Below, in pieces: positions 1-64,000 of a stretch of DNA of 64,000 nucleotides. The DNA is taken from NCBI RefSeq assembly GCF_023913755.1, contig NZ_JAMXBJ010000047.1, positions 186,001 through 250,000 of the forward strand. The letters are read 5' to 3'. The notes under the pieces were generated by a model. The model searched no databases. It was not told the origin of the DNA and worked only from the letters and a program-made list of their open reading frames with translations. Numbering within the stretch: position 1 is the first letter of the stretch; each line of letters begins with the position of its first letter. This DNA comes from Pseudarthrobacter cellobiosi (GTDB lineage: Bacteria; Actinomycetota; Actinomycetes; Actinomycetales; Micrococcaceae). The translations under genes and the position numbers were made by a program.

Positions 1-710
1 GTGTACACGAGCCCCAGCATGCCGGCCGCGAGCGTGATGGCGCCCCAGACGTCATGCCCGCTCTCCTGCTCCCCGTTGGCAGCCTGGCCTGCGGCTCCGT
101 CCCGGGGGATGTACCTCAGGCCAAGGATCACAACGGCGACTGCCACCGGAACGGAGACCAGGAAGGTCCAGCGCCAGCTCAGGGCGGTCATGAGGCCGCC
201 TACAACCAGGCCGAGGGAGAATCCGCTGGCGCCGAACGTGGTGAAGATGGACAAGGCGCGGTTGCGTTCGCGCCCTTCAGCGAAGTTGGTGGTGATGATC
301 GAGAAGCCAGCGGGAGCCGTGAATGCGGCGGCCAGGCCCTTGACGAAACGGGTGGCGATCAGCAGGGCCGGGTCATCCACCAGCCCGCCGAGCAGGGATG
401 CTGCGGCGAAAACGCTGAGCGCAATCAGGAAGATGCGCCGCCGGCCGAGCAGATCCGCCATTCGTCCGCCCAGCAGGAGCAGGCTTCCGTAGCCGAGCAC
501 ATAGGCGGAGACGATCCACTGGAGGGATTCGGTTCCGAGATGAAGTTCGTTGCCGATCGAGGGCAGGGCCACGCCGACCATTGATACGTCCAGTGCGTCG
601 AGTGCCAGGACGGTGCACAGGACCAGGAGGAGCATCCATTGTGCGCGGGTCCAACGCACAGCTGTAAGCCGGTCTCCGGCTGTTCTTTCAAGGGTGGAAG
701 TTGAAGTCAT
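1..710 (-). CDS. MFS drug:H+ antiporter, 14-TMS DHA2 (EmrB/QacA) type, 3' end cut by window edge
   Basis: The minus strand is open from an ATG at 710 to the window edge, giving about 236 residues of the N-terminal half of a major facilitator. An early helix carries LALDALDVSMVGVALPSI, the D-x-x-x-V-x-x-A-L-P pattern of DHA2 multidrug exporters, followed by the loop motif GGRMADLLGRRR and a motif-C-like GFSLGLVVGGL helix. The expected role is proton-driven efflux of drugs or other toxic organics through the cytoplasmic membrane. The divergent marR gene 84 bp away is the usual partner regulator. The substrate cannot be read from the sequence. Confidence 0.88.
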   Translation of the reverse strand, partial: MTSTSTLERTAGDRLTAVRWTRAQWMLLLVLCTVLALDALDVSMVGVALPSIGNELHLGTESLQWIVSAYVLGYGSLLLLGGRMADLLGRRRIFLIALSVFAAASLLGGLVDDPALLIATRFVKGLAAAFTAPAGFSIITTNFAEGRERNRALSIFTTFGASGFSLGLVVGGLMTALSWRWTFLVSVPVAVAVVILGLRYIPRDGAAGQAANGEQESGHDVWGAITLAAGMLGLVY

Positions 711-794
711 GGCAACAACTTATATGACACGTCATTGAATGACAAGGAATATTATGACGTGGACTTTTAATTGGTCATGAACTAGAATCGCTGC
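711..794. promoter_or_regulatory. Divergent promoter with MarR-type operators
   Basis: The gap between the MFS and marR starts is locally AT-rich. ATGAC-AC-GTCAT (724-735) is a perfect inverted repeat with a 2-nt spacer. A second ATGAC (754-758) and GTCAT (774-778) pair lies nearer marR. Repeats of this size between a MarR gene and its divergent exporter are typical autoregulatory operators; binding is inferred. Confidence 0.6.
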
Positions 795-1178
795 ATGGCA
801 AAACCGCAGGACCGCCAGTTGGTTGAGCAATGGCGCAGTATCCAGACCACGTATTTCCACACGGCGGGGGCGCTGGAGCGTGCGCTGGAGTCGAAGTTCA
901 GCATCGGCCTGACAGAGTTTGAAATCCTGGACCTCGTGGCCGAAAGCGCCGATGCGGCATGCCGCATGAAGCAACTCGGTGAGCGCACCCCTATGACCCA
1001 GAGCGCCATGTCCAAGGTGGTGGACCGGCTCGACAAAGCCGGACTGATTTCCCGCCAGTCCTGTGAAGATGACCGGCGCTCACTGTACCTGGAACTCACC
1101 GAGGCCGGCCGCGCGCTCCACAGGCAAGCCGCCATCGAGCACCGCGCCCTGCTCAGGGAAAACCTGGGCAAAGACTAA
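795..1178 (+). CDS. MarR-family transcriptional regulator
   Basis: This 127-aa protein has the MarR winged-helix layout: recognition helices at about residues 57-84 (TPMTQSAMSKVVDRL) and a charged wing at 90-105 (SCEDDRRSLYLELT). It probably represses itself and the divergent exporter by binding the GTCAT repeats between them, with release by an aromatic or drug-like ligand as is usual in the family. At 127 aa it is slightly shorter than the usual 140-160 aa but has no obvious break. The ligand is unknown. Confidence 0.88.
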   Translation: MAKPQDRQLVEQWRSIQTTYFHTAGALERALESKFSIGLTEFEILDLVAESADAACRMKQLGERTPMTQSAMSKVVDRLDKAGLISRQSCEDDRRSLYLELTEAGRALHRQAAIEHRALLRENLGKD

Positions 1179-1243
1179 CCGTCAGCCCTTGCCGTCCTGG
1201 CCGGGCTCTTCGTCATCCGAGGTCGCGGATTTGAAATGGCGCG

Positions 1244-1438
1244 TCAGTGATCGTCGATGGAGATCTCTTCGATCTTCAGGTCGAACAGCTTAGCGAGGCG
1301 GAAGGCGACTGGGAGGCTCGGGTCGAACTTTCCTGTTTCGATTGCGTTGATTGTCTGCCTCGACACGCTGACACGCTGAGCCAGGTCGGCCTGCGTCCAG
1401 GCGCGTTCGGTCCGAAGGTCTGTGAGGCGGTTCTTCAT
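1244..1438 (-). CDS. Small XRE-family HTH regulator
   Basis: The 64-aa protein is essentially a single lambda-repressor-like HTH (MKNRLTDLRTERAWTQADLA, then SVSRQTINAIETGKFDPSL). It resembles the YozG-type mini-regulators found beside small membrane proteins. The ATG at 1438 is preferred to longer upstream starts because the HTH begins at residue 5 and this ATG overlaps the stop of the upstream membrane-protein gene by 4 nt (translational coupling). The two genes therefore form one minus-strand operon. Its target is probably its own promoter. Confidence 0.85.
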   Translation of the reverse strand: MKNRLTDLRTERAWTQADLAQRVSVSRQTINAIETGKFDPSLPVAFRLAKLFDLKIEEISIDDH

Positions 1439-1623
1439 CGGTACCTGATCATGCCGACGGCGAAGGTGACCAGGTGGACGACGCCCAGGAGCGTGGGGAA
1501 GCCCGCGAGATTGACGTCGTACGCGACGAGGCCGGCAGCGTCCGCGACGACATAGGCGAATCCGCCGACCCACCCCAGTCCGAAGGTGACCACCCGCGCA
1601 TCCTGGATGATCTTCCGCTGCAA
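1435..1623 (-). CDS. Small two-helix membrane protein paired with XRE regulator
   Basis: This 62-aa hydrophobic protein shows two predicted membrane segments (VVTFGLGWVGGFAYVVADAAG and FPTLLGVVHLVTFAVGMI). The start is a TTG at 1623 with a GGGG/GATGAG purine stretch upstream; no in-frame ATG fits better. The gene overlaps the XRE regulator by 4 nt. XRE plus tiny membrane protein pairs are common in Gram-positive bacteria, where the membrane protein may modulate the regulator. I do not recognise a named family. Confidence 0.6.
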   Translation of the reverse strand: MQRKIIQDARVVTFGLGWVGGFAYVVADAAGLVAYDVNLAGFPTLLGVVHLVTFAVGMIRYR

Positions 1624-1718
1624 CTCATCAATTCCCCGGAGAAATCGCGTGAAGCCTCGAGGTCAAGCCTTCAGCGGCCACCAACAATTCTTCGACGCGC
1701 GCGATTTAGACTGCACCC

Positions 1719-2174
1719 ATGTCCGAAACTGAACGAACCATCACAGACCCGGTCTTCGAGGCTGCCTACGAGGCCGCACAAAAGAGCCTCCGAGAGGGCG
1801 GCATCCCGATCGGTGCTGCCTTGGCCCGGGGCGGGGTCGTCATTGCCAGCGGTCACAACGAGCGTGTCCAGCATGGCGATCCAATCGCCCACGGCGAGAT
1901 GTCTGCGTTGCGGGCTGCCGGACGCCAGAAGAGCTACCGGGACACAACCCTCTACACCACCCTAGCGCCGTGTGCGATGTGTACCGGGACCATTATCCAA
2001 TTCAAGATTCCGCGCGTGGTGGTGGGCGAGGCCGAGACGTTCTCCGGCGAATTCGAACTTCTCCGCTCACGCGGCGTCGAAGTGGTGGTGTTGAATGATG
2101 TCCGATGCGTTGAGATGATGCGCACCTTCCAGGACGAACACCCTGAACTATGGGCGGAGGACATCGCCGAGTAG
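1719..2174 (+). CDS. Cytidine/deoxycytidylate-deaminase-fold nucleoside or base deaminase
   Basis: The 151-aa protein has both zinc signatures of the CDA fold: H58-G-E60 (AHGEM; the Glu is the proton shuttle) and P84-C-A-M-C88. Length and spacing match the small guanine/cytosine-deaminase group, closer to yeast Fcy1 or bacterial guanine deaminase than to tRNA-specific TadA. It would hydrolytically deaminate a nucleobase or nucleoside in the cytoplasm. The gene stands alone, so the exact substrate is not shown by context. Confidence 0.85.
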   Translation: MSETERTITDPVFEAAYEAAQKSLREGGIPIGAALARGGVVIASGHNERVQHGDPIAHGEMSALRAAGRQKSYRDTTLYTTLAPCAMCTGTIIQFKIPRVVVGEAETFSGEFELLRSRGVEVVVLNDVRCVEMMRTFQDEHPELWAEDIAE

Positions 2175-2620
2175 TCCAGGCACAAAGGAGCGCCGGTGAA
2201 ATAGATCAGACCCGGCCAAAGCTATCGCGTGCCGCGCATTCATACGCCTGTGGGCTGTGGCGGTCCTGCACCGCAGGCGTTCTTCTCCTTTTTGCCAGCC
2301 TCTCGGCGCGCTCGCCTTAGCGGCCACAGCCGTGTGAGCGCGGCTGCGGGGGAGGCCCGTCTGGGTCCTTGTCCTGACCGGCCTCCCCGCGGTGGTGGTG
2401 GTGGGCGGGCTGGCGTATGAGCTTCCCGACGGGCCTATACGTCCACCTCGCCGGACAGCACGCACAGTAGGCGCCCCCGCAGGCATGGCGAATACGCTGT
2501 CGGAGAACCGGCCCATTTTCCCCGTCGCCCGCCCGGATGAATCCCAGCCACCGGACGTAAACTGACCTTCGCACCACCTCCAGCTCGAACACCAGCGGGA
2601 CAGAACCATTTGGAGCCGCC
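2175..2620. other. Intergenic gap, possible decayed membrane-protein fragment
   Basis: I see no intact gene here. One plus-strand frame is open from 2338 to 2565 without a credible start and includes a hydrophobic run (VWVLVLTGLPAVVVVGGLAY). The same frame is preceded by an Ala/Leu-rich stretch ending in a TGA at 2335-2337. This could be a dead small membrane-protein gene. The alternative is chance openness in GC-rich DNA. The 3' end should hold the promoter of the ABC exporter. Confidence 0.3.
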
Positions 2621-4369
2621 ATGCTCTGGAAACTGCTTGTTGAATACCTGCGGCCGCACCGTCAGCTGCTGATCGCCGTCGTGATTTTCCAGCTGGCGCA
2701 ATCCATCGCGTCGCTGTACCTGCCCACCCTGAACGCGGACATCATCGATGAGGGCGTGGCCAAGGGGGTCACCGGCGTCATCCTCAGCCTGGGCGCCCTG
2801 ATGCTGGAAATCACGCTGCTGCAGATCATCTGCGCCGTGATTGCCGTGTACTTCGGGGCGAAGGCGGCCATGGGCGTGGGCCGGGACTTGCGCGGCGCCA
2901 TCTTCACCCGTGTGGGGGAGTTCTCCGAGCAGGAAGTCACGAAGTTCGGCGCGCCCAGCCTGATCACCCGCTCCACCAACGACGTCCAGCAGGTCCAGCA
3001 GCTGGTGCTGATGGCCGCCACCATGATGGTGGCCGCGCCCATGCTCGCCATCGGCGGCGTGATCATGGCCGTCCGGCAGGACGTGCAGCTGTCCTGGCTG
3101 ATCGCCGTCGCCGTGCCCGTGCTCATGATCGGCGTCGGGCTGATCATCACCCGGATGGTGCCGCTGTTCCGGAAGATGCAGAAACGGATCGACACCGTGA
3201 ACCGGGTGCTCCGCGAGCAGCTCACCGGCATCCGCGTGGTGCGCGCGTTCGTCCGCGAGGACATCGAGACCGCCCGCTTCGCCCAGGCCAACGAGGACGT
3301 CACGGACACCGCGCTGCGTGCCGGCCGGCTGATGGCGCTCGCGTTCCCCGTGGTGATGCTGGTGCTGAACGTGTCCAGCGTGGCCGTGATCTGGTTCGGC
3401 TCATTCAGGATCGAGGACGGCTCCATGCAGGTGGGCACGCTCATCGCGTTCCTCAGCTACCTGATGCAGATCCTGATGTCCGTCATGATGGCCACCTTCA
3501 TGGCCGTGATGATCCCGCGCGCCGCGGTCTCGGCGGACCGGATCGGCGAGGTGCTGGGCACCGAGTCGAGCGTGCGGCCGCCGCTAAAGCCAGTGAGCAG
3601 CGCGGTTCCGTCCGGCGGGCGGCGCCGCGGGGAGCTGGAAATGCGCGACGTCGGATTCGCCTACCCGGGTGCCGACCAGCCCGTCCTCTCCGGGCTCAGC
3701 TTCACCGCCAAGGCAGGGCAGACGACGGCGATCATCGGCAGCACGGGTGCCGGCAAGACAACCCTCGTGAACCTCATGCCGCGCCTGTTTGACGCCACCA
3801 CCGGCTCGGTCCGGATGGACGGCGTGGACGTCCGCGAACTGCACCCGGACCTCCTCTGGGGGCACATCGGCCTGGTGCCGCAGCGGCCCTACCTGTTCAC
3901 TGGCACCGTCCGCAGCAACCTGCAGTACGGCAAGCCGGACGCCACCGAGGACGAGCTCTGGACCGCCCTGGAGATCGCCCAGGCCCGGGACTTCGTCGAG
4001 GAGATGGAGGGCGGGCTGGACGCGCCCATCTCCCAGGGCGGCACCAACGTCTCCGGTGGCCAGCGGCAGCGGCTGGCCATCGCCCGGGCCCTGGTGAAAC
4101 GGCCCGAGCTGTACATTTTCGACGACTCGTTCTCCTCGCTGGACACCGGCACCGACGCCCGCCTGCGTCAGGCCCTCAAGCGCAGCACCGCCGGCGCCAC
4201 CCTGGTACTCATCGCCCAGCGCGTGTCCAGCATCGTGGATGCCGACCAGATCCTAGTGCTCGACGACGGCAGGATCGTGGGGCGCGGAACGCACCGCGGG
4301 CTGCTGGAGACGTCCGAGACGTACCGGGAGATCGTCTCCTCCCAGCTGGCAGCGGAGGAGACGGTATGA
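2621..4369 (+). CDS. ABC exporter half-transporter, degenerate-site subunit
   Basis: This 582-aa type-I ABC exporter half has six N-terminal membrane helices (about residues 15-310) and a C-terminal ATPase: Walker [10 protein letters not shown] at 373-381, signature VSGGQ, and Walker B ending in F-D501-D502-S. The residue after the Walker B aspartate is Asp, not the catalytic Glu, so this subunit supplies the degenerate site of a heterodimer. TM287/288-like and other multidrug exporters behave this way. The next gene overlaps by 4 nt and encodes the partner. Probable role: export of drugs, lipids or peptides. Confidence 0.92.
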
Positions 4370-6393
4370 GCACGCCGCACCGGCCGTCGTCGGGCGCTGG
4401 TTCCAACGCTGGAACCGCACCCGGCTCGAAAACCGGGACTGCCGACGTCGTACGCATCCCCCGACCGGCGGGTGGACCGGGACGCGGCGGACCGTTCGCG
4501 GGGATGAACGTCCCGGCGGAGAAGGCCATGAACTTCGGGCCGTCGGCCAAGCGGCTGCTGGGTACGCTGCGGCCGGAGCGGGCGTGGCTGCTGCTGGTGC
4601 TGATCATGGGGGTGGCCAGCGTGACGCTGTCGGTGATCGGGCCGCGGCTGCTGGGGGAGGGCACTAACCTGATTTTCGCGGGAGTAGTGTCGCGGGAGCT
4701 GCCCGCCGGGGTGAGCAAGGCGGAGCTGATCGCGCAGCTGCGGGCCGCTGGGGAGAACCAGAAGGCGGACATGCTCACGCCCATGGCGCTGACGCCGGGG
4801 CAGGGGATCGACTTCGCGGCGCTGTCCAGTGTGCTGCTGTGGGCGCTGGTGCTGTATGTGCTGGCGTCGGCGTTTATGTGGGTGCAGGCGTATGTGCTGA
4901 ACGGGGTGGTGCAGCGGACGGTGTTCGGGCTGCGCGAGGAGATCGAGGCGAAGATCCACCGGCTGCCGCTGCGGTATTTCGATTCGATCCAGCGCGGCGA
5001 GCTGCTGAGCCGGGTGACGAACGACGTGGACAACATTTCGCAGAGCCTGCAGCAGTCCATCAGCCAGGCGGTCACGTCGGTGCTGACCGTGGTGGGCGTG
5101 CTGGTGATGATGTTCATCCTCTCGCCCACGCTGGCGCTGATTGCGCTGGTGACCGTGCCGCTGACGCTGGGCATCACGGCGCTGATCGCCAAGCGCTCGC
5201 AGAAGCTGTTTGTGGCGCAGTGGAAGCACACGGGGGAGCTGAACGGGCAGACCGAGGAGACGTACACCGGACATGCGCTGGTGAAGGTGTTCGGCCGGCA
5301 GCGCGAGGTGGAGGAGCGGTTCCGGCAGAAGAACGTGGAGCTGTATGACGCGAGCTTCGGCGCGCAGTTCATTTCCGGGCTGATCATGCCGGCCATGACG
5401 TTCATCGGGAACCTGGTGTACGTGGGGATCGCGGTGGTGGGCGGCCTGCAGGTGGCGTCCGGGGCCATGCAGCTGGGCGATGTGCAGGCGTTCATCCAGT
5501 ACTCGCGGCAGTTCACCATGCCGCTGGCGCAGCTGGGGTCCATGGCCAACCTGCTGCAGTCCGGGGTGGCGTCGGCGGAGCGGGTGTTCTCGTTGTTGGA
5601 TGAGCCGGAGGAGTCTGCTGATCCTCCTAGTGGTGCTGCTGGTTTTGGGCGTGGCCGGCTGGTGTTTGAGGACGTCTCGTTCTCCTACTCGCCGGACAAG
5701 CCGCTGATTTCTTCGCTTTCTTTGGTGGCGGAGCCGGGGCAGACGGTCGCGATTGTGGGGCCGACCGGGGCGGGCAAGACCACGCTGGTGAACCTGATGA
5801 TGCGGTTCTACGAGCTGGATGCGGGCCGGATAACGCTCGACGGCGTGGACGTCACCTCAGTGCCCCGGCGCGAGCTGCGCTCGCGACTCGGGATGGTGCT
5901 GCAGGATACGTGGCTGTTCGGCGGGACCATCCGGGACAACATTGCGTACGGCCGGCCTACGGCTACGGAGGACGAGATCCTGGAGGCGGCGCGGGCGACG
6001 TATGTGGACAGGTTCGTGCACTCCCTGCCGGAGGGGTACGACACCGTGCTGGAGGACGAGGGTTCGAATGTGTCCGCCGGTGAGAAGCAGCTTTTGACGA
6101 TTGCGCGTGCTTTTTTGGCGCGGCCTTCTGTTTTGATCCTGGACGAGGCGACTTCTTCGGTGGACACCCGGACCGAGGTGCTGGTGCAGAAGGCGATGCG
6201 GGCTTTGCGGTCCGACCGGACTTCTTTTGTGATCGCGCACCGCCTGTCCACGATCCGCGACGCCGACCTTATCCTGGTGATGGAGGCCGGCCAGATCGTG
6301 GAGCAGGGAACGCACGCGTCGTTGCTGGCCGCGGGCGGGGCGTATTCGAGGCTGTATGAGGCGCAGTTCGCGGCTCCTGTGGCGGAGGTTTAG
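4366..6393 (+). CDS. ABC exporter half-transporter, catalytic-site subunit
   Basis: The 675-aa partner has a Gly/Pro-rich N-terminal extension of about 55 residues, then the membrane domain, then an ATPase with Walker [10 protein letters not shown] (465-473), signature VSAGE and Walker B D593-E594 with the catalytic glutamate intact. The ATGA overlap with the upstream half indicates coupled translation in a 1:1 ratio. A segment of about 60 residues ([19 protein letters not shown] and flanks) is inserted between the first two helices, as in many actinobacterial YheH/YfiC-type exporters. Codon choice becomes T-richer around 5590-5720 and 6060-6230. Confidence 0.92.
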
Positions 6394-6507
6394 GCCGGCA
6401 TTCAGGGTGAAGTTCATGCGCGCCAAGAAAACGACACTGAAAAGGGCCGCTCTTCGCCTCCACCCGTTCCGGGGCACAGCCGCTGCACGATCCAACCGAA
6501 CGACCAT

Positions 6508-7794
6508 CTATCGGGCACTACGCTGCAACCCACTGTTGATGTACTGCCTGATCTTAGCGACTTGCTGGGCATCAAATGCTTGTTCTCCATCTAGCCAGAC
6601 CGTCGATGTGTCCCATTGACGCTTGGCGCTGCTGCTTGGCGTGAGCAATACTCCAATTGTGGATCCGGGGACTCCTCCGATGCTCCGCCAGTAGTCTTCG
6701 TGATGCAGTTGCGTCCTTAAGAACAGGTGGTTCCTCATCATGGAATCGAGCTTTGAGGCAACGATGAAGACGATCGGGCACTGGTCGCCGGGATGCGGTA
6801 CAAAAACCCGGGTTTCTGTCTTGATACTTGAACCCCGGTGACGGGAAATGGTGCTCATGAACTTCAAGAGGACTCGACCAAGTTCGGGCCGGTACGCAGC
6901 CGGGACGGTGTCCAAGGACGTCAGCAGCTTCAGCCGGTCTGCCTCGGTGCTCTCGCCCATGTGAGTTGTGGCCACGTCTTCCATGATGATGCGGAAGAGC
7001 AGCGCGCCATCATCCGCGGCTTCCAGGGGCGCATACGGCGTTGAAACGACGGGTGCATCCTGTTCGAGACCGGCCAGGCTACGCAGTTTCTCAGGCATTT
7101 CTTTGGCCTCTGCCTGCAAGTCGGCCAGGGCCACCTGCATGTACCGGCTTGGCTCGGCACCTAGTTCTGCCGTCTCACCAGCTACACGCTGCAAATAGTG
7201 CAGTACAGACCTGGTGGACCTCAGGTGCTCGAACAGGAACTCCCAGTCGCGCCTGAGTAGAACAACGCACGGTATGGCGCCGGCTTCCTCCAGCGAAGGA
7301 ACAAATCCAGCAGGGGGAGCCGGGTGATCAACGATGACGACTGCAATCCATTGAAATAGTCCACCATCAATCTCAACGCGTCTCCCCCTCCCGCTCGTCA
7401 GGTTTTCCCGACGGTGAGCAAGGTGGCGGATGCTGCCTTTCGCCTGCTTGATGGCTTTGGTGATAGCACTCGTCAGCCAGCTCGCTTCCCGGTCCGGGGT
7501 GCCTGGTTCAGCGTTACGGGCCTTCACCTGGATTAGCGCTGCAATGCCGTCCGCAACAACAAGCCCGTCGCCCCGCTCCCGGACACCAGCCCCCTGGCGC
7601 TGTTGTTCGGGGAGGAATACGAAATCTGGCAAACCCCACCGGGCGGCTGAAACCCTTGTGGAATCCTCTGCAGCGGGCCCCACTTCAAGATCTGGCGGAA
7701 GCAGCGAAGCATTCGGGACATCCCGGACCATTACTCCGTCGGATGTTTCGACGACGAGGGTCAATGCAGGGAGATTACTACTCGCAACGGACAT
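6508..7794 (-). CDS. Uncharacterised protein with possible PD-(D/E)XK nuclease-like core
   Basis: I do not recognise this 428-aa protein. Near the N-terminus (about 65-105) it has GLPDFVFLPE followed by GDGLVVADGIAALIQVKARN. An acidic residue, a beta-strand and a Q-V-K motif in this spacing resemble the core of PD-(D/E)XK nucleases (D...QxK). The remainder is mixed alpha/beta without a clear motif. The ATG at 7794 is chosen over an in-frame start at 7860 because conserved-looking sequence starts just after it. It stands alone, as orphan defence or DNA-repair genes often do. A nuclease role is inference only. Confidence 0.55.
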   Translation of the reverse strand: MSVASSNLPALTLVVETSDGVMVRDVPNASLLPPDLEVGPAAEDSTRVSAARWGLPDFVFLPEQQRQGAGVRERGDGLVVADGIAALIQVKARNAEPGTPDREASWLTSAITKAIKQAKGSIRHLAHRRENLTSGRGRRVEIDGGLFQWIAVVIVDHPAPPAGFVPSLEEAGAIPCVVLLRRDWEFLFEHLRSTRSVLHYLQRVAGETAELGAEPSRYMQVALADLQAEAKEMPEKLRSLAGLEQDAPVVSTPYAPLEAADDGALLFRIIMEDVATTHMGESTEADRLKLLTSLDTVPAAYRPELGRVLLKFMSTISRHRGSSIKTETRVFVPHPGDQCPIVFIVASKLDSMMRNHLFLRTQLHHEDYWRSIGGVPGSTIGVLLTPSSSAKRQWDTSTVWLDGEQAFDAQQVAKIRQYINSGLQRSAR

Positions 7795-8263
7795 ACGCAC
7801 CAGATTAGAACAGTGCGGACCAGGAATTGCTGACGGTGGCAGTGCCGGTGACCCCTGCATCTCGGCTGGGCCGACTGCTTAGCGCAGACCACGCCCAGGC
7901 CGAAGCTCTGCGGTGGATGGCGTTCAAAGTCGTCTTGGGCTGTGGAGAGCTGTCCCCGCGCGCGAATCATCGAGAGATGAGGGCGCTGACGGCATAGTCC
8001 GACGGGCATACGAAGTAATGCCTGCTCCAGTGCCGCGGACTACGCAACGAGATATCTGTGGAGGACTAATGAACTCCCATTTGGTCGTGCCGCTGCGCGC
8101 ATTCGCCTCGCATCCGATGACGGCTGGTCGGGGCTGCAGGGGCCCGGATACACGCGCCAGGATGGCAACGCATCACCGGTCTAAGGCCTTCTCGCCGGCC
8201 CTACCGGGATGACGCTGGAAGGCCTATCTTTGATCTGTCACAGACCCAGGGAAAGGAACAACG
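7795..8263. other. Intergenic gap without supported gene
   Basis: Several overlapping frames are open here, but none has a credible start, ribosome binding site or recognisable product. The last 20 nt contain a purine-rich GGGAAAGGAAC that serves as ribosome binding site of the gene at 8264. Confidence 0.5.
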
Positions 8264-8569
8264 ATGTTCACCTTGCAGATCAGCTATCCAGTCCGGGACT
8301 ACGAGGCTTTCAAGAAAGTATTCGACACCGATCCTGCAGGCCGCGCCGCCTCGGGCGCCAGATCTGTCCGCCTGTTCCGGGATACGGACGACCCGAACAG
8401 CGTGGCCGTTCTCCTTGACTTCGACACCAAGGATGCTGCGACCGTCTTTCTGGAACGGCTCCGCAGCGAGGTGTGGGACAAGCCCGAGGTGATAGGGCAG
8501 CTGATGACGGCAGCGCCCACTGCAAGGATCCTGGAGGAAGTGGCCCGCGAGGGTGAGGGTGCGGGCTGA
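8264..8569 (+). CDS. Small ferredoxin-fold-like hypothetical protein
   Basis: This 101-aa soluble protein begins with MFTLQISYPVRDYEAFKKVF and has the beta-alpha-beta-beta pattern of dimeric alpha-beta barrel (antibiotic biosynthesis monooxygenase/EthD-like) proteins, with the usual Y/F-x-x-F-K-x-x-F-D helix. A GGAAAGGAA motif lies about 8 nt upstream. No catalytic residues are identifiable and the neighbours are unrelated, so only the fold is suggested. Confidence 0.7.
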   Translation: MFTLQISYPVRDYEAFKKVFDTDPAGRAASGARSVRLFRDTDDPNSVAVLLDFDTKDAATVFLERLRSEVWDKPEVIGQLMTAAPTARILEEVAREGEGAG

Positions 8570-8624
8570 CCACTGAGTATCCGGGGTTCCCGCCGAACCA
8601 CTTCATTGCGGCCCGAGAGGGCGG

Positions 8625-9368
8625 TCAAACCAGCGGCCACGGGTAGCGCATGCCGGTGCGGTCAACCGGCAGTACCCCTTCGCGCAGCAGGCGCTGCACC
8701 CGGCGCTCCAGGGCGGTGACCTCGTCGTCGTCGAGGAGCTCGGCCACGTTGGGAGGCGCGGCCTCTGCCAGCGGTGCTATGTCCTCGAGCAGGGCGTCCG
8801 GGATGGGTTCACCGGCGAAGTCCCAGATCACGGTGCGCAGCTTGAAGCTGGCCGAGAAGCACAGTCCGTGGTCGATGCCCCACACCCGGCCGTCATCGCC
8901 GCGCAGCACGTGCCCGCTTTTACGGTCGGTGTTGTTGGTGACGTAATCGAACAGGGCGATGCGGGCCAGCTCGCGATGGGTCTCGGGGGCGTCGGCGTAC
9001 AGCGTGAAGTAATGCTCTTGAAAGTCGCACTCGATGAACCACTGCAGCGAACCGACCCCCAACGGCGCCTCCTCGCGGATCACCGTCGGCGGCACGAGGC
9101 CCCACCCCAGCGACTCGCTGAGCAGGTAGGCGGCGCGTTCCCGCCGGTAGAGTCCGGGGTCGAAATCGGACAGCGGCCGTTCCCCGGCTTCCGGCTTGTA
9201 GACCGCATACGCTGAGGCCTCCCCGCGGGAGACCTCGACGAGGAACGTCTCGTTACTGCTGCGCGGGATTCGCCCCACCAGTTCCACGCTTCCCTCGCAG
9301 AGCAGGGTCAGCTCACGGCCGGACACCGTCTGCCCCGTTTCATCGTCTGTCCCACCGGTAGCCCCCAC
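8625..9368 (-). CDS. SCO1664-family protein (PI3/4-kinase-like fold)
   Basis: The 247-aa sequence matches the actinobacterial SCO1664 family: NETFLVEVSRG and AVYKPEAGERPLSDF at the nucleotide-binding side, DYVTNNTDRKSGHVL in the middle, and WGIDHGLCF as metal or catalytic loop. The pattern N-N-x-D-R-K plus I-D-H resembles HipA/PI3K-like kinases. The GTG start at 9368 directly follows the stop of the upstream phosphomutase-like gene, so the two are co-transcribed. In many actinobacteria the order is MSMEG_4193, DUF3090, SCO1664; the DUF3090 gene is absent here. The biochemical role is not established. Confidence 0.85.
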   Translation of the reverse strand: MGATGGTDDETGQTVSGRELTLLCEGSVELVGRIPRSSNETFLVEVSRGEASAYAVYKPEAGERPLSDFDPGLYRRERAAYLLSESLGWGLVPPTVIREEAPLGVGSLQWFIECDFQEHYFTLYADAPETHRELARIALFDYVTNNTDRKSGHVLRGDDGRVWGIDHGLCFSASFKLRTVIWDFAGEPIPDALLEDIAPLAEAAPPNVAELLDDDEVTALERRVQRLLREGVLPVDRTGMRYPWPLV

Positions 9369-10061
9369 TCACGGCCCTCTCAGCCCACTCAGCGGTTCCG
9401 ACGTCGAATTCACCATCAGCACGGCCGGCGACTGGTCCTCCACAAACAAGATGGCCGACACCGAGCCCGGGCTGATGGTGATCCGCTGGAACAGGTCCAG
9501 GGGCGTACCCAGGGCGTGGGCGACGGCGGCCTTGATGGGATCGGCGTGGGAGAAGCACACCACCACGCCACCAACGTGGGCCGTGCGCAGTGCCTCCAGC
9601 GATCCAACAATCCGCGCCTGCATTTCCGTGAAGCTCTCGCCGTTCGGGAAGCGGAAGGCCGACGGACTGTGCTGAACGGTCTGCCACTCCGGCAGGGCGA
9701 CTACGTCCGCCAAACCAGCCCCGGTCCAGTCGCCGAAATCGCATTCGAGCAGGCCGTCGTCGTGCGTCACGTCCCGTCCTGTGCGCGCCGCCGTCGGCTC
9801 CGCCGTCTCAACGGCGCGCTCCAGCGGCGAGGAATAGATGGCATCGAGCGGGAGGTCCCCGAGACGCTCTGCGACCTTTTCAGCCTGGGCGCGGCCGGCG
9901 TCGGACAGATGCAGCCCCGGTGCCCGCCCGGGCAGCACCCTGCCCGTGGTCGGCGTCACCCCATGGCGCACCAAAAGGAGTAGGGTGCCAGACGCACCCG
10001 AAGGAGGTGCCGGCGATTCCGGCGGCGTGGCTGCAGTCATCAGCCTAAGCGTAAGGCGCAC
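9369..10061 (-). CDS. MSMEG_4193-family histidine phosphatase/phosphomutase-like protein
   Basis: This 230-aa protein has the RHG catalytic motif LLLVRHGVTP, the second-site ECDFGDW and the SHADPIK motif carrying the second histidine, as expected for a cobC/phosphoglycerate-mutase-fold phosphatase. The first 20-25 residues are low complexity and the true start may be internal. It is operonic with the SCO1664-family gene immediately downstream. The family co-occurs with SCO1664 throughout actinobacteria, but the substrate is unknown. Confidence 0.87.
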   Translation of the reverse strand: MRLTLRLMTAATPPESPAPPSGASGTLLLLVRHGVTPTTGRVLPGRAPGLHLSDAGRAQAEKVAERLGDLPLDAIYSSPLERAVETAEPTAARTGRDVTHDDGLLECDFGDWTGAGLADVVALPEWQTVQHSPSAFRFPNGESFTEMQARIVGSLEALRTAHVGGVVVCFSHADPIKAAVAHALGTPLDLFQRITISPGSVSAILFVEDQSPAVLMVNSTSEPLSGLRGP

Positions 10062-10131
10062 GGCGCCGAGTGAGCAGGGAATCTCAACAAATCCCTCGAT
10101 TCCCCGCCCGGTGGAGGTCTACGGTGGAGGG

Positions 10132-11520
10132 GTGAGTGATCGCCCCGATATCTTCACTGTTGGTGAACTGCGTGCCTCCGGCCACGTGCACAAGGACCTG
10201 CGCCGCGAAATCCGCGACAACCTGCTCGCCGCGCTCGCCGCCGGCCGCGATCCGTGGCCCGGGATGTTTGGCTTCAGCCGGACCGTCCTGCCCCAGCTGG
10301 AGCGTGCCCTGCTCGCCGGGCACGACGTGGTCCTGCTCGGCGAACGGGGACAGGGCAAGACCCGGCTCCTGCGCACCCTGGCCGGGCTGCTGGACGAGTG
10401 GTCGCCCGTAATCGAGGATTCGGAACTCAACGAACACCCGTACGAACCCATCACGGAGCAATCCCGTGCCCGCGCCCTCACCGAGGGGGACCGGCTGCGG
10501 GTGGCGTGGCGCCATCGCTCCGAACGGTACGTCGAAAAGCTCGCGACGCCGGACACCTCCGTCGCCGACCTGATCGGCGACATCGACCCGATGCGGGTGG
10601 CCGAGGGCCGGCGCCTCGGCGACCCGGAAACCATCCACTACGGACTGGTCCCGCGCTCCAACCGCGGAATCATCGCCATCAACGAGCTGCCCGACCTCGC
10701 CGAGCGCATCCAGGTCTCGATGCTCAACGTGATGGAGGAACGCGACATCCAGATCCGCGGCTACGTGCTGCGGCTGCCGCTGGACGTCCTTGTGGTCGCG
10801 TCCGCCAACCCGGAGGATTACACGAACCGCGGCCGGATCATCACGCCGCTGCGGGACCGCTTCGGCGCCGAGATCCGCACCCACTACCCCCTGGAGCTCG
10901 ACGACGAGGTGGCCGTCATCAAGCAGGAGGGGCACCTGGTGGCCGGCGTCCCGCCCGTCATCCTCGAGATCCTGGCCCGCTACACCCGGGCCCTGCGGCA
11001 GTCCCCGGCGATCAACCAGACCTCAGGGGTGTCCGCCCGGTTCGCGATCGCGGGCGCCGAAACCGTCGCCGCGGCAGCCCTTCGCCGGGCCAGCGTGCGC
11101 GGCGAGGACGAGGCGGTGGCCCGGATCATCGACCTGGACGCGGCGGTGGAAGTCCTTGGCGGCAAGATTGAGTTCGAATCCGGTGAGGAAGGGCGTGAAC
11201 AGGAAATCCTCGACCATCTCCTGCGCATGGCCACCGCGGAAGCCGTGCGGGCGCACTTCCACGGCATCGATATGGGCCAACTTGTGGCCGCGCTCGACGG
11301 CCACACCACGGTGACCACCGGGGAACTGGTTACCGCGCGGGAGTTCCTGGCGAACCTCCCGTCCCTCAACGGCTCCGGCCTCTACGACCAAATCAGTGAG
11401 CGCCTGGGTGCCACGAACGACGGGCAGCGAGCCGCCGCCGTCGAACTCGCTTTGGAAGGCCTCTACCTCGCCCGGCGGATCGCCAAAGAGTCCGACGACG
11501 AGGCGACGGTTTACGGCTAA
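10132..11520 (+). CDS. MoxR/magnesium-chelatase-like AAA+ ATPase
   Basis: The protein of 462 aa starts at GTG 10132 behind an ACGGTGGAGG ribosome binding site; the longer in-frame extension upstream lies over the divergent gene and is rejected. Walker A GERGQGKT is at 70-77, the Walker B/sensor region carries NRGIIAINELPDL, followed by VVASANPEDYTNRGRI and the arginine-finger region PLRDRFGAEIRTHYP. It resembles the ChlI-type subunit of Mg-chelatase-like ATPases. The VWA protein 29 bp downstream is its likely partner, forming a MoxR/VWA chaperone or metal-insertion machine with unknown client. Confidence 0.9.
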   Translation: MSDRPDIFTVGELRASGHVHKDLRREIRDNLLAALAAGRDPWPGMFGFSRTVLPQLERALLAGHDVVLLGERGQGKTRLLRTLAGLLDEWSPVIEDSELNEHPYEPITEQSRARALTEGDRLRVAWRHRSERYVEKLATPDTSVADLIGDIDPMRVAEGRRLGDPETIHYGLVPRSNRGIIAINELPDLAERIQVSMLNVMEERDIQIRGYVLRLPLDVLVVASANPEDYTNRGRIITPLRDRFGAEIRTHYPLELDDEVAVIKQEGHLVAGVPPVILEILARYTRALRQSPAINQTSGVSARFAIAGAETVAAAALRRASVRGEDEAVARIIDLDAAVEVLGGKIEFESGEEGREQEILDHLLRMATAEAVRAHFHGIDMGQLVAALDGHTTVTTGELVTAREFLANLPSLNGSGLYDQISERLGATNDGQRAAAVELALEGLYLARRIAKESDDEATVYG

Positions 11521-11549
11521 GAAGTTCCACAGCTGAGGACAGGAGGGCC

Positions 11550-13553
11550 ATGAGCGTTCACAACCGATCCCGGTACAGCCGGTACCGGGGCGGACCGGAT
11601 CCGCTCGCCCCGCCGGTGGACCTGGCCGAAGCACTTGACGCCGTGGCCGAGGACGTCATGGCCGGCTACTCGCCCCGGCGCGCCCTGCAGGAGTACCTGC
11701 GCCGCGGCGGCCGCAGCCGCGAAGGCCTGGACGACCTCGCCGCCCGGGTCCAGCGGCGCCGCAAGGACCTTCTGGGCCGGCACAACCTGGACGGCACCCT
11801 CAACGAGATCCAGAAACTGCTGGACACTGCGGTGCTGGAGGAGCGCAAACAGCTGGCCCGCGACGCCATGATGGACAACACCGACCGATCCTTCCGGGAG
11901 ATGCAGCTGCAGAACCTGCCCCGGTCCACGGCGGCGGCCGTCAACGAACTGGCCTCCTACGACTGGCAGTCGACCACGGCACGGGAAGCGTACGAGCGGA
12001 TCAAGGACCTGCTGGGCCGCGAGGTCCTTGACCAGCGGTTCGCCGGCATGAAGCAAGCGCTCGAGAACGCCACGGACGAGGACCGTGCGGCCGTCAACGA
12101 GATGCTGCAGGACCTCAACGAACTCCTCGACAAACACCGGCGCGGCGAGGACACCGACGCGGACTTCCAGAACTTCATGGCCAAGCACGGCGACTTCTTC
12201 CCCGAGAATCCACAGTCTGTCGAGGAGCTGATCGACGCCCTCGCCCAGCGCGCGGCAGCCGCCCAGCGGATGCTGCAGTCCATGTCCAAGGAACAGCGGG
12301 AGGAACTGATAAACCTCTCCGCCCAGGCGTTCGGCTCGCCCGAACTCATGGCCCAGCTCGGCCAACTCGACGACACCCTGCGCGCCCTGCGCCCCGGCGA
12401 GGACTGGACCGGATCCGAACGCTTCGAAGGTGAGGAAGGGCTCGGCCTGGGCGACGGCACCGGCGTGCTGCAGGACCTCGCCGAGCTGGACGAGCTGTCC
12501 GAACAGCTCTCCCAGTCCTACAACGGGTCCAGCCTGGACGACCTGGACCTCGACGCCCTGGCCCGCCAACTCGGGCAGGATGCCGCCGTCACGGCGCGCA
12601 CCCTCGCGGAAATCGAGAAGGCAATGCACGACGGCGGGTACCTCCACCGCGGGGCGGACGGGGATCTCCGGTTGTCACCGCAGTCCATGCGGCGGCTCGG
12701 GAGGGCGCTGCTGCGGGATACCGCCAAGCAACTGTCCAGCCGGCAGGGGCGCCGGGACACGCGCGTTGCCGGGGCGGCCGGGGAACAGACGGGCTCCAGC
12801 CGCCCCTGGGAGTTCGGCGACGCCGAGCCGTGGGACGTCACGCGAACCATCACCAACGCGATCCGCCGCACCATTGCCGACGGCGGCGACCCGGGCAGCG
12901 GACTGCGCCTCGCCGCAGACGACATCGAGGTGGCGGAAACTGAGGCGCGCACCCAGGCCGCCGTCGTCCTGCTGGTGGACGTGTCCTTCTCGATGGCCGC
13001 CCAAGGACGCTGGGTGCCCATGAAACGCACCGCGCTCGCCCTGCACCACCTCATTTCAACGCGCTTCCGCGGCGACCGGCTGCAGCTGATCACGTTCGGC
13101 CGCTACGCGCAGACCACGGACATCGGCGAGCTCACCGCCTTGCCGCCCTTCCAGAACAAGGGAACCAATCTGCACCACGGCCTACTGCTGGCGGGCCGGT
13201 TCTTCCGCAAGCACCCGTCCATGCAGCCCGTCCTCCTAGTGGTGACCGACGGCGAACCAACCGCGCACCTGCTGGGCGACGGTGAGACCTGGTTCGACTA
13301 CCCGCCGCACCCGGAGACCATCCGGATTACCGTGGCCGAGCTCGACCGCCTGGGGCGTGCCGGCACACAGGTCACGTTCTTCCGGCTCGGCGACGATCCC
13401 GGCCTCGAGCGGTTCGTCCAGCGCATGGCGCGCCGGGTAGGCGGCCGGGTGGTGGCGCCCGACGTCGGTGACCTGGGGGCTGCCGTGGTGGGGGAGTACC
13501 TCCGCGCCCACTTCCGCGGCCGCCCCTACGACGACGCCGACTGGGCCAAATAG
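11550..13553 (+). CDS. VWA-domain protein, partner of the MoxR-like ATPase
   Basis: The 667-aa protein has a long acidic, helical N-terminal region (about residues 1-450, many E/D/Q-rich coiled segments) and a C-terminal von Willebrand A domain. The metal site is D477-V-S-F-S481 (MIDAS DxSxS), with GTNLHHGLLLA and VVTDGEPT supplying the later metal ligands. There is no signal peptide or membrane anchor, so it acts in the cytoplasm. A ribosome binding site ACAGGAGGGCC precedes the ATG. Organisation with the upstream AAA+ gene is like ChlD/ChlI, yet no chlorophyll or cobalamin genes are nearby. Confidence 0.88.
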   Translation: MSVHNRSRYSRYRGGPDPLAPPVDLAEALDAVAEDVMAGYSPRRALQEYLRRGGRSREGLDDLAARVQRRRKDLLGRHNLDGTLNEIQKLLDTAVLEERKQLARDAMMDNTDRSFREMQLQNLPRSTAAAVNELASYDWQSTTAREAYERIKDLLGREVLDQRFAGMKQALENATDEDRAAVNEMLQDLNELLDKHRRGEDTDADFQNFMAKHGDFFPENPQSVEELIDALAQRAAAAQRMLQSMSKEQREELINLSAQAFGSPELMAQLGQLDDTLRALRPGEDWTGSERFEGEEGLGLGDGTGVLQDLAELDELSEQLSQSYNGSSLDDLDLDALARQLGQDAAVTARTLAEIEKAMHDGGYLHRGADGDLRLSPQSMRRLGRALLRDTAKQLSSRQGRRDTRVAGAAGEQTGSSRPWEFGDAEPWDVTRTITNAIRRTIADGGDPGSGLRLAADDIEVAETEARTQAAVVLLVDVSFSMAAQGRWVPMKRTALALHHLISTRFRGDRLQLITFGRYAQTTDIGELTALPPFQNKGTNLHHGLLLAGRFFRKHPSMQPVLLVVTDGEPTAHLLGDGETWFDYPPHPETIRITVAELDRLGRAGTQVTFFRLGDDPGLERFVQRMARRVGGRVVAPDVGDLGAAVVGEYLRAHFRGRPYDDADWAK

Positions 13554-13574
13554 AAGGCTGTTCGGCACTGATTC

Positions 13575-14048
13575 TTACAGGCGGAGTTCCATAAACACGC
13601 TGTTGGGATCCAGGACATAGTCGGCAAAGGGAAGGCACTCGCTGAAACCGTTGCGGACATACAGGCGCCGAGCGGGAGCGAAGTAGTCCTCGGTTCCTGT
13701 CTCAAGGTAAATGTGCCCGAAGTTTCGGGTCCGGGCTTCGTCCAGGATGTGCCGGAGCATGAGCGTCGCCACCCCTCGCCCACGCGCCCCCGCTGCGGTG
13801 CGCATGGACTTGATCTCGCCATGTTTCGCCGGGCTGTCCGGGAAATCGAGGAGCTTGAGCGCGCCGCAGCCAAGGAGCTCATCTTCCTCGCGGGCCGTCC
13901 AAAACGTGATCGACGGTGCGGACAGCGCAGAATGGTCCAGCGTGTGCACACTTTCGGCGGGCGACGTGGCGAACATGTCTGCCAGGTGCTCGCTCAGTAG
14001 TTCATGGACATCCGCTCGTGTGGGGTCGTCCTTCGCAATGTGAATCAT
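13575..14048 (-). CDS. GNAT-family N-acetyltransferase
   Basis: A 157-aa GNAT protein: motif A reads IKSMRTAAGARGRGVATLML, containing the R-x-x-G-x-G/A acetyl-CoA loop, followed by GHIYLETG and the AARRLYVRNGF-type motif B. The sequence is typical of YafP/PhnO-like acetyltransferases of unknown substrate. The ATG at 14048 is chosen because MIHIAKDD starts the first beta strand; the longer open frame upstream overlaps the divergent gene. It converges on the VWA gene with only 21 bp between stops. Confidence 0.87.
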   Translation of the reverse strand: MIHIAKDDPTRADVHELLSEHLADMFATSPAESVHTLDHSALSAPSITFWTAREEDELLGCGALKLLDFPDSPAKHGEIKSMRTAAGARGRGVATLMLRHILDEARTRNFGHIYLETGTEDYFAPARRLYVRNGFSECLPFADYVLDPNSVFMELRL

Positions 14049-14151
14049 CGCCTCCAATTTACCGGTGCCCCATCCGCTCCCTGGGACCTGAACTATATTC
14101 GGACAAGGGAAGGGCCGGATTGCATTGAGGACAAGGAAGGCGGGTCTCTGA

Positions 14152-15036
14152 ATGGCGGGAATGCCACCAGCCACGGTGGAAGTGGATGACGCCGTCGTCC
14201 AGGGACTCGTCCGGGACCAGCGGCCCGACCTTGCGGATCTTGCTCTAGTGCGGGTTGCGAATGGCTGGGACAACGCGACCTTCCGGCTCGGCGATCAGCT
14301 GGCCGTCCGGCTGCCGCGCAGGGCGGAGGCCGTGCCGCTGATACTGCATGAGCAGCGATACCTTCCCGACATAGCCCGCCGCTCCGCGGTGGCGGTTCCT
14401 GTGCCCGTCCATGCCGGCCGGCCGACGTCGGACTTTCCCTGGCCGTGGAGCATCGTGCGGTGGATCCCTGGCGCAGCCGCGGCCGACGTCGACCCAGCTG
14501 AGCGCGGGCCGGCCGCTGAAGGCCTGGCTGAATTCCTCCTGTCGCTCCACGCGCCCGCCGAAACCGGCGTCCCCGTGAATCCTTTCCGCGGCGTGCCGCT
14601 GAAAGATCGTGACTCGGCGGTGGTGGAACGGCTCGGGGACCGCGAACGTTACCCTCAGGCAGCAGCACTCGGCGCCGTATGGGCGCAGGCCTGCGCCGCT
14701 AATGCCTGGGATGGTCCGGCGATGATGCTCCACGGGGACCTTCACCCGGGCAATATCCTGCTGGCGGACGACGGCTCGCTGGCCGGCATCATCGATTTCG
14801 GCGATGTCGGGGCAGGGGACCCGGCCGTCGATCTTGCGGTGGTATGGCTGATGTTCGACGCCGGCGCCCGCCACCGCTTCATCGACGCCTTTGGCCCTGC
14901 GTTGGAAGGGGACACCTGGATGAGGGCCCGGGGCTGGGCTCTCATCCTGTCCACCGCCATGCTGAGCAACTCCGACGACAATCCGCGGATGTTCGCCGTA
15001 GGCGAGTTCGGGATCAGGCAGGTCCTGGAAGGCTGA
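14152..15036 (+). CDS. Aminoglycoside-phosphotransferase-family small-molecule kinase
   Basis: This 294-aa protein has the APH/choline-kinase fold: the Brenner motif HGDLHPGN at 194-201 (catalytic Asp) and IIDFGDVGAGDPAVDLA with metal-binding Asp216. It would transfer phosphate from ATP to a small hydroxylated or amino compound. Most chromosomal members in soil actinobacteria are not proven resistance enzymes, so a drug substrate should not be assumed. The ATG at 14152 is weakly supported; an in-frame ATG lies three codons later. Confidence 0.85.
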   Translation: MAGMPPATVEVDDAVVQGLVRDQRPDLADLALVRVANGWDNATFRLGDQLAVRLPRRAEAVPLILHEQRYLPDIARRSAVAVPVPVHAGRPTSDFPWPWSIVRWIPGAAAADVDPAERGPAAEGLAEFLLSLHAPAETGVPVNPFRGVPLKDRDSAVVERLGDRERYPQAAALGAVWAQACAANAWDGPAMMLHGDLHPGNILLADDGSLAGIIDFGDVGAGDPAVDLAVVWLMFDAGARHRFIDAFGPALEGDTWMRARGWALILSTAMLSNSDDNPRMFAVGEFGIRQVLEG

Positions 15037-15063
15037 CTTGGGGAACCTCCACACTGAAGGTAG

Positions 15064-15087
15064 CGACGGCGGAGGGTCCCGCCGTCG
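15064..15087. repeat. Palindromic repeat R1 (degenerate copy)
   Basis: CGACGGC and GCCGTCG arms flank a mismatched centre, 27 bp after the APH stop codon. It is the most eroded member of a family with 13 copies in this window, and its position at a 3' end agrees with a terminator-like role. Confidence 0.7.
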
Positions 15088-15261
15088 TTATCATCAATGG
15101 CGGTGGCGGGGACTATTGACCCCTCAAGAGCGATCCGCAAGCATGAGATATGGCGTGGACGGCCTCGCCGAGGAGATTGAAATGGGAGCGTCCACTTAGC
15201 TGAGGGCGGGCGGGAAACGGCGGATAACAACCTGAATTAGTGCGCTGGCCGTGTTGGGCGC

Positions 15262-16008
15262 ATGGCTCCCCGGAGCAATACCAGTGATCCAGGTGGCTCG
15301 CCCTTCCGCTACCCGGCGTTTCCGGAGCAGGTCGTTCTGACTGCTTCCGTCTCCGCGGCTGCCGCCATCCAGGCAGCCGTGGATCGGTTCGGCCGGATCG
15401 ACGTCCTGGTGAACAACGCCGGTAACTTCTACGCCGGGTTCTTCGAGGAAATCACTCCGGCGGACTTCCGGGCACAGATCGAAACCACCATGTTCGGACC
15501 CATGAACGTCACCCGCGCGGCCCTGCCTGTCCTGCGCGCCCATCGCTCCGGCCTGGTGGTCACCATCTCCTCCACCGCTGGCCTGGCGGGCGGGGAGTTC
15601 CTGTCCGCCTACGCCGCGTCGAAGTTCGGCGTGGAGGGCTGGGCGGAATCGCTGGCCCCCGAGGTGGCACCGTTCGGCATCCGCTCCATGATCGTGGAGC
15701 CGGGGTTCTTCCGCACCGAGCTGCTCACGCCGGAATCCACCAGCTACGCGGAAGCCACCATCGGGGACTACGCCGAACGCACCGCGCAGACCGTTGCCGG
15801 CTGGAAGGGCATGAACGGCCTGCAGGGCGGGGACCCGGCCAAGCTCGCCGACGCGCTGATCCAGCTGGCCGAACTGGACGAGCCCCCGCCGCGGTTCGCC
15901 GTCGGCGCCGACGCCGTGGGCGCCTTCGAGGCCCGGGGCAAGGCCCTCCAGGTCCAGGCCGACGCCCACCGCGAACTCTCCAGCAACGTCGCCCATACCG
16001 ACGCCTGA
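15262..16008 (+). pseudogene. 5'-truncated short-chain dehydrogenase/reductase
   Basis: The 248 codons open with an anomalous stretch (MAPRSNTSDPGGSPFRYP) and then enter a classical SDR at the third beta strand (VVLTASVSAAAAIQ, RIDVLVNNAG). They continue through the catalytic region (TISSTAG, then YAASKFG with Tyr and Lys) to the C-terminus. The beta1-alpha-beta2 segment with the TGxxxGxG dinucleotide-binding loop, about 50-60 residues, is missing. The catalytic half is intact but NAD(P) binding should be lost. I therefore read it as a truncated gene; an alternative is an assembly or sequencing fault at about 15260-15330. Confidence 0.7.
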
Positions 16009-16016
16009 CAAACGAA

Positions 16017-16053
16017 AGTGAACGACGGCGGGTGCCTCCCGCCGTCGTTCACT
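16017..16053. repeat. Palindromic repeat R2
   Basis: Perfect 16-bp arms (AGTGAACGACGGCGGG and its complement) enclose a 5-nt loop. It lies 8 bp after the truncated SDR stop, between convergent genes, so a bidirectional terminator is plausible. There is no T-tract. Confidence 0.85.
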
Positions 16054-16153
16054 AAGTAATCTGCGACGCCCCCGATCCAGGAGCAAGAGTCGCTAGTCCT
16101 CAATGGTCACGCCGCGCCAGAACGCGATCGGGTCCACGCAGAAGGCCTGGCCG

Positions 16154-16933
16154 TCACTCGGGTGTTACGTAAGCGCCTGCGATGCCGCCATCAACCAGGA
16201 AGGTTGACGCGGTGATGAAGGATGAATCGTCGCTGGCGAGGAAGGCCACTGCTGCTGCCAGTTCTTCCGGTTCAGCGAACCTGCCCAAGGGAACGTGGAC
16301 GAGGCGGCGGGCTGCCTTCTCGGGATCCTTGGCGAAGAGTTCCTTCAGCAGGGGCGTGTTGACGGGTCCCGGGCAGAGTGCGTTGACCCGGATTCCCTGT
16401 CGGGCGAATTCGACGCCGAGTTCCCGGCTCATGGCCAGCACTCCGCCCTTGGATGCGCTGTAGGAGATCTGAGAAGTGGCAGCACCCATGACCGCAACGA
16501 ACGACGCAGTATTGATGATTGAGCCCTTCCCTTGCGCCTGCATGTAAGGGAGGGCGTATTTGCAGCAGTAGAAAACGGAGGTCAGGTTCACTTCCTGGAC
16601 CCTGCGCCACGCATCGATTCCTGTATCGATGATTGAGGCATCGTCTGCCGGCGAGATTCCGGCGTTGTTGAAGCTGATGTCCACGCTTCCGTACGTTTCA
16701 TTGGTGACGGCGTAGAGGTTCTTTACTTCCTCTTCGCTGGTGACATCCACCTTCACGTAGAGGCCGCCCACCTCGTCGGCTGCGCGCTGCCCAGCGGTGG
16801 GGTCCAGGTCGGCGATGACCACGTGGGCGCCTTCTGCGGCGAAGCGGCGGGCTGTGGCCAGTCCGATGCCGCTGGCGCCGCCGGTGATGACAGCGCTGCG
16901 TCCCTTGAGGCGGTTGGAAATTACTTCAATCAT
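16154..16933 (-). CDS. SDR oxidoreductase of the amine/alcohol catabolic cluster
   Basis: The 259-aa classical SDR has TGGASGIG (17-24), NNAG (89-92), Ser144, Tyr158 and Lys162, and ends in the usual VDGG region. All catalytic parts are present. It is the last gene of a minus-strand operon of permease, glutamine-synthetase-like ligase, C26 hydrolase and aldehyde dehydrogenase. In that context it may oxidise a hydroxyl of a gamma-glutamylated amino alcohol to the aldehyde used by the next enzyme. That assignment is inference; 3-oxoacyl-ACP reductase would be the generic label. Confidence 0.88.
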   Translation of the reverse strand: MIEVISNRLKGRSAVITGGASGIGLATARRFAAEGAHVVIADLDPTAGQRAADEVGGLYVKVDVTSEEEVKNLYAVTNETYGSVDISFNNAGISPADDASIIDTGIDAWRRVQEVNLTSVFYCCKYALPYMQAQGKGSIINTASFVAVMGAATSQISYSASKGGVLAMSRELGVEFARQGIRVNALCPGPVNTPLLKELFAKDPEKAARRLVHVPLGRFAEPEELAAAVAFLASDDSSFITASTFLVDGGIAGAYVTPE

Positions 16934-16959
16934 TTTTTCTTCCTTTTGTGGTGAGGACG

Positions 16960-18327
16960 TTATGGATTGGTGGAGATGAACACGTTTTTTGTTTCGGTGA
17001 ACGCGTTCAGGGCGTCCGGGCCGAGTTCCCGTCCGAGTCCTGACTGCTTGAATCCGCCAAAGGGTGTGGAGTAGCGCACCGAGGAGTGGGAGTTGACTGA
17101 AAGGTTTCCCGACTCGAGTCCCCGGGCCATCCTCAGCGCCTGACCGATGTCCCGCGTCCAGATGGATCCGGACAGGCCGTAGATCGAGTCATTCGCCAGG
17201 CGGAGTGCGTCGGCTTCGTCCTTGAAGGGAACGACTGCCACGACGGGGCCGAAGATCTCCTCATGCATTACCCTGTCCTCGCGGGAGGGAGTAAGAACGG
17301 TGGGGGGGAACCAAAACCCCTTGCCGTCCGGCGCGGATCCCTGGAAAGCCACAGATGAGCCGTCCGGGACGAAGCCGGAGACTGTGCGGTGTTGGGCTGC
17401 GGAAATCAGCGGCCCCATGAACGAAGCCTCGTCGCCGGGGTCGCCGACCCGGAGGGCTTTCACTACGGGTTCCAGGAGCTCGAGGAAATTTTCATAGACG
17501 CTGTCCTGGACCAGGATTCTGGAGCGGGAGCAGCAGTCCTGCCCGGCGTTGTCAAAAGCGCCTCCGGGTGCTGCTGCAGCAGCGGCTTCGAGGTCCGAAT
17601 CCGCGAAGATGATGTTGGCGCTCTTGCCGCCCAGTTCCAGGGTCACAGGCTTGACCTGCTCAGCGCAGCCGGCCATGATCCGTTTACCGACGTCGGTTGA
17701 ACCGGTGAAGACAACTTTCCGCACTGCAGGATGGGTCACGAATCGTTCCCCGACGACTGAGCCCTTGCCCGGGATGATCTGCAGGACTCCTTCGGGCAGG
17801 CCTGCCTCCCTTGCCAGCTGTCCGAGCCGGATGGCAGTCATGGGAGTCAGTTCCGCCGGTTTCAGAACGACAGTGTTGCCAGCGGCAAGGGCGGGGGCGA
17901 AGCCCCACGCGGCAATGGGCATGGGAAAGTTCCAGGGAACGATTACTCCAACGACCCCGAGGGGTTCGTTGAAGGTGATGTTGACCCCTCCAGCTACTGG
18001 AATCTGCTGGCCAAGGTGCCGCTCGGGGGCTGCGGAGTAGTACGTCAGGACATCGCGGACATTCCCGGCTTCCCAGCGGGCATTACCGATGGTGTGCCCG
18101 GCGTTGCGTACCTCCAGCTGGGCAAGATTTTCCACGTCGGCGTCTACTGCCGCAGCAAACCTGCGCAGCAGGAGAGCCCGGTCTGCGGGGGCAACATGGC
18201 GCCAGGTCTCGAATGCCTGGACGGCTTTTTCGATTGCCCTGTCGGTGTCCTCAAGTGTTGCAAGGGTTATGGTCTCGATTACCTCTTCCGTTGCCGGATT
18301 CAGTACGTCAAACGTGCTGGTGGACAT
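16960..18327 (-). CDS. NAD(P)-dependent aldehyde dehydrogenase (PuuC-like)
   Basis: The protein is 455 aa in the ALDH superfamily: PWNFP loop, E231 in LELGGK as general base, C265 in the GQDCCS motif as nucleophile, and EIFGPV near the C-terminus. The ATG at 18327 overlaps the upstream hydrolase gene by 20 nt and removes a poorly conserved extension. In the glutamylated-amine pathway it would oxidise a gamma-glutamyl-amino-aldehyde to the acid. The catalytic region is slightly unusual in having two adjacent cysteines. Confidence 0.9.
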   Translation of the reverse strand: MSTSTFDVLNPATEEVIETITLATLEDTDRAIEKAVQAFETWRHVAPADRALLLRRFAAAVDADVENLAQLEVRNAGHTIGNARWEAGNVRDVLTYYSAAPERHLGQQIPVAGGVNITFNEPLGVVGVIVPWNFPMPIAAWGFAPALAAGNTVVLKPAELTPMTAIRLGQLAREAGLPEGVLQIIPGKGSVVGERFVTHPAVRKVVFTGSTDVGKRIMAGCAEQVKPVTLELGGKSANIIFADSDLEAAAAAAPGGAFDNAGQDCCSRSRILVQDSVYENFLELLEPVVKALRVGDPGDEASFMGPLISAAQHRTVSGFVPDGSSVAFQGSAPDGKGFWFPPTVLTPSREDRVMHEEIFGPVVAVVPFKDEADALRLANDSIYGLSGSIWTRDIGQALRMARGLESGNLSVNSHSSVRYSTPFGGFKQSGLGRELGPDALNAFTETKNVFISTNP

Positions 18328-19069
18328 TGCCGGGGCTCTCCGTTCGATTTTTGCGGTAGTTGGTTGCAGCCTCAATGAACCCATTGAAAAGCCGGAGGTC
18401 GTTGGGATTCTGTTCCGGGTGGAATTGGACCCCTAGTGCCCATCCGCCCGTTGCCGTTTCGAGGGCTTCCACCGTGCCGTCGGCCGCCGCCGCCGTGACG
18501 GAAAGGCCGTCAGCGATCCGGTCCATGGCCTGGTGGTGGTAACAGGGTGCGCTGGCCGATGGTCCCAGCAGATGCCGGCTGATGCTGCCCGGCGCCGTCG
18601 TGAACTCCACGTTGCCGAATACACCCGGTGCCGGTTGGTAGTCCGCCTCCGGGTTCACATCGGGGATGTGCTGAATCAGCGACCCGCCCATGGCGACATT
18701 GAGGATCTGGGCTCCCCGGCAGATGGCGAAAAGGGGGACTTCGGCGTCCAAAGCTGCCTTGGTCAGGGCGATATCGTGCACGTCCCTGGCCGGTTGGGCG
18801 CGGGTGAGCCGGTGGGGCTGCGCCCCGTACTGTTCCGGGCCCACGTCGCTGCCTCCGGAGATGATCAGTCCGTCCAGGACCTCCACGATCGATGGGTCAG
18901 TGCCGACGGGCGGCAACAGGACAGGAGTGCCGCCGGCAGCGACGACCGCCTGGACGTAGGTTCCCGGCAGAACTGCCGCATCCGCTGTCCAAACGCCCCA
19001 GGAAGCGTTCTGAAAGTAGGTTGTCAGCCCGATCCGTGGGCGGTAGCTATCAGAGCCGTTCAAAGACAC
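18308..19069 (-). CDS. Gamma-glutamyl-GABA hydrolase-like peptidase C26 (PuuD-like)
   Basis: A class-I glutamine-amidotransferase-fold hydrolase of 253 aa: SGGSDVGPEQY, nucleophile C117 in AICRGAQ, and H217-P-E219 in QFHPE complete the triad. In the Puu pathway this enzyme releases glutamate from gamma-glutamyl-GABA. Here it lies between the ligase and the dehydrogenase and overlaps both genes (20 nt each), a tight operon. The acyl acceptor released depends on which amine the cluster handles. Confidence 0.9.
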   Translation of the reverse strand: MSLNGSDSYRPRIGLTTYFQNASWGVWTADAAVLPGTYVQAVVAAGGTPVLLPPVGTDPSIVEVLDGLIISGGSDVGPEQYGAQPHRLTRAQPARDVHDIALTKAALDAEVPLFAICRGAQILNVAMGGSLIQHIPDVNPEADYQPAPGVFGNVEFTTAPGSISRHLLGPSASAPCYHHQAMDRIADGLSVTAAAADGTVEALETATGGWALGVQFHPEQNPNDLRLFNGFIEAATNYRKNRTESPGNVHQHV

Positions 19070-20432
19070 GCTTGCGCTCCCAGTCCGTTACGGCGCTGTC
19101 AAAAGCCTTCAGCTCGACATCCGCTGCGAAGACGTAGTGGTCCACAACTTCATCGCCGAAGGATTTGCGTGCAATCTCGCTGTTGGTCAGCAGCGCACGG
19201 GAGTCCCGCAGGTTGGTGGGGATGCGATCCGCGTCGGACTGGTAGGCGTTACCGGTCATGATCGGTTCGAGGGGGAGCTCATTCTCGATACCGTGGATGG
19301 CGGCGGCGATAAGCGCGGCGGCAGCGAGATAAGGGTTGACGTCCCCGCCTCCAACGCGGTTTTCCACCCGGAGGCTGGGACCGCGGCCGACGATGCGCAG
19401 TGCACAACTGCGGTTGTCCAGCCCCCAGGCGATGGCTGTGGGAGCGAAGCTGCCTTCTACGAAGCGTTTGTAGGAATTGATGTTCGGGGCCACGAAGTAG
19501 GCCAGCTCCTTCAGCCCGGCGAGTTGGCCTGCGATGAAGTGCTCCATGACAGGGCTGAAGCCATGCTCGCCGTCCCCGGCCAGGACCGGATTGCCGTCCA
19601 GGTCGGTCAAGCTGAAGTGGATATGGCAGGAACTGCCTTCACGTTCGTTGTACTTCGCCATGAACGTAATGCTCTTGCCCTGTTGCGCGGCGATTTCCTT
19701 GGCCCCGTTTTTGTAGAAAACGTGGTTGTCGCACGCAGTAAGCGCTTCTGCGTATCGGAACGTGATTTCCTGCTGGCCCAGGTTGCACTCGCCCTTGGAA
19801 GATTCAACGACCAGGCCTGCCTTTTCCATGCCCGTTCGAATGCTTCGGATGACCGGTTCCAGCCTTGCCGTGGCCAGGAGGGAGTAGTCCACGTTGTAGC
19901 GGGTTGAGGGGGTGAGTCCCTCGTATTTTTTGTCCCATGCTTCTTCGTAGCTGTCGTCAAACATGATGAATTCGAGCTCGGTGCCGATATGGGCGCGGTA
20001 TCCCAAGGCCTCCAGGCGTTCGATCTGCGCGCGCAGGATCTGGCGTGGGGACTGGGAGACGGGGCGACCGTCCAGCCAGAAGATGTCGCACTGGATCATG
20101 GCAGTGCCTTCCAGCCACGGCACCCGGCGCAGGGTGGAGACGTCGGGCCGCATCACCATGTCTCCATAGCCGTTCGCCCACGAGGACATGGAGTACCCGT
20201 CAATGGTGTTCATCTCCACATCCACGCTGAGTAGGTAGTTGCAGCCTTCGGCCCCGTGCCCGAGCACGTCTTCGAGGAAAGACCTTGCCCCGCAGCGTTT
20301 ACCCTGAAGGCGTCCCATCGAATCGGTGATGGCAACAACAACGGTGTCGATGTCACCGGAGGCGACCAGGTCCCGCAGTTCATCGACGCCGAGTTGGCCT
20401 TGGGAGGATGTTCCGGTTGTTTGATTCGTCAT
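19050..20432 (-). CDS. Glutamine-synthetase-like gamma-glutamyl-amine ligase
   Basis: This 460-aa GS-fold enzyme shows the family blocks GTELEFIMF, GQQEITFRYAEAL, FMAKYNEREGSSCHIHFSL (ATP-binding HIHxS), NSYKRFVEGSFAP and RVENRVGGGDVNPYLAAAA. The C-terminal adenylylation loop of true GlnA is absent. Family members (PuuA, IpuC, GlnA3, GlnA4) join glutamate to putrescine, isopropylamine, polyamines or ethanolamine. Association with PuuD-, ALDH- and permease-type genes supports catabolic use of an exogenous amine rather than nitrogen assimilation. The exact amine is not determined. Confidence 0.9.
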   Translation of the reverse strand: MTNQTTGTSSQGQLGVDELRDLVASGDIDTVVVAITDSMGRLQGKRCGARSFLEDVLGHGAEGCNYLLSVDVEMNTIDGYSMSSWANGYGDMVMRPDVSTLRRVPWLEGTAMIQCDIFWLDGRPVSQSPRQILRAQIERLEALGYRAHIGTELEFIMFDDSYEEAWDKKYEGLTPSTRYNVDYSLLATARLEPVIRSIRTGMEKAGLVVESSKGECNLGQQEITFRYAEALTACDNHVFYKNGAKEIAAQQGKSITFMAKYNEREGSSCHIHFSLTDLDGNPVLAGDGEHGFSPVMEHFIAGQLAGLKELAYFVAPNINSYKRFVEGSFAPTAIAWGLDNRSCALRIVGRGPSLRVENRVGGGDVNPYLAAAALIAAAIHGIENELPLEPIMTGNAYQSDADRIPTNLRDSRALLTNSEIARKSFGDEVVDHYVFAADVELKAFDSAVTDWERKRVFERL

Positions 20433-20494
20433 TTGATTTCCGTAACTTTGATCGTATTTATGAGGGAGAGGTTTGGACCGTGACGGGACGCGTG

Positions 20495-21943
20495 TCAGCT
20501 TTTGAGTTCGGCCTCGGCTGCGGCCAACTGCGCGAATTCCTCTTCGGGAGCGCCTGCAACGATGCGGTGCCGGCTGTAGAACCAGTAGTAGAGGAGCGCC
20601 GCGCCGAAGATTGCAGCTGTTATGGATGCGGCGAATACGTCGACCACAAATGTTGCGACGACCGCGACCGCAGCAAGAACCAGCGCGATTGAGGTGGTGG
20701 CGACCCCGCCGGGTGTCCGGTAACCGCGGGGCAGGTCCGGTTCCTTCCTCCTCAGCACAATGTGCGAGAGGTTCAGGAGGACATAGGAGACTGTTGCACC
20801 AAAGACGGCGATGTTGATCAGGAGTGCGCCGTCACCGGTTACTGCTGCCAGCAAAAAGCCGATTGAGCCAGGGACGATCAGTGCCCAGTAAGGGGTCCGC
20901 CGTTTGCCTGTCAGGGACAGCCATTTGGGAAGATACCCTGCCCGGGACAGCGCGAAGAGCTGGCGGGAATAGGCATAAATGATGGAGAAGAAGCTGGCTA
21001 CGAGCCCTGCGAGGCCAGCATAGTTGACGAAGTCTGCCAGGAAAGTGTTGCCACCGTACGCCAGGCGCAGGGCCTCCGGGAGGGGGTTATCGGATTCACT
21101 CATTGCCGCTGACCCTGCGGCGCCCGGAACGAGTACGAGCATCAGGGCCCCAAAGACGACCAGGATCACAACAGCGACCATGATGCCCCGCGGCATGTCC
21201 TTCTTCGGATTGGCCGTCTCCTCAGCGGCCAGGGGAACCCCTTCGACTGCAAGGAAGAACCAGATGCCATACACGAGTGCACCGACGGCGCCGCTGATTC
21301 CCATCGGGAGAAAAGCGCTCGAGGTGGGCGAGCCGTCAGGGACTATGTCAAAGAGGTTCTGGGCGTTGAAATGTGGGATCAGGCCCACGACGACGGCGGC
21401 CAAGGCGACGACGGCGACTGCGGTGATGCCGAAGATCATCTTCAGAGCCTCTCCCACTCCGCGGAGATGGATGCCCACAAAAACAGCGTAGGTCACCAGA
21501 TACACCGGCCAAGAGTTGGTCAGGCCAAAGAGTCCCAGCGCTTCAACGTAGCCGCCAATGAAGATGGCTATCGCAGCCGGCGCAACGGCGTATTCAATGA
21601 GCACGGCCATTCCGGTGGCGAATCCGCCCAAGGGGCCCAGTGCGCGACGGGCGAAGCCATATCCGGCGCCTGTGGCAGGAAGCGCCGAGGACAGCTCGGC
21701 GAGTCCGAAAGCCATGCAGGTGTACATGACGCCCATAAGAACAAATGCGATGAGGAGACCGCCCCAGCCGCCTTGGGCGAGGCCGAGGTTCCACCCTGCG
21801 AAGTCGCCGGAGATGACATAAGCAACTCCGAGTCCGGCAAGCAGGATCCACCCCGCGGCCCCGCGTTTCAGTTGCCGGTGCTGGAGATATCGCTTGTCGT
21901 CGGTAAGCTGGGCTGAATCAGAGGATGCCACTGTAGTTCCCAT
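20495..21943 (-). CDS. APC-family amine/amino-acid permease
   Basis: The 482-aa protein has about 12 membrane helices of the amino acid-polyamine-organocation superfamily (first helix GWILLAGLGVAYVISGDFAGWNLG in two halves). The motif of a broken helix, S/G-G-D-F, and the charged N-terminal tail YLQHRQLKRG resemble ethanolamine or amino-acid permeases (EAT group). It is the first gene of the amine-catabolic operon and its substrate is presumably the amine ligated by the downstream enzyme. The similarity to ethanolamine permeases is by eye. Confidence 0.87.
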   Translation of the reverse strand: MGTTVASSDSAQLTDDKRYLQHRQLKRGAAGWILLAGLGVAYVISGDFAGWNLGLAQGGWGGLLIAFVLMGVMYTCMAFGLAELSSALPATGAGYGFARRALGPLGGFATGMAVLIEYAVAPAAIAIFIGGYVEALGLFGLTNSWPVYLVTYAVFVGIHLRGVGEALKMIFGITAVAVVALAAVVVGLIPHFNAQNLFDIVPDGSPTSSAFLPMGISGAVGALVYGIWFFLAVEGVPLAAEETANPKKDMPRGIMVAVVILVVFGALMLVLVPGAAGSAAMSESDNPLPEALRLAYGGNTFLADFVNYAGLAGLVASFFSIIYAYSRQLFALSRAGYLPKWLSLTGKRRTPYWALIVPGSIGFLLAAVTGDGALLINIAVFGATVSYVLLNLSHIVLRRKEPDLPRGYRTPGGVATTSIALVLAAVAVVATFVVDVFAASITAAIFGAALLYYWFYSRHRIVAGAPEEEFAQLAAAEAELKS

Positions 21944-22138
21944 CGTCCAAGGGTATTGGTATGAAATAAGACCATAAGCTCGTTACAGTGTGTGCCAGAT
22001 CACGAGCACGGTCAAGGGGTTCCTTGATCTCGGCCAACTTTTCCCCGGTTCAGCTGTGCTTCCGGCCGGTGCGGCGGTTTTCCCGCTTCAATGGGCCCTC
22101 TGCCATAGGCCTGTTTTTGGACCGATTAGGATAAGCGT
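21944..22138. promoter_or_regulatory. Divergent control region of the amine operon
   Basis: The 195-bp gap separates the permease and the FadR-type regulator. An inverted repeat TGGT-N10-ACCA (21957-21974) lies 14 bp from the permease start in an AT-rich stretch and is a candidate operator; FadR-type proteins bind T-G-G-T/A-C-C-A half sites. Weak evidence. Confidence 0.4.
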
Positions 22139-22900
22139 ATGGAAGAGGAACTGCTCGGAAGCCCCGCCCCGATTCTCCGCCCTGTCCGGCACGGCAACGC
22201 CTTCGAGGAGACCATCGAACGCTTGCTCCAGAACATCAAACTCGGTCTGTTCGGTGTAGGGACCAAGCTGCCAGCTGAGCGGGAACTTGCAGAGATGCTG
22301 GGCGTATCGCGCGCCACCCTGCGGGATGCCCTGGCCGAGCTGCAGAAGGCCGGATACGTTGAAGTTCAGCGCGGCCGCTATGGAGGAACGTACGTGTGCA
22401 GCCGCCCCCCTGCAGGTTCGGGGTCCTACCCGGAACTCGATCCGGCCGAGGTAGACGACGTCCTAACCTTTCGCGGCGTACTCGAGCCGGCGGCCGCATC
22501 CTTGGCGGCCAGGGCGACGTTATCACCTGCCCAGCGCGGTCACCTGCTAAGGACTTTGGCCGAGGTGGCCAGTGCACCTGCGAATCTGTACCGGCCGAAG
22601 GACGCAAGGTTCCATGTGGCGATCGCAGAAGTGGCAGGATCGCCAAGCCTTGCAGTCGCGGTGGCGGATGTCCGCTCAAAGGTAAGTGACCTGCTGGACC
22701 GGATACCTCTTATCCAACCCAACCTGGAACATTCCAACCGGCAGCACCAGGAAATCGTGGACGCCATACTCCGGGGCGACGATGAGGCAGCCTTCAAGGC
22801 GGCGCAAGATCATCTGCAGGGAACAGCGTCGCTGCTACATGGATTCCTCGGATCTTCCCAGCCTGAAGTTTCTCCGCGGCCGACTGCACCACAGCGTTGA
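22139..22900 (+). CDS. FadR-subfamily GntR regulator (FCD domain)
   Basis: The 253-aa protein carries an N-terminal GntR winged helix (about 22-90; KLPAERELAEMLGVSRATLR) and an all-helical C-terminal FCD ligand domain. FCD metal ligands are suggested by ARFHVAIAEVAGS (D/H) and NRQHQEIVDAI (H). Divergent orientation makes it the likely ligand-responsive repressor of the amine operon. The ligand may be an acid intermediate, as FCD proteins often sense carboxylates. Confidence 0.88.
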   Translation: MEEELLGSPAPILRPVRHGNAFEETIERLLQNIKLGLFGVGTKLPAERELAEMLGVSRATLRDALAELQKAGYVEVQRGRYGGTYVCSRPPAGSGSYPELDPAEVDDVLTFRGVLEPAAASLAARATLSPAQRGHLLRTLAEVASAPANLYRPKDARFHVAIAEVAGSPSLAVAVADVRSKVSDLLDRIPLIQPNLEHSNRQHQEIVDAILRGDDEAAFKAAQDHLQGTASLLHGFLGSSQPEVSPRPTAPQR

Positions 22901-22960
22901 GTTGACAGGCCTTCCCCGCTGACCGCGACACCGCAGCGCTGGGGGAGTGGCACCCACCGC

Positions 22961-22998
22961 GAGCGGACGATGGCGAGAGATCCCGCCGTCGTCCGCTC
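22961..22998. repeat. Palindromic repeat R3
   Basis: GAGCGGACGA and TCGTCCGCTC outer arms with an imperfect centre lie between convergent genes; the right arm ends in the TAG stop of the minus-strand gene. It marks the left boundary of the Ter region. Confidence 0.85.
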
Positions 22999-24116
22999 TA
23001 CCTGTTGCGAAGCTTAGGGTCAACTATCTCTGTCCGGATCACTGCCGCCAGCGTCTGGACCGTTGTGGTGATTCCGGTATTCCGCTTGATTTCCTTTCGG
23101 ATGATGTCCAGCACCGAGTCGGACAGGATGACGTCCAGCAGCGCATCCGGCGATGTTGCCGCGCGGTGCTTCCACAGCTCATCGATCCGACGGCGCTTCA
23201 GCGCCTCCCGGTGGAGGAAGAACATCTTGTCCGCTTTTGCCTCCAGCGATTCAGGGCCGAGGAGGTCAACCTCGAACGCGAGATTCAAAATCACGGGGAG
23301 CCCACCGGTCAGGTGGTAGGCCTGCCAAACCTGGCCGTTGGTGAGGATCATCCATTCCACACCCTCGTTGACCGCATACATTTGGACCTGGCGAAGGTGG
23401 CGCTCATTGAGTTTCTGGCTCACCCGCTTGACCTCTATGAAGGCAATCAGCTGCTTGTCAATTCTGACGCCGTAGTCCGCGAAATCCTGCCTGACCATGT
23501 ATTCGGTGGTCAGGTCGCGGAATTTGTCATAGCCCAAACCCTCGCAGAGCATGTCCGTAATCAAAAGGCGGGTGTCGCCCTCATTGGCATCACGGGTGAG
23601 GAGATCGTGGAGTGGTTTGGTGAATCGCTGAACGGCGTCTTTAACCTGCTCATGGGCCTCGGACTCCCACTTCGGTCCCTTGGCAATTGGGGGAGCGGGT
23701 TTGATCTCCGCGATGACTGTGACGGCTTCGACGGCGTGGCTGTTTCCGTGTTCCGTGTCCGGGGAAACGACCGCCACGAGGCTTAATTCCATCGCCGGCG
23801 GCGCTGGCGCGTCGGCTGAATTTTCGTCGGGTGGAACGACTTGGAGAGCGTGGGCCGCACGCACGGGCCGCGACAATTCGTCGGGGAGCTGGACATGTGG
23901 GTCCACAACACCAAAAGCCGCCTGTTTCAACAGCCACTGGATTGTCGGCAACCATGGCTGGACGGCCTCCCTGCTCACACCCGGGGCATCAACGGTCCTC
24001 GCCGCGGAGATGGCCTCCAGATCGGCGATGCGCGGAACAAGGTGACCCTGCCCAGCTGCTTCAGTCGCCCACTGAGACAGCACCTGCAGACGCGCCTGAT
24101 ACTTGATGTCTGTCAT
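22998..24116 (-). CDS. Orphan type I restriction R-subunit N-terminal-like (HSDR_N) nuclease-fold protein
   Basis: The 372-aa protein contains an HSDR_N-like module in its C-terminal half: DMLCEGLGYDKFRDLTTEYMV, then DYGVRIDKQLIAFIEVKR (the D...ExK nuclease signature), then LRQVQMYAVNEGVEWMILTNG and W-Q-A-Y. There is no helicase motor and no HsdM or HsdS gene nearby. The ATG at 24116, behind GGGGGAAAA, is better than a TTG further upstream. Stand-alone proteins of this kind are often annotated as restriction endonuclease subunit R or GTPase-like. Its role may be defence or DNA processing, possibly linked to the divergent Ter operon. Confidence 0.72.
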   Translation of the reverse strand: MTDIKYQARLQVLSQWATEAAGQGHLVPRIADLEAISAARTVDAPGVSREAVQPWLPTIQWLLKQAAFGVVDPHVQLPDELSRPVRAAHALQVVPPDENSADAPAPPAMELSLVAVVSPDTEHGNSHAVEAVTVIAEIKPAPPIAKGPKWESEAHEQVKDAVQRFTKPLHDLLTRDANEGDTRLLITDMLCEGLGYDKFRDLTTEYMVRQDFADYGVRIDKQLIAFIEVKRVSQKLNERHLRQVQMYAVNEGVEWMILTNGQVWQAYHLTGGLPVILNLAFEVDLLGPESLEAKADKMFFLHREALKRRRIDELWKHRAATSPDALLDVILSDSVLDIIRKEIKRNTGITTTVQTLAAVIRTEIVDPKLRNR

Positions 24117-24426
24117 TTTTCCCCCATTTGAATTCAATCCCTACTGGAAATTGACTTCGTGTGAATGCCTTCCGGCAAGAGCCGTCCTGCTTTTGAGATT
24201 CGCCAATTAGACGAGACCATACACGGCCGCCTTGTCCGGCTCCGCCCGCGCCACGGCTTCGCCATCACCTCGATTCCGGCTAGGATCGCTCTCGAACCCG
24301 CCTGATCGGCATGGTCCGCGTCCTCGCCCCCACTAACTTCACATGTACGCACGGAACTAGCGCACGGCCGGAGTCGTTGGGACCTGAGAACTCGAGTATT
24401 CAAACTAGCTGGAGGTTGAGAAAATT
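24117..24426. promoter_or_regulatory. Promoter region of the Ter operon, no gene
   Basis: I see no coding frame in this 310-bp divergent gap. It must hold the promoters of the HSDR_N-type gene and of the Ter operon. GGAGGTTGAG at 24411-24420 is the ribosome binding site of the first terD, 11 nt from the ATG. No convincing -35/-10 pair was identified. Confidence 0.45.
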
Positions 24427-25017
24427 ATGGGATTGAGCTTGCAGAAGGGCCAGTCGCTGTCGCTGACCAAAAAAGACGGCGGATCGCTCACTAAGACCAA
24501 GATGGGGCTGGGCTGGGACTCGGCGGCCCCGGTCAAGAAGGGCTTTTTCGGAAAGGCCAAGTCGGTGGAGGTCGACCTCGATGCGTCGGCCATTTTCTTC
24601 GACGCGGCTGGCAAGTCGCTGGATCAGGTCTGGTACAACCAGCTGCAGAGCAAAGACGGCTCCACGCGTCATACCGGGGACAACCTGACGGGCGACGGCG
24701 ACGGCGATGACGAGACCATCCTGGTCAATTTGGAGCTCGTCTCCCCGGCAGTGGCACACATCGTCTTCGTCATCAGCAGCTACACCGGCCAGACCTTCGA
24801 CCAGGTGCAGAATGCCTTCTGCCGGCTGGTGGACGACTCCACGCCAGGAAGCCCGGAAATTGCCAAGTACCAGCTGACCGACTCGGGGACCCATTCGGCC
24901 ATGATCATGTCCAAAGTATCCCGTGACGGCGCGGGCTGGACCTTTAAGGCCATCGGGGAGCGGGCCCAGGGCCGCTCGGTCGCGGATCTGATCGCACCAG
25001 CTGCCGCCGTCCTCTAG
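24427..25017 (+). CDS. TerD-family stress protein, copy 1
   Basis: A 196-aa TerD/TerZ-like protein: GLGWDSA, VDLDASAIFFDAAGK, then the acidic calcium-binding stretch DNLTGDGDGDDE and the DQVQNAFCRLVDD strand. TerD proteins bind calcium and act at the membrane in tellurite, phage and stress phenotypes. It differs from copies 2 and 3 by a Lys-rich insertion (KKGFFGKAK) and a divergent C-terminus. Its stop codon is followed, in the same frame, by a piece of another terD. Confidence 0.9.
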   Translation: MGLSLQKGQSLSLTKKDGGSLTKTKMGLGWDSAAPVKKGFFGKAKSVEVDLDASAIFFDAAGKSLDQVWYNQLQSKDGSTRHTGDNLTGDGDGDDETILVNLELVSPAVAHIVFVISSYTGQTFDQVQNAFCRLVDDSTPGSPEIAKYQLTDSGTHSAMIMSKVSRDGAGWTFKAIGERAQGRSVADLIAPAAAVL

Positions 25018-25230
25018 TCGTTCGAGGCTCCCTTCTGCCGTGTGCTGAACCAGGACACGGATCAGGAAGTGGTCCGCTACGATTTGAGCGAGGACGCGGC
25101 ACCTGAAACGTCGATGATTTGCGCCGAGATTTACCGCAACCGTGCCGAATGGAAGTTCCGGGCGGTTGGCCAAGGCTATGCCACGGGCCTCCACGGCATC
25201 GCCACCGATTTCGGCATTTCGCTGGACTAG
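25018..25230 (+). pseudogene. 3' fragment of a fourth terD gene
   Basis: Directly after the TAG of terD copy 1 and in the same frame, 70 codons plus stop encode the C-terminal third of a TerD (APFCRVLNQD, VRYDLSEDAAPETSM, VGQGYATGLHGIATDFG). This is nearly identical in pattern to the end of copy 2. No plausible start with ribosome binding site exists. A deletion between tandem terD genes that removed the N-terminal two thirds explains the arrangement. Confidence 0.8.
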
Positions 25231-25268
25231 TTCGCAAGATCGATTCAACACGAAGGAATGGTAAAAAC

Positions 25269-25850
25269 ATGGCAGGACTAACCCTTACCAAAGGCAGCAA
25301 TCTGTCCCTGACGAAGAGCGCACCAGGCCTGACGAAGGCTGTGGTCGGGCTGGGCTGGGACCCGCGTACGACGACGGGAGAACCTTTCGACCTCGACGCC
25401 TCCGCCCTCCTGGTGGCGGCCGACGGCAAGGTCCGGTCCTCCGCGGACTTCATTTTCTACAACCAGCCCGCTGCCGCGGACGGCTCCGTCAGCCACCTGG
25501 GGGATAACCGGTCCGGCGAAGGCGCCGGCGACGACGAACAGATTCTGATCGATCTCTCCCTGGTTGCTGCCGACGTCGAGCGTGTTGTCATCGTGGTCTC
25601 CATCGACCAGGGTGAAACGCGCGGCCAGAACTTCGGCCAGGTGCGCAGCGCCTACTGCCGGGTGGTCAACCAGATCGATGAGAAGGAAATCGTCCGCTAC
25701 GACCTGAGCGAGGACGCGGCGCCCGAAACGTCGATGATTTTCGCCGAGGTCTACCGCAACAACGGGGACTGGAAGTTCAAGGCCGTCGGACAGGGATACG
25801 CCACCGGACTCGCCGGCATCGCCAAGGACTTCGGCGTCGACCTTAGCTGA
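25269..25850 (+). CDS. TerD-family stress protein, copy 2
   Basis: The 193-aa protein begins at ATG 25269 (MAGLTLTKGSNLSLTK) after an AAGGAATGG ribosome binding site. It is a canonical TerD: GLGWDPR, DLDASALL, DNRSGEGAGDDE calcium site, VVSIDQG and the C-terminal YDLSEDAAPETSM...GQGYATGL. Longer in-frame extensions over the upstream fragment are rejected. Expected role: calcium-dependent Ter complex component. Confidence 0.93.
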   Translation: MAGLTLTKGSNLSLTKSAPGLTKAVVGLGWDPRTTTGEPFDLDASALLVAADGKVRSSADFIFYNQPAAADGSVSHLGDNRSGEGAGDDEQILIDLSLVAADVERVVIVVSIDQGETRGQNFGQVRSAYCRVVNQIDEKEIVRYDLSEDAAPETSMIFAEVYRNNGDWKFKAVGQGYATGLAGIAKDFGVDLS

Positions 25851-25913
25851 TTAGTGTCCCGGACTGATTAGAGTCCGGACTGACTACTTCGGCTCCGCAT
25901 CGTTTCCACCTGA

Positions 25914-25949
25914 GGTGGTGTCCCGGCCAATCGAAACCGGGACACCACC
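25914..25949. terminator. Strong hairpin between terD copy 2 and telA
   Basis: Thirteen-bp perfect arms (GGTGGTGTCCCGG and complement) enclose a 10-nt loop, 22 nt before the telA-like start, without a T-tract. A 10-bp palindrome AGTCCGGACT (25872-25881) precedes it. It may be an intra-operon attenuator, an mRNA processing or stability element, or a regulator-binding site. Confidence 0.6.
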
Positions 25950-25971
25950 GACCTCTTGAAAAGGCAGCATC

Positions 25972-27165
25972 ATGAATTCTCCGTTGACTCCCCCCGACGC
26001 CGCAGAGGCTTCATTGGTGCTTCAGGCTCCGGACGCCCCTGCCATAGTTCAGCCCGAAGACGCTCCCGGCATGGTGCCGGTCCCCGACGAACGACGGGCC
26101 GAGATCAATAGGCAGGCCAGGGAGTTCGTGGCCGGTCTGGCCCAACTGGACGCGCGCAGCCCGGAGTTCTCCGCGCAGGTCGATGGCATCAATAAGATCG
26201 GCAGCGCCGAGATCACAGCGTCCAGCAACTCCTCCAGCAGGCTGCTGGAGCGTTCCTCGACGTCCATTGCCAGCGCCAAGAAGTCCGGGAACAGCGCTCA
26301 GGTTGCGGTCGCCAACACCCTGGGTGAGCTGCGGAGCACGGTGGAGGAGCTCACTCCCAACCAGGCCAACATGAGCGTTGGCAAGAAGATCCTGGGCTTC
26401 ATCCCCGGCGGCAACAAGCTGGCCAAGTACTTCCAGAAGTACGAGTCGGCGCAGACCCAGCTGAACCAGATCATCAAGGCCCTGATGACGGGCCAGGACG
26501 AGCTGCTCAAGGACAATGCCAGCCTGGCCAACGAAAAAGTCCAGCTCTGGGAAACGATGCAGGCGTTGAGCGAATATGCCGTCTTCGCCAAGGCACTGGA
26601 TGCCGCCTGCATGGAGAAGATCGACTCCACCCGCGCCGCCGGGCAGATTACCGAGGCGCAAAAGATGGAGGCGGACGTCCTGTTCCCCGTGCGTCAGCGC
26701 CACCAGGACATCCTGACCCAGCTCGCCGTCTCGGTGCAGGGGTACCTGGCGATGGACCTGATCCGCAAGAACAACGTTGAACTGATCAAGGGTGTGGAGC
26801 GGGCGCGGACCACCACCATCTCGGCCCTGCGTACGGCGGTGATCGTGGCCCAGGCCCTGGCCAACCAGAAGATGGTCCTGGACCAGATCGACGCCGTCAA
26901 TACCACCACCAACAACATGATCTTGAGCACCAGCGAAATGCTCAAGGACCAGACTTCCCGAATCCACCAGCAGGCGTCCAGCTCCGGGGTCAGCGTGGAG
27001 ACGCTGCAGAAGGCCTTCGACAATGTGTTCGCCACGATGGATGCCATCGACACCTTCCGGTCGGAGGCGGCCAAGAACATGGAGAGCACCGTCGGGGCCC
27101 TCGAAGCCAGCGTGCTGAAGGCCAAGCCGTACCTGGAACGCGCGCGGCAGGGCAAGACAGACTAA
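25972..27165 (+). CDS. telA: TelA/KlaA-family toxic anion resistance protein
   Basis: The 397-aa all-helical protein matches the TelA family: an N-terminal variable tail, VGKKILGFIPGGNKLAKYFQKYE, long coiled coils and the MDLIRKNNVELIKGVERARTTTISALRTAV block. Homologues are Bacillus YceH and plasmid KlaA. It lies inside the Ter operon, as in the yceCDEFGH arrangement. Family members confer tolerance to tellurite and cell-envelope stress by an unsolved mechanism, probably at the inner membrane surface. Confidence 0.92.
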   Translation: MNSPLTPPDAAEASLVLQAPDAPAIVQPEDAPGMVPVPDERRAEINRQAREFVAGLAQLDARSPEFSAQVDGINKIGSAEITASSNSSSRLLERSSTSIASAKKSGNSAQVAVANTLGELRSTVEELTPNQANMSVGKKILGFIPGGNKLAKYFQKYESAQTQLNQIIKALMTGQDELLKDNASLANEKVQLWETMQALSEYAVFAKALDAACMEKIDSTRAAGQITEAQKMEADVLFPVRQRHQDILTQLAVSVQGYLAMDLIRKNNVELIKGVERARTTTISALRTAVIVAQALANQKMVLDQIDAVNTTTNNMILSTSEMLKDQTSRIHQQASSSGVSVETLQKAFDNVFATMDAIDTFRSEAAKNMESTVGALEASVLKAKPYLERARQGKTD

Positions 27166-27196
27166 GTGACGGCAGAAAGCAGCAGGCGGTAACGCA

Positions 27197-27700
27197 GTGA
27201 TTGGTAAGTTCATCGGCTCCCTGTTCGGCGGCGCCCCCGTGCCGGGCATCACCGAACAGGCTCCCGAGCCAACGGCCGACGCCGAGATGGCGCAGACCGC
27301 CGGATCCCTGGACAACCTGCGCAGCGCCATCCGGCGGGCCGGCGCTGAGCTGCCGACGTCGGTGTCCTCGCAGTTGCGCCAAATCGACGATGTGCTCCGC
27401 CCGCTGGTGAGCCATATGGTCGAGCAGGGGGCTTCGATGGAGCAGCAGGTGCTGTTGAATTCCATCGTCTGCAGCTACATCCCGGATCCCCTGCGCACTT
27501 ATCTGGCGCTCCCGGACAGTGCCAGGACTGAGGAATCCGGGCCGACGCGGCTGCTGGCGGAACAGTTCGCCACGCTCGAGGAAATAGCTCGTGACCTGGC
27601 CAACCAGGTGCGGATCGGTGCCATTGCCGAGCTGTCCACCCACGGCCGGTTCCTCGAGGATAAGTTCGCGCCGTCCAGCCTTCGTCTGGAAGGCCGCTGA
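27197..27700 (+). CDS. Ter-operon helical protein, function unknown
   Basis: I do not recognise this 167-aa protein. It starts with a hydrophobic MIGKFIGSLFGG amphipathic segment, then a Pro/Glu linker, then helices (SLDNLRSAIRRAGAELPTSVSSQLRQIDDVLRPLV and TRLLAEQFATLEEIARDLANQVRIG). Start is GTG 27197, and its stop overlaps the next terD start by 1 nt. Its fixed place between telA and terD suggests a structural partner of TelA or TerD, perhaps membrane-associated through the N-terminal helix. Confidence 0.75.
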   Translation: MIGKFIGSLFGGAPVPGITEQAPEPTADAEMAQTAGSLDNLRSAIRRAGAELPTSVSSQLRQIDDVLRPLVSHMVEQGASMEQQVLLNSIVCSYIPDPLRTYLALPDSARTEESGPTRLLAEQFATLEEIARDLANQVRIGAIAELSTHGRFLEDKFAPSSLRLEGR

Positions 27701-28251
27701 TGGGCAATCTTGTGGCCGGGGCCAACGCCGCGCTGACGGCCGAGAACCCGGGACTGAGCAAGATCCTGGTCGGCTTGGGCTGGCAGTCCATTCCCAGCCG
27801 GGGGCCCCAGTCCGAGCTGGTTCCGCTGGCGATCATGTGCGACGCCGGCGGCCGTGCCGTCTCGAACGATCACCTGGTGTTTTTCAACCAGATCGCCAGC
27901 CCGGAGGGCTCGGTGGCCTTCGCCGGCACCGAGGACCAGGAGCAGATCGACGTCGACCTGTCCCTGGTGCCGGCCGGCGTCGCCAAGATTACGTTCATTG
28001 TCTACGTGGACCCCGATCTCCGCGGGCCAGGCACCTTCTCCGCCATCCGCAACCAGTACATCCGGGTGGCTACCGCACAGAATCAGGAGCTCGTGCGCTT
28101 CGATATTCCCCAGTCCCCGCAGGACAACATCACCGCCATGATGTTCGGCGAACTGTACCGCCACCGCGAAGACTGGAAGTTCCGGGCCCTGGGCCAGGGC
28201 TACACGACTGGCCTGCGCGGCGTGGCAGCCGACTTCCGGTTCGATGTCTAG
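27700..28251 (+). CDS. TerD-family stress protein, copy 3 (divergent)
   Basis: The 183-aa protein keeps the TerD frame (GLSKILVGLGWQS, DLSLVPAGVAKITFIVYVD, RFDIPQSPQDNITAMMFGELYRH, LGQGYTTGL) but the calcium-binding acidic loop is shortened (AGTEDQEQIDVD) and the DLDAS box reads PLAIMCDAGG. It may bind metal differently from copies 1 and 2. Translation is coupled to the preceding gene. Confidence 0.9.
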   Translation: MGNLVAGANAALTAENPGLSKILVGLGWQSIPSRGPQSELVPLAIMCDAGGRAVSNDHLVFFNQIASPEGSVAFAGTEDQEQIDVDLSLVPAGVAKITFIVYVDPDLRGPGTFSAIRNQYIRVATAQNQELVRFDIPQSPQDNITAMMFGELYRHREDWKFRALGQGYTTGLRGVAADFRFDV

Positions 28252-28254
28252 GCG

Positions 28255-29007
28255 ATGGCACTGAACAGGTCCAGCACCCGCACGGACATCACGTACCTCA
28301 GCCGCCGGGTCAAGCCGGCCGCCCGCGCTGAAACATCCGCCCCGGCAACAGCGCCGCCGTCGTCTCCGGTGTCCCCTGCGGCCGTGACGTCGCTGTCCCT
28401 AAGCCGATCGTCCGCGCCCACATCGCCAGCACCAGCCACGTCAGCGGCGACCCCATGGGCCGGAGCCCGGCCTGCAGCCGAGACCCGGCCCACCAGGCTC
28501 TTTCCGGCTCCCGGGATCGGCGAGACGAGGCTGCTCAACGCCCAGACACCGATGATCCGCCTCGACCGGCGCCAGTCGGCGATTGGCAGCCTGCTGGTGA
28601 CGGGGGCAACCTCGGCGGCATGGGAAAGCCCAGAACGCGTGACCGGGGCAATGACCGTGGACGGCGCCGTCTCCGGCACTTCCATCATGTGCTCGGGAAA
28701 CCGCCCGCTTGTGGGCTACATGGACGGGACCGCCGTCGTGGCACTTCGGCATATCCGCGAGCTGCGCCGGGCGCTTTTTATCGGACAGCCTTCGGCCCCG
28801 CTGACCGTGGAGATCTTCGACGGCGGCACCGGGACGCTGCCCGCGGCCAGCGGGGAGCTCAGATACATCCTGTCCCTGACCGCGATCGATGGAGTCATCG
28901 AGCTGCGCGCCGAACCGGTGCCGGCCCGCGCCGACGCCGCCGAGCTCTGGCAGGAATTCGGCTTTTCCATGACCACCAACGCTGCCGCCCGTCGGCAGGG
29001 ACACTGA
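28255..29007 (+). CDS. Ter-operon protein with Ala/Pro-rich tail and unknown beta-rich domain
   Basis: The 250-aa protein has a low-complexity Ala/Pro/Ser/Thr segment (about 20-80) after a short conserved-looking start (TDITYLSRRV). A folded C-terminal part of about 150 residues follows, rich in predicted strands (GAMTVDGAVSGTSIMC, LTVEIFDGGTGTL, ELRYILSLTAIDGVIEL). No known motif is visible; the strand pattern could be TerD-like but key residues are missing. It begins 3 nt after the terD stop and ends 9 nt before the lyase gene, so it belongs to the operon. Confidence 0.72.
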   Translation: MALNRSSTRTDITYLSRRVKPAARAETSAPATAPPSSPVSPAAVTSLSLSRSSAPTSPAPATSAATPWAGARPAAETRPTRLFPAPGIGETRLLNAQTPMIRLDRRQSAIGSLLVTGATSAAWESPERVTGAMTVDGAVSGTSIMCSGNRPLVGYMDGTAVVALRHIRELRRALFIGQPSAPLTVEIFDGGTGTLPAASGELRYILSLTAIDGVIELRAEPVPARADAAELWQEFGFSMTTNAAARRQGH

Positions 29008-29016
29008 CGGGACGGC

Positions 29017-30267
29017 ATGCGCCATTTCAGTTTTCTTAGCGACGAGAATGCCTCGCGCCTTTTCCACATCGCTCCGCAGGAGCTGAGCCTGGGCTCGGCG
29101 CCAGCGGTGCTGGCCGTGGCCTTGGGCGCCACGCTCTACACTCCGGCGGACCGCCCGAACCTGGCTCAGGATATCCGCAAACAGGCTGCCCGCGGCTGCC
29201 TGAGCATGGTGATCTGCCTCGAGGATTCCATCGCCGATGATGCGGTGGACTCTGCAGAGACCAACGTCGTGAACACGCTGACCCGGCTGCATGCCGGTTC
29301 CGCCGGGCCGCGCCGCGGGAGCGGCATCGGCAGCGACGACGACAGGAGTGGCGACAGCGGCAGCGACGCTGTCGGCGCCTTCCACTCCGACGAGGGGCCG
29401 TTGCTGTTTCTCCGGGTCCGCACGCCGGAACAGATGCTGAGCCTGGCCAGCCGCTGCGGTAAGGCACTGGACCTGCTGGTGGGCTTTGTCATTCCGAAGT
29501 TCGAGAATGAGACCGGCCAGGCCCAGCGGTTCCTGGATGCCCTGCATACCATCAACGATTCACGCGGGGGCGGCCGCAGGCTGCGGATCATGCCCATCAT
29601 GGAATCTCCGCTCGTGATCCACGGCGAGACCCGGGCCAGGACTTTGTCCGGTATCTGCGACGTGCTGCAAGCCAACAAGGAGGATGTCCTGGCCGTCCGC
29701 GTGGGCGCCACGGACATGTCCAGTGCTTTCGGCCTGCGCCGCTCCCGGGACCTGACCATCTATGACGTCAAGGTGGTCGCCTCCGTGATCGGGGACATCG
29801 TGAATATGCTGGGCCGGCCGGACAACGGATTCGTGATCTCCGGCCCGGTCTGGGAGCACTACAGCAACAGCGAGCGGGTGCTGCGCCCCCTGCTGCGGCG
29901 CACTCCCTTCGCCGACGCAAATGAGATGCCGCTGCGCGATCGGATTCTGACGGCCAACCTCGACGGGCTGATCCGCGAAATCGAACTGGACCTGGCCAAC
30001 GGGCTGCTGGGCAAGACGGTCATCCACCCCACCCATGTCCCGCTGGTCCATGCCATGTGCGTCGTCAGCCACGAGGAATACGTGGACGCGCTGGAGATCG
30101 CCGGCAAGAACGGCGGCGGCGCCTCGGCCTCGCCGTACGGCAACAAGATGAATGAGATGAAGCCCCATCAGGCCTGGGCCGGCCAGACGCTGCTGCGTGC
30201 CGCAGCGTTTGGTGTTGCCGCCGAGAACATCACTTACGTTGACCTTCTGGAAGCGAGCATGAATTGA
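29017..30267 (+). CDS. CitE/HpcH-HpaI aldolase-family lyase of the Ter biosynthetic module
   Basis: A TIM-barrel lyase-family protein of 416 aa: LYTPADRPNL, MVICLEDSIADD (metal-binding Glu/Asp), FLRVRTPEQM, VIPKFEN, MESPL, VRVGATDMSSAFGLRRS and KTVIHPTHVPLV. About 22 residues of Gly/Ser/Asp low complexity (around 102-123) are inserted after helix 2. The Ter-associated biosynthetic module of Anantharaman and colleagues includes such a CitE-like enzyme with PRTase and HAD genes, proposed to make a nucleoside-like metabolite. The product is unknown. The next gene's TTG start overlaps this stop. Confidence 0.88.
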   Translation: MRHFSFLSDENASRLFHIAPQELSLGSAPAVLAVALGATLYTPADRPNLAQDIRKQAARGCLSMVICLEDSIADDAVDSAETNVVNTLTRLHAGSAGPRRGSGIGSDDDRSGDSGSDAVGAFHSDEGPLLFLRVRTPEQMLSLASRCGKALDLLVGFVIPKFENETGQAQRFLDALHTINDSRGGGRRLRIMPIMESPLVIHGETRARTLSGICDVLQANKEDVLAVRVGATDMSSAFGLRRSRDLTIYDVKVVASVIGDIVNMLGRPDNGFVISGPVWEHYSNSERVLRPLLRRTPFADANEMPLRDRILTANLDGLIREIELDLANGLLGKTVIHPTHVPLVHAMCVVSHEEYVDALEIAGKNGGGASASPYGNKMNEMKPHQAWAGQTLLRAAAFGVAAENITYVDLLEASMN

Positions 30268-32813
30268 GCCAGGACATCTGGACCGGCGGTTTTGTGCGGG
30301 ACGCCCTCGGCGTCGGCATCACGACGGACCACTCCGCGAGCCTGCTGCCGGTCGAGGACCTCGTGGGACTGGCACTGCGCCGCAACCCCAAGCGGGCCCA
30401 CCTGCTGGTGTCCCGGGTGCTCGGCAAACACGTCCCCTCTGAACCCGGGCTGGTCATAGCCGCCGGTGAGTTGCTGGGAGTGCTCGTCGGCGAGGCTCTG
30501 TCCGATACCCCGGAATCCGTATCCGTCACTCCGACCATTGCGGCCGGGCTCGCCGCGCTCCTGCGCGGGGAAACGCACGACGGCGGCCGGCGGGCCGCGT
30601 TGCAGAGCCTCCGTCTGCAGCTCGCCGGGTTGAAGACCCGCAACCCGCAGATCATTACCATCGGCTACGCGGAGACGGCCACCGGCCTGGGACGGCTTGT
30701 GGCTGACACGATCGGCTCGTATTACATCCATTCCTCCCGGCACGCCCCGGCGGGCGCCGCCGCCTACGGGTCCTTCGAGGAATCACATTCGCACGCCACC
30801 TCACACCGGCTGCTCCCCACGGATCCGCGGCGCCTGAACGCCCCTGAACCGGTGGTGCTGGTCGACGACGAACTCAGCACCGGGGCCACGATCATCAACA
30901 CCATCACCGAACTCCACGCCTTGGCTCCCCATCCCAGCTACACGGTGGCTGCGCTCGTGGACCTGCGGACACCGGGGGACCGGGCCCGGTTCGACGAACT
31001 CGCGGAGCGGCTCGGGACCCGCATCCGGGTGGTGGCTCTGGGCACGGGGCAGATCACCCTGGGCGCGGACATTCTCCAGCGTGCCGATGAGGTGGTGGCC
31101 GCACTGCCGCAGGCGCCGGCAACCCCGGATTGGGCACCCGGAACGGTGACCTTCCTCAGGCCCGGGACGGTCGGCGCAGCTGTCCGCAGCGACCGGTTCG
31201 GCAACGGCGGTTCCCCCGCCGCGGCTACGCTGGCCGACGTCGGGGAGTCGATCCACCGGGCCCTTCCGCAGGCGGCCGGCGCGGAGTCCGTGCTGGTCCT
31301 GGGCAGCGAGGAGTTCATCCACGTGCCCCTGGCCGTGGCCGATGCACTGGACCGGCTGAATCCGGACCGCGGCGTCCGGTTCTCCACTACCACCCGATCC
31401 CCGATCGTCGCCCTGGACCGCCCGGATTACGCCATCACGGGCACGGTGCGGTTCGCCAGCCATGACGTCACCGTGGACGGCCCCGGTGTGCGCTTCGCCC
31501 ACAATGTTTCCTCCGTCGGCCGCAGATTCGGCACGATCGTCCTGATGCCCGAACCCGGGACCCCCGCGGAGGTCCTCTCGGGTCCCGGCAGCGTGACGGA
31601 GGCGCTTGTCGCCGTGTGCAGCGCGGTCGTGGTCGTCCTCCTGCCCGCCTCACCCGTCCTCCCGGCGCCGCTGGCCGGACCGGCGTTCGGTTCCTACGCA
31701 CCGGAGGAAGTCACCTGGTTGCTCCAGGACATCGGTGATGCCGCGCTGGAAGCGCCCGCGGCCGATCGTGAAGCCGCGATGCAATCGGGCGGGGCGAGCT
31801 ATGCAGAGTCCCTGCCGATCGAATATTCGCCCTCGCAGCAGTACCAGCAGCTGTACCGGGACGCCTTGAAACGCTCCGCCGCGCGCGTCGCGCAGGCCGT
31901 GGGCACCGTGACCGAGATGGCGCTGGCCGCGCGCCGGAACCGGCCTGTGTTGGTTTCCCTGGCCAGGGCCGGCACACCGGTCGGCATCCTGATGCGCCGC
32001 TGGGCCCAGCAGATCCACGGCATCGACCTTCCCCACTACACGATGAGCATCGTGCGCGGCGTCGGGCCGGACCAGACGGCCCTGCGATACCTGGCCGCCC
32101 ACCATGACCCGGAGCAGATCCTCTTTGTGGACGGCTGGACCGGAAAGGGCGCGATCACCCGCGAGCTCTCGGCCGGCCTCGACCGCTTCGCCGAAACCGG
32201 CGGTGTTGCCTTCCCCAAGGACCTCGCCGTGCTCGCCGATCCCGGGCACTGCGCCGCCATGTACGGCACGCGCGAGGACTACCTCATACCCTCCGCCTGC
32301 CTGAACTCGACGGTGTCCGGGCTCGTGTCCCGCACGGTCTTCAACACGGAGTTCATCGGCCCCGACGACTTCCACGGGGCCAAGTTTTACCACCAGCTGC
32401 GCGGTGACGACGTCTCGCGGGAGTTCTTGGCCGCCGTCTCTGGCCATTTCCCAACCGTCGAATCGTTCGCCCGGGCAGAAGCCGGGGCGCTGCTGGCCGC
32501 GGACCGGACGCCCACCTGGGCCGGCAGGCTCGCCGTGGAAAGCCTCGGCCGGGAACACGGGATCGACGACCTGAACCTCATCAAACCCGGAGTCGGCGAG
32601 ACAACACGCGTGCTGCTGCGCAGGGTGCCGTGGAAGATCCTGGTGCGTCCTGATGCCGCGCCCGAGATAGCCCACATCCTGCTGCTGGCTCAGCAGCGCG
32701 ATGTACCGGTGCTGGAGGTGCCGCACCTGCCCTTCAGCTGCGTGGGGCTCATCGATCCGACGTTCAGCGGGGTATCCGGCGCTGATGGAGTCACTGCGGC
32801 GGCCGCCCTGTGA
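30264..32813 (+). CDS. PRTase-TRSP-StiP-PELOTA fusion protein of the Ter system
   Basis: This 849-aa protein fuses modules usually on separate genes. Residues 1-290 are a phosphoribosyltransferase with the PRPP loop VVLVDDELSTGAT (197-209). About 295-470 is the TRSP domain, with the actual signature T-R-S-P at 377-380. About 515-750 is a StiP-type domain (VLVSLARAGTPVGILMRRW, ILFVDGWTGKGAI, a second PRTase-like loop). The C-terminal 80 residues (LLRRVPWKILVRP, HLPFSCVGL) are PELOTA-like, a possible RNA-binding fold. Start is TTG 30264, in a TTGA overlap with the lyase gene. Probably a bifunctional glycosyl or ribosyl transfer enzyme; chemistry not proven. Confidence 0.88.
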   Translation: MSQDIWTGGFVRDALGVGITTDHSASLLPVEDLVGLALRRNPKRAHLLVSRVLGKHVPSEPGLVIAAGELLGVLVGEALSDTPESVSVTPTIAAGLAALLRGETHDGGRRAALQSLRLQLAGLKTRNPQIITIGYAETATGLGRLVADTIGSYYIHSSRHAPAGAAAYGSFEESHSHATSHRLLPTDPRRLNAPEPVVLVDDELSTGATIINTITELHALAPHPSYTVAALVDLRTPGDRARFDELAERLGTRIRVVALGTGQITLGADILQRADEVVAALPQAPATPDWAPGTVTFLRPGTVGAAVRSDRFGNGGSPAAATLADVGESIHRALPQAAGAESVLVLGSEEFIHVPLAVADALDRLNPDRGVRFSTTTRSPIVALDRPDYAITGTVRFASHDVTVDGPGVRFAHNVSSVGRRFGTIVLMPEPGTPAEVLSGPGSVTEALVAVCSAVVVVLLPASPVLPAPLAGPAFGSYAPEEVTWLLQDIGDAALEAPAADREAAMQSGGASYAESLPIEYSPSQQYQQLYRDALKRSAARVAQAVGTVTEMALAARRNRPVLVSLARAGTPVGILMRRWAQQIHGIDLPHYTMSIVRGVGPDQTALRYLAAHHDPEQILFVDGWTGKGAITRELSAGLDRFAETGGVAFPKDLAVLADPGHCAAMYGTREDYLIPSACLNSTVSGLVSRTVFNTEFIGPDDFHGAKFYHQLRGDDVSREFLAAVSGHFPTVESFARAEAGALLAADRTPTWAGRLAVESLGREHGIDDLNLIKPGVGETTRVLLRRVPWKILVRPDAAPEIAHILLLAQQRDVPVLEVPHLPFSCVGLIDPTFSGVSGADGVTAAAAL

Positions 32814-33619
32814 ATTCCGTCCTGCTGGCCTCGGACCTTGACCGGACCCTCATCTACTCCGCGAAGGCCTTCTTTCTGGACGTCCCCGACCACCTGGCAC
32901 CGGACATGGTGGTTGCGGAGCTCCACGAGGGGGTGCCGATCTCGTTTATGACCCGCACCGCCGAGCGGCTGCTGCTCGAACTGACCCGGACAACCATCTT
33001 CGTCCCAGTGACCACCCGGACCGAGGCCCAGTACCGGCGGGTCCGGCTGCCCGGTGCCGTGCCTGAATACGCGGTCACCACCAACGGCGGTGTCCTGCTC
33101 AAGAACGGCGAGCCGGACATCGAGTGGCAGACCACAGTCGGGCAACGGGTCTCGGAGGGCTCGGCGCCGCTGGCCGTCATCGAGGAATTTTTGTCCCGGG
33201 AGGCCTACCGGTCCTGGATTCTCCGGCTGCGCCAGGCCGAAGAGCTCTTCCTCTACGCCATCGTGGACCGGGAGCTCATGCCCGCGGAATTCGTGCGGGA
33301 GCTGGACGCATGGTGTGCCTCGCTCGGCTGGACGGTGTCCGTCCAGGGCCGCAAGCTCTACTGTGTGCCGCACGCGGTGACGAAGAACAGCGCCGTCGCA
33401 GAAGTCGCCCGGCGGACTGGGGCCTCCCGGGTGATCGCCGCCGGGGATTCGCTGCTGGACGGGCCGATGCTGGCCGAAGCTGACGTCGCCTTCCGTCCCT
33501 CCCACGGAGAACTCGCCGACGTCGACTTCCGCAGGGATCACCTGCGCGTCACCGATGCCCGCGGCATCCTGGCAGGCGAAGAAATCTCCCGACGCATACA
33601 TGCGCTGGTCCAGCGCTGA
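32810..33619 (+). CDS. HAD-superfamily phosphatase of the Ter module
   Basis: A Cof-type HAD hydrolase of 269 aa: motif I SDLDRT (D9 and D11), motif II VPVTTRT, motif III Lys in a VTKN segment, and motif IV AAGDSLLDGPM. Start is GTG 32810, overlapping the fusion gene stop (GTGA). It is the last gene of the operon and probably dephosphorylates the ribosylated intermediate made by the PRTase/lyase pair. The Ter-associated ATP-grasp and TerC genes seen in other genomes are not found here. Confidence 0.88.
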   Translation: MNSVLLASDLDRTLIYSAKAFFLDVPDHLAPDMVVAELHEGVPISFMTRTAERLLLELTRTTIFVPVTTRTEAQYRRVRLPGAVPEYAVTTNGGVLLKNGEPDIEWQTTVGQRVSEGSAPLAVIEEFLSREAYRSWILRLRQAEELFLYAIVDRELMPAEFVRELDAWCASLGWTVSVQGRKLYCVPHAVTKNSAVAEVARRTGASRVIAAGDSLLDGPMLAEADVAFRPSHGELADVDFRRDHLRVTDARGILAGEEISRRIHALVQR

Positions 33620-33653
33620 GCACACGTCTACAGGCGGCCACCTGCCCAGCCTT

Positions 33654-33767
33654 GGCCTGACCAGGAACTCGGCCGTGATGTACGGGCCCAAGGGCCTGCG
33701 CTTCAATGCAGTGGACCCCGGCCCCACCATCACCAACATCAACGGGGCCATCCTTGCGTCCGACGGC
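33654..33767 (+). pseudogene. SDR 3'-end relic 1 (internally deleted)
   Basis: The plus strand encodes GLTRNSAVMYGPKGLRFNAV-DPGPTITNI joined directly to NGAILASDG. This is the C-terminal portion of a classical SDR lacking about 55-60 codons between TITNI and NGAI, as shown by comparison with relics 2 and 3. The last codons run straight into palindrome R4, whose left arm is partly the SDR sequence itself. Confidence 0.8.
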
Positions 33768-33789
33768 AGGAGGTCCCGCCGTCGTCCGC
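33756..33789. repeat. Palindromic repeat R4, fused to SDR relic
   Basis: The right arm is a standard TCCCGCCGTCGTCCGC. The left arm reads GCGTCCGACGGCAGGA, imperfect because its first part is the Ala-Ser-Asp-Gly coding sequence of the SDR relic. It marks the right boundary of the Ter region. Confidence 0.8.
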
Positions 33790-33843
33790 TCGCCTTTGTA
33801 AATCCTCATTGTGGTGGGCGCCCAACAGGGCCACCATGTTCGT

Positions 33844-34587
33844 ATGGACGCTGAAACACCGAAGGCGGCGGAGCTGAACCTTCCCCAGGCCTTCCTCCTT
33901 CTGGCAACGAACGACATGAACGGCAAACCTGAAGTGCCGGTGTTCGCACTCAGGACCACTGTGGCAGGTGCAATACTGGCCGAGCTGGACCTGATCGGTG
34001 CGATCGAGCTGCAGGGGAAGCGCGTCAGGGCCACCGGAGACGCCCCGCAAACGGATTTCCAGCGCGAGCTGGAAGTCATCCGTGGCAAATCCCGGCCCCA
34101 CACTCCCAAGGGGTGGGTGGGTATGCTGGAGGGCCGCGCCGTCGTGCAGCGTGTCTACGAGGGCATGGCGTCACTGGGCATCGTGGAACATGTCGGCGAA
34201 AAGCACCTGGGCCGGTTCCGGGCCGTGCGGTACCCGGAGAAGGACCACGCTCCGGAGGCGGCGCTCCTGGAAAAGATCCAGGCCGCCCTCAGCGGCCCGC
34301 CGTCCGATCTCGAGGCGCCTGATTCCACGGCGTCCGACGCCGGGACGGCCGATGTGAGGACGACTGATGCCAAGGTGCCTGCTGCCAAGCCTGATTCGAA
34401 GGCGCCCGATGCCAGGATCATCGTGCTGATCGCCCTGCTTCAGGCGGCCGGAATGCTCGGCAAGCTCTTCCCGGCGGCAGATCTGACCCGGGCAACTGAG
34501 CTGTCGAAGGACTATTGGCCGTCCCGCGCGGTGGAGGACGAACTTCGGATGATCAGACTGGCGGAGCAAGAAGCCGCAAACCTGTGA
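33844..34587 (+). CDS. GPP34 (GOLPH3/VPS74-family) phosphoprotein
   Basis: The 247-aa protein has the bacterial GPP34 layout: LNLPQAFLLLATND, AGAILAELDLIGAIEL, EVIRGKSRPHTPKGWV, then an Ala/Asp/Pro linker with repeated DA-K/T-P units (about 150-190) and a final helical LIALLQAAGMLGKLF. Eukaryotic GOLPH3 binds phosphatidylinositol-4-phosphate; the bacterial role is unknown, perhaps membrane-lipid linked. The ATG 33844 is preferred, though GTG 33811 is also in frame. The gene sits between two SDR relics. Confidence 0.82.
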   Translation: MDAETPKAAELNLPQAFLLLATNDMNGKPEVPVFALRTTVAGAILAELDLIGAIELQGKRVRATGDAPQTDFQRELEVIRGKSRPHTPKGWVGMLEGRAVVQRVYEGMASLGIVEHVGEKHLGRFRAVRYPEKDHAPEAALLEKIQAALSGPPSDLEAPDSTASDAGTADVRTTDAKVPAAKPDSKAPDARIIVLIALLQAAGMLGKLFPAADLTRATELSKDYWPSRAVEDELRMIRLAEQEAANL

Positions 34588-34644
34588 TGCTTCCCGAAAC
34601 CGCTAGGCATGGGAGTCGCCGGCCGGCGTAGACTCCAGCAGCCC

Positions 34645-34918
34645 GCCGTGGGCCTGACCAAGAGTTCGGCCGTTATGTTCGGGCCGAAGGGCCTGCGCTT
34701 CAACGCCGTGGCTCCCGGCCCCACCATCACCAACATCGTGGCCAACTGGGGGATCCCAGCTCGCGGCCGAACGCCTCGGACCGCTGATGCAGGCCACCGT
34801 CCCCACGCCCGCCACCGCGGCGCAGCTCGCCGCCTCCATCGCCTGCATCCTCAGCGACGACCGCACCAACGTCAACGGAGCCATCCTGGCGTGCGACGGC
34901 GGCTGGTCGGCGCTGTAG
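34645..34918 (+). pseudogene. SDR 3'-end relic 2 (frameshifted)
   Basis: This encodes VGLTKSSAVMFGPKGLRFNAV, APGPTITNIVANWG, then breaks frame: a GGGG run (about 34747-34750) has one G more than relic 3. It resumes in the other frame with PLMQATVPTPATAAQL and finishes NVNGAILACDGGWSAL-stop. It lacks the first two thirds of an SDR and is certainly non-functional. Palindrome R5 follows 18 bp later. Confidence 0.85.
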
Positions 34919-34936
34919 GGGAGCGGCACCAAAAGC

Positions 34937-34974
34937 AAGCGGACGACGGCGGGACGTCCCGCCGTCGTCCGCTT
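34937..34974. repeat. Palindromic repeat R5, 38-bp perfect palindrome
   Basis: The two 19-bp arms (AAGCGGACGACGGCGGGAC and its complement) match perfectly with no loop. It is the most perfect copy. It is preceded by GCACCAAAAGCA, a flank shared with R6, R7 and R12. Confidence 0.9.
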
Positions 34975-35144
34975 TCCCCATCTACGCCCGTAGTTCACGC
35001 GCCACCCGTGACGCAGGAAGGCCGGGAGCGGGAGGGGCACCCATTTGTGGAACTCAACAGATGCTTGACTGCGGGGTTTCACGCTCAGATAATGCAACTT
35101 AGGGTCCCGACTGCCCATCCCGAGGCCCATTTAGGGAGTGCGCC

Positions 35145-36293
35145 ATGCGTCCTGGCTTCCGGATTATCGTGGCGACGTTGCTCGCGTTGGCGACAGTAGG
35201 CGCCATCTATTTGTTCACCAGCGTGGACTCACTTGAGACAGGCCAGCGGCCCCAACCCCTCATAACGGACTCACAGCCAACGACGCCGACCCCTTCTCCG
35301 ACACCGACTCCCGCGCCGACACCCACTGACTCGATCTTGCTGCCAGTGGTCGAGAACGCTGGGTTTTCAGGGTCAGGGGACATTTCGGATGACTCTGCCA
35401 TCTGGGTTGACCTGGCGAATCCCGCCAACAGCGTAGTGGTTGCTGATAACAAGGCGACTTCCGGTGGTGGCATTGGTGTGTTCGGGATGGACGGCAGCTT
35501 GATACACTTCCGGGGCGACGGGATGATCGGCAACGTTGACCTGAGGCCCGGGTTCTCATTATCGGGGCAATCAATTGTGCTGGTCGGGGCGAATAACCGG
35601 ACGAACAACACCCTGGCGTTGTGGTCGTTGGATACAACCAGCAGAACGCTCACGCCGGTCACTGCCCGCAGCATTCCCACGTTCGCGCCGAACTACGGTT
35701 TCTGCATGTACCGCAGCGTTAGCGGCAGGTTCTATGCCTTTGTCACACCCAACGGCCCGGGTACGGTCCAGCAATTCGAATTGATTGACAACGGCGCGGG
35801 CAAGGTTGACGCCGTCCCCGTCCGATCGCTGCCGATCAGCAGTATCACGGAGAGCTGTGTGGCTGATGACGAACTCGGCCACCTGTATGTCGGCCAGGAG
35901 GACGCGGCCATTTGGAAGTACGGCGCCGAACCCGGCGCTGGAGCTGGCCGACTGTCCGTTGACGCTGCGGGAGCAGGGCGCCTCGTGGCCGACATCGAGG
36001 GGATGAGCATCGTTTATGGCGCAAACGGTTCCGGATATCTCTTCGTGTCCAGCCAAGGCGACTCCAGCATAGCCATCTACGACCGCGCGGGAAACAACCC
36101 GTTCATCAGGAAATTCAAAGTCGGCGCCAACGGGACAATCGACGCCGTGACGGGCACAGATGGCATCGATGTGACCAGCCTGAACGCGGGGCCGCAGTTC
36201 GAACAGGGGCTTCTAGTAGTCCATGACGAAACCAACCCCGGCGGCGCCACCTCGAATCTGAAATTCGTTCCGCTGAGTGCTGTCCTTGGGTGA
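35145..36293 (+). CDS. Exported beta-propeller phytase-like protein
   Basis: The 382-aa protein starts with a signal peptide or anchor (FRIIVATLLALATVGAIYLF), then a Thr/Pro linker (about 45-65), then a six-bladed propeller with phytase hallmarks: DDSAIWVDLANPANSVVVADNKA, GGIGVFGMDG, NVDLR, EGMSIVYGANGSGYLFVSSQGDSS and TDGIDVTS. Beta-propeller phytases are calcium-dependent and release phosphate from inositol hexaphosphate outside the cell. Third codon positions are less GC-biased than in neighbouring genes, hinting at transfer. It lies between SDR relics 2 and 3. Confidence 0.87.
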   Translation: MRPGFRIIVATLLALATVGAIYLFTSVDSLETGQRPQPLITDSQPTTPTPSPTPTPAPTPTDSILLPVVENAGFSGSGDISDDSAIWVDLANPANSVVVADNKATSGGGIGVFGMDGSLIHFRGDGMIGNVDLRPGFSLSGQSIVLVGANNRTNNTLALWSLDTTSRTLTPVTARSIPTFAPNYGFCMYRSVSGRFYAFVTPNGPGTVQQFELIDNGAGKVDAVPVRSLPISSITESCVADDELGHLYVGQEDAAIWKYGAEPGAGAGRLSVDAAGAGRLVADIEGMSIVYGANGSGYLFVSSQGDSSIAIYDRAGNNPFIRKFKVGANGTIDAVTGTDGIDVTSLNAGPQFEQGLLVVHDETNPGGATSNLKFVPLSAVLG

Positions 36294-36370
36294 CATTCGC
36301 CCTGATGGGGACACCGACGCTATGAACGCCGACGCCCACAAGATTCAGCGCATCTATCTCACGTTGACGC

Positions 36371-36549
36371 TAGCCAACTGGGGATCCCGGCTCGCGGCCG
36401 AACGCCTCGGCCCGCTGACGCAAGCCACCGTCCCCACGCCCGCCACCGCGGCCCAGCTCGCCGCCTCCGTCACCTTCTTGCTCAGCGACGACGGCACCAA
36501 CGTCAACGGCGCCATCCTCGCGTCCGACGGCGGCTGGTCGGCGCTCTAA
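36371..36549 (+). pseudogene. SDR 3'-end relic 3
   Basis: The plus strand encodes ANWGSRLAAERLGPLTQATV, PTPATAAQLAASVTFLLSDD and NVNGAILASDGGWSAL-stop, the intact last 58 codons of an SDR. The preceding 75 bp are unrelated junction DNA, so the 90-aa open frame that starts at 36277 is chimeric. Palindrome R6 begins 21 bp after the stop. The shared tail with relic 2 is nearly identical at the DNA level. Confidence 0.85.
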
Positions 36550-36569
36550 GGGAGCGGCACCAAACGCAA

Positions 36570-36603
36570 ACGGACGACGGCGGGAGGCCCCGCCGTCGTC
36601 CGT
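36570..36603. repeat. Palindromic repeat R6
   Basis: Fifteen-bp perfect arms (ACGGACGACGGCGGG and complement) flank a 4-nt centre, between SDR relic 3 and the convergent reductase gene, with the conserved GCACCAAACGCAA flank upstream. Confidence 0.88.
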
Positions 36604-36621
36604 AACTGGCCGGCAGGAGGG

Positions 36622-37614
36622 TTAGAGGTCCAGCACCAGGACGGGGCACGTGGCGCGGGAGACGCAGACCATCATGCAGCTGTTTTCGGCTTTTTCTTGG
36701 TGGGTGAGGACGGAGTCGCGGTGGTCGACCGTTCCCTCGACAATGGGGGTTTCGCAGGTGCCGCAGGTTCCTTCGCCGCAGGAGGAAAGGATGCGTGTGC
36801 CAGCCTCTTCGAGTACACGGAGGACGGATTTATCCGCCGGGACGGTCAGCCGCACGCCGCTCGCTGCCAGTTCGATTTCGAACGCCACATCCTGCGCGGT
36901 GTCCACCTTCTTGGCCGTGAACCGTTCCAGGTGCAGGGACCCGGAGGGCCATTTCTCGGCACAGATTGCCTCGACGGCGGCCAGGAGCGGCTCCGGACCG
37001 CAGGCGTAGACGGCCGTGCGGCGGTCCGGTGAGCCCAGGGCCGTGTGCAGATCGATGATCCCTTTCTGGTCCTGGGGCCACAGCGTGGTTCGGGTGCCGT
37101 GGGCTATTAGCTCATCCCTGAAGGCCATGGAGGAAAGTGTCCGGCCCCCGTAGACGAGGGTCCAGGGCTTCCCCTGCTCCTGTACCTCACGGATCATCGC
37201 GGCAATGGGGGTGATTCCGATACCACCGGCGACGAACAGGTAGCCGGGGGCTTCGACGAGCCGGAAGTGGTTCCGCGGACCGCGGACAGTCACCGCATCG
37301 CCGGCGGCCAGCAACTCGTGAACGAACTGCGAGCCGCCGCGGCTGTTGGGCGCATTGAGGACACCAACGACGTAGCTGCTCCGATCTGCCGGATCGCCGC
37401 AGAGGGAGTACTGCCGCGTCAGGCCGTTCGAAAGAACCAGGTCGATGTGGGCGCCGGGACGCCACGGCGGAAGGTCTTCGCCGTCCTGGTGCTGGAGGGT
37501 GAGGAGTACGACGTCGTCGGCTGCGTGGGTTTTCGCAGCGACGCGGGCAACGAAATGGGCCTCTTCGAGGGTGAGGTCCGAAATTGGCCCGGAGATGGTC
37601 TCTGTTTTGCTCAT
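36622..37614 (-). CDS. PDR/VanB-family flavin and [2Fe-2S] reductase, P450 electron donor
   Basis: The 330-aa protein is a phthalate-dioxygenase-reductase-type enzyme: FMN-binding RQYSLCGDP, NAD-binding GGIGITPIAAMI and YACGPEPLL, and a C-terminal plant-type [2Fe-2S] domain with C279-x4-C284-x2-C287 and C313. It would carry electrons from NAD(P)H to the P450 in the same operon, without a separate ferredoxin. The ATG 37614 is chosen because the fold starts there; the longer frame crosses the operon gap. Confidence 0.9.
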   Translation of the reverse strand: MSKTETISGPISDLTLEEAHFVARVAAKTHAADDVVLLTLQHQDGEDLPPWRPGAHIDLVLSNGLTRQYSLCGDPADRSSYVVGVLNAPNSRGGSQFVHELLAAGDAVTVRGPRNHFRLVEAPGYLFVAGGIGITPIAAMIREVQEQGKPWTLVYGGRTLSSMAFRDELIAHGTRTTLWPQDQKGIIDLHTALGSPDRRTAVYACGPEPLLAAVEAICAEKWPSGSLHLERFTAKKVDTAQDVAFEIELAASGVRLTVPADKSVLRVLEEAGTRILSSCGEGTCGTCETPIVEGTVDHRDSVLTHQEKAENSCMMVCVSRATCPVLVLDL

Positions 37615-37670
37615 GGTCCTGCTCTCAATCTGAAAGTCGTCGCGTGGGATGCGGTGCGGGGAAGTGTGTT

Positions 37671-38645
37671 CTAGTACTGCGTGAGTGACAGGCGGCTGAG
37701 CCGCCCGCCGATGAACCACTCGGTGACGTAGAGCCAGTGACCGTCGACAGCGATTCCGTGGGGGCTGTTGAAGAACCCCGGGTCCACAACCGGTCCGTCC
37801 AGGCCCTCGGGAGTGCTGCGGTTGGGCCAGGCATCGTCCTCGTTCGACCGGGGCCGGGCCCGTTCCAGGACGCGGGTGAATGCATCGCCGTCGAACCTCG
37901 CGACTCCGCCGAAGAGTTCGGTGACGTAGATCCGGTCCCCGACGAGAACGAGCGAGGACGGGCTGTCCAGGACGCCTTCGCCCAGGATCCGCGACTGCAT
38001 TCCGTTCCGGTCCATGACTACGATTCTGCGGTTGGCGCGGTCCGCCACATAGATTTCGAGGTGCCCGTGGTCAGTCCGCAGGAGTATCCCGTGGGGGCAC
38101 GCGAAGGCGGTGCCTGTTTCAGCGCCGTCTCGCGTACCGAGGTAGTGGCCCGAGGCGTCGAAACGGTGCACCAGGCTGGCGCCGTACCCGTCGGCTACCC
38201 AGATGTCACCGCTACCGGTGTATCGGGAATCGTCGATAGCGATCGACGTCGGACGCCATTGCTCCGTGGCGTATTCCGGCAGTGGCGGGCATTCCAGTTC
38301 GAGGAGGACGCTTCCGTCCCTGTTCAGGATCACTGCGCGCCCGGGCGAGAAGTGATCGGCGTAGGCCGACGCATTGGCGGGATCTTCGACGAAGCGGTGC
38401 CCGGGGTCGGCCACCGCGATGACTTCCTCGCCGTCGCGTTCGCAGGTGAAAATGCTGTGCATTTCGGTCAGGGACGTTGGGATGGTTTCGGCGCCACCTG
38501 AAGGGTCGATAACCAACAGGTCGCGGCCCTCCGGGTGGGCGCAGAGGATTCTGCCGTCGCTGAGGACGGCGACACCGGAGTGCATCCAGCCGCGTGACTG
38601 TGGCAGCAGGCCGGAGAGGTCCTCCCAGCCGTTGACCTCAGTCAA
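37671..38645 (-). CDS. NHL-repeat beta-propeller protein
   Basis: A 324-aa NHL/SMP-30-like six-bladed propeller: repeated blades such as GWMHSGVAVLSDGRILCAH, DIWVADGYGASLVHRFDASGHYLG, CPHGILLRTDHGHLEIYVADRANRRIVVMDRNG and FNSPHGIAVDGHWLYVTEW. There is no signal peptide. It starts at TTG 38645 overlapping the P450 stop by 8 nt, so is co-translated with it. In this operon it might hydrolyse a lactone or ester product of oxidation (SMP-30 gluconolactonases share the fold), but catalytic metal ligands are not certain. Confidence 0.82.
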   Translation of the reverse strand: MTEVNGWEDLSGLLPQSRGWMHSGVAVLSDGRILCAHPEGRDLLVIDPSGGAETIPTSLTEMHSIFTCERDGEEVIAVADPGHRFVEDPANASAYADHFSPGRAVILNRDGSVLLELECPPLPEYATEQWRPTSIAIDDSRYTGSGDIWVADGYGASLVHRFDASGHYLGTRDGAETGTAFACPHGILLRTDHGHLEIYVADRANRRIVVMDRNGMQSRILGEGVLDSPSSLVLVGDRIYVTELFGGVARFDGDAFTRVLERARPRSNEDDAWPNRSTPEGLDGPVVDPGFFNSPHGIAVDGHWLYVTEWFIGGRLSRLSLTQY

Positions 38646-39972
38646 GGAACTTCACCGGAAGCTTTGCGAAGCCGCGGACCATTTGCTTTGCCCAGCGCTC
38701 CGGCAACCCGACGACGCGGATCTCAGGGCCTTCGAGGAGAGTCTCCACCAGGACGCGTCCGGCAAGCCGGGCCAGGGGTGCGCCCAGGCAGGCGTGGATA
38801 CCGTCGCCGAAGGTCATGATGCGGTTCTCCGGCGTCAGCTCGCGGCGGATATCAAAGAAGTCCGGGTTCTGGAAGACCCTTTCGTCCCGGTTGGCGGAGC
38901 CCAGCAGGAACATCACACGGGAGTCCGCCGGTATGGTCACGCCGGCGATGGTGATCTCGGCGGTGGTCTGCCGGCAGAGGTTCTGGCCGGGGGTGTCGAA
39001 ACGGAGTGTCTCCTCCACAAAGGCGGGAATGGCGGCCGGGTCCTCCGCTAGGCAGCGCTGGAAGGCCGGGAACTTGTCCAGGGTGGCCACGAGGTTGGTG
39101 ATGAGGGCGGCGGGCGCGTCGATGGCTGCCGACAGAATCAGATGGGCGAGGCCCACCTGTTCATCCGACTGCACCTTGCCGGCGTGCATGCCAGCAATGA
39201 TCTGGGTGATGGCATCCGACCCTGTGGCGGTGCCGCCGGCTTCGACCTCTTCGCTCCGCTTCCCAAATACTTCCGCGATGTGCTCTTCGGCTTCCTGATT
39301 GGAGACGGCGGCGTCGTCCGGCACGCCGAACTCGCCGACCGTCCGCACCATGGAGCGCAGGAGATGTTCCTGTAGCATTCCGCTGTCCTCGGCGGCCATG
39401 CCAATCATTTTCGTCGCCGCACCGATCGCCAACGGAAGCGCCACCTCAGTGGCAAAGTCACCGCCCCCGTTCTCACGGAGTTCCGTGATCAGGTGGCGGG
39501 CCAGTTCCCTGATGCCGTCTTCCTTGGCCAGTATCTCGCGACCGACAAAGACGCGACGGACGGCCGATCGCAGAGAGGTGTGCCGGGGAGCGTCGACCAT
39601 GATCAGGTTGCCCGCCCCATAGGACGCATGGGTACCGTCCATGTCATTGCCCAGGGCGCTGGAAAGCTGCTCGTGGTTTCGCAGGCCTGCCTGGACATCG
39701 GTGTAACGCGAGACGACGTACAGGTCGCGGCGCTCGTTGTAGTAGACCGGAGCCTTGTCCCGCAGGATTTTGTACAGCTCATAGGGATGGTCGTACGCGG
39801 CGTAGGAGAGCGGATCGTAGAAGACTCCGGGATCTGTCTCCAGGCCGGGATTCGGGCCAATCCTGGGCGCCGTAGCAGGGTCCTGCGTATGTGCTTCTTC
39901 GCCGGCGAGTGTGGTGCCGTTGAACGGGCATTGCTGGATGTCGGTGGTGTTCGGATCAGTGGCTAGCGACAT
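38638..39972 (-). CDS. Cytochrome P450 monooxygenase with atypical I-helix
   Basis: This 444-aa class-I-like bacterial P450 has E321-x-x-R324, the heme loop FGDGIHAC395LG and the PERW meander. The I-helix motif reads A282-A-I-D285-A286, where most P450s have a threonine after the acid. P450eryF has a similar alanine and uses the substrate hydroxyl instead. It is the first gene of an operon with an NHL protein and a PDR-type reductase. The promoter carries an operator shared with a sugar importer, so the substrate could be a glycoside or modified sugar (inference). Confidence 0.9.
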   Translation of the reverse strand: MSLATDPNTTDIQQCPFNGTTLAGEEAHTQDPATAPRIGPNPGLETDPGVFYDPLSYAAYDHPYELYKILRDKAPVYYNERRDLYVVSRYTDVQAGLRNHEQLSSALGNDMDGTHASYGAGNLIMVDAPRHTSLRSAVRRVFVGREILAKEDGIRELARHLITELRENGGGDFATEVALPLAIGAATKMIGMAAEDSGMLQEHLLRSMVRTVGEFGVPDDAAVSNQEAEEHIAEVFGKRSEEVEAGGTATGSDAITQIIAGMHAGKVQSDEQVGLAHLILSAAIDAPAALITNLVATLDKFPAFQRCLAEDPAAIPAFVEETLRFDTPGQNLCRQTTAEITIAGVTIPADSRVMFLLGSANRDERVFQNPDFFDIRRELTPENRIMTFGDGIHACLGAPLARLAGRVLVETLLEGPEIRVVGLPERWAKQMVRGFAKLPVKFLD

Positions 39973-40060
39973 TGGTAGGCCCTGCTTTCGTGGGTTTGCG
40001 TGGATGAGGGAACGAGAACTCAGCCGTGTGAGGAAGGAGGATTTGAGCGGGATTTCCTAA

Positions 40061-40103
40061 AGACTAGCACGTGCCAGTTTTTCGTCAAGGGATGTCCTGA
40101 CAA
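40061..40103 (-). promoter_or_regulatory. P450 operon promoter with LacI-type operator
   Basis: On the minus strand TTGACG (40083-40088) and TAGTCT (40061-40066) are spaced by 16 nt. The near-palindrome CTAGCACGTGCCAG (40064-40077) covers the spacer and -10 box. Upstream ATGTCCTGACAA (40092-40103) recurs beside the operator at 41293. Repression by the adjacent LacI protein is inferred. Confidence 0.65.
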
Positions 40104-40146
40104 ACCCGGCGGAGAGCCATCAACCCTCCGCGTATAGGATGTCCAA

Positions 40147-41169
40147 GTGATCTCTAAACGGCCGACCATGATGGACGTCGCCACTCGCGTCGGCGTTTCA
40201 CGGCAGCTTGTGGGGCTCGCCTTCCGCAATGAGGCCGGCGTCAGTTCCTCGACGAAGGAACGCATCTTTGAGGCGGCTTCCGAGCTTGGATACAGCCCGG
40301 ACATCGCGGCGCGGTCACTTCGCCGGCGGAGCAGTAACTACATCGGCGTGCTCTTCAATCCCGCCCACTCATCCGCGGACGACATTGTGGAAGCCCTCTA
40401 TGCGGCGGCCCACGAGCGTGGCTACAACCTGATTCTCGGTGCCTTGACGGCGACGCGGGACGAGCGGGATGCCATCACGGAGCTGCTCGGGTTCCGCACT
40501 GAGTCCGTCATTCTGATTTCGCCGGAAACGCCTGTAAACGAGCTGCGGAAATTGGCAAAGAGACTGCCGGTGGTCAGCATCGGCAGACCACTGCCGCAGG
40601 GTGTCTGCAGTGCTGTCCGGTCAGACGGGCAATGGGGGATCTCGGCGGCCGTGGACCATTTGGTGGAACTAGGGCACCTGGATATTGCCTACGTGCTGAC
40701 GCGGTCACTTCCAGAATTCGCTGCCCGCCACCAGGGATATGTGACAGCAATGGACAGGCATGGACTGCCCTCGCGGGTCCGGGAGATTGGCGGGGACTTC
40801 ACCGAGGAATCCGGTGCCAGCGCCGCCGAGTCGCTTCTCGCGGAGCCTGTCATGCCCACCGCGGTGGTCTGCTCCAACGACCACGCTGCCATGGGCCTGA
40901 TCCATAGGCTTCTGCGTGCCGGATTGCGGGTGCCCGAGGATATTTCGGTCACGGGCTACGATGACAGCCGCATCGCCAGGCTGTCGTTCCTTGACCTGAC
41001 GAGCGTCCGCCAGGATCCCGCGGAAATGAGCACGGCAGCCGTTGAGGCCGCCGTTCAAATGATGTCAGACCAGGAGTCAGCGCCCCAGGAACGCATGATC
41101 GTTCCCACGCTGGTCATCCGGGGAAGTACCGGCCAGCCCCGGTCAGAGGCGCAACTGCACCACAGGTGA
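40147..41169 (+). CDS. LacI-family transcriptional regulator (P450/sugar regulon)
   Basis: The 340-aa protein has the LacI HTH at residues 6-26 (TMMDVATRVGVSRQLVGLAF), with R-Q-L in the recognition helix rather than the common K-T-V/A-T-V, a hinge RSLRRR, and a periplasmic-binding-fold effector domain ending VTGYDDSRIA...TSVRQDP. Start is GTG 40147. It lies between the P450 operon and the sugar ABC operon, and both promoters contain the same CACGTGCCAG operator. It therefore probably represses both until the imported ligand is present. Confidence 0.9.
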   Translation: MISKRPTMMDVATRVGVSRQLVGLAFRNEAGVSSSTKERIFEAASELGYSPDIAARSLRRRSSNYIGVLFNPAHSSADDIVEALYAAAHERGYNLILGALTATRDERDAITELLGFRTESVILISPETPVNELRKLAKRLPVVSIGRPLPQGVCSAVRSDGQWGISAAVDHLVELGHLDIAYVLTRSLPEFAARHQGYVTAMDRHGLPSRVREIGGDFTEESGASAAESLLAEPVMPTAVVCSNDHAAMGLIHRLLRAGLRVPEDISVTGYDDSRIARLSFLDLTSVRQDPAEMSTAAVEAAVQMMSDQESAPQERMIVPTLVIRGSTGQPRSEAQLHHR

Positions 41170-41262
41170 GCCGGCGCTGACGTCGACGTCCCGGCGCAGC
41201 TTCTCACGCGGGAGGGGTATGCCCGCATCCGAAATCCACACCGTGTGCCCTGCGTCACAAAA

Positions 41263-41312
41263 CTGGCACGAGACAGTTTTTATTGAAAAGGTCTTGCACG
41301 TGCCAGTAATTG
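41263..41312 (+). promoter_or_regulatory. Sugar ABC operon promoter with two LacI-type operators
   Basis: TTGAAA (41283-41288) and TAATTG (41307-41312) are 18 nt apart; the spacer contains CTTGCACGTGCCAG (41293-41306), nearly the same as the P450-operon operator. A second site, CTGGCACGAGACAG (41263-41276), lies upstream in an AAACTG/CAGTTT inverted repeat. Two sites suggest looping or cooperative binding. Confidence 0.65.
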
Positions 41313-41414
41313 GGCGTAAGAATGTCCTGACAATAAGTCGAAGATCGGCACTCCCAAAGAGCATCAGTTCTGGATGGAGGCAGGCTTCGGCACCTATGAG
41401 AAGGACACGACGAA

Positions 41415-42437
41415 GTGAAACCTATTTCTACATTCAAGCGAGGACTCGGCGTAATTGCCATGGCGGGCGTGGCAACGCTGGCACTGGCAGGCTGCACCGC
41501 AACGTCCAATGCATCATCAACCACCGGCCTGGCCGACAAGTTCGGCAGCCGCGCCGAAAACCGCAGTGTGTACTTCCTGACGTACTACAACCCTGCCGGC
41601 GACGCATTCTGGGCCCAGATCCTCAAGGGCGCGGAAGACGCCTCCACTCTCGGTGGCCTGCAGTTGACGCACCAGACCGCCGATGCCGATCCGGACAAAA
41701 TGGTGGACCTCGTGGCAACAGCCACCGCGTCCAAGCCCGCCGTCATCGTGATGCCGTTCAACGAAGGCGAGAAGTGGGTCAAGGTGGCGTGTGACGCCTC
41801 GAAGGCAGGCATCAAGGTGGTCGCCTACAACGTGCCGGCACCCGAGAGTGCCGCCGACTGCGTCAGCGGTTTCGTGGGCCAGGACTTCTTCGAGGTGGGC
41901 ACGCTCGTTGGCGAGCGTCTCGCTGCGGAGGCCAAGCTGGGCGCCGGCGACAAGGTCCTCTTCCCGGCGGAAGAGCCCGAGCAGAACTACGCCATCCAGC
42001 GGGGCGGCGGCGTGCAGAAAGCGCTCGACAAGGTGGGTGCGAAGGGCGAGTACCTCCGGACCTCCGCGTCCGATGAGGAAGCTCTGAACTCCCTTACCTC
42101 ATGGCTCATCGCCAACAAGGACGTCAAGGCGGTGGCGCCTCTGGGAGGCACCCCGCACCGCAACATCCTGGCTGCCATGGAGGCAGCCGGCGTGAAGGTT
42201 CCTATCGTCGGCTTTGACACCTCCCCCCAGGTTATCGACGGCATCAAGGCCGGGGACATCATCGCCACGGCTGACCAGCAGGGCTTCGTCCAGGGATTCC
42301 AGTCGCTGATGCAGAGCGCCCTTGCCATCGACTTCGGCCTGGCACCGGCGAACATCAACTCCGGCGGCGTCTCCCTCATCGACAAGACAAACGTGCAAAA
42401 CCTCGAAGCACCGGACCTCCAGGGCGTCCGCTGGTAA
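41415..42437 (+). CDS. CUT2-type sugar ABC transporter substrate-binding lipoprotein
   Basis: The 340-aa protein starts at GTG 41415 and has a lipoprotein signal (VATLALAGC, lipobox LAGC) followed by a type-I periplasmic-binding fold: VYFLTYYNPAGDAFWAQILKGAEDA, VIVMPFNEGEKW, VVAYNVPAPESAADCVSGFVGQD, PIVGFDTSPQVIDGIKAGDI. It resembles ribose/xylose/fructose-type binding proteins. As first gene of the operon it delivers the ligand to the permease downstream. The ligand is unknown; regulon context with a P450 suggests an unusual sugar or glycoside. Confidence 0.9.
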   Translation: MKPISTFKRGLGVIAMAGVATLALAGCTATSNASSTTGLADKFGSRAENRSVYFLTYYNPAGDAFWAQILKGAEDASTLGGLQLTHQTADADPDKMVDLVATATASKPAVIVMPFNEGEKWVKVACDASKAGIKVVAYNVPAPESAADCVSGFVGQDFFEVGTLVGERLAAEAKLGAGDKVLFPAEEPEQNYAIQRGGGVQKALDKVGAKGEYLRTSASDEEALNSLTSWLIANKDVKAVAPLGGTPHRNILAAMEAAGVKVPIVGFDTSPQVIDGIKAGDIIATADQQGFVQGFQSLMQSALAIDFGLAPANINSGGVSLIDKTNVQNLEAPDLQGVRW

Positions 42438-42449
42438 CTGCGTCATAAG

Positions 42450-42481
42450 GGGGACGGGGCGGCGGCAACGCCCCCGTCCCC
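42450..42481 (+). terminator. GC-rich hairpin after the substrate-binding gene
   Basis: GGGGACGGGGCG pairs with CGCCCCCGTCCCC (one bulged base), 12 nt after the binding-protein stop and 75 nt before the permease. Such structures often protect the binding-protein mRNA so that it outnumbers permease message. Confidence 0.6.
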
Positions 42482-42555
42482 TCCCCCGTCCGGGACTCAG
42501 TGCCCACCTCTTCCATTCCGCGGCATCGACGCCGCTGTCATCGAAAGCTCAGGTC

Positions 42556-43644
42556 ATGTCACCACAAGACACAGGCACCGACCAACACGTCCTCACGGCG
42601 CCGTTGGAAACAGGGGCCATCACCAAAATACGCCGTCTTGCCGATAACCAACCAGTCACAACAGCCGAGAAATTCAAGGACTACATCCGCTACACACGTG
42701 GCCGCGGAGCCCTCGAAATCGGCGCGATCCTGGCGGTCGTCATCATCGGCTTCGTCATCGCCAGCATCGCCAGCCCCGCCTTCCCGTTCCTGTCGTCCAA
42801 CAACCTCTCGGGCGTCATTTCCCAGAGCATTCCGGTATTGGCCATCCTGGCCATCGGAGTCGGGATCCTGATGATCGCCGGCGAATTCGACCTCTCCCTG
42901 GGCGCGAGCATCGGGTTCTCTTCCATCACGTTCATTCACGTCTCCAACTCGTTCGGCTGGGGCTGGGGGGTCCTGGCCGCAATCGCTGCGGCCACCGGTA
43001 TTGCCCTGATCAACGGACTGATCGTGGTCATCACCGGCATCCCGTCCTTCATCGCCACTCTGGGCATGGCGTTCTTCTGGACCGGCGCCAGCATCTTCAT
43101 CAACGGCACCGCGCCGGCACTGCTGCGCAAGGGCAAAGACGAAGCACTCGTCACACTCTTCGCCGGCGATTTCGGCTTCTTCCGCTCGCAGCTGGTCTGG
43201 ATGATCGTGGTGGGAGTAGTGGCGTGGTTCTTCCTGCACCGCCACAAGCTCGGCAACCACATCTTCGCCGTCGGCGGCAACGCATCGGCCGCCAGGGCGA
43301 TCTCCATCAACCCGCTCAAGGTCAAGCTTCTCTCCTACGCCCTTTTCGGAGCGATGGTGGGCCTGGCGAGCGTCCTGATCTCGGTCCGGACCTCCTCCAT
43401 GCAGCCCGGGTCCACTGAGGATTACACCCTGATGGCGATTGCCGCTGCCGTGGTGGGCGGAACCTCTCTTCTCGGAGGACGGGGAACCATCATCGGCATG
43501 ATTGTCGGCGCAGCGCTGATCCGCATCATCGAAAACGGCCTGATCCTGGGCAAGGCGCCCGGCTTCTACATCCAGCTCTTCGTCGGCCTGATCATCGTGG
43601 TCGCCGCTATCTTCAACAAGCTCATGGAAGGCAAAGCATCATGA
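42556..43644 (+). CDS. CUT2-type sugar ABC transporter permease
   Basis: The 362-aa protein has about 10 helices of the RbsC/FrcC family: ILAIGVGILMIAGEFDLSLGA, GIPSFIATLGM, FAVGGNASAARAISINPLKVKL (ATPase-contact EAA-like loop) and AAAVVGGTSLLGGRGTIIGM. An ATG at 42556 is the natural start; the longer open frame overlaps the hairpin and binding-protein gene. An N-terminal cytoplasmic tail of about 50 residues is longer than usual. Its stop overlaps the ATPase start by 4 nt. Confidence 0.9.
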   Translation: MSPQDTGTDQHVLTAPLETGAITKIRRLADNQPVTTAEKFKDYIRYTRGRGALEIGAILAVVIIGFVIASIASPAFPFLSSNNLSGVISQSIPVLAILAIGVGILMIAGEFDLSLGASIGFSSITFIHVSNSFGWGWGVLAAIAAATGIALINGLIVVITGIPSFIATLGMAFFWTGASIFINGTAPALLRKGKDEALVTLFAGDFGFFRSQLVWMIVVGVVAWFFLHRHKLGNHIFAVGGNASAARAISINPLKVKLLSYALFGAMVGLASVLISVRTSSMQPGSTEDYTLMAIAAAVVGGTSLLGGRGTIIGMIVGAALIRIIENGLILGKAPGFYIQLFVGLIIVVAAIFNKLMEGKAS

Positions 43645-44426
43645 CCATCAACGAGGACTACCTGCTCCGGATTGAGGGCATCACCAAGAAGTACGGCGTC
43701 AACACCGTCCTGGACGACGTGTCTTTCGACATCGGAAAAGGCGAGGTTGTGGGCCTCCTTGGCGACAACGGTGCCGGCAAGTCGACCCTGGTCAAGATCA
43801 TGTCAGGCGTGGTCCCAGCCACCGCAGGCGACTTCTCCTGGGACGGCACCAAGCACCCGCACGTGAACAGGGCCCTGACCGAGAGCCTGGGCATCGAAAC
43901 GATCTTCCAGGACTCGGCACTGGTCCCGCAGATGTCGATTAGCCGCAACATCTTCATGGGCCGTGAGATCACGAACCGCCTTGGTTTAATGAAGATCAAG
44001 GAGATGGACGCCATTACCTCCGAAATCCTGGACTCCGTGGTGACCATTGAGGGCATCAAGAGCTCCAAGCAGCTTGTCTCGTCGCTGTCCGGAGGTCAGG
44101 CGCAAGCGGTGGCCATTGCCCGGGCCGTCCACTTCAAGCGCAGCCTCCTGATCCTTGACGAGCCTACGTCCGCGCTCGCGGTGCGCGCCACCGAAGCATT
44201 GCTGGACTACCTGCGGGCACTGAAGGCCGACGGAATCAGCTCCGTGCTGGTCACCCACAACCTCCACCACGCCTTCGAAGTCTGCGATCGGCACATCGTC
44301 ATGAACCACGGGCGCAAGATCCTCGACGTTCGCCGCGAAGACACGAGCGTCGAAGAACTGACTGCCGCCGTCGTCGAAGGTGAACTTGGCATCCGCCGAT
44401 ACCGTGAGAACGCCACCGCGGCCTGA
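43641..44426 (+). CDS. Single-domain sugar ABC transporter ATPase (FrcA-like)
   Basis: A 261-aa ATPase: Walker A GDNGAGKST, Q-loop FQDSALVPQM, signature SLSGGQAQA, Walker B LLILDEPTSAL and switch His in VTHNLHHAF. CUT2 systems normally use a tandem 500-aa RbsA-type ATPase; this one has a single domain like fructose-type FrcA and so must dimerise. Coupled by ATGA overlap to the permease. Confidence 0.92.
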   Translation: MTINEDYLLRIEGITKKYGVNTVLDDVSFDIGKGEVVGLLGDNGAGKSTLVKIMSGVVPATAGDFSWDGTKHPHVNRALTESLGIETIFQDSALVPQMSISRNIFMGREITNRLGLMKIKEMDAITSEILDSVVTIEGIKSSKQLVSSLSGGQAQAVAIARAVHFKRSLLILDEPTSALAVRATEALLDYLRALKADGISSVLVTHNLHHAFEVCDRHIVMNHGRKILDVRREDTSVEELTAAVVEGELGIRRYRENATAA

Positions 44427-44481
44427 CCCGACAATCCGGTGATCACGGGACCCGGCACCCGCCTCGGAAGAGGTTCCTCGG

Positions 44482-44515
44482 CGACGGCCCTGCCCATGGG
44501 GCGGCAGGGCCGTCG
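44482..44515 (+). terminator. Hairpin between ABC ATPase and GntR genes
   Basis: Perfect 13-bp arms (CGACGGCCCTGCC and complement) enclose an 8-nt loop, 55 nt after the ATPase stop. No T-tract follows. It could end the ABC message or lower readthrough into the regulator. Confidence 0.6.
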
Positions 44516-44606
44516 AGTCGAGCAGACGTCACGGTTTCTCCCCGTCAACGGACGTCCGCCGGCTTCCTGCCCCTACCCGTTCGCAACGTCATTCCGGAGG
44601 ACCACA

Positions 44607-45368
44607 ATGCTGCAGGATCACATCGTCTTGCCCGAGGACCTTTTCGTGGATGTCGACCGCGGAGGTCCCGTTCCCCTCTACTTCCAGGTCTCGTCCTGCA
44701 TTGAGCAAGCAATTCTCACCGGCCATTTGCCCGCCGGTGCACGCCTGGAGAACGAGATGGTTCTGGGGCGACGGCTGGGCCTCTCACGGCCAACCATCCG
44801 CCACGCGATCCAGGAACTCGTCGATAAAGGTCTCCTGGTGAAAAGCCGGGGAATCGGCACCCAGGTTGTCCACGGCCAGCTCACCCGGGATGTGGCACTG
44901 TCCAGCCTCTTTGAAGACCTGTCCAGGATTGGCAAGCGCCCGAGTTCAAGCGTTCTGACGCACGAGCTCGTAACAGCGCCTCCGCACGTTGCCGCAGCCC
45001 TCGACACGGAAACCGGCGCCAAGGTCTTCCACCTTCGCAGGGTTCGGCTCGCCGGCGGAGTTCCGTTTGCCATACTCGAGAACTATCTGCCGGAAAGGTT
45101 CGCAGCCTTGTCCCCCGGGCAGCTGGAGCAAGGCAGCCTCTACCGGATGATGCGAGCCCGCGGCGCAACCATGCGGGTGGCCAAGCAGAACATCGGCGCC
45201 CGTACAGCCGAGCCAGACGAGGAGCGGCTCCTTGATATGCCTCCCGGAGCTCCCGTCCTTACCGTCAACCGCCGGGTCTATGACAGCCTCGGGAAGGCTG
45301 TCGACATCGGCCGCCATTCCTACCGTCCGGACCTGTACTCATTCGACATCACGCTGGTCGACAAGTAG
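44607..45368 (+). CDS. GntR-family regulator with UTRA domain (HutC subfamily)
   Basis: The 253-aa protein begins at ATG 44607 after a CGGAGGACC ribosome binding site. It has a GntR HTH (PLYFQVSSCIEQAI, RLENEMVLGRRLGLSRPTIRHAIQ) and a UTRA effector domain (HLRRVRLAGGVPFAILENYLPE, GAPVLTVNRRVYDSLGKAVDIGRHSYRPDLYSF). UTRA proteins sense sugars, sugar phosphates or related small molecules. It ends the sugar-import cluster and may add a second layer of control above the LacI protein. Confidence 0.88.
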   Translation: MLQDHIVLPEDLFVDVDRGGPVPLYFQVSSCIEQAILTGHLPAGARLENEMVLGRRLGLSRPTIRHAIQELVDKGLLVKSRGIGTQVVHGQLTRDVALSSLFEDLSRIGKRPSSSVLTHELVTAPPHVAAALDTETGAKVFHLRRVRLAGGVPFAILENYLPERFAALSPGQLEQGSLYRMMRARGATMRVAKQNIGARTAEPDEERLLDMPPGAPVLTVNRRVYDSLGKAVDIGRHSYRPDLYSFDITLVDK

Positions 45369-45405
45369 GCGGCCGGCCGGCTCTGCAGGTCAACGGCACC
45401 AACGC

Positions 45406-45443
45406 AAGCGGACGACGGCGGGAAGTCCCGCCGTCGTCCGCTT
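45406..45443. repeat. Palindromic repeat R7
   Basis: Eighteen-bp perfect arms (AAGCGGACGACGGCGGGA and complement) flank a 2-nt centre, 38 bp after the GntR stop, with the GGCACCAACGC flank. It separates the P450/sugar cassette from the polyol cassette. Confidence 0.9.
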
Positions 45444-45605
45444 CTTGCCGGTAGCGGGTACTGCCTAGAGTGCGCCCTGTTGGGAATTTCCGCGGGGATC
45501 GGCACCAGGCGGACGACCTCCACGGGTTCCGCCAGGAGTCCCTCGAGCGAAGCGTTGAGCCGCTTGACGGGATCCCCGTCGCCGTGGGCGTCGAGCAGTG
45601 CGGCG

Positions 45606-45932
45606 TCAGCCACGCACTGGCAGCAACCCAGCGGCTGAGACCTGGTCGGATGATGCCAGGTTCGCGCCGGTCTCGCTGTCGAAGTAGCTGGCCATTCTGG
45701 CCTCGAGGGCTATGGTGCAGGGATCTCCGGCTATCAGGCGTGCTTGTCCCGTCTGGCGGATCCAGATGAGGTCGTCCTGGTTGAGTTCCCACATTTTCAG
45801 GCCGAGGGCAGGGTCCGGCTGGACTCCGATCAGGGTGTCCGCGCCGAGGTATTCGATGCGCCGGACGGTACCGGCCAGACCTCGGCCGCCGACGTCGGCC
45901 GAGACCGTGAGGTGCTCCGGTCGCAGGCCCAC
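45606..45932 (-). pseudogene. TOBE-domain tail of a MalK/UgpC-type ABC ATPase
   Basis: The 108 codons encode VGLRPEHLTVS, IEYLGADTLIGVQ and GDPCTIALEARMASYFDSETG, the C-terminal TOBE region of a CUT1 sugar importer ATPase. The nucleotide-binding domain, about 250 residues, is absent upstream. Between 45470 and 45605 another minus-strand frame looks coding (ADAALLDAHGDGDPVKRLN, then EVVRLVPIPAEIPNRA) but I cannot assign it; both are remnants of lost genes. Confidence 0.75.
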
Positions 45933-46010
45933 TCAAAGGTGCTTGTGCGTCCATTGGCTGCTGATTTCCGGTGCGGGAAAGATTCGGTGGGGGAGTGGAA
46001 CCTCGAGGCG

Positions 46011-47030
46011 TCACACTGCGACTGAGGATGCCAGCACCGCGCTTGCTGGCTGGCACGACTGGCGTTCGATCAGCCTGACGGGAATGACGTTTTTGCGCCG
46101 GAACCTCTTGTCGGGCGTCGCGATTCGGGCGAGGATGCGCTCGGCAGCAATCCGTCCGACCTGACGAGGGTTCTGGTCGATGACTGACACCGAGGGTTGG
46201 AGGACATCCGCCATGGGAAAGTCGCCAAAACTGATGAGCGCAATGTCGCTTCTTTTCAAAGCCTGAAGGGCCGGGAAAACGCCCGTTGAGAACCGCGCGT
46301 TGGAGGAGAAGATAGCCGTAGGCGCATCGCTCAGTGCCAGCAGGGTCTTGCAGACCTGGGCGGCAGCGTCCGCGTCGCGCGACCCAAGCACAATCAGATC
46401 CTCGTCGATCTCCAAACCGGCATCGTCAAGGGCGGCACGATAGCCTTCCAGGCGCAGCCTCGTGGTGGGGACGTCCGGTGAGTCTCCGACGATGGCGATG
46501 CGGCGGTGGCCGTGGGAAATGAGGTGCTGCGTCGCTTCGAAGGCGCCGCCGAAATCGTCTTCGACGAAGTAGTCGGCGTTGAGCTTGGTGGGTACGCGGT
46601 CAATGAAGACGATGGGGAAGCTGTCCTGCCACCGTGCGAGGTAGGACTGATCGGCTGCGATCGGGGCGATAATGAGGCCGTCGATCTGGCGGCGGACCGT
46701 CGCTTCAATGATGCTTTGCTCCAGGGACGGGTTATCCCCGAGGCTGGTCACGACGATGGCCATGTCGTGTTCGCGTGCCGCCAGCTCAATCCCCTTCGTG
46801 ACGGCAGCGAAGAAAGGATCGGCGACGTCAGGCACAGCGATGCCAATGACGGCGGATTTGCCCTCGCGGAAGGTGCGCGCGAGCATGTTCGGCACGTACT
46901 TGAGTTCGCGCATTGCCGACTGAACGCGCTGCCGCGTGTCTTCCGTGACGTGCGGGTCGTCGTTAAAAACCCGGGAAACCGTCTTGGCACTCACCCCGGC
47001 GCGTGTGGCCACATCCTGCATCGTAGTCAC
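46011..47030 (-). CDS. LacI-family repressor of the polyol operon
   Basis: This 339-aa canonical LacI protein has HTH MQDVATRAGVSAKTVSRVFND (recognition helix K-T-V-S-R), VQSAMRELKYVPNMLARTFR hinge, and an effector domain (IGIAVPDVADPFFAAV, DGLIIAPIA, GHRRIAIVGD, SFGDFPMADVLQPSVSVIDQNP). GTG start at 47030. It is divergent from the polyol operon, and the gap contains three TGTCATCG-type palindromes that fit a LacI operator set. Expected to repress the operon without its polyol or sugar inducer. Confidence 0.92.
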   Translation of the reverse strand: MTTMQDVATRAGVSAKTVSRVFNDDPHVTEDTRQRVQSAMRELKYVPNMLARTFREGKSAVIGIAVPDVADPFFAAVTKGIELAAREHDMAIVVTSLGDNPSLEQSIIEATVRRQIDGLIIAPIAADQSYLARWQDSFPIVFIDRVPTKLNADYFVEDDFGGAFEATQHLISHGHRRIAIVGDSPDVPTTRLRLEGYRAALDDAGLEIDEDLIVLGSRDADAAAQVCKTLLALSDAPTAIFSSNARFSTGVFPALQALKRSDIALISFGDFPMADVLQPSVSVIDQNPRQVGRIAAERILARIATPDKRFRRKNVIPVRLIERQSCQPASAVLASSVAV

Positions 47031-47383
47031 GGTTCGGCTCCTTCATTGTTCGCTGGGCACACCCTACAGGCTGGGCTGTTCGAAAGCGGGAACATCTCCA
47101 CTGCTAAAGATGTCATCGGTGACAATCCGCCGCCCACCCCATCCTGCCCGATGTCCGCAGTAACTTCAAGCAACTCATGTCATCGATGACATGAGTTTTT
47201 CGGTTTTCCTTGACATCGATGACATGGGGCATCTAAGTTTCTGTAAGGCAGGTCACAGCGAGTTCCTCGAAGCCGAAGGTTAGAGCCACTCGATCCAGAC
47301 CTGCGAGCTTGATTCAAGGCAGCGCTTCAAGGGTGTAGCAGCAGAGCTTCTTCACCGTGGCATGACCAACGGAGGAGACAGTG
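47031..47383. promoter_or_regulatory. Polyol operon control region with LacI operators
   Basis: The 353-bp gap holds no gene. O1 TGTCATCGGTGACA is at 47111-47124. O2 is a 24-bp perfect palindrome at 47173-47196 (half site ACTCATGTCATC). O3 GACATCGATGACAT (47212-47225) overlaps a -35 TTGACA at 47210-47215 that pairs with TAAGTT 18 nt downstream. O1 faces the lacI promoter; O2/O3 cover the operon promoter. Spacing favours looping. Confidence 0.75.
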
Positions 47384-48088
47384 ATGAACACTGCTGAAGT
47401 TCGACCCCAGGTTTCCCAGCAGGAAGCCGAGCATCTGACGTGCACCTTGGATGAGCTGGTAGAGCGGGCCCGTACCCTCGCTGTCTGCGGAAGCCGGCGC
47501 ATCCTGGGCATTGCGGGAGCGCCGGGTGCAGGAAAGTCCACTGTGGCGCAGGCTATCGCCGATGCCTTGGATGGCCAGGCTGCCCGGGTCGGAATGGATG
47601 CTTTCCACCTGGCTAACGGAGTTCTTGCTGCGCGTGGCTCGACGGACCGCAAGGGCGCTCCGGACACGTTTGACCCTTGGGGATATGCCAACCTGCTGCG
47701 CCGGCTCAAGGCGAACGGCGAGCCGGTTGTTTATGCCCCGATGTTCGATCGCAGCCTGGAGGAATCGATCGGCTGCGCGATCCCGGTGGCCCGCGAGGTT
47801 CCCCTGGTCATTACCGAAGGGAATTATCTTCTCCTGGACGCCGAAGGCTGGCGGGAGAGCCGGGCGCAGATCGACGAGGTCTGGTTCCTGGACCTAAGCG
47901 ACGACGAGCGGCAGCTGCGGCTGCTCCGGCGCCACGAAGCCTTCGGAAAGCCACCCGCGGAAGCAGAAGCGTGGGTACTTGGCAGCGACCAAAGGAATGC
48001 CGCGGTCGTTGCTGCTACCCGGGAACGCGCCGATTTGATCATCGACCTGAGCTATTCCCACAGCCGTGAGACCTTCACGAAGGCCTGA
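47384..48088 (+). CDS. P-loop kinase, uridine/pantothenate-kinase-like (FrcK type)
   Basis: The 234-aa protein has Walker A GAPGAGKST, then VGMDAFHLANGVL (substrate-binding D-x-F-H), FDPWGYANLLRRL, and VITEGNYLLLD. These are traits of the nucleoside-kinase-like family that accompanies FrcABC-type sugar importers. ATG 47384 is chosen over the adjacent GTG 47381 because of the GGAGGAG site at 47371-47377. First gene of the polyol operon; it probably phosphorylates the sugar or ketose at one end. Confidence 0.88.
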   Translation: MNTAEVRPQVSQQEAEHLTCTLDELVERARTLAVCGSRRILGIAGAPGAGKSTVAQAIADALDGQAARVGMDAFHLANGVLAARGSTDRKGAPDTFDPWGYANLLRRLKANGEPVVYAPMFDRSLEESIGCAIPVAREVPLVITEGNYLLLDAEGWRESRAQIDEVWFLDLSDDERQLRLLRRHEAFGKPPAEAEAWVLGSDQRNAAVVAATRERADLIIDLSYSHSRETFTKA

Positions 48089-48190
48089 ATGAAGAGGAAG
48101 ACAGAAGTGACAGCACAACGAAGTGTCGCCGGCTGCAGGGCCGGGGCCGCCGCATTCGTCCCGTACCAGCTGACAGGTGTTACACCATGA
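48089..48190 (+). CDS. Possible 33-aa leader or mini-ORF
   Basis: An ATG at 48089 directly follows the kinase stop (TGAATG) and opens 33 codons (MKRKTEVTAQRSVAGCRAG...) whose TGA overlaps the ATPase start by ATGA. It may only carry ribosomes across the 98-nt gap to couple translation. No recognised product. Confidence 0.25.
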   Translation: MKRKTEVTAQRSVAGCRAGAAAFVPYQLTGVTP

Positions 48191-48951
48191 CAACAATCCC
48201 CGTTTTGGAAGCCCGCGGCCTCACCCGCAGCTTTGGCAATGTACGCGCCCTCGACTGCGTCGACTTCGATGTCAACGCAGGCGAAGTGGTTGCCCTCATA
48301 GGTGACAACGGCGCCGGAAAATCGACCCTCGTAAAGGCACTGTCGGGAAACCTTGCTTTGGACTCCGGCAAGATCCTGTTTGCCGGCGGCGAGGTTGAAC
48401 TAACTTCCCCGAGCCATGCCAGCAGCCTGGGCATCGAAACCGTCTATCAGGACCTTGCCCTGGCACCACACCTGAACGCAGCCCAAAACATGTTCCTTGG
48501 CCGCGAAATCCCCAAGCCCGGCTTTCAAGGGCGGCTCGGGTTCATGGACAACAGGACGATGCGTGCCAAATCACGGGAAGCTTTCGACGAACTTGGAGCT
48601 ACGGTTCGAAGCCTGTCCGACCCAGTCGGCAGCATGTCGGGAGGCCAGAAGCAGGCAATCGCCATTGCACGGGCTGTTGCCTGGGCCAAGGGTGTCGTCT
48701 TCCTGGACGAACCGACAGCCGCGCTGGGAGTCGTGCAGACAAAAAACGTACTCGAGACGATCCGGCGGGTCCGTGACAAAGGTGTGGGCGTCGTGTTCAT
48801 CAGCCACTCGATGCCGCACGTCATCGATGTAGCCGACCGGGTCCAGGTGCTCCGGCTCGGACGCCGGGTGGCTACCTACGAGGCGAAGAAAACGACTGTG
48901 GAAGAACTAGTCGGAGCAATGACCGGCGCACTTGATGGAGCACACTCATGA
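48187..48951 (+). CDS. Single-domain CUT2 sugar ABC ATPase (FrcA-like)
   Basis: The protein of 254 aa has Walker A GDNGAGKST, Q-loop YQDLALAPHL, signature SMSGGQKQA, Walker B VVFLDEPTAAL and switch HSMPHVIDVA (H in ISHS). It is paralogous to the ATPase at 43641 in the neighbouring operon, and again lacks the second RbsA-like half. It powers the polyol or sugar importer. The permease start overlaps its stop by 4 nt. Confidence 0.92.
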   Translation: MTTIPVLEARGLTRSFGNVRALDCVDFDVNAGEVVALIGDNGAGKSTLVKALSGNLALDSGKILFAGGEVELTSPSHASSLGIETVYQDLALAPHLNAAQNMFLGREIPKPGFQGRLGFMDNRTMRAKSREAFDELGATVRSLSDPVGSMSGGQKQAIAIARAVAWAKGVVFLDEPTAALGVVQTKNVLETIRRVRDKGVGVVFISHSMPHVIDVADRVQVLRLGRRVATYEAKKTTVEELVGAMTGALDGAHS

Positions 48952-50033
48952 CCACAACCAAGGCCGTACCCCGGACAGCCGGGACGGCACCCGAGATTTC
49001 ACGCGCACACACCCTCCGACACGTTCTCCACGTTCAATCGTTCCAGATCCTGCTTGTTCTGATAGTCATCTTCCTGGCATTCACAGCGCTGGCACCGGAC
49101 GTGTTTCCGACTTGGGGCAACGTCCGCCAGATCATCCAGAATGTCTCCATCCTGGGTGTCCTGGGTATCGGCATGACGTTCGTCATTGTCACCTCGGGCA
49201 TCGACCTGTCCGTTGGATCCAACCTTGTCTTCTCCGGAGTCGTGGCGGCAAAAGTGATGCAGGCCATGGGCGATTCTGGATGGGGAACTGCCATTGTCGG
49301 TATCTTCGTCGCCGTCGGATGCGGGCTCGGTTGGGGTCTTCTCAACGGTGTTCTCATCGCGAAAGCCAAGGTGCCGCCGCTGATTGTCACCCTGGGAACA
49401 CTTGGCGGCGCCTTGGGGCTGGCGCAGGTCATCACAGGCGGCGTGGACATCCGCGAAGTCCCTGCGGTTCTCCAGGACACCATCGGATACGGCAACGTTC
49501 CGGGAACCACCTGGCCGACAATTTCCCTGATCGCGATGGTCCTGATCCTGATCTTCGGGACCGTACTCCACCGGACCAGATTCGGCCTCTACACCTTCGC
49601 CGTTGGCTCCAATGAGGAATCCGCCCGCCGGGTTGGCGTGAAAGTGGATCGCCAACTGATTTCCATTTACGCACTCTCCGGTGGCCTCGCCGGCGTGGCA
49701 GGCATCCTGTCGCTGTCCCAGTACGGCACGACCGCTATCGCCGGTCAGTCAGCGACAAACCTTAACGTAATCGCCGCCGTCGTGATCGGTGGAACGTCAC
49801 TCTTCGGCGGTGTCGGCACCATCTTCGGAACCGTCATTGGCCTCTTCATCCCCGCGGTACTCCAAAACGGCTTCGTCATCGTCGGCATTCAGCCGTTCTG
49901 GCAGCAGGTGGCAGTCGGCGCCGTTCTCGTCCTCGCCGTCTATGTCGATCAGCGCCGCCGGGCGGCGGCAGCCCGAGGGCAGTCCGCCAAGCCTGACGGC
50001 AAAAAGAAGCTGTACGGCCGACGCTCCAACTGA
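48948..50033 (+). CDS. CUT2 sugar ABC permease (FrcC/RbsC-like)
   Basis: The 361-aa integral membrane protein has about 9-10 helices: ILGVLGIGMTFVIVTSGIDLSVGSNL (hallmark GIDLSVG loop), KAKVPPLIVTLGT, FAVGSNEESARRVGVKVDRQL (ATPase contact) and AAVVIGGTSLFGGVGTIFG. C-terminal basic tail RRRAAAARG. It forms the channel with the adjacent ATPase and the lipoprotein. Confidence 0.92.
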   Translation: MTTTKAVPRTAGTAPEISRAHTLRHVLHVQSFQILLVLIVIFLAFTALAPDVFPTWGNVRQIIQNVSILGVLGIGMTFVIVTSGIDLSVGSNLVFSGVVAAKVMQAMGDSGWGTAIVGIFVAVGCGLGWGLLNGVLIAKAKVPPLIVTLGTLGGALGLAQVITGGVDIREVPAVLQDTIGYGNVPGTTWPTISLIAMVLILIFGTVLHRTRFGLYTFAVGSNEESARRVGVKVDRQLISIYALSGGLAGVAGILSLSQYGTTAIAGQSATNLNVIAAVVIGGTSLFGGVGTIFGTVIGLFIPAVLQNGFVIVGIQPFWQQVAVGAVLVLAVYVDQRRRAAAARGQSAKPDGKKKLYGRRSN

Positions 50034-50078
50034 TTTTCCCCCCGCATCAACCTATCCAAGCAAACTAGGAGCTACACA

Positions 50079-51059
50079 ATGAAGTTGACCCCTAAAGCCA
50101 CCCTGCTCGCGGCTGCTCTCCTCGCCGCAACGTCCCTCACGGCCTGTGCCGGCGGAAGCGCCTCGGCCGGGAGCTCAGCCGGAGACCAGCCCAAGCTCAC
50201 CTTCATCCAAGGTGTGGCCGGTGACGAGTTCTACGTCAGCATGCAATGCGGCATCGACGCCGCTGCCAAGGCAGCCGGCGCAACGATCAACACGCAGGGG
50301 CCGGCCAAGTTCGACCCGACCCTTCAAAAGCCCATTGTCGATTCTGTTGTGGCATCCCAGCCGGATGCCATCCTGATCGCGCCAACGGACGTGGCCGCAA
50401 TGCAGGCACCCTTGAAGGCTGCTGCGGCCGCGGGCATCAAGGTCATCCTGGTTGACACCACGGTGCAGGACCCCTCATTCGCCGCGTCTGCGATCGCCTC
50501 GGACAACAAGGGCGGTGGCCTTGAGGCCTTCAAGGCAATCAAAAACCTTAGCCCCAACGGGGGCAAAGTCCTCGTAATTTCCACCGACCCCGGAGTCTCA
50601 ACAGCCGATGCCCGTGTTGCGGGCTTCGAAGAGGGCGCCAAAGCCGACTCAACCTTCCAGTACCTGGGCGTGCAGTACAGCCACAACGATCCGGCTGAAG
50701 CCGCCAGACTCGTTTCCGCTGCGTTGGCCAAGGACCCGGACATTGTCGGAGTCTTCGCGGCCAACACCTTCGCGGCAGAGGGAACAGCCACAGGCATCCG
50801 CCAGGCCGGCAAACAGAATCAGGTGAAGATCGTCGGCTTCGATGCCGGGCCGGCACAGGTCAAGCAGCTCAAGGAGGGCATCGTCCAGGCCCTGATCGCA
50901 CAGGAACCGGCATCAATCGGCACCCAGGGTGTGGAGCAGGCCCTCAAGGCCATCAAGGGCGAGCCCACAGAGAAGGAGATCCAGACCGGGTTCAAGCAGA
51001 TCACCGCGGACAACATCAGCGGTGACGGCGCGAAGTATGTCTACAAGTCCTCCTGCTAA
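50079..51059 (+). CDS. CUT2 sugar/polyol-binding lipoprotein
   Basis: The 326-aa protein begins with a lipoprotein signal (LLAAALLAATSLTACAGG; lipobox LTAC), then a type-I binding fold: LTFIQGVAGDEFYVSMQCGIDAAA, DAILIAPTDVAAM, VILVDTTVQDPSFAAS, DNKGGGLEAF and VKIVGFDAGPAQV. TTVQDPSFA and IASDNKGGG parts line the ligand cleft. AGGAGC ribosome binding site. The downstream dehydrogenase and aldolase suggest a hexitol, pentitol or ketose ligand. Confidence 0.9.
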   Translation: MKLTPKATLLAAALLAATSLTACAGGSASAGSSAGDQPKLTFIQGVAGDEFYVSMQCGIDAAAKAAGATINTQGPAKFDPTLQKPIVDSVVASQPDAILIAPTDVAAMQAPLKAAAAAGIKVILVDTTVQDPSFAASAIASDNKGGGLEAFKAIKNLSPNGGKVLVISTDPGVSTADARVAGFEEGAKADSTFQYLGVQYSHNDPAEAARLVSAALAKDPDIVGVFAANTFAAEGTATGIRQAGKQNQVKIVGFDAGPAQVKQLKEGIVQALIAQEPASIGTQGVEQALKAIKGEPTEKEIQTGFKQITADNISGDGAKYVYKSSC

Positions 51060-51145
51060 CAGCGAGCGTTCCGGTGCCGTTGTCCGCCCACTCGCAAGCT
51101 GGCAACGGCACCATCCCACCTCTCCCGACCAAAGAGAAGAACGAC

Positions 51146-52645
51146 ATGACGTCCCTGAATGAAGCGGCCCTTCCAGAAACGGCAGGCCTGCTACCCATCC
51201 CCTCGTATCAGCGCCGCGCGGTGCGGACCGGGATTGTTCACTTCGGCGTCGGCGGATTCCACCGATCGCACCAGGCCATGTTCATCGACCGCCTCCTGAA
51301 CCTGGGCGGCTCCCAGGACTGGGGAATCTGCGGCGTCGGAGTGCTCGCCTCGGATGCCCGCATGCGCGATGTCCTCGAAGACCAGGACGGCCTGTACACG
51401 CTGGTGTTGAAGGGAGCGGATGGCACCGAAAACGCCAGAATCATCGGTTCCATCACCGAGTACCTGTATGCCCCCGACGACCCGGCAGCGGTCATCCGTA
51501 AACTCTCAGATCCTGCTACCCGCATAGTCTCCCTGTCCATTACCGAGGGCGGCTACAGCATCAGCGACGGCACGGGTGAATTCGATCCCCGTACGCCGGA
51601 CGTTCTCCACGACCTGACGCAGAACGCCGTTCCACGCTCCGTGTTTGGTCTGATCACCTCAGCCTTGGCGCACCGCCGTGACCAGGGCACGGCCCCGTTC
51701 ACCGTCATGTCGTGCGACAACATTCAGGGGAATGGCAACGTCGCCGGCAAAGCGCTCGTGTCCTTCGCCCGACTCAAGGATCCCGAACTGGCCGGCTGGA
51801 TCACCGACACCGTAGCCTTTCCCAACTCCATGGTCGATCGCATCACACCCGTCACCACCGACCATGACCGGGCTGCGGTGACCGAAGCATACGGATTCTC
51901 AGACGCATGGCCGGTCGTTGCCGAGCCATTTGAACAATGGGTTCTCGAAGACAAGTTCACCGCCGGGCGTCCGCCTTTGGAAGACGTCGGTGTGCAGATC
52001 GTGGACGACGTCGAGCCCTATGAACTCATGAAACTTCGGCTGCTCAACGCGAGCCACCAGGTCATGAGCTATCTCGGCTACCTCGCCGGATATCGGTTCG
52101 TCCATGAGGTCTGCGCCGATCCGCTGTTCGCCGAGTTCATCAGCGGATTTATGGAACGCGAGGCGACACCCACCCTGCGACCCGTGCCCGGAATCGATCT
52201 GCAAGCGTACCGGAACGAACTCATCCACCGCTTCGCCAACCCCGCCATTCGTGACACCCTCGCCCGCCAAATGGTCGACGCATCCGAACGGATCCCCAAA
52301 TTCGTGCTTCCGGTGGTGCGTGAACAGCTTGAACTCGGAGGCCCAATAGACCGGTCTGTACTCGTGATCGCCGCCTGGGCGCGGTTCCTGGAAAGCACGG
52401 ACGAAGATGGCGAACCGGTAGCCATCACCGACCGGCGCCTGGACGAACTCCGCGCGGCTGCCCGTGCGGACCAGATAGAGCCGGGTGCCTTCCTCAACCT
52501 GACCGAAATATTTGGCGACCTGGGCCGGAACGCCCGCTTCGCCGCCGCGTACCGGCAGGCCCGCAAAGCCCTGGAACGCTCCGGGGCGCGAACCGCCGTT
52601 CAGGACCTGACCGAACTCTTGATGCCTACAAGGAGTACTTCATGA
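51146..52645 (+). CDS. Mannitol-dehydrogenase-family polyol:NAD oxidoreductase
   Basis: The 499-aa enzyme belongs to the long-chain mannitol dehydrogenase family: IVHFGVGGFHRSHQAMF (NAD site), VMSCDNIQGNG, FPNSMVDRITPVT, and the catalytic-lysine block MKLRLLNASHQ. It oxidises a hexitol, pentitol or hexonate at C2 to the ketose. Start ATG 51146 follows a AAAGAGAAG site; the longer frame overlaps only spacer. Position directly after the importer makes it the first catabolic step. Confidence 0.9.
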   Translation: MTSLNEAALPETAGLLPIPSYQRRAVRTGIVHFGVGGFHRSHQAMFIDRLLNLGGSQDWGICGVGVLASDARMRDVLEDQDGLYTLVLKGADGTENARIIGSITEYLYAPDDPAAVIRKLSDPATRIVSLSITEGGYSISDGTGEFDPRTPDVLHDLTQNAVPRSVFGLITSALAHRRDQGTAPFTVMSCDNIQGNGNVAGKALVSFARLKDPELAGWITDTVAFPNSMVDRITPVTTDHDRAAVTEAYGFSDAWPVVAEPFEQWVLEDKFTAGRPPLEDVGVQIVDDVEPYELMKLRLLNASHQVMSYLGYLAGYRFVHEVCADPLFAEFISGFMEREATPTLRPVPGIDLQAYRNELIHRFANPAIRDTLARQMVDASERIPKFVLPVVREQLELGGPIDRSVLVIAAWARFLESTDEDGEPVAITDRRLDELRAAARADQIEPGAFLNLTEIFGDLGRNARFAAAYRQARKALERSGARTAVQDLTELLMPTRSTS

Positions 52646-53418
52646 CCGACTCACCCACAGCCAGCACGGCAGTCGAAGCCCGATCTGCAACAACCGACTT
52701 CAACGGCCGCTCCATCCTGGTCACCGGAGCCAGCGGCGGCATCGGGGCCGCCACCGTCCGGCAACTCACCGCCGCGGGGGCGAAGGTCACCGCCAGCGCC
52801 CGCACGCTCGAGTCCTTGGCGCCGCTCTGCGATGAAACTGGCGCCCAGCCCTTGGCATTCGACCTGACCTCCGAGGAAAGCATCAGAGACGCCCTCGAGG
52901 GCCTGGACCTGTGGGGCGTCGTGAACTGCGGCGGCTTCGGCGGCGAAATCGCCACACCGCAGGACACCGACATCGACGTCTTCGACAAGGTCATCAGCAT
53001 CAACGCCCGCGGGGCCCTACTGGTCATCAAACATGCGGTGCCCTCCATGATCCGCCAGGGCAATGGCGGTGCAATCGTCAACGTCTCCAGCCAGGCCAGC
53101 ATGGTCGCACTTCATGGCCACATCTCCTACGGCTCCTCCAAAGCCGCCCTGGACAACATCACCCGGGTATCGGCCCTGGAACTTGGCAAGCACAACATCC
53201 GCGTCAACAGCGTCAACCCGACAGTGGTCATGACCGACATGTCCAACTTCTACTGGGGGCGACCCGACGTCGGCGGCCCCTTCCTTGAGCAAATGCCACT
53301 CGGACGATGGGCCACCGTCGACGACGTGGCCGGCCCCATCGTCTTCCTGCTCAGTGACGCCGCCGCCATGATCACCGGCGCTTCCCTCCCGATCGACGGC
53401 GGCTACACCAGCCGCTGA
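52642..53418 (+). CDS. Classical SDR dehydrogenase of the polyol operon
   Basis: The 258-aa protein resembles L-xylulose/carbonyl-reductase-type SDRs: TGASGGIG cofactor loop, NCGGFGGEI in place of NNAG, NVSSQAS (Ser), SYGSSKAAL (Tyr, Lys) and a C-terminal PIDGGYTSR. Its start overlaps the mannitol dehydrogenase stop by 4 nt. It may oxidise a second hydroxyl or act as ketose/polyol reductase. The NCGG instead of NNAG motif is typical of the dicarbonyl/L-xylulose reductase group. Confidence 0.9.
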   Translation: MTDSPTASTAVEARSATTDFNGRSILVTGASGGIGAATVRQLTAAGAKVTASARTLESLAPLCDETGAQPLAFDLTSEESIRDALEGLDLWGVVNCGGFGGEIATPQDTDIDVFDKVISINARGALLVIKHAVPSMIRQGNGGAIVNVSSQASMVALHGHISYGSSKAALDNITRVSALELGKHNIRVNSVNPTVVMTDMSNFYWGRPDVGGPFLEQMPLGRWATVDDVAGPIVFLLSDAAAMITGASLPIDGGYTSR

Positions 53419-53467
53419 CCGCCGTTCCAGGCGCGGGGCGCCGCGACCCGACCTCAATGTGAAATGG

Positions 53468-54064
53468 ATGACAATGAACCTGACCGAAGAACGCGCATCC
53501 GAGGCGATTATCGTCTGCGGAGTGCCGGCGAGTGGCAAGACGACGTTTGCTCATGACCTGGCCCGCGAGCTCCACTGGACCATCCTCGACCTGGACACCG
53601 TCACGAATCCCTTGTTTGAGCACATGGGCGGCGAATTCCTGGTCGATGTCCCTACAGCACAACCCGCAGCGCGTGCGAGCGTGAACGATATTCGCTACAC
53701 CTGCCTCTTCGACACCACCCGGGAGAATCTCGCACTGGGCAACAGCGTGGTTGTTGTTGCCCCGTTCACGTCCGAACGCACGTTCCCGGCTGCGTGGGCA
53801 CGGCTTATTGAACGCCTCGCGATCCCTGAACCGCGGGTGCACCTCGCCTGGATGGACACCCCGCCGGGCGAGGTCGTGAGGCGAATGCGGCTCCGCGGAG
53901 CGGCCCGCGACCTCGACAAGGTCAAGAACCCGGAGCGTTTCCTTTCTCCAGAGGTTACGCAGGCCCCCGGCGTCGGGCATATCCGTATTGATGGCCTGCT
54001 TACGCCGCGTCAACAGCTTGAGCACTTCCTCTCGGACTTAGCTGTGCGCGAGGCCGTGCACTGA
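53468..54064 (+). CDS. Small P-loop kinase of the polyol operon
   Basis: A protein of about 198 aa: Walker A GVPASGKTTFA, then DLDTVTNPLFEHMG (substrate region), VVVVAPFTSERT and a lid with RRMRLRGAARDLDK. It resembles gluconokinase-like or zeta-toxin-like AAA kinases. There are three possible starts (GTG 53459, ATG 53468, ATG 53474) without a clear ribosome binding site; the middle one is given. It probably supplies the second phosphate or the ketose-specific phosphorylation ahead of the aldolase. Confidence 0.8.
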   Translation: MTMNLTEERASEAIIVCGVPASGKTTFAHDLARELHWTILDLDTVTNPLFEHMGGEFLVDVPTAQPAARASVNDIRYTCLFDTTRENLALGNSVVVVAPFTSERTFPAAWARLIERLAIPEPRVHLAWMDTPPGEVVRRMRLRGAARDLDKVKNPERFLSPEVTQAPGVGHIRIDGLLTPRQQLEHFLSDLAVREAVH

Positions 54065-54234
54065 GCCGCCGCTAGCGGTCACCCCGCCATTCCTCCACCG
54101 AGGGGCCATGCCTCCCAAGGCGCACCCCCTACGAGGCGCGATTCGTCGCGCCCTCACGACGGCAGTTTCCGGTGCATCCGGCCGCCGGACCCCAGATCCT
54201 CACAAGACCAAGACCATCTAATTAGGAGAAACCA

Positions 54235-55149
54235 GTGAACACTCTTACGACTCTCGAGCGCCGCGGCATGGCAGCGATTTCGACCCCCGGCGGCAAGATG
54301 CTCATCGTTGCTGCCGACCAGCGCAACGGCATGAAGGCCGTCATGAACGACGCACCGGACGGGCCGGGTTCCATCACGGCCGAGCAGCTCTCCGACGCGA
54401 AGGTGGACCTGGTCCGCTACCTGGGAAACGCCGCGCCAGCCATCCTGCTCGATCCTGAGATTGCCCTGCCCCGTGTGGCGGATGAGGGCGTTCTCTCCCG
54501 CGACACCGCGTTGGTTGTCGGTCTTGACGCTTCGGGCTTCGACACGGTCGACGGCCTTCAGTACACAAAGTTCGTCCCGGGAATGACGCCCCGCAGGGTG
54601 CGCGAACTCGGCGGCAACGTGGCGAAGATGCTCTGGTACATGCGCCCCGATCTTCAGGACGCCAGCTCGCGCGTCGCGGATGAAATCCGCGAACTCGTCA
54701 CGGCATGCACCGACGAAGGACTCCTCCTCATCGTCGAGATCCTGGTCTATCGCCTCGAAGACGAAAGCGAGGAAGCCTACGCTGCTGCGTTCCCCGGACT
54801 CGTCGCCGGTGCTGCCCGGCTCTCCGTCGAATGCGGCGCCAAGGTGCTTAAGCTGCAGTACCCCGGATCCGGTGAGGCCAGTGCCTCGGTCACCGAGGCG
54901 GCCGCAGGCGTGCCTTGGGCCGTACTGTCTGCAGGCGTGGACCACGAGACGTTCATCAGGCAGGTAGAGATCGCTGTCGCAAACGGTGCCGGGGGCGCCA
55001 TGGCGGGACGCTCGCTCTGGAAGGACAGCCTTGCTGTCTCGGCAGAAGTCCGCGAGCGACTGCTGACGACGCGTGCGCTTCCCCGCCTGCAAGAGCTCGA
55101 AGCCATTGTGGACGGGACGCTGGTGGCGTCCCAGCGCGCCACCATCTGA
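54235..55149 (+). CDS. LacD-like class I sugar-phosphate aldolase
   Basis: This 304-aa TIM-barrel protein resembles tagatose-1,6-bisphosphate aldolase (LacD/DeoC fold): MLIVAADQRNGM, ILLDPEIALP, LLLIVEILVYRL, CGAKVLKLQYPG with the probable Schiff-base Lys206, and AGGAMAGRSLWKD for phosphate binding. GTG start after AGGAGAAACC. It would cleave a ketose phosphate or bisphosphate into two trioses. It ends the operon; palindrome R8 follows 20 bp after the stop. Confidence 0.88.
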   Translation: MNTLTTLERRGMAAISTPGGKMLIVAADQRNGMKAVMNDAPDGPGSITAEQLSDAKVDLVRYLGNAAPAILLDPEIALPRVADEGVLSRDTALVVGLDASGFDTVDGLQYTKFVPGMTPRRVRELGGNVAKMLWYMRPDLQDASSRVADEIRELVTACTDEGLLLIVEILVYRLEDESEEAYAAAFPGLVAGAARLSVECGAKVLKLQYPGSGEASASVTEAAAGVPWAVLSAGVDHETFIRQVEIAVANGAGGAMAGRSLWKDSLAVSAEVRERLLTTRALPRLQELEAIVDGTLVASQRATI

Positions 55150-55168
55150 TCAGCGCCCATGAGGCTGG

Positions 55169-55200
55169 CGGACGACGGCGGGAGGTCCCGCCGTCGTCCG
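55169..55200. repeat. Palindromic repeat R8
   Basis: Fifteen-bp perfect arms (CGGACGACGGCGGGA and complement) flank a 2-nt centre, between the convergent aldolase and NYN genes, followed by TCTTCTCTTCTTCT, a pyrimidine tract that could help termination of the plus-strand operon. Confidence 0.88.
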
Positions 55201-55213
55201 TCTTCTCTTCTTC

Positions 55214-56449
55214 TCAGGCGTCCAGCAGTCCGCCGCTTGCCCAGCGCCGCACGGCCAGCTTCTCGGCGGCGTCGAACTCCAGGAGCGCCACGCGGCAGAG
55301 CTCTTCCACGTTCGCGGTCCAGGCTGCTGCCAGACCTTCCGCGGTCGCCTCGTCGGTGAGCGGGAAATTGACGTAGGCCAGGCCTTGAAGGACAAAGCTC
55401 ACGGCGTTGCGGGAGACCGGCTGGTCCGCGTTGACGCAGTCGTCCCTCACCATCCGGGACAGTTCGGTGCGGTTGAGCGGATGCTCGCGGAGCCTGGCTG
55501 CCATGGCCTGGAACATCTGGCGGAACTGGGCTGCAGAAAGTGCCGGCACATCCGTGACCCTGATGACCTGCTCCTCGATGCCGGGCTGCAGGTCCGCGGG
55601 CGCAGGTAGGTCCTCGCTCGAGAAGCGCTTCGCGTCCCAGACCCAGCCACCTTGTGCCGGGGAATATTCGACGCCCTGGCCGATCTGGGACACCCACGTC
55701 CCAAACTTTCCCCAGCCGCCCCAGTCCGTCTTCAGGGATGGCTCTGCCGTGAGCGCCCGGTGGGCCACCATCGCGCCGTTTACCGGTCCGGGAGCGGCGC
55801 GGACAAACTCGAGGACCTCACGGATGGCGGGTGACGCCGCCTTTTTCTTCGCTTTCGCGGCGGCTGGAACGTGCTGTTCCTTCCCGGACGCCACCGCATG
55901 AACCGGCTCGACTGTTGAGCCGTTGAGGATGGCGACGAAGTCGTGGGATTCCACCACGTGGTCCGCCATCTCGCGGTACGCGAAGGCCACGGCGCCGGCT
56001 GCGATGACTGTGGTCATCCGGTCAGCGGCCCGGAACCGCTGGATCAGGGACGTGAAATCGGCATCGGCCGAGGCGATGAAGAACTCTTCGATGCCAACGT
56101 TCCCGGACAGCGCGTCCATGGCGTCAAGCACCAGATTGATGTCCGTGCTGCTCTTGCCGCGCTGCGTCAGCGACGGGCAGTCGATCACGCGGAAGCCGGC
56201 GCGGGTCCAGTAGGTCCGGTACTTCGAGTACACCACCGGATTCAGGTAGCAGTTGCGGATCAGGAACCTGCGGGCGTCCTCTCCGGAACCGCCAGCTGAT
56301 AACGCGTCGGCCCAGTGCTTCGGGTCTTCGGCAAAGCGCTTCGCCGCAAGTGGATCGAGCGCCTGCAGACCGGTGAAGACGTTGTCGAAATCAACAAACA
56401 TCGCAGCGCGGATGCCGGGCCTGCGGGACGGTGGGAGCGCCTCATTCAT
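55214..56449 (-). CDS. NYN (PIN-like) domain protein
   Basis: The protein of 411 aa has an N-terminal NYN nuclease fold: MFVDFDNVF (D20, D22), SSTDINLVLDAMDAL and FIASADADFTSLIQRFR supply the four acidic metal ligands. A Lys/Ala linker (about 195-215) leads to a C-terminal part with two winged-helix-like units (IREVLEFVRAAPGPVNGAMVAHR, and ALSAAQFRQMFQAMAARL), similar to LOTUS/OST-HTH arrangements. ATG 56449 is chosen; the upstream extension is low complexity. Probably an RNA-cleaving or RNA-binding enzyme. Confidence 0.85.
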   Translation of the reverse strand: MNEALPPSRRPGIRAAMFVDFDNVFTGLQALDPLAAKRFAEDPKHWADALSAGGSGEDARRFLIRNCYLNPVVYSKYRTYWTRAGFRVIDCPSLTQRGKSSTDINLVLDAMDALSGNVGIEEFFIASADADFTSLIQRFRAADRMTTVIAAGAVAFAYREMADHVVESHDFVAILNGSTVEPVHAVASGKEQHVPAAAKAKKKAASPAIREVLEFVRAAPGPVNGAMVAHRALTAEPSLKTDWGGWGKFGTWVSQIGQGVEYSPAQGGWVWDAKRFSSEDLPAPADLQPGIEEQVIRVTDVPALSAAQFRQMFQAMAARLREHPLNRTELSRMVRDDCVNADQPVSRNAVSFVLQGLAYVNFPLTDEATAEGLAAAWTANVEELCRVALLEFDAAEKLAVRRWASGGLLDA

Positions 56450-56711
56450 TGGCCCAGTGTGCCAGTAACGTCGCGGACTGGCGACCGTTCTGGCTGCGCC
56501 GCGCCAGGAGCTTGTCGATGCCCTGTCCATGCCGAAGTGATTTTTCCCCCTTGAAAAATTTATGGTGATGCTTACCGTAGCGCAGCGAGGAGCGAAGTTG
56601 ATGAAGCAACAAAATGTACTTGAGGTTGTCGTAAATTTCGCTCACGTAGCTGTTGGCAGAGTCACCGCCGTTGAGTCCTGGAGGCTGATGCTGGGGGTGG
56701 AGAATGATTCT

Positions 56712-57023
56712 ATGAGGATCGAATTGCTCCACATCGACGAGTGCCCCAACCTTGCCAAGGCGCAGGAGCGTCTGGAATCAGCCCTGACCGCCTTGGGACA
56801 CAGCGATATTCCAGTGACCATACGACTCCTGGAGTCCGCGACCGATAGAGCGGGCACTGGATTCGCGGGTTCCCCCACGATCACCCTCAATGGGTCCGAC
56901 ATTTTTCCGACCGGTGCCACTGCAGACGACCTGGCCTGCCGGATATACGCGACTCCAAGCGGGCTGGCAGGCCTTCCGACGACCAGCCAAATAACCGAAG
57001 CGCTCAAACACAATGGACTCTGA
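56712..57023 (+). CDS. Thioredoxin-fold protein, alkylmercury-lyase-neighbour type
   Basis: A 103-aa protein with a short thioredoxin fold: MRIELLHIDECPNLAKAQERL, then TGFAGSPTITLNGSDIFP with the cis-Pro, and CRIY. The first helix has E-C-P-N instead of CxxC, so it keeps a single cysteine at the redox site. Similar proteins occur beside mer and arsenic genes, though none are here. ATG 56712 fits a start at the first strand better than the longer open frame. The zinc-ribbon gene overlaps its 3' end. Confidence 0.75.
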   Translation: MRIELLHIDECPNLAKAQERLESALTALGHSDIPVTIRLLESATDRAGTGFAGSPTITLNGSDIFPTGATADDLACRIYATPSGLAGLPTTSQITEALKHNGL

Positions 57024-57171
57024 AGGGACCTGCAGATGCTCCTGCTGCGGCAGGGCGATGAGTCGCAAGAAGCTTCATGCACTCGGCACCGAACCAGCCT
57101 ACATTTGCCGGCGCTGCGGTTTATGGGTTGCCCTCAGGCTTCGGCCAGACAGCCCTGAAAACACTGCCTGA
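57013..57171 (+). CDS. 52-aa zinc-ribbon protein overlapping the thioredoxin-like gene
   Basis: This short gene starts at ATG 57013, 11 nt inside the thioredoxin-like gene in another frame, and ends at TGA 57169. It encodes MDSEGTCRCSCCGRAMSRK... ICRRCGLWVALRL. Two C-x2-C-G knuckles (CSCCG, CRRCG) make a typical zinc ribbon. The overlap suggests translational coupling. A nucleic-acid-binding or metal-handling role is possible; no family name. Confidence 0.55.
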   Translation: MDSEGTCRCSCCGRAMSRKKLHALGTEPAYICRRCGLWVALRLRPDSPENTA

Positions 57172-57197
57172 CCTGCAGATTACGAAGCGATGTGCCG

Positions 57198-57698
57198 CTA
57201 GGGCAGTTCCTGCACGCCGGCAGGCGGTACGTCGGCCGCGCCTGTTGGGATCCCGCTCAATGTGCCAATGTAATCCAGCGTTTTGGGACTGACATGCCGC
57301 ACGAGCGCAAGGGCTGCCCGGAGAGCGGCACCCTTGGCGTGGTCCTCGAGCGTGCCGCGGAGTTCCGCGACCGTTTCGATGCCCTGACGCTCGAATACTT
57401 GCGTGATGTCCTCTACCTGGGCCAGGCGGCCGGGCGACGGCCAGTCGATGACTTCCGAGAGCGTCCCCGAATCGAGGTGCTCGCGGAATCCACTCGTGGT
57501 AGCGGCATCCGGCCATTCCGCGACGAGGGCTTCGACGCGCGGCTTGACGGTTTCGTTGTAGTTCTGGCGGCGCTGAAGCGTGGCATCCACAATGATGGCC
57601 CCGATGTGGTCCCAACCGCGGCTGGCTTCGGTCGAGGCATCTGTGCCGGGTGAGTCCATTGGCGCCGGAGTGTTGGCAGCATCATTATCGGTAGTCAT
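57198..57698 (-). CDS. Hypothetical protein with HhH-like tail
   Basis: The 166-aa protein has a disordered, Asp/Ala/Thr-rich start (about 1-25), a helical middle (GWDHIGAIIVDATLQRRQNYNETVKPRVEALVAEW) and a C-terminal HVSPKTLDYIGTLSGIPTGAADV segment resembling a helix-hairpin-helix DNA-binding or subunit-docking element. It is otherwise unrecognised. It converges with the zinc-ribbon gene. Confidence 0.7.
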   Translation of the reverse strand: MTTDNDAANTPAPMDSPGTDASTEASRGWDHIGAIIVDATLQRRQNYNETVKPRVEALVAEWPDAATTSGFREHLDSGTLSEVIDWPSPGRLAQVEDITQVFERQGIETVAELRGTLEDHAKGAALRAALALVRHVSPKTLDYIGTLSGIPTGAADVPPAGVQELP

Positions 57699-57725
57699 AC
57701 CTGAATACTTCCACGTGCTGCGCCA

Positions 57726-57747
57726 CGGCGGCTGGTCGGGGCCTTAG
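57726..57747 (+). pseudogene. SDR 3'-end relic 4 (terminal 22 bp)
   Basis: CGGCGGCTGGTCGG followed by GGCCTTAG corresponds to the final GGWSAL-stop sequence of SDR relics 2 and 3, and the same kind of spacer then leads to palindrome R9. Short, so it could be coincidence, but position and order match. Confidence 0.5.
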
Positions 57748-57767
57748 ATCAGCGGTACGGGCGAAAG

Positions 57768-57799
57768 CGGACGACGGCGGGGCCTCCCTCCGTCGTCCG
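57768..57799. repeat. Palindromic repeat R9
   Basis: CGGACGACGGCGG and CCGTCGTCCG arms with one centre mismatch. It is the only copy in a divergent intergenic region (upstream of both flanking genes), which does not fit a simple terminator role. Confidence 0.8.
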
Positions 57800-57881
57800 T
57801 GGCGCCATCCCGATACGACACGGTGTCTCCGTCCAAGGAGGCGGGTCCCGCGGACCGCGGGGGAGGATGGCCACCCCAGCC

Positions 57882-57897
57882 GAGAAATGATCCGGGG
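57882..57897. repeat. Second repeat family, copy 1
   Basis: GAGAAATGATCCGGGG, preceded by CCACCCCAGCC, recurs at 60023-60038 after CCCCAGC. The CCACCCC/GGGGTGG ends of this copy can pair in a hairpin. Function unknown. Confidence 0.6.
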
Positions 57898-57993
57898 TGG
57901 TTGCATCGGTCTCGCCAAGGACACGATCCTGTTTGGCCACCTACCCGACATCCTTCTCCGTTAAATGTCAGACCCCCACTAGATGATGGAGTT

Positions 57994-59481
57994 ATGGGAA
58001 ACGCAGCGGTGGCGAACGCATATGAGGACATCTTTGCCGCCATTGATGTGCTGAATTCCGCACTGGACGGGGAAGACGAGTCTGGTTCTGAAGCGTCATC
58101 GGAGGCTGATCCTTTGCATGGCATGGGTGATACGTGCCTGGACATCCTCTCCGGCGCCGCGGGAGTGGAGGCGCGGGTGGCGGGACTGAAGGCCCGGGCT
58201 GCAGTGAAATATTCGGACGCCGCCCAAGCCTTCGCTTCGCCCGATGCACCTGTTCGGGCACAGGAGATGGCGGTGACCGCGGAGGTCGCCTGCGTACTGA
58301 ACATCGGTGACCGTGCTTCGGGGGCCCTGCTGAAGCAGTCTCATATGCTGACGGCTGCCCTGCCGCTGACCCTGTCCGCTCTGCAATCTGGCACCATTTC
58401 GTGGCAGCACGCGCGGGCCATGGTGGACGAAGTCGCAACCCTCGACCCGGACGGTGCCGCGGCCCTGGAAGCCCACTTTTTGGACCCGGATGCGCCGAAC
58501 CCGGCCGGCGGTTGTCCCGCAGGGGAGATGCCGGCGTCCCGGTTCCGTCACAGGGCACGCATCTGGCGCGAGCGCCACCACACCGAGAGTATCGAGAAGC
58601 GCCACGCAAAGGGTGTCCTGGACCGCCGGGTGGAGTACGCCCCGGACCAGGACGGGATGGCCTGGCTCTCTGCATACCTTCCCGCCGACCAGGCCGCAGC
58701 AATCTGGAACCGGACCACTGCCGTCGCCCGCGGTCTGCAGGGCCCAGACGAGCCCCTGACCCTCACCCAACTCCGGGCCGACGTCCTCGCCGCCGCCCTT
58801 CTCAGCAGCGGGAATCCGGCAGAACATGATCCCGGGCAGGTTCCGCCGCCTCGGGCCCACGTTTTGGTGACGGTCCCTGTGTTTTCACTGCTCGGCGCTA
58901 CCGAGGAGCCTGCGATGCTTGACGGCTACGGTCCGATCCCCGCGTCGATGGCAAGAGATCTCGTGTCGAACGGGGCCGATTCGTTCTACCGCGTCCTGGT
59001 TGACCCGCGGGACGGGGCGCCCCTGGAGATCGGTCGAGCCAACTACCGTCTCACCAAGGCCATGCGGAACTGGCTCCGGCTGCGCGACGGTAAGTGCCCG
59101 TTCCCGGGCTGTTCCAACCACTCCCTGGACAACGAAGCGGACCACATCCTCGCCTGGCATAAGGGCGGAACCACCGGTGTATCGAATTTGGGACAGCCCT
59201 GCCCCAAACATCACCGCCTGAGACACACCAGCACCTGGAGACCCACAGCGGCGAGCAAGAACGAACCACCCGGCTGGATATCGCCTACGGGCCGGCACTA
59301 CAAGAGCGAACACCAGGATTGGGAACCTCCACACTGGCCAAGAGAACCAAAACCGGAAGCGCGCACGAACGGGCATTGGCTCCCCACGCCGCGCGAAGGT
59401 TGCGGCGATCGGGATTTTGTTCACATCGGACTGTCTCTTGGAGAGAACGGCGTGGAACGGTTCCTCCACTCCACCGTTTGA
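57994..59481 (+). CDS. DUF222/HNH endonuclease-domain protein (13E12 family)
   Basis: A 495-aa protein of the multicopy actinobacterial 13E12/DUF222 family: helical N-terminal DUF222 region (about 20-330; AGLKARAAVKY, ALQSGTISWQHARAMVDEVA) and a C-terminal HNH module (CPFPGCSNHSLDNEADHILAWHKGGTTGVSNLGQPCPKHHRLRH) with zinc cysteines and the D-H...N...H catalytic set. ATG 57994. These genes are abundant in mobile or variable regions and are rarely characterised. Confidence 0.9.
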   Translation: MGNAAVANAYEDIFAAIDVLNSALDGEDESGSEASSEADPLHGMGDTCLDILSGAAGVEARVAGLKARAAVKYSDAAQAFASPDAPVRAQEMAVTAEVACVLNIGDRASGALLKQSHMLTAALPLTLSALQSGTISWQHARAMVDEVATLDPDGAAALEAHFLDPDAPNPAGGCPAGEMPASRFRHRARIWRERHHTESIEKRHAKGVLDRRVEYAPDQDGMAWLSAYLPADQAAAIWNRTTAVARGLQGPDEPLTLTQLRADVLAAALLSSGNPAEHDPGQVPPPRAHVLVTVPVFSLLGATEEPAMLDGYGPIPASMARDLVSNGADSFYRVLVDPRDGAPLEIGRANYRLTKAMRNWLRLRDGKCPFPGCSNHSLDNEADHILAWHKGGTTGVSNLGQPCPKHHRLRHTSTWRPTAASKNEPPGWISPTGRHYKSEHQDWEPPHWPREPKPEARTNGHWLPTPREGCGDRDFVHIGLSLGENGVERFLHSTV

Positions 59482-59501
59482 TGCGCGCCCAAGGCAGTCT
59501 C

Positions 59502-59544
<43 letters not shown>

Positions 59545-59654
59545 TTGTGCCCGTGAACCGTGCACAATTCACGCCCCAGCCTGCCTCAGGGTTTCCGCCG
59601 CCGGTGATCGCAACCCGGGCGCCCGGCAATCCTGGAGTCCGGAACCCCCGCGCA

Positions 59655-59696
59655 CCCGGCAACCTTGGCGCCCGGCAACCTTGGCGCCCGGCAACC
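59655..59696. repeat. 16-bp tandem repeat, 2.6 copies
   Basis: Unit CCCGGCAACCTTGGCG occurs twice in full and once in part, with diverged units upstream (from 59619). The surrounding 310 bp contain no gene other than R10. Confidence 0.8.
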
Positions 59697-59717
59697 CCGC
59701 CGCGCACCAGAGACGAG

Positions 59718-59749
59718 CGGACGACGGCGGGACCTCCCGCCGTCGTCCG
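59718..59749. repeat. Palindromic repeat R10
   Basis: Fifteen-bp perfect arms (CGGACGACGGCGGGA and complement) with CC centre, 42 bp before the next small gene and 237 bp after the HNH gene. Confidence 0.88.
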
Positions 59750-59791
59750 TGGCGTCTTCCCGACACTGACGCACGGTGGGACGATTTCAGT

Positions 59792-60031
59792 ATGACTGAG
59801 AAGATCCCTGACGGCCCGCAGGATCACGGCCCATACCAGCACGCCCACGCCGCTCCGACAACCCAACAAATGCGGACCGTAGGTCAACGCCGCCGAGAGG
59901 CGGAGGAGAAACTGGAGCACCACCTCCAGGAAGCCAGCCACAAGGACGATCCGCACCCCGATGTGGTGCCTGAGTCCGAAGGGGCCGGTCCGGTGGATAG
60001 TGGGGGCGAAGGATCCCCAGCGGAGAAATGA
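59792..60031 (+). CDS. Small hydrophilic hypothetical protein
   Basis: The 79-aa protein (MTEKIPDGPQDHGPYQHAH..., then REAEEKLEHHLQEASHKDDPHPD) is highly charged and His/Asp/Glu-rich, probably disordered with one helix. A CGGTGGGA site precedes the ATG. Its stop codon TGA is supplied by the second repeat family (GAGAAATGATCC), so the repeat has fixed the C-terminus. No recognised family. Confidence 0.5.
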   Translation: MTEKIPDGPQDHGPYQHAHAAPTTQQMRTVGQRRREAEEKLEHHLQEASHKDDPHPDVVPESEGAGPVDSGGEGSPAEK

Positions 60032-60038
60032 TCCGGGG
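60023..60038. repeat. Second repeat family, copy 2
   Basis: GAGAAATGATCCGGGG identical to 57882-57897, preceded by CCCCAGCG. It contains the stop codon of the preceding small gene. Confidence 0.6.
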
Positions 60039-60046
60039 CACGCTGC

Positions 60047-61072
60047 TTAAAGGAAGCGCAGGACCACATTGCCCCGCTTGCGTCCGGTGTCCACGAAGCG
60101 GTGGGCCTCGACGACGTCGGCGAGGTTGTAGGTCCTGTCGATGACTGCCGGGTACTTGCCTTCCTCCGCGAGGCTCACTAGGTAAGCGACGTCGTCGGCG
60201 GTGTACGTGAGCTTGAGGCCGCCAAAAGTGACCAGCTTGCCGCTTCGGCGGCTCTGTCCTCGTGCGCCGAGCATGCCTTTGAGGTCGGCGATGACCAGGA
60301 GCAGGGCACCTCCCGGCGCGATGCTCCCTTGCACCCTCGCGAACGGGGCGTTCCCCACGCAGTCCATGACGACGTCGTACGCTGTGCCGTCTCCGGTGAA
60401 ATCCGCTGCGGTGTAGTCGATGAAGCCGTCCGCGCCGAGGGATTCCACCAGTTCCCTGTTGGCCCCGCTGCTCACAGCGGTGACGTGGGCGCCGAGGTGC
60501 TTGGCCAGCTGGATGGCGGCCGTTCCCACCGCTCCCGAGGCGCCGTTGATAAGAACCGTGTCGCCGGACTTGATGGCCGCCATGCCCAGGAAGGTTTTCG
60601 CCGTGAGTCCGCCGAAGAGCAGCGTGACGGCTTCCTCGAAGCTCATGTTCCGGGGTTTGGTGGCGATGGGCCCGTCCGCCGGGACCGACACGTACTCGGC
60701 ATGCCCTCCGAATTTTGCGCCGAGCATCGCAATAACCTCATCGCCAGCCCGGAAGGCGGTCACGCCCGGGCTGATGGACTCCACCACCCCGGCCACGTCC
60801 ATGCCGAGGACACGGGTCCGCGGGCGGAAGAGGCCGAGGGTCAGGGCCGTGAGAGCCCCGAGTCCCTTGGGGACATTGCGGCTGCGGACGCGGTGGTCGG
60901 CGACGCTGACCGTGCTGGCCATGACTCTGATGAGCACCTCTCCGGCGCGCGGAGCGGGCTGTGCGATCTCCTCGACGCGGACCACATCCGGCCCGCCGAA
61001 CCGGCGGTTGGTCGCGGCTTTCATGGTCCGTGCTCCCGCGGCTGCAGCTACCGCCGGCTGGCTTGGGTTCAT
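60047..61072 (-). CDS. Zinc-independent quinone-oxidoreductase-type MDR dehydrogenase
   Basis: The 341-aa medium-chain reductase has RFGGPDVVRVEEIAQPAP, NGASGAVGTAAIQLAKHLGAHVTAV (NADPH loop AxGxxG), DYTAADF and GGALLLVIAD. Structural zinc cysteines are absent, as in QOR/zeta-crystallin-like enzymes. The ATG at 61072 has a strong GAGGAG site; an ATG at 61024 (MKAATN) is the alternative core start. Divergent TetR gene with two operators in between suggests induction by an electrophile or quinone. Confidence 0.9.
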   Translation of the reverse strand: MNPSQPAVAAAAGARTMKAATNRRFGGPDVVRVEEIAQPAPRAGEVLIRVMASTVSVADHRVRSRNVPKGLGALTALTLGLFRPRTRVLGMDVAGVVESISPGVTAFRAGDEVIAMLGAKFGGHAEYVSVPADGPIATKPRNMSFEEAVTLLFGGLTAKTFLGMAAIKSGDTVLINGASGAVGTAAIQLAKHLGAHVTAVSSGANRELVESLGADGFIDYTAADFTGDGTAYDVVMDCVGNAPFARVQGSIAPGGALLLVIADLKGMLGARGQSRRSGKLVTFGGLKLTYTADDVAYLVSLAEEGKYPAVIDRTYNLADVVEAHRFVDTGRKRGNVVLRFL

Positions 61073-61096
61073 GGTTTGGCTCCTCGATTTTCCATG

Positions 61097-61153
61097 AGGT
61101 GTACGACGTACACCTATCTGATGGGACTGACATTAGGTGTACTTAGTACACTT
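61097..61153. promoter_or_regulatory. Twin TetR operators
   Basis: AGGTGTACGACGTACACCT (61097-61115) and AGGTGTACTTAGTACACTT (61135-61153) share GTGTAC-N3-GTACAC and are centred 38 bp apart, between the divergent tetR and dehydrogenase genes. They cover both likely promoters. Confidence 0.8.
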
Positions 61154-61192
61154 GTCAATGGAAGATGTTTGCAGCGTCGGAAGCAGGGAACA

Positions 61193-61924
61193 GTGACTCA
61201 GCAGATTGCCGTGGAACGCCGGCCGCGGTTGAACCGGGATCGTGTGCTGCAGGCGGCCGTCTCCCTCGCCGACGAGGTGGGGATCGGCCCGCTGAGCATG
61301 CGCCGCCTCGCCCAAGAACTGGACGTGGTGCCGATGGCGCTGTACAAACACGTGGCCAACAAGGAGGAGCTCCTCGACGGCATGGTGGACGTGGTGATAG
61401 GCGAGGTTGACCCTCCCGTTGCCGGTGCTGACTGGAAGAGCACGGTGCGTCTGCGGGTGCTCTCTGCGAGGCGGGTGCTCCAGCGCCACAGGTGGGCCAG
61501 GCGCGTCCTGGAAACCCGCACCAACCCGACCCCCGCCGTCCTTGGCTACATGGATTCGTTCATCGGCATGTTCTTCGCCGGGGGCTTCTCCGTTGACCTC
61601 ACGCACCACGTGATGCATGCCATCGGAAGCCGGATGTGGGGTTTCACGCAGGAACTGTTCGACTCCACGGCCACTTCCGATGACGACGCTCCCGCGCCGG
61701 TGGCACCGGAAGTCCAGGCTGCCATGTTCCAGGAAATGTCCGCCAGCTACCCGAACGTCCTGCAAGTGGCGACTGCTGCCAGCCACGATGACGGCTCGGT
61801 AGTCGGCAGCGGCTGCGACGACCAGTTCGAGTTCGAGTTCGCCCTGGACCTCCTCCTGGACGGCATCGAACGGCTCCACCAACGGGACTGGACGTCCAGG
61901 GGTGCGCGGCTGGAGCGGGGATAA
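61193..61924 (+). CDS. TetR-family regulator (TetR_C_1-type effector domain)
   Basis: The 243-aa protein has a TetR HTH ([53 protein letters not shown]) and a helical effector domain. GTG 61193 starts the protein after AGGGAAC. It lies divergent to the MDR dehydrogenase with twin operators, so probably represses both. The C-terminus contains an acidic [18 protein letters not shown] helix seen in tetracycline-repressor-like C-domains. Confidence 0.9.
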
Positions 61925-61934
61925 AACGGACGCG

Positions 61935-61962
61935 GACAACGGCGGGACCTCCCGCCGTCGTC
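61935..61962. repeat. Palindromic repeat R11
   Basis: GACAACGGCGGGA and TCCCGCCGTCGTC arms (one mismatch) around CC, 10 bp after the TetR stop codon. Confidence 0.85.
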
Positions 61963-62018
61963 AGCTTGCGCCTGTGGGTATCATCGGAGCACCTGTCCCT
62001 TTGATAGTGGAGTTACCC

Positions 62019-62390
62019 ATGCAGCTCGGCGCTTTTTCGATCAGCCTTACCGTCAAGGACATCGCGGCGTCGGCTGCGTTCTACGAGAAACTGGGCTTCA
62101 CCAGTTTCGGCGGCGACATCACGCAGAACTGGCTGATCCTCAAGAACGGCGAGACAGTCATCGGCCTCTTCCAGGGGATGTTCGAGAAGAACATGCTGAC
62201 GTTCAACCCGGGCTGGAGCCAGAACGCGGAAGCGCTGGATTCCTTCACCGATGTGCGCGAGCTCCAGCGGAAACTCAAAGCCGCGGGCACGGAGTTCGTT
62301 TCCGAGGCTGATGAGGCGACCACCGGCCCGGGGAGCTTTATCGTCGTGGATCCGGACGGCAACCCGGTGCTGGTGGATCAGCACGTCTGA
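62019..62390 (+). CDS. VOC/glyoxalase-fold protein
   Basis: The 123-aa protein shows the VOC pattern [44 protein letters not shown] and [16 protein letters not shown]. It is similar to bleomycin-resistance/glyoxalase-like proteins of unknown substrate. The ATG at 62019 begins the first strand; a GTGGAG site lies about 8 nt upstream. No partner gene is nearby. Confidence 0.87.
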
Positions 62391-62424
62391 CCGGCCGGCG
62401 GCCGACTCTCGCTAAGGCGGTTAG

Positions 62425-62997
62425 CTAGGGCAGCCGCGACGCCCGCAATAATGTGGCTTCACCGGCGCGCTCAGGCTCCAACGGCACGGGGCTAACCAGC
62501 ACCGCCGGTCCGCGGTGCAGAACGCCGTCGGAAAGCACCCGGCACCGCACGCCACCGCGTCCGCGCATTGCTTTGTGCGCCCCCGGGGCGAGCATCTCAT
62601 CCATCCAGACGCAGGGATGGGCGGGCCGCCCGGCCGTGAGCCGCACCAGGTCTCCCTGGGATTCCAGCGCAAAGTCGTGCCCCAGCAGCGGAGCCAGGTG
62701 GGCGCCTCGGAGCACAACGTTGCGCCGTGTCAGGAGCGGGTCCAGCTGTGCGGTTCCCAGCTCCGCAGCGATGGCCTCGAGTGACTCGATGGCAAACACG
62801 GTGACAGCGGCGTCCATATGCGCGGCCTTGCCGAAGAACCGATCACCGACGATTCCCTTGCCCGCCACCAGCTCCACCCGCCCGGCATCCGTGGTGGGAA
62901 CATCCGCGGCACCCTCGCGGGCCCGGCCGAAGTAGGCGTGCGTCGGCGACACTAGGAGATGCAGGACCTCCACGTCGTACCGATAGGTTTCCGTCAT
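62425..62997 (-). CDS. MOSC-domain protein
   Basis: A 190-aa stand-alone MOSC protein: GKGIVGDRFFGKA, LTRRNVVLRGAHLAPLLG, and the conserved cysteine in RPAHPCVWMDEM that binds the molybdenum cofactor in the family. It may act in sulfur or oxime reduction with molybdenum cofactor, or as a carrier. It is shorter than mARC-type proteins because the N-terminal beta-barrel is absent. Confidence 0.9.
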   Translation of the reverse strand: MTETYRYDVEVLHLLVSPTHAYFGRAREGAADVPTTDAGRVELVAGKGIVGDRFFGKAAHMDAAVTVFAIESLEAIAAELGTAQLDPLLTRRNVVLRGAHLAPLLGHDFALESQGDLVRLTAGRPAHPCVWMDEMLAPGAHKAMRGRGGVRCRVLSDGVLHRGPAVLVSPVPLEPERAGEATLLRASRLP

Positions 62998-63060
62998 GCC
63001 ACAAAACTACTCCGCCGCGCGGGGGCTTAACTGACCGTTCGCGCACGCCCCAAACGCAAA

Positions 63061-63092
63061 CGGACGACGGCGGGAGGTTCCGCCGTCGTCCG
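63061..63092. repeat. Palindromic repeat R12
   Basis: CGGACGACGGCGG and CCGCCGTCGTCCG arms around a 6-nt centre, with the CCCCAAACGCAAA flank upstream, 12 bp past the minus-strand stop at 63105. Confidence 0.87.
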
Positions 63093-63104
63093 CTTGCCTT
63101 ACTG

Positions 63105-63329
63105 CTACGCGGGCAGATCGCGCCTTTCGTGTGTCTGCCCGTAGGGGACATCGCGGCTGACGGCGACCGTGTAGCTGGTGTAGCTGTGCTGTGTGACCAG
63201 GATGCCGTGGCGGCTTTCCGTCATGGCGTGTTCGCGGGCCATTTCCACGGCGGTGTTGAGGTCGTTTTCGACGGTGTCAGGATCGTGGGCTGTGATTGCC
63301 AGGACGAGGTCAGAGTGGCGCTTGATCAT
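63105..63329 (-). CDS. Small hypothetical protein (74 aa)
   Basis: The product (MIKRHSDLVLAITAHDPDTVENDLNTAVEMAREHAMTESRHGILVTQHSYTSYTVAVSRDVPYG...) is a compact alpha/beta protein with no known motif; the even codon use and GAGAAAGAG site upstream support a real gene. Similar short proteins are found in Arthrobacter-like genomes but have no function assigned (from memory). Confidence 0.65.
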   Translation of the reverse strand: MIKRHSDLVLAITAHDPDTVENDLNTAVEMAREHAMTESRHGILVTQHSYTSYTVAVSRDVPYGQTHERRDLPA

Positions 63330-63589
63330 GGTGGTCTCTTTCTCGGCGGGATCCCGGGACTCTGGGTGGGCACAGGCTTCCGGGGCCGGGCGTACCCAGG
63401 AGGCGGAAAGCGGTCGTTCCAGAGGGGTTGCCCGGCATCTCTGATGGGGCGGTGGCCGGCCGAATTGTCCGGCGGGCTGGATCGGCGGAAGCGTTTGTTC
63501 CTACGGATCTGTAGCCAGTGTGCCTGAAGCGACGGTCCCTGGGCAATAGGTGGGCCGAAAAAATCGGGGGAGCCTGACTAAGCGCCAGA

Positions 63590-63619
63590 GTACGACGGCG
63601 GGAGGTCCCGCCGTCGTAC
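63590..63619. repeat. Palindromic repeat R13
   Basis: GTACGACGGCGGGA and TCCCGCCGTCGTAC perfect arms around GG, 10 bp past the stop of the minus-strand ZIP gene. Confidence 0.88.
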
Positions 63620-63629
63620 GGCTCTAGGC

Positions 63630-64000
63630 CTAGGCCTGGACCAGCAGGCCGGTGGCGAACATCAGTCCCATGCCCAGGACGATGCCTGCGCCGGTGAGCG
63701 GGGTGAAGGTCTTGCCCGCGGTGTCCTTGAGCATTGGCAGGAGTTTGACGGCCACCTGGGCTACGGCTCCGGCTCCGATGCCGAGCAGGAAGGCCGCGAG
63801 GGCCGGCTGGTAAACGGTCGCCCCGATGAGGGCTCCGGCGGCCGCGGGGGCTCCTGCGATGAGTCCCAGGATCACCAGGCGGCCCAGGCCGGGGGCTTGT
63901 TTGGCGAGCGGGGTGACGATCGCCAGGCCCTCGGTGGTGTTGTGGATGGCGAAGCCGACGATCAGGGACGCGCCCAGGGCTAGCGAGCCCACCGCGTAAG
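63630..64000 (-). CDS. ZIP-family metal transporter, N-terminal part outside window
   Basis: The visible 123-residue C-terminal part has membrane helices with the ZIP metal motif HNTTEGLAI, then APAAAGALIGATVY and GAGAVAQVAVKLLPM. This is the GufA/ZupT-like branch that imports zinc, iron or other divalent metals. The frame is open to the window edge, so the start lies outside. Confidence 0.88.
   Translation of the reverse strand, partial: YAVGSLALGASLIVGFAIHNTTEGLAIVTPLAKQAPGLGRLVILGLIAGAPAAAGALIGATVYQPALAAFLLGIGAGAVAQVAVKLLPMLKDTAGKTFTPLTGAGIVLGMGLMFATGLLVQA

Follow-up and report, generated by a model that had tools for sequence, protein, structure and literature searches.

A Ter stress-response system with a biosynthetic module was reportedly described by Anantharaman, Iyer and Aravind in 2012. 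The locus analysed here shares with that system TerD, TelA, a CitE-like lyase, PRTase_2-TRSP, StiP-PELOTA and a HAD protein, but it lacks local genes for TerC, TerB and ATP-grasp, its PRTase and StiP parts are fused and it encodes two proteins that belong to no known family. In the E. coli IncHI ter locus (L114, NZ_AP027628.1) the genes for PRTase-TRSP, HAD, StiP-PELOTA and the CitE-like protein likewise adjoin. They are, however, separate genes, accompanied by additional genes for ATP-grasp, DUF4236 and TerW, while a TerD-family gene and TerABCDE reside on the other strand. A passage of PMC7824862 describes the Ter system as having nucleobase PRTases and HAD enzymes. Outside of the Ter systems, a comparable pair of enzymes is found in the protein Bcs3 of the Haemophilus influenzae type b capsule, whose CriT is, according to a passage of PMC10299916, a PRPP-using ribosyltransferase paired with the HAD phosphatase CrpP. 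The same two-step logic is also described for gPRT-PRP enzymes in a part of PMC11127046. We compared the locus with these systems and obtained a sharper, testable reading of two Ter enzymes, StiP and the HAD protein.

Organization of the ter operon

The window, by which we mean the whole stretch of DNA that was analysed (64,000 nucleotides from Pseudarthrobacter cellobiosi), contains at 24427-33619 on the + strand nine co-oriented ORFs, whose frames are all open according to the ORF list. The following features were assigned:

24427..25017, +: TerD protein 1, 196 aa (Pfam PF02342, 7.9e-46); its orthologue in relatives is the first of the TerDs
25024..25230, +: terD remnant, C-terminal third (TerD profile 125-187; PF02342, E 3.9e-22, contig C30:211024-211212)
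25269..25850, +: TerD protein 2, 193 aa (PF02342, 2.2e-78)
25972..27165, +: TelA, 397 aa (PF05816, 4.3e-86)
27197..27700, +: conserved 167-aa protein without family (no Pfam match; orthologues in relatives)
27700..28251, +: TerD protein 3, 183 aa (PF02342, 2.5e-48)
28255..29007, +: conserved 250-aa protein without family (no Pfam match; orthologues in relatives)
29017..30267, +: CitE-like C-C bond lyase (C-C_Bond_Lyase), 416 aa (PF15617, 1.3e-110)
30264..32813, +: PRTase_2-TRSP-StiP-PELOTA fusion, 849 aa (four Pfam domains in a single frame)
within the fusion, +: PRTase_2 at residues 33-262, TRSP at 311-430, StiP at 476-725, PELOTA (PELOTA_1) at 752-831 (Pfam 2.9e-59, 7e-22, 1.9e-100 and 7.4e-32, respectively)
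31689..32438, +: StiP domain within the fusion, predicted PRTase-like fold; cysteine protease unsupported
32810..33619, +: HAD-IIB-type phosphatase, 269 aa (HAD-IIB/MPGP-type NCBIfam, 4.5e-7, below the NCBIfam cut-off)

The ORFs and the Pfam matches agree with the initial annotation, which had proposed a nine-gene Ter operon composed of TerD paralogues, TelA, a CitE-like lyase, the fusion and a HAD phosphatase and had regarded it as carrying Ter-linked biosynthetic genes. The Ter core is represented by three TerD proteins, one remnant and TelA, and the biosynthetic set (CitE-like lyase, PRTase_2-TRSP, StiP-PELOTA and HAD) occurs together within the operon. For TerD protein 2, the more upstream start at 25119 given in the ORF list was unneeded. 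From TelA to the HAD gene, gaps do not exceed 31 nt and overlaps of 1, 4 and 4 nt occur; the two larger gaps of the operon comprise 251 nt, which hold the TerD remnant, and 121 nt.

To one close relative (L138; dS 0.03-0.14), eight of the nine genes gave dN/dS values of 0.035-0.178, and selection on them looks purifying. The gene of the 250-aa protein reached 0.80 at a dS of only 0.024, which is too little to read. Because the gene order recurs in relatives and dN/dS is low in eight of the nine genes, the arrangement is hardly a product of chance. A scan of positions 24100-33900 yielded no sigma-70-like site (0.9 expected) and nine terminator-like sites (4.3 expected), none of them at the operon end, and for this reason promoter and terminator were left unassigned. 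Defence-system models gave no match to the nine operon proteins at E <= 0.01.

Occurrence of the operon and of the fused gene

Across the phylum, 12 of the 246 genomes sampled contained StiP (PF11202), which in 11 of them scored above the cut-off. Within the same family it was present in 48 of 295 sampled genomes and in 7 of 32 genera, a patchy distribution. GTDB contigs were scanned with the fusion alignment, which disclosed at least 594 related stretches; the best 80 of these, the nearest relatives, were analysed. All 80 loci are actinobacterial and show the order lyase-fusion-HAD. Seven of them (from Arthrobacter, Subtercola, Sinomonas and Curtobacterium) possess a window-type operon including TelA and both family-less proteins, while the other 73 are Streptomyces records in which the same triad is associated with different TerD genes. 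Furthermore, stretches from 11 of the 48 StiP-bearing family genomes were compared. Alignment A3 was built from 43 of the best 80 loci (44 rows in all), with exclusion of L098 (in-frame stop), L033 (shifting frames) and 35 others for the sake of a small set; alignment A8 comprised 28 of the best 80 loci and L117, the only relative among 14 pattern matches in IMG/VR.

The four-domain fusion is not unusual. Of the 44 other loci tried, 43 carry it as one uninterrupted frame, by which its novelty is ruled out. Judged by these sequences, the fusion is ordinary in Actinomycetota, though not universal. Among full-length StiP rows of the same family, 18 of 47 have an open frame below 700 aa, and PRTase and StiP are split in L145, L148 and L113. 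In a StiP tree of 31 hand-chosen rows the fused or split state changes four times, and at least three of these changes are forced by well-supported branches. Separate genes for PRTase, StiP, lyase and HAD were found on plasmids of E. coli, Pseudomonas and Tsukamurella and on one IMG/VR contig. The number of plasmid records matching the fusion amounted to 2566.

Absence of TerC, TerB and ATP-grasp

As had been stated initially, the operon lacks TerC, TerB and ATP-grasp; none of its nine ORFs gave a Pfam match to them. We compared the region upstream of terD1 in 17 loci (the seven from the best 80 and ten further family loci), not counting L141 and L147 for DUF475, whose sequences fall short of the upstream side of terD1. 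In 14 of the 17 loci a TerC-type gene lies directly upstream of terD1, in 13 cases DUF475 and in one TerC. DUF475 is a relative of TerC, as one Streptomyces protein matched DUF475 at 6.3e-140 and TerC at 1.7e-19. Neither gene was present at this position in L033, L138 and L142. Two of these, L138 and L033 (the latter from Arthrobacter sp. Hiyo4), are nearly copies of the window, so that the loss of the TerC-type gene is common to this lineage.

The genome search for terC recommended in the initial annotation revealed three TerC-family genes, all on contigs other than that of the window. The window's genome contains no DUF475 at E <= 1 and no TerB above the cut-off (best E 0.09). One ATPgrasp_Ter match lay just above the cut-off, and the same search matched 14 of 14 control genomes; the respective frame presumably encodes the large subunit of carbamoyl-phosphate synthase (CarB-like). 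There is, hence, no convincing Ter ATP-grasp in this genome. A tblastn search with the E. coli protein matched none of the 80 loci, though a divergent gene, or one lying past the end of a short contig, might escape such a search. Given that ATP-grasp is present in the ter loci of E. coli and Pseudomonas and was matched in 0 of 80 actinobacterial loci, we took it as a mark of a subtype and not of the module. By the same sequence comparison, its absence is not peculiar to the window's copy. Of the earlier wording "reduced or distributed", the first part is borne out by the adjacent TerC-type gene in 14 of 17 related loci. The second is weak, as the genome offers three unlinked TerC genes and neither DUF475 nor TerB nor a convincing ATP-grasp. 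The operon is a trimmed actinobacterial variant of the known Ter system.

The truncation of the further terD gene is identical in the window, L033 and L138, whereas this gene is intact in L035, L075, L090, L095, L112, L139, L140, L142-L146, L148 and L149 and missing from L034. Together with the absent DUF475, the shared truncation might indicate that the operon is a decaying remnant left after loss of the two genes. Nine open frames and dN/dS values of 0.035-0.178 for eight of nine genes versus L138 speak against decay, which we regard as very improbable.

The PRTase_2, TRSP and PELOTA parts of the fusion protein

To the initial annotation, a structure prediction that failed to support the PRTase and PELOTA parts would have counted against the proposal. 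We ran this check, and both parts agreed with their assignment, the latter weakly. In the AlphaFold2 model of the whole fusion (pLDDT 80.6, pTM 0.64), residues 27-265 were aligned by VIA-align with APRT 5zc7 at Z 11.9. PRTase_2 carries the classical PRPP loop VLVDDELSTGAT (DDxxxTGxT type), in which D201 D202 E203, S205 T206 G207 and T209 are invariant in the 44 rows of A3. By motif and model, PRTase_2 is a type I PRTase with a predicted APRT-like fold. For PELOTA, there was a weak match to RNA-binding proteins of the L7Ae type (best E 0.018). A C-terminal PELOTA domain was detected in all seven StiP proteins scanned, in one of them below the cut-off (E 0.00057).

Conservation and predicted fold of StiP

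Pfam now describes PF11202 (StiP) as a cysteine protease, RefSeq does likewise, and the name is widespread in plasmid annotation, where 38 of the 40 rows listed carry it for the StiP gene. Taken literally, StiP would be a cysteine protease that processes a Ter protein. The reading as a PRTase is the older one: Pfam formerly named the family PRTase_1, and PF11202 is still carried under this name in a passage of a 2026 paper (PMC13109261). What is new here is the test of the PRTase reading against the protease name and the comparison with CriT. In the open-licence literature, we found neither an experimental basis for the name "cysteine protease StiP" nor a link between StiP and CriT, which may exist elsewhere in print.

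Eleven StiP proteins were aligned, which originated from actinobacteria, E. coli, Bradyrhizobium, Pseudomonas, the IMG/VR contig and the distant locus L031. Out of 33 positions of StiP-PELOTA invariant in the 11 sequences, 27 reside within StiP and none is a cysteine; the best cysteine column of StiP reached 7 of 11. In favour of a protease, Cys679 is kept in all 44 actinobacterial rows of A3, but it is replaced by Ile or Leu in L114, L115, L117, L150 and L031 (5 of 11). On this lack of an invariant cysteine in 11 sequences the protease was rejected, and the PRTase-type fold of the model, like the earlier Pfam name, argues in the same direction; proteolytic processing of a Ter protein by StiP thus seems highly doubtful. 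From conservation and modelling, StiP is probably not a protease and has a PRTase-type fold instead.

Three PRTase-type loops (RAGxPxG, SxxxxxGxD and FxDGWTxxG), which in PRTases serve to bind pyrophosphate and phosphate, hold 14 of the 27 invariant StiP residues. The other 13, among them H614, E634, D659-P660 and S689-R690, lie outside of the loops and are not accounted for by the PRTase reading. StiP shares with PyrR and the purine PRTases the PRTase core, the Arg/Gly/Pro loop and a D-containing PRPP loop, but its loop FVDGWTGKG lacks the second Asp of those enzymes and aligns shorter. At the place of their vicinal DD pair, D623-G624 is invariant. Because the classical vicinal DD PRPP motif is missing, StiP was filed as PRTase-like, non-canonical. 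Its loop 1 contains no acidic residue. Candidates for a split acidic pair such as D680/E818 of CriT are the invariant D603 and D623.

A model of StiP alone was generated with AlphaFold2 (pLDDT 77.5, pTM 0.80). The 50 VIA-align rows listed for it (Z 8.4-11.2) comprise Bcs3, PRTases and one ppGpp-bound hypothetical protein. No protease occurred among these listed matches or among those listed by Foldseek, which by itself excludes nothing. The highest values were obtained with Bcs3 (8a0c: Z 11.2, rmsd 4.1, 200 residues; 8a0m: Z 10.8, rmsd 4.2, 197 residues), followed by PyrR (Z 10.5-9.3 over 139-148 residues; 1ufr Z 10.5 over 145) and then HGPRTs. CriT and PyrR are less than 1 Z apart and count as tied by the rule of VIA-align. 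The Bcs3 alignments are the longest, reaching residue 268-269 via a helix after the core, while the other rows end by residue 250. In the whole-fusion model, residues 527-742 again aligned with 8a0c (Z 10.6).

Foldseek with StiP alone gave no match at E <= 0.001; its list was headed by PyrR and contained PRTases at probabilities of 0.93-1.00 and cysteine desulfurases and SIS-type proteins at 0.25-0.87. With hhalign, StiP and PRTase_2 were not linked (probability 0.2, E 0.35), and the link between StiP and PyrR was weak (probability 17.5, E 0.0014, single pair); even PRTase_2, an undoubted PRTase, reached a probability of only 42 against PyrR. With the PF11202 model, a PRTase of 197 aa, recognized by eye as PyrR-like, was matched at 1.0e-4, which is below the cut-off. 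In searches of PDB sequences with the StiP profile and with single proteins, no PRTase was listed. A mixed profile of the fusion did match PyrR and APRT in the PDB, but through PRTase_2-like stretches only, and is uninformative on StiP.

The predicted fold is also consistent with the main rival explanation, in which StiP is a PRTase-fold regulator that binds a nucleotide or PRPP like PyrR, contacts RNA via PELOTA and tunes the Ter genes, the metabolite being made by PRTase_2 only. PyrR comes straight after CriT in the VIA-align rows and first in Foldseek, PELOTA stands C-terminally in all seven StiP proteins scanned (one below the cut-off), and StiP has DG in place of the DD pair in the PRPP loop. 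The loop residues including SxxxxxGxD are, however, invariant in 11 of 11 sequences, and CriT, too, lacks a vicinal DD pair and yet is active, as stated in a passage of PMC10299916. We consider a regulatory StiP possible, though rather unlikely.

For StiP as a transferase, CriT-CrpP provides a comparison: both have a PRTase-like fold and a HAD partner, and the StiP model aligns over 200 residues. The systems differ in that CriT has a split acidic pair (D680/E818) and a polymer acceptor, whereas StiP has D623 with G624, and the identity in the structural alignment is 8%.

The lyase and the HAD phosphatase

The profile of the lyase matched citrate/acyl-CoA lyase structures of the PDB (best 5.5e-11), and E69, D70, R133, E196 and D233 are invariant in eight sequences. 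On these sequence grounds the protein is related to CitE, and its conserved residues include acidic ones and an arginine.

In Pfam, the HAD protein gave only Hydrolase_3 at 0.017. Its residues D9, D11, T68, K192, D213 and D217 are invariant in ten sequences (alignment A6), and we take them to be the HAD motifs I-IV. By phmmer, a distant match to PDB 6CJ0 and 6D3V, deposited as "trehalose phosphatase", was obtained (E 1.5e-6). In the ter locus of a Pseudomonas plasmid (L150), the HAD gene sits between the PRTase and StiP genes, and its product is nearly identical to 6D3V (E 2.1e-158 over 251 residues). It has cysteines at positions 85, 231 and 239. A passage of PMC6838324 names Cys85 and Cys231 for the extrachromosomal TPP of P. 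aeruginosa, from which we infer that the structures (6D3V, 6D3W and 6CJ0) are those of this TPP. Taken together, the match and the shared Cys85/Cys231 suggest that for one of the Ter enzymes a crystal structure and an assay already exist under another name, that of a trehalose-6-phosphate phosphatase. No link between this TPP and a ter operon was found in the open-licence literature; it may exist elsewhere. The window HAD is homologous to the P. aeruginosa enzyme, but the similarity is low.

The HAD protein might in fact act on trehalose-6-phosphate as a true phosphatase of this sugar phosphate, with the module making a trehalose-related osmolyte; in favour of this, the HAD protein of the P. 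aeruginosa ter plasmid, almost identical to the deposited trehalose phosphatase, appears to be the TPP whose assay is reported in part of PMC6838324. Against this, no trehalose-6-phosphate synthase was found among the genes of the window's operon, the annotated genes around L113-L115 and L150 or, by eye, the ORFs of L117, and the constant partners of the HAD protein are PRTase domains instead. Production of such an osmolyte is in our opinion quite improbable. An observation that stands against our main reading, set out below, is that the HAD link runs via a distant homologue (E 1.5e-6) which is classed by trehalose-6-phosphate and not by a ribosyl phosphate.

Proposed pathway

The product of the conserved Ter stress-response cluster is probably a small signal molecule that contains ribose. 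Its last three genes may form a PRPP-using module in which ribosylation is followed by dephosphorylation, a chemistry suggested by motifs and models and, in our estimate, somewhat better than an even guess. With PRPP as the donor, both PRTase_2 and StiP would transfer a 5-phosphoribosyl group, which StiP might pass to an acceptor other than a nucleobase, as with CriT, and the HAD phosphatase would take the phosphate off the ribosylated product. The lyase could make or trim the acceptor via a C-C bond reaction, and the fusion of PRTase and StiP may couple two steps. At the membrane, the product would then act as a signal for TerD and TelA. Because the adjacent TerC-type gene has been lost, the membrane component of the window's copy may be TelA alone or an unlinked TerC.

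As a more specific and tentative proposal, by analogy and with a rather low probability, the Ter metabolite could be not an ordinary nucleoside but the product of ribosylating a polyol, a sugar or an acyl compound. StiP would then be a soluble, RNA-linked PRPP-dependent glycosyltransferase of the CriT type, paired with the HAD protein as CriT is with CrpP, and the fusion would channel two successive phosphoribosyl transfers. With StiP as a PRTase-like protein and the HAD protein as a sugar phosphatase, defined assays come into reach, namely PRPP consumption and a phosphatase substrate screen, and metabolomics is directed to ribosylated compounds.

The two proteins without family

Both family-less proteins are absent from all 73 Streptomyces loci among the best 80. 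Searches of PDB sequences gave nothing convincing for them; the best matches (E 0.004 and 0.046) were to viral spike S2 helices and a Fanconi protein. That the 250-aa protein is a degenerate TerD was unsupported by hhalign (E 0.15). Orthologues of this protein were found in 7 of the 80 best loci and in 11 of 12 further family loci, and alignment A5 discloses a short N-terminal motif, a low-complexity linker and a conserved C-terminal part. The 167-aa protein has orthologues in the 7 of 80 best loci and in all 12 further family loci, with the motif GAIAELSxHGRFLxD invariant in alignment A4.

Sequence divergence and gene remnants within the Ter operon

Synonymous divergence (dS) between the Ter operon of the window (24427-33619) and its near copy L138 was 0.065-0.137 in the first five genes and 0.024-0.033 in the last four, a difference that hints at recombination. 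Between terD1 and terD2 we identified an in-frame remnant, whose truncation is common to the window, L138 and a further near copy in Arthrobacter sp. Hiyo4, while the counterpart is whole in 14 other loci. On the minus strand, a gene adjoins the operon at the place occupied in relatives by the TerC-type gene DUF475.

25024-25230, terD remnant, C-terminal third
22998-24137, minus strand, 379-aa protein with an HSDR_N_2 domain (type I restriction R N-terminus; E 8.9e-6)

Repeated fragments downstream of the operon

Three repeated fragments represent the 3' end of one gene, which by eye was read as a probable short-chain dehydrogenase gene. The last two reach a GC-rich hairpin.

33731-33775, first fragment
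34741-34971, second fragment
36373-36605, third fragment

Across the genome, a 233-base probe found at least 34 matches, the majority covering the hairpin alone. Scoring extended to 40 of the 229 first-look candidates, so the number and spread of the matches are incomplete. Contigs C30 and C47 hold 30 of the 34 matches listed.

Related loci

In a Sinomonas locus (L075), two genes separate TelA from the gene of the 167-aa family-less protein. In an IMG/VR contig (L117), a putative TerD-protease gene sits upstream of the split Ter biosynthetic module, and the Pseudomonas plasmid locus L150 has a gene annotated as trypsin-like in the matching position.

L075 3506-6690, opposite strand, solute-binding/VWA protein gene and family-less ORF
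L117 2877-4016, TerD-like N-terminal part, remainder trypsin-like protease (as read by eye)
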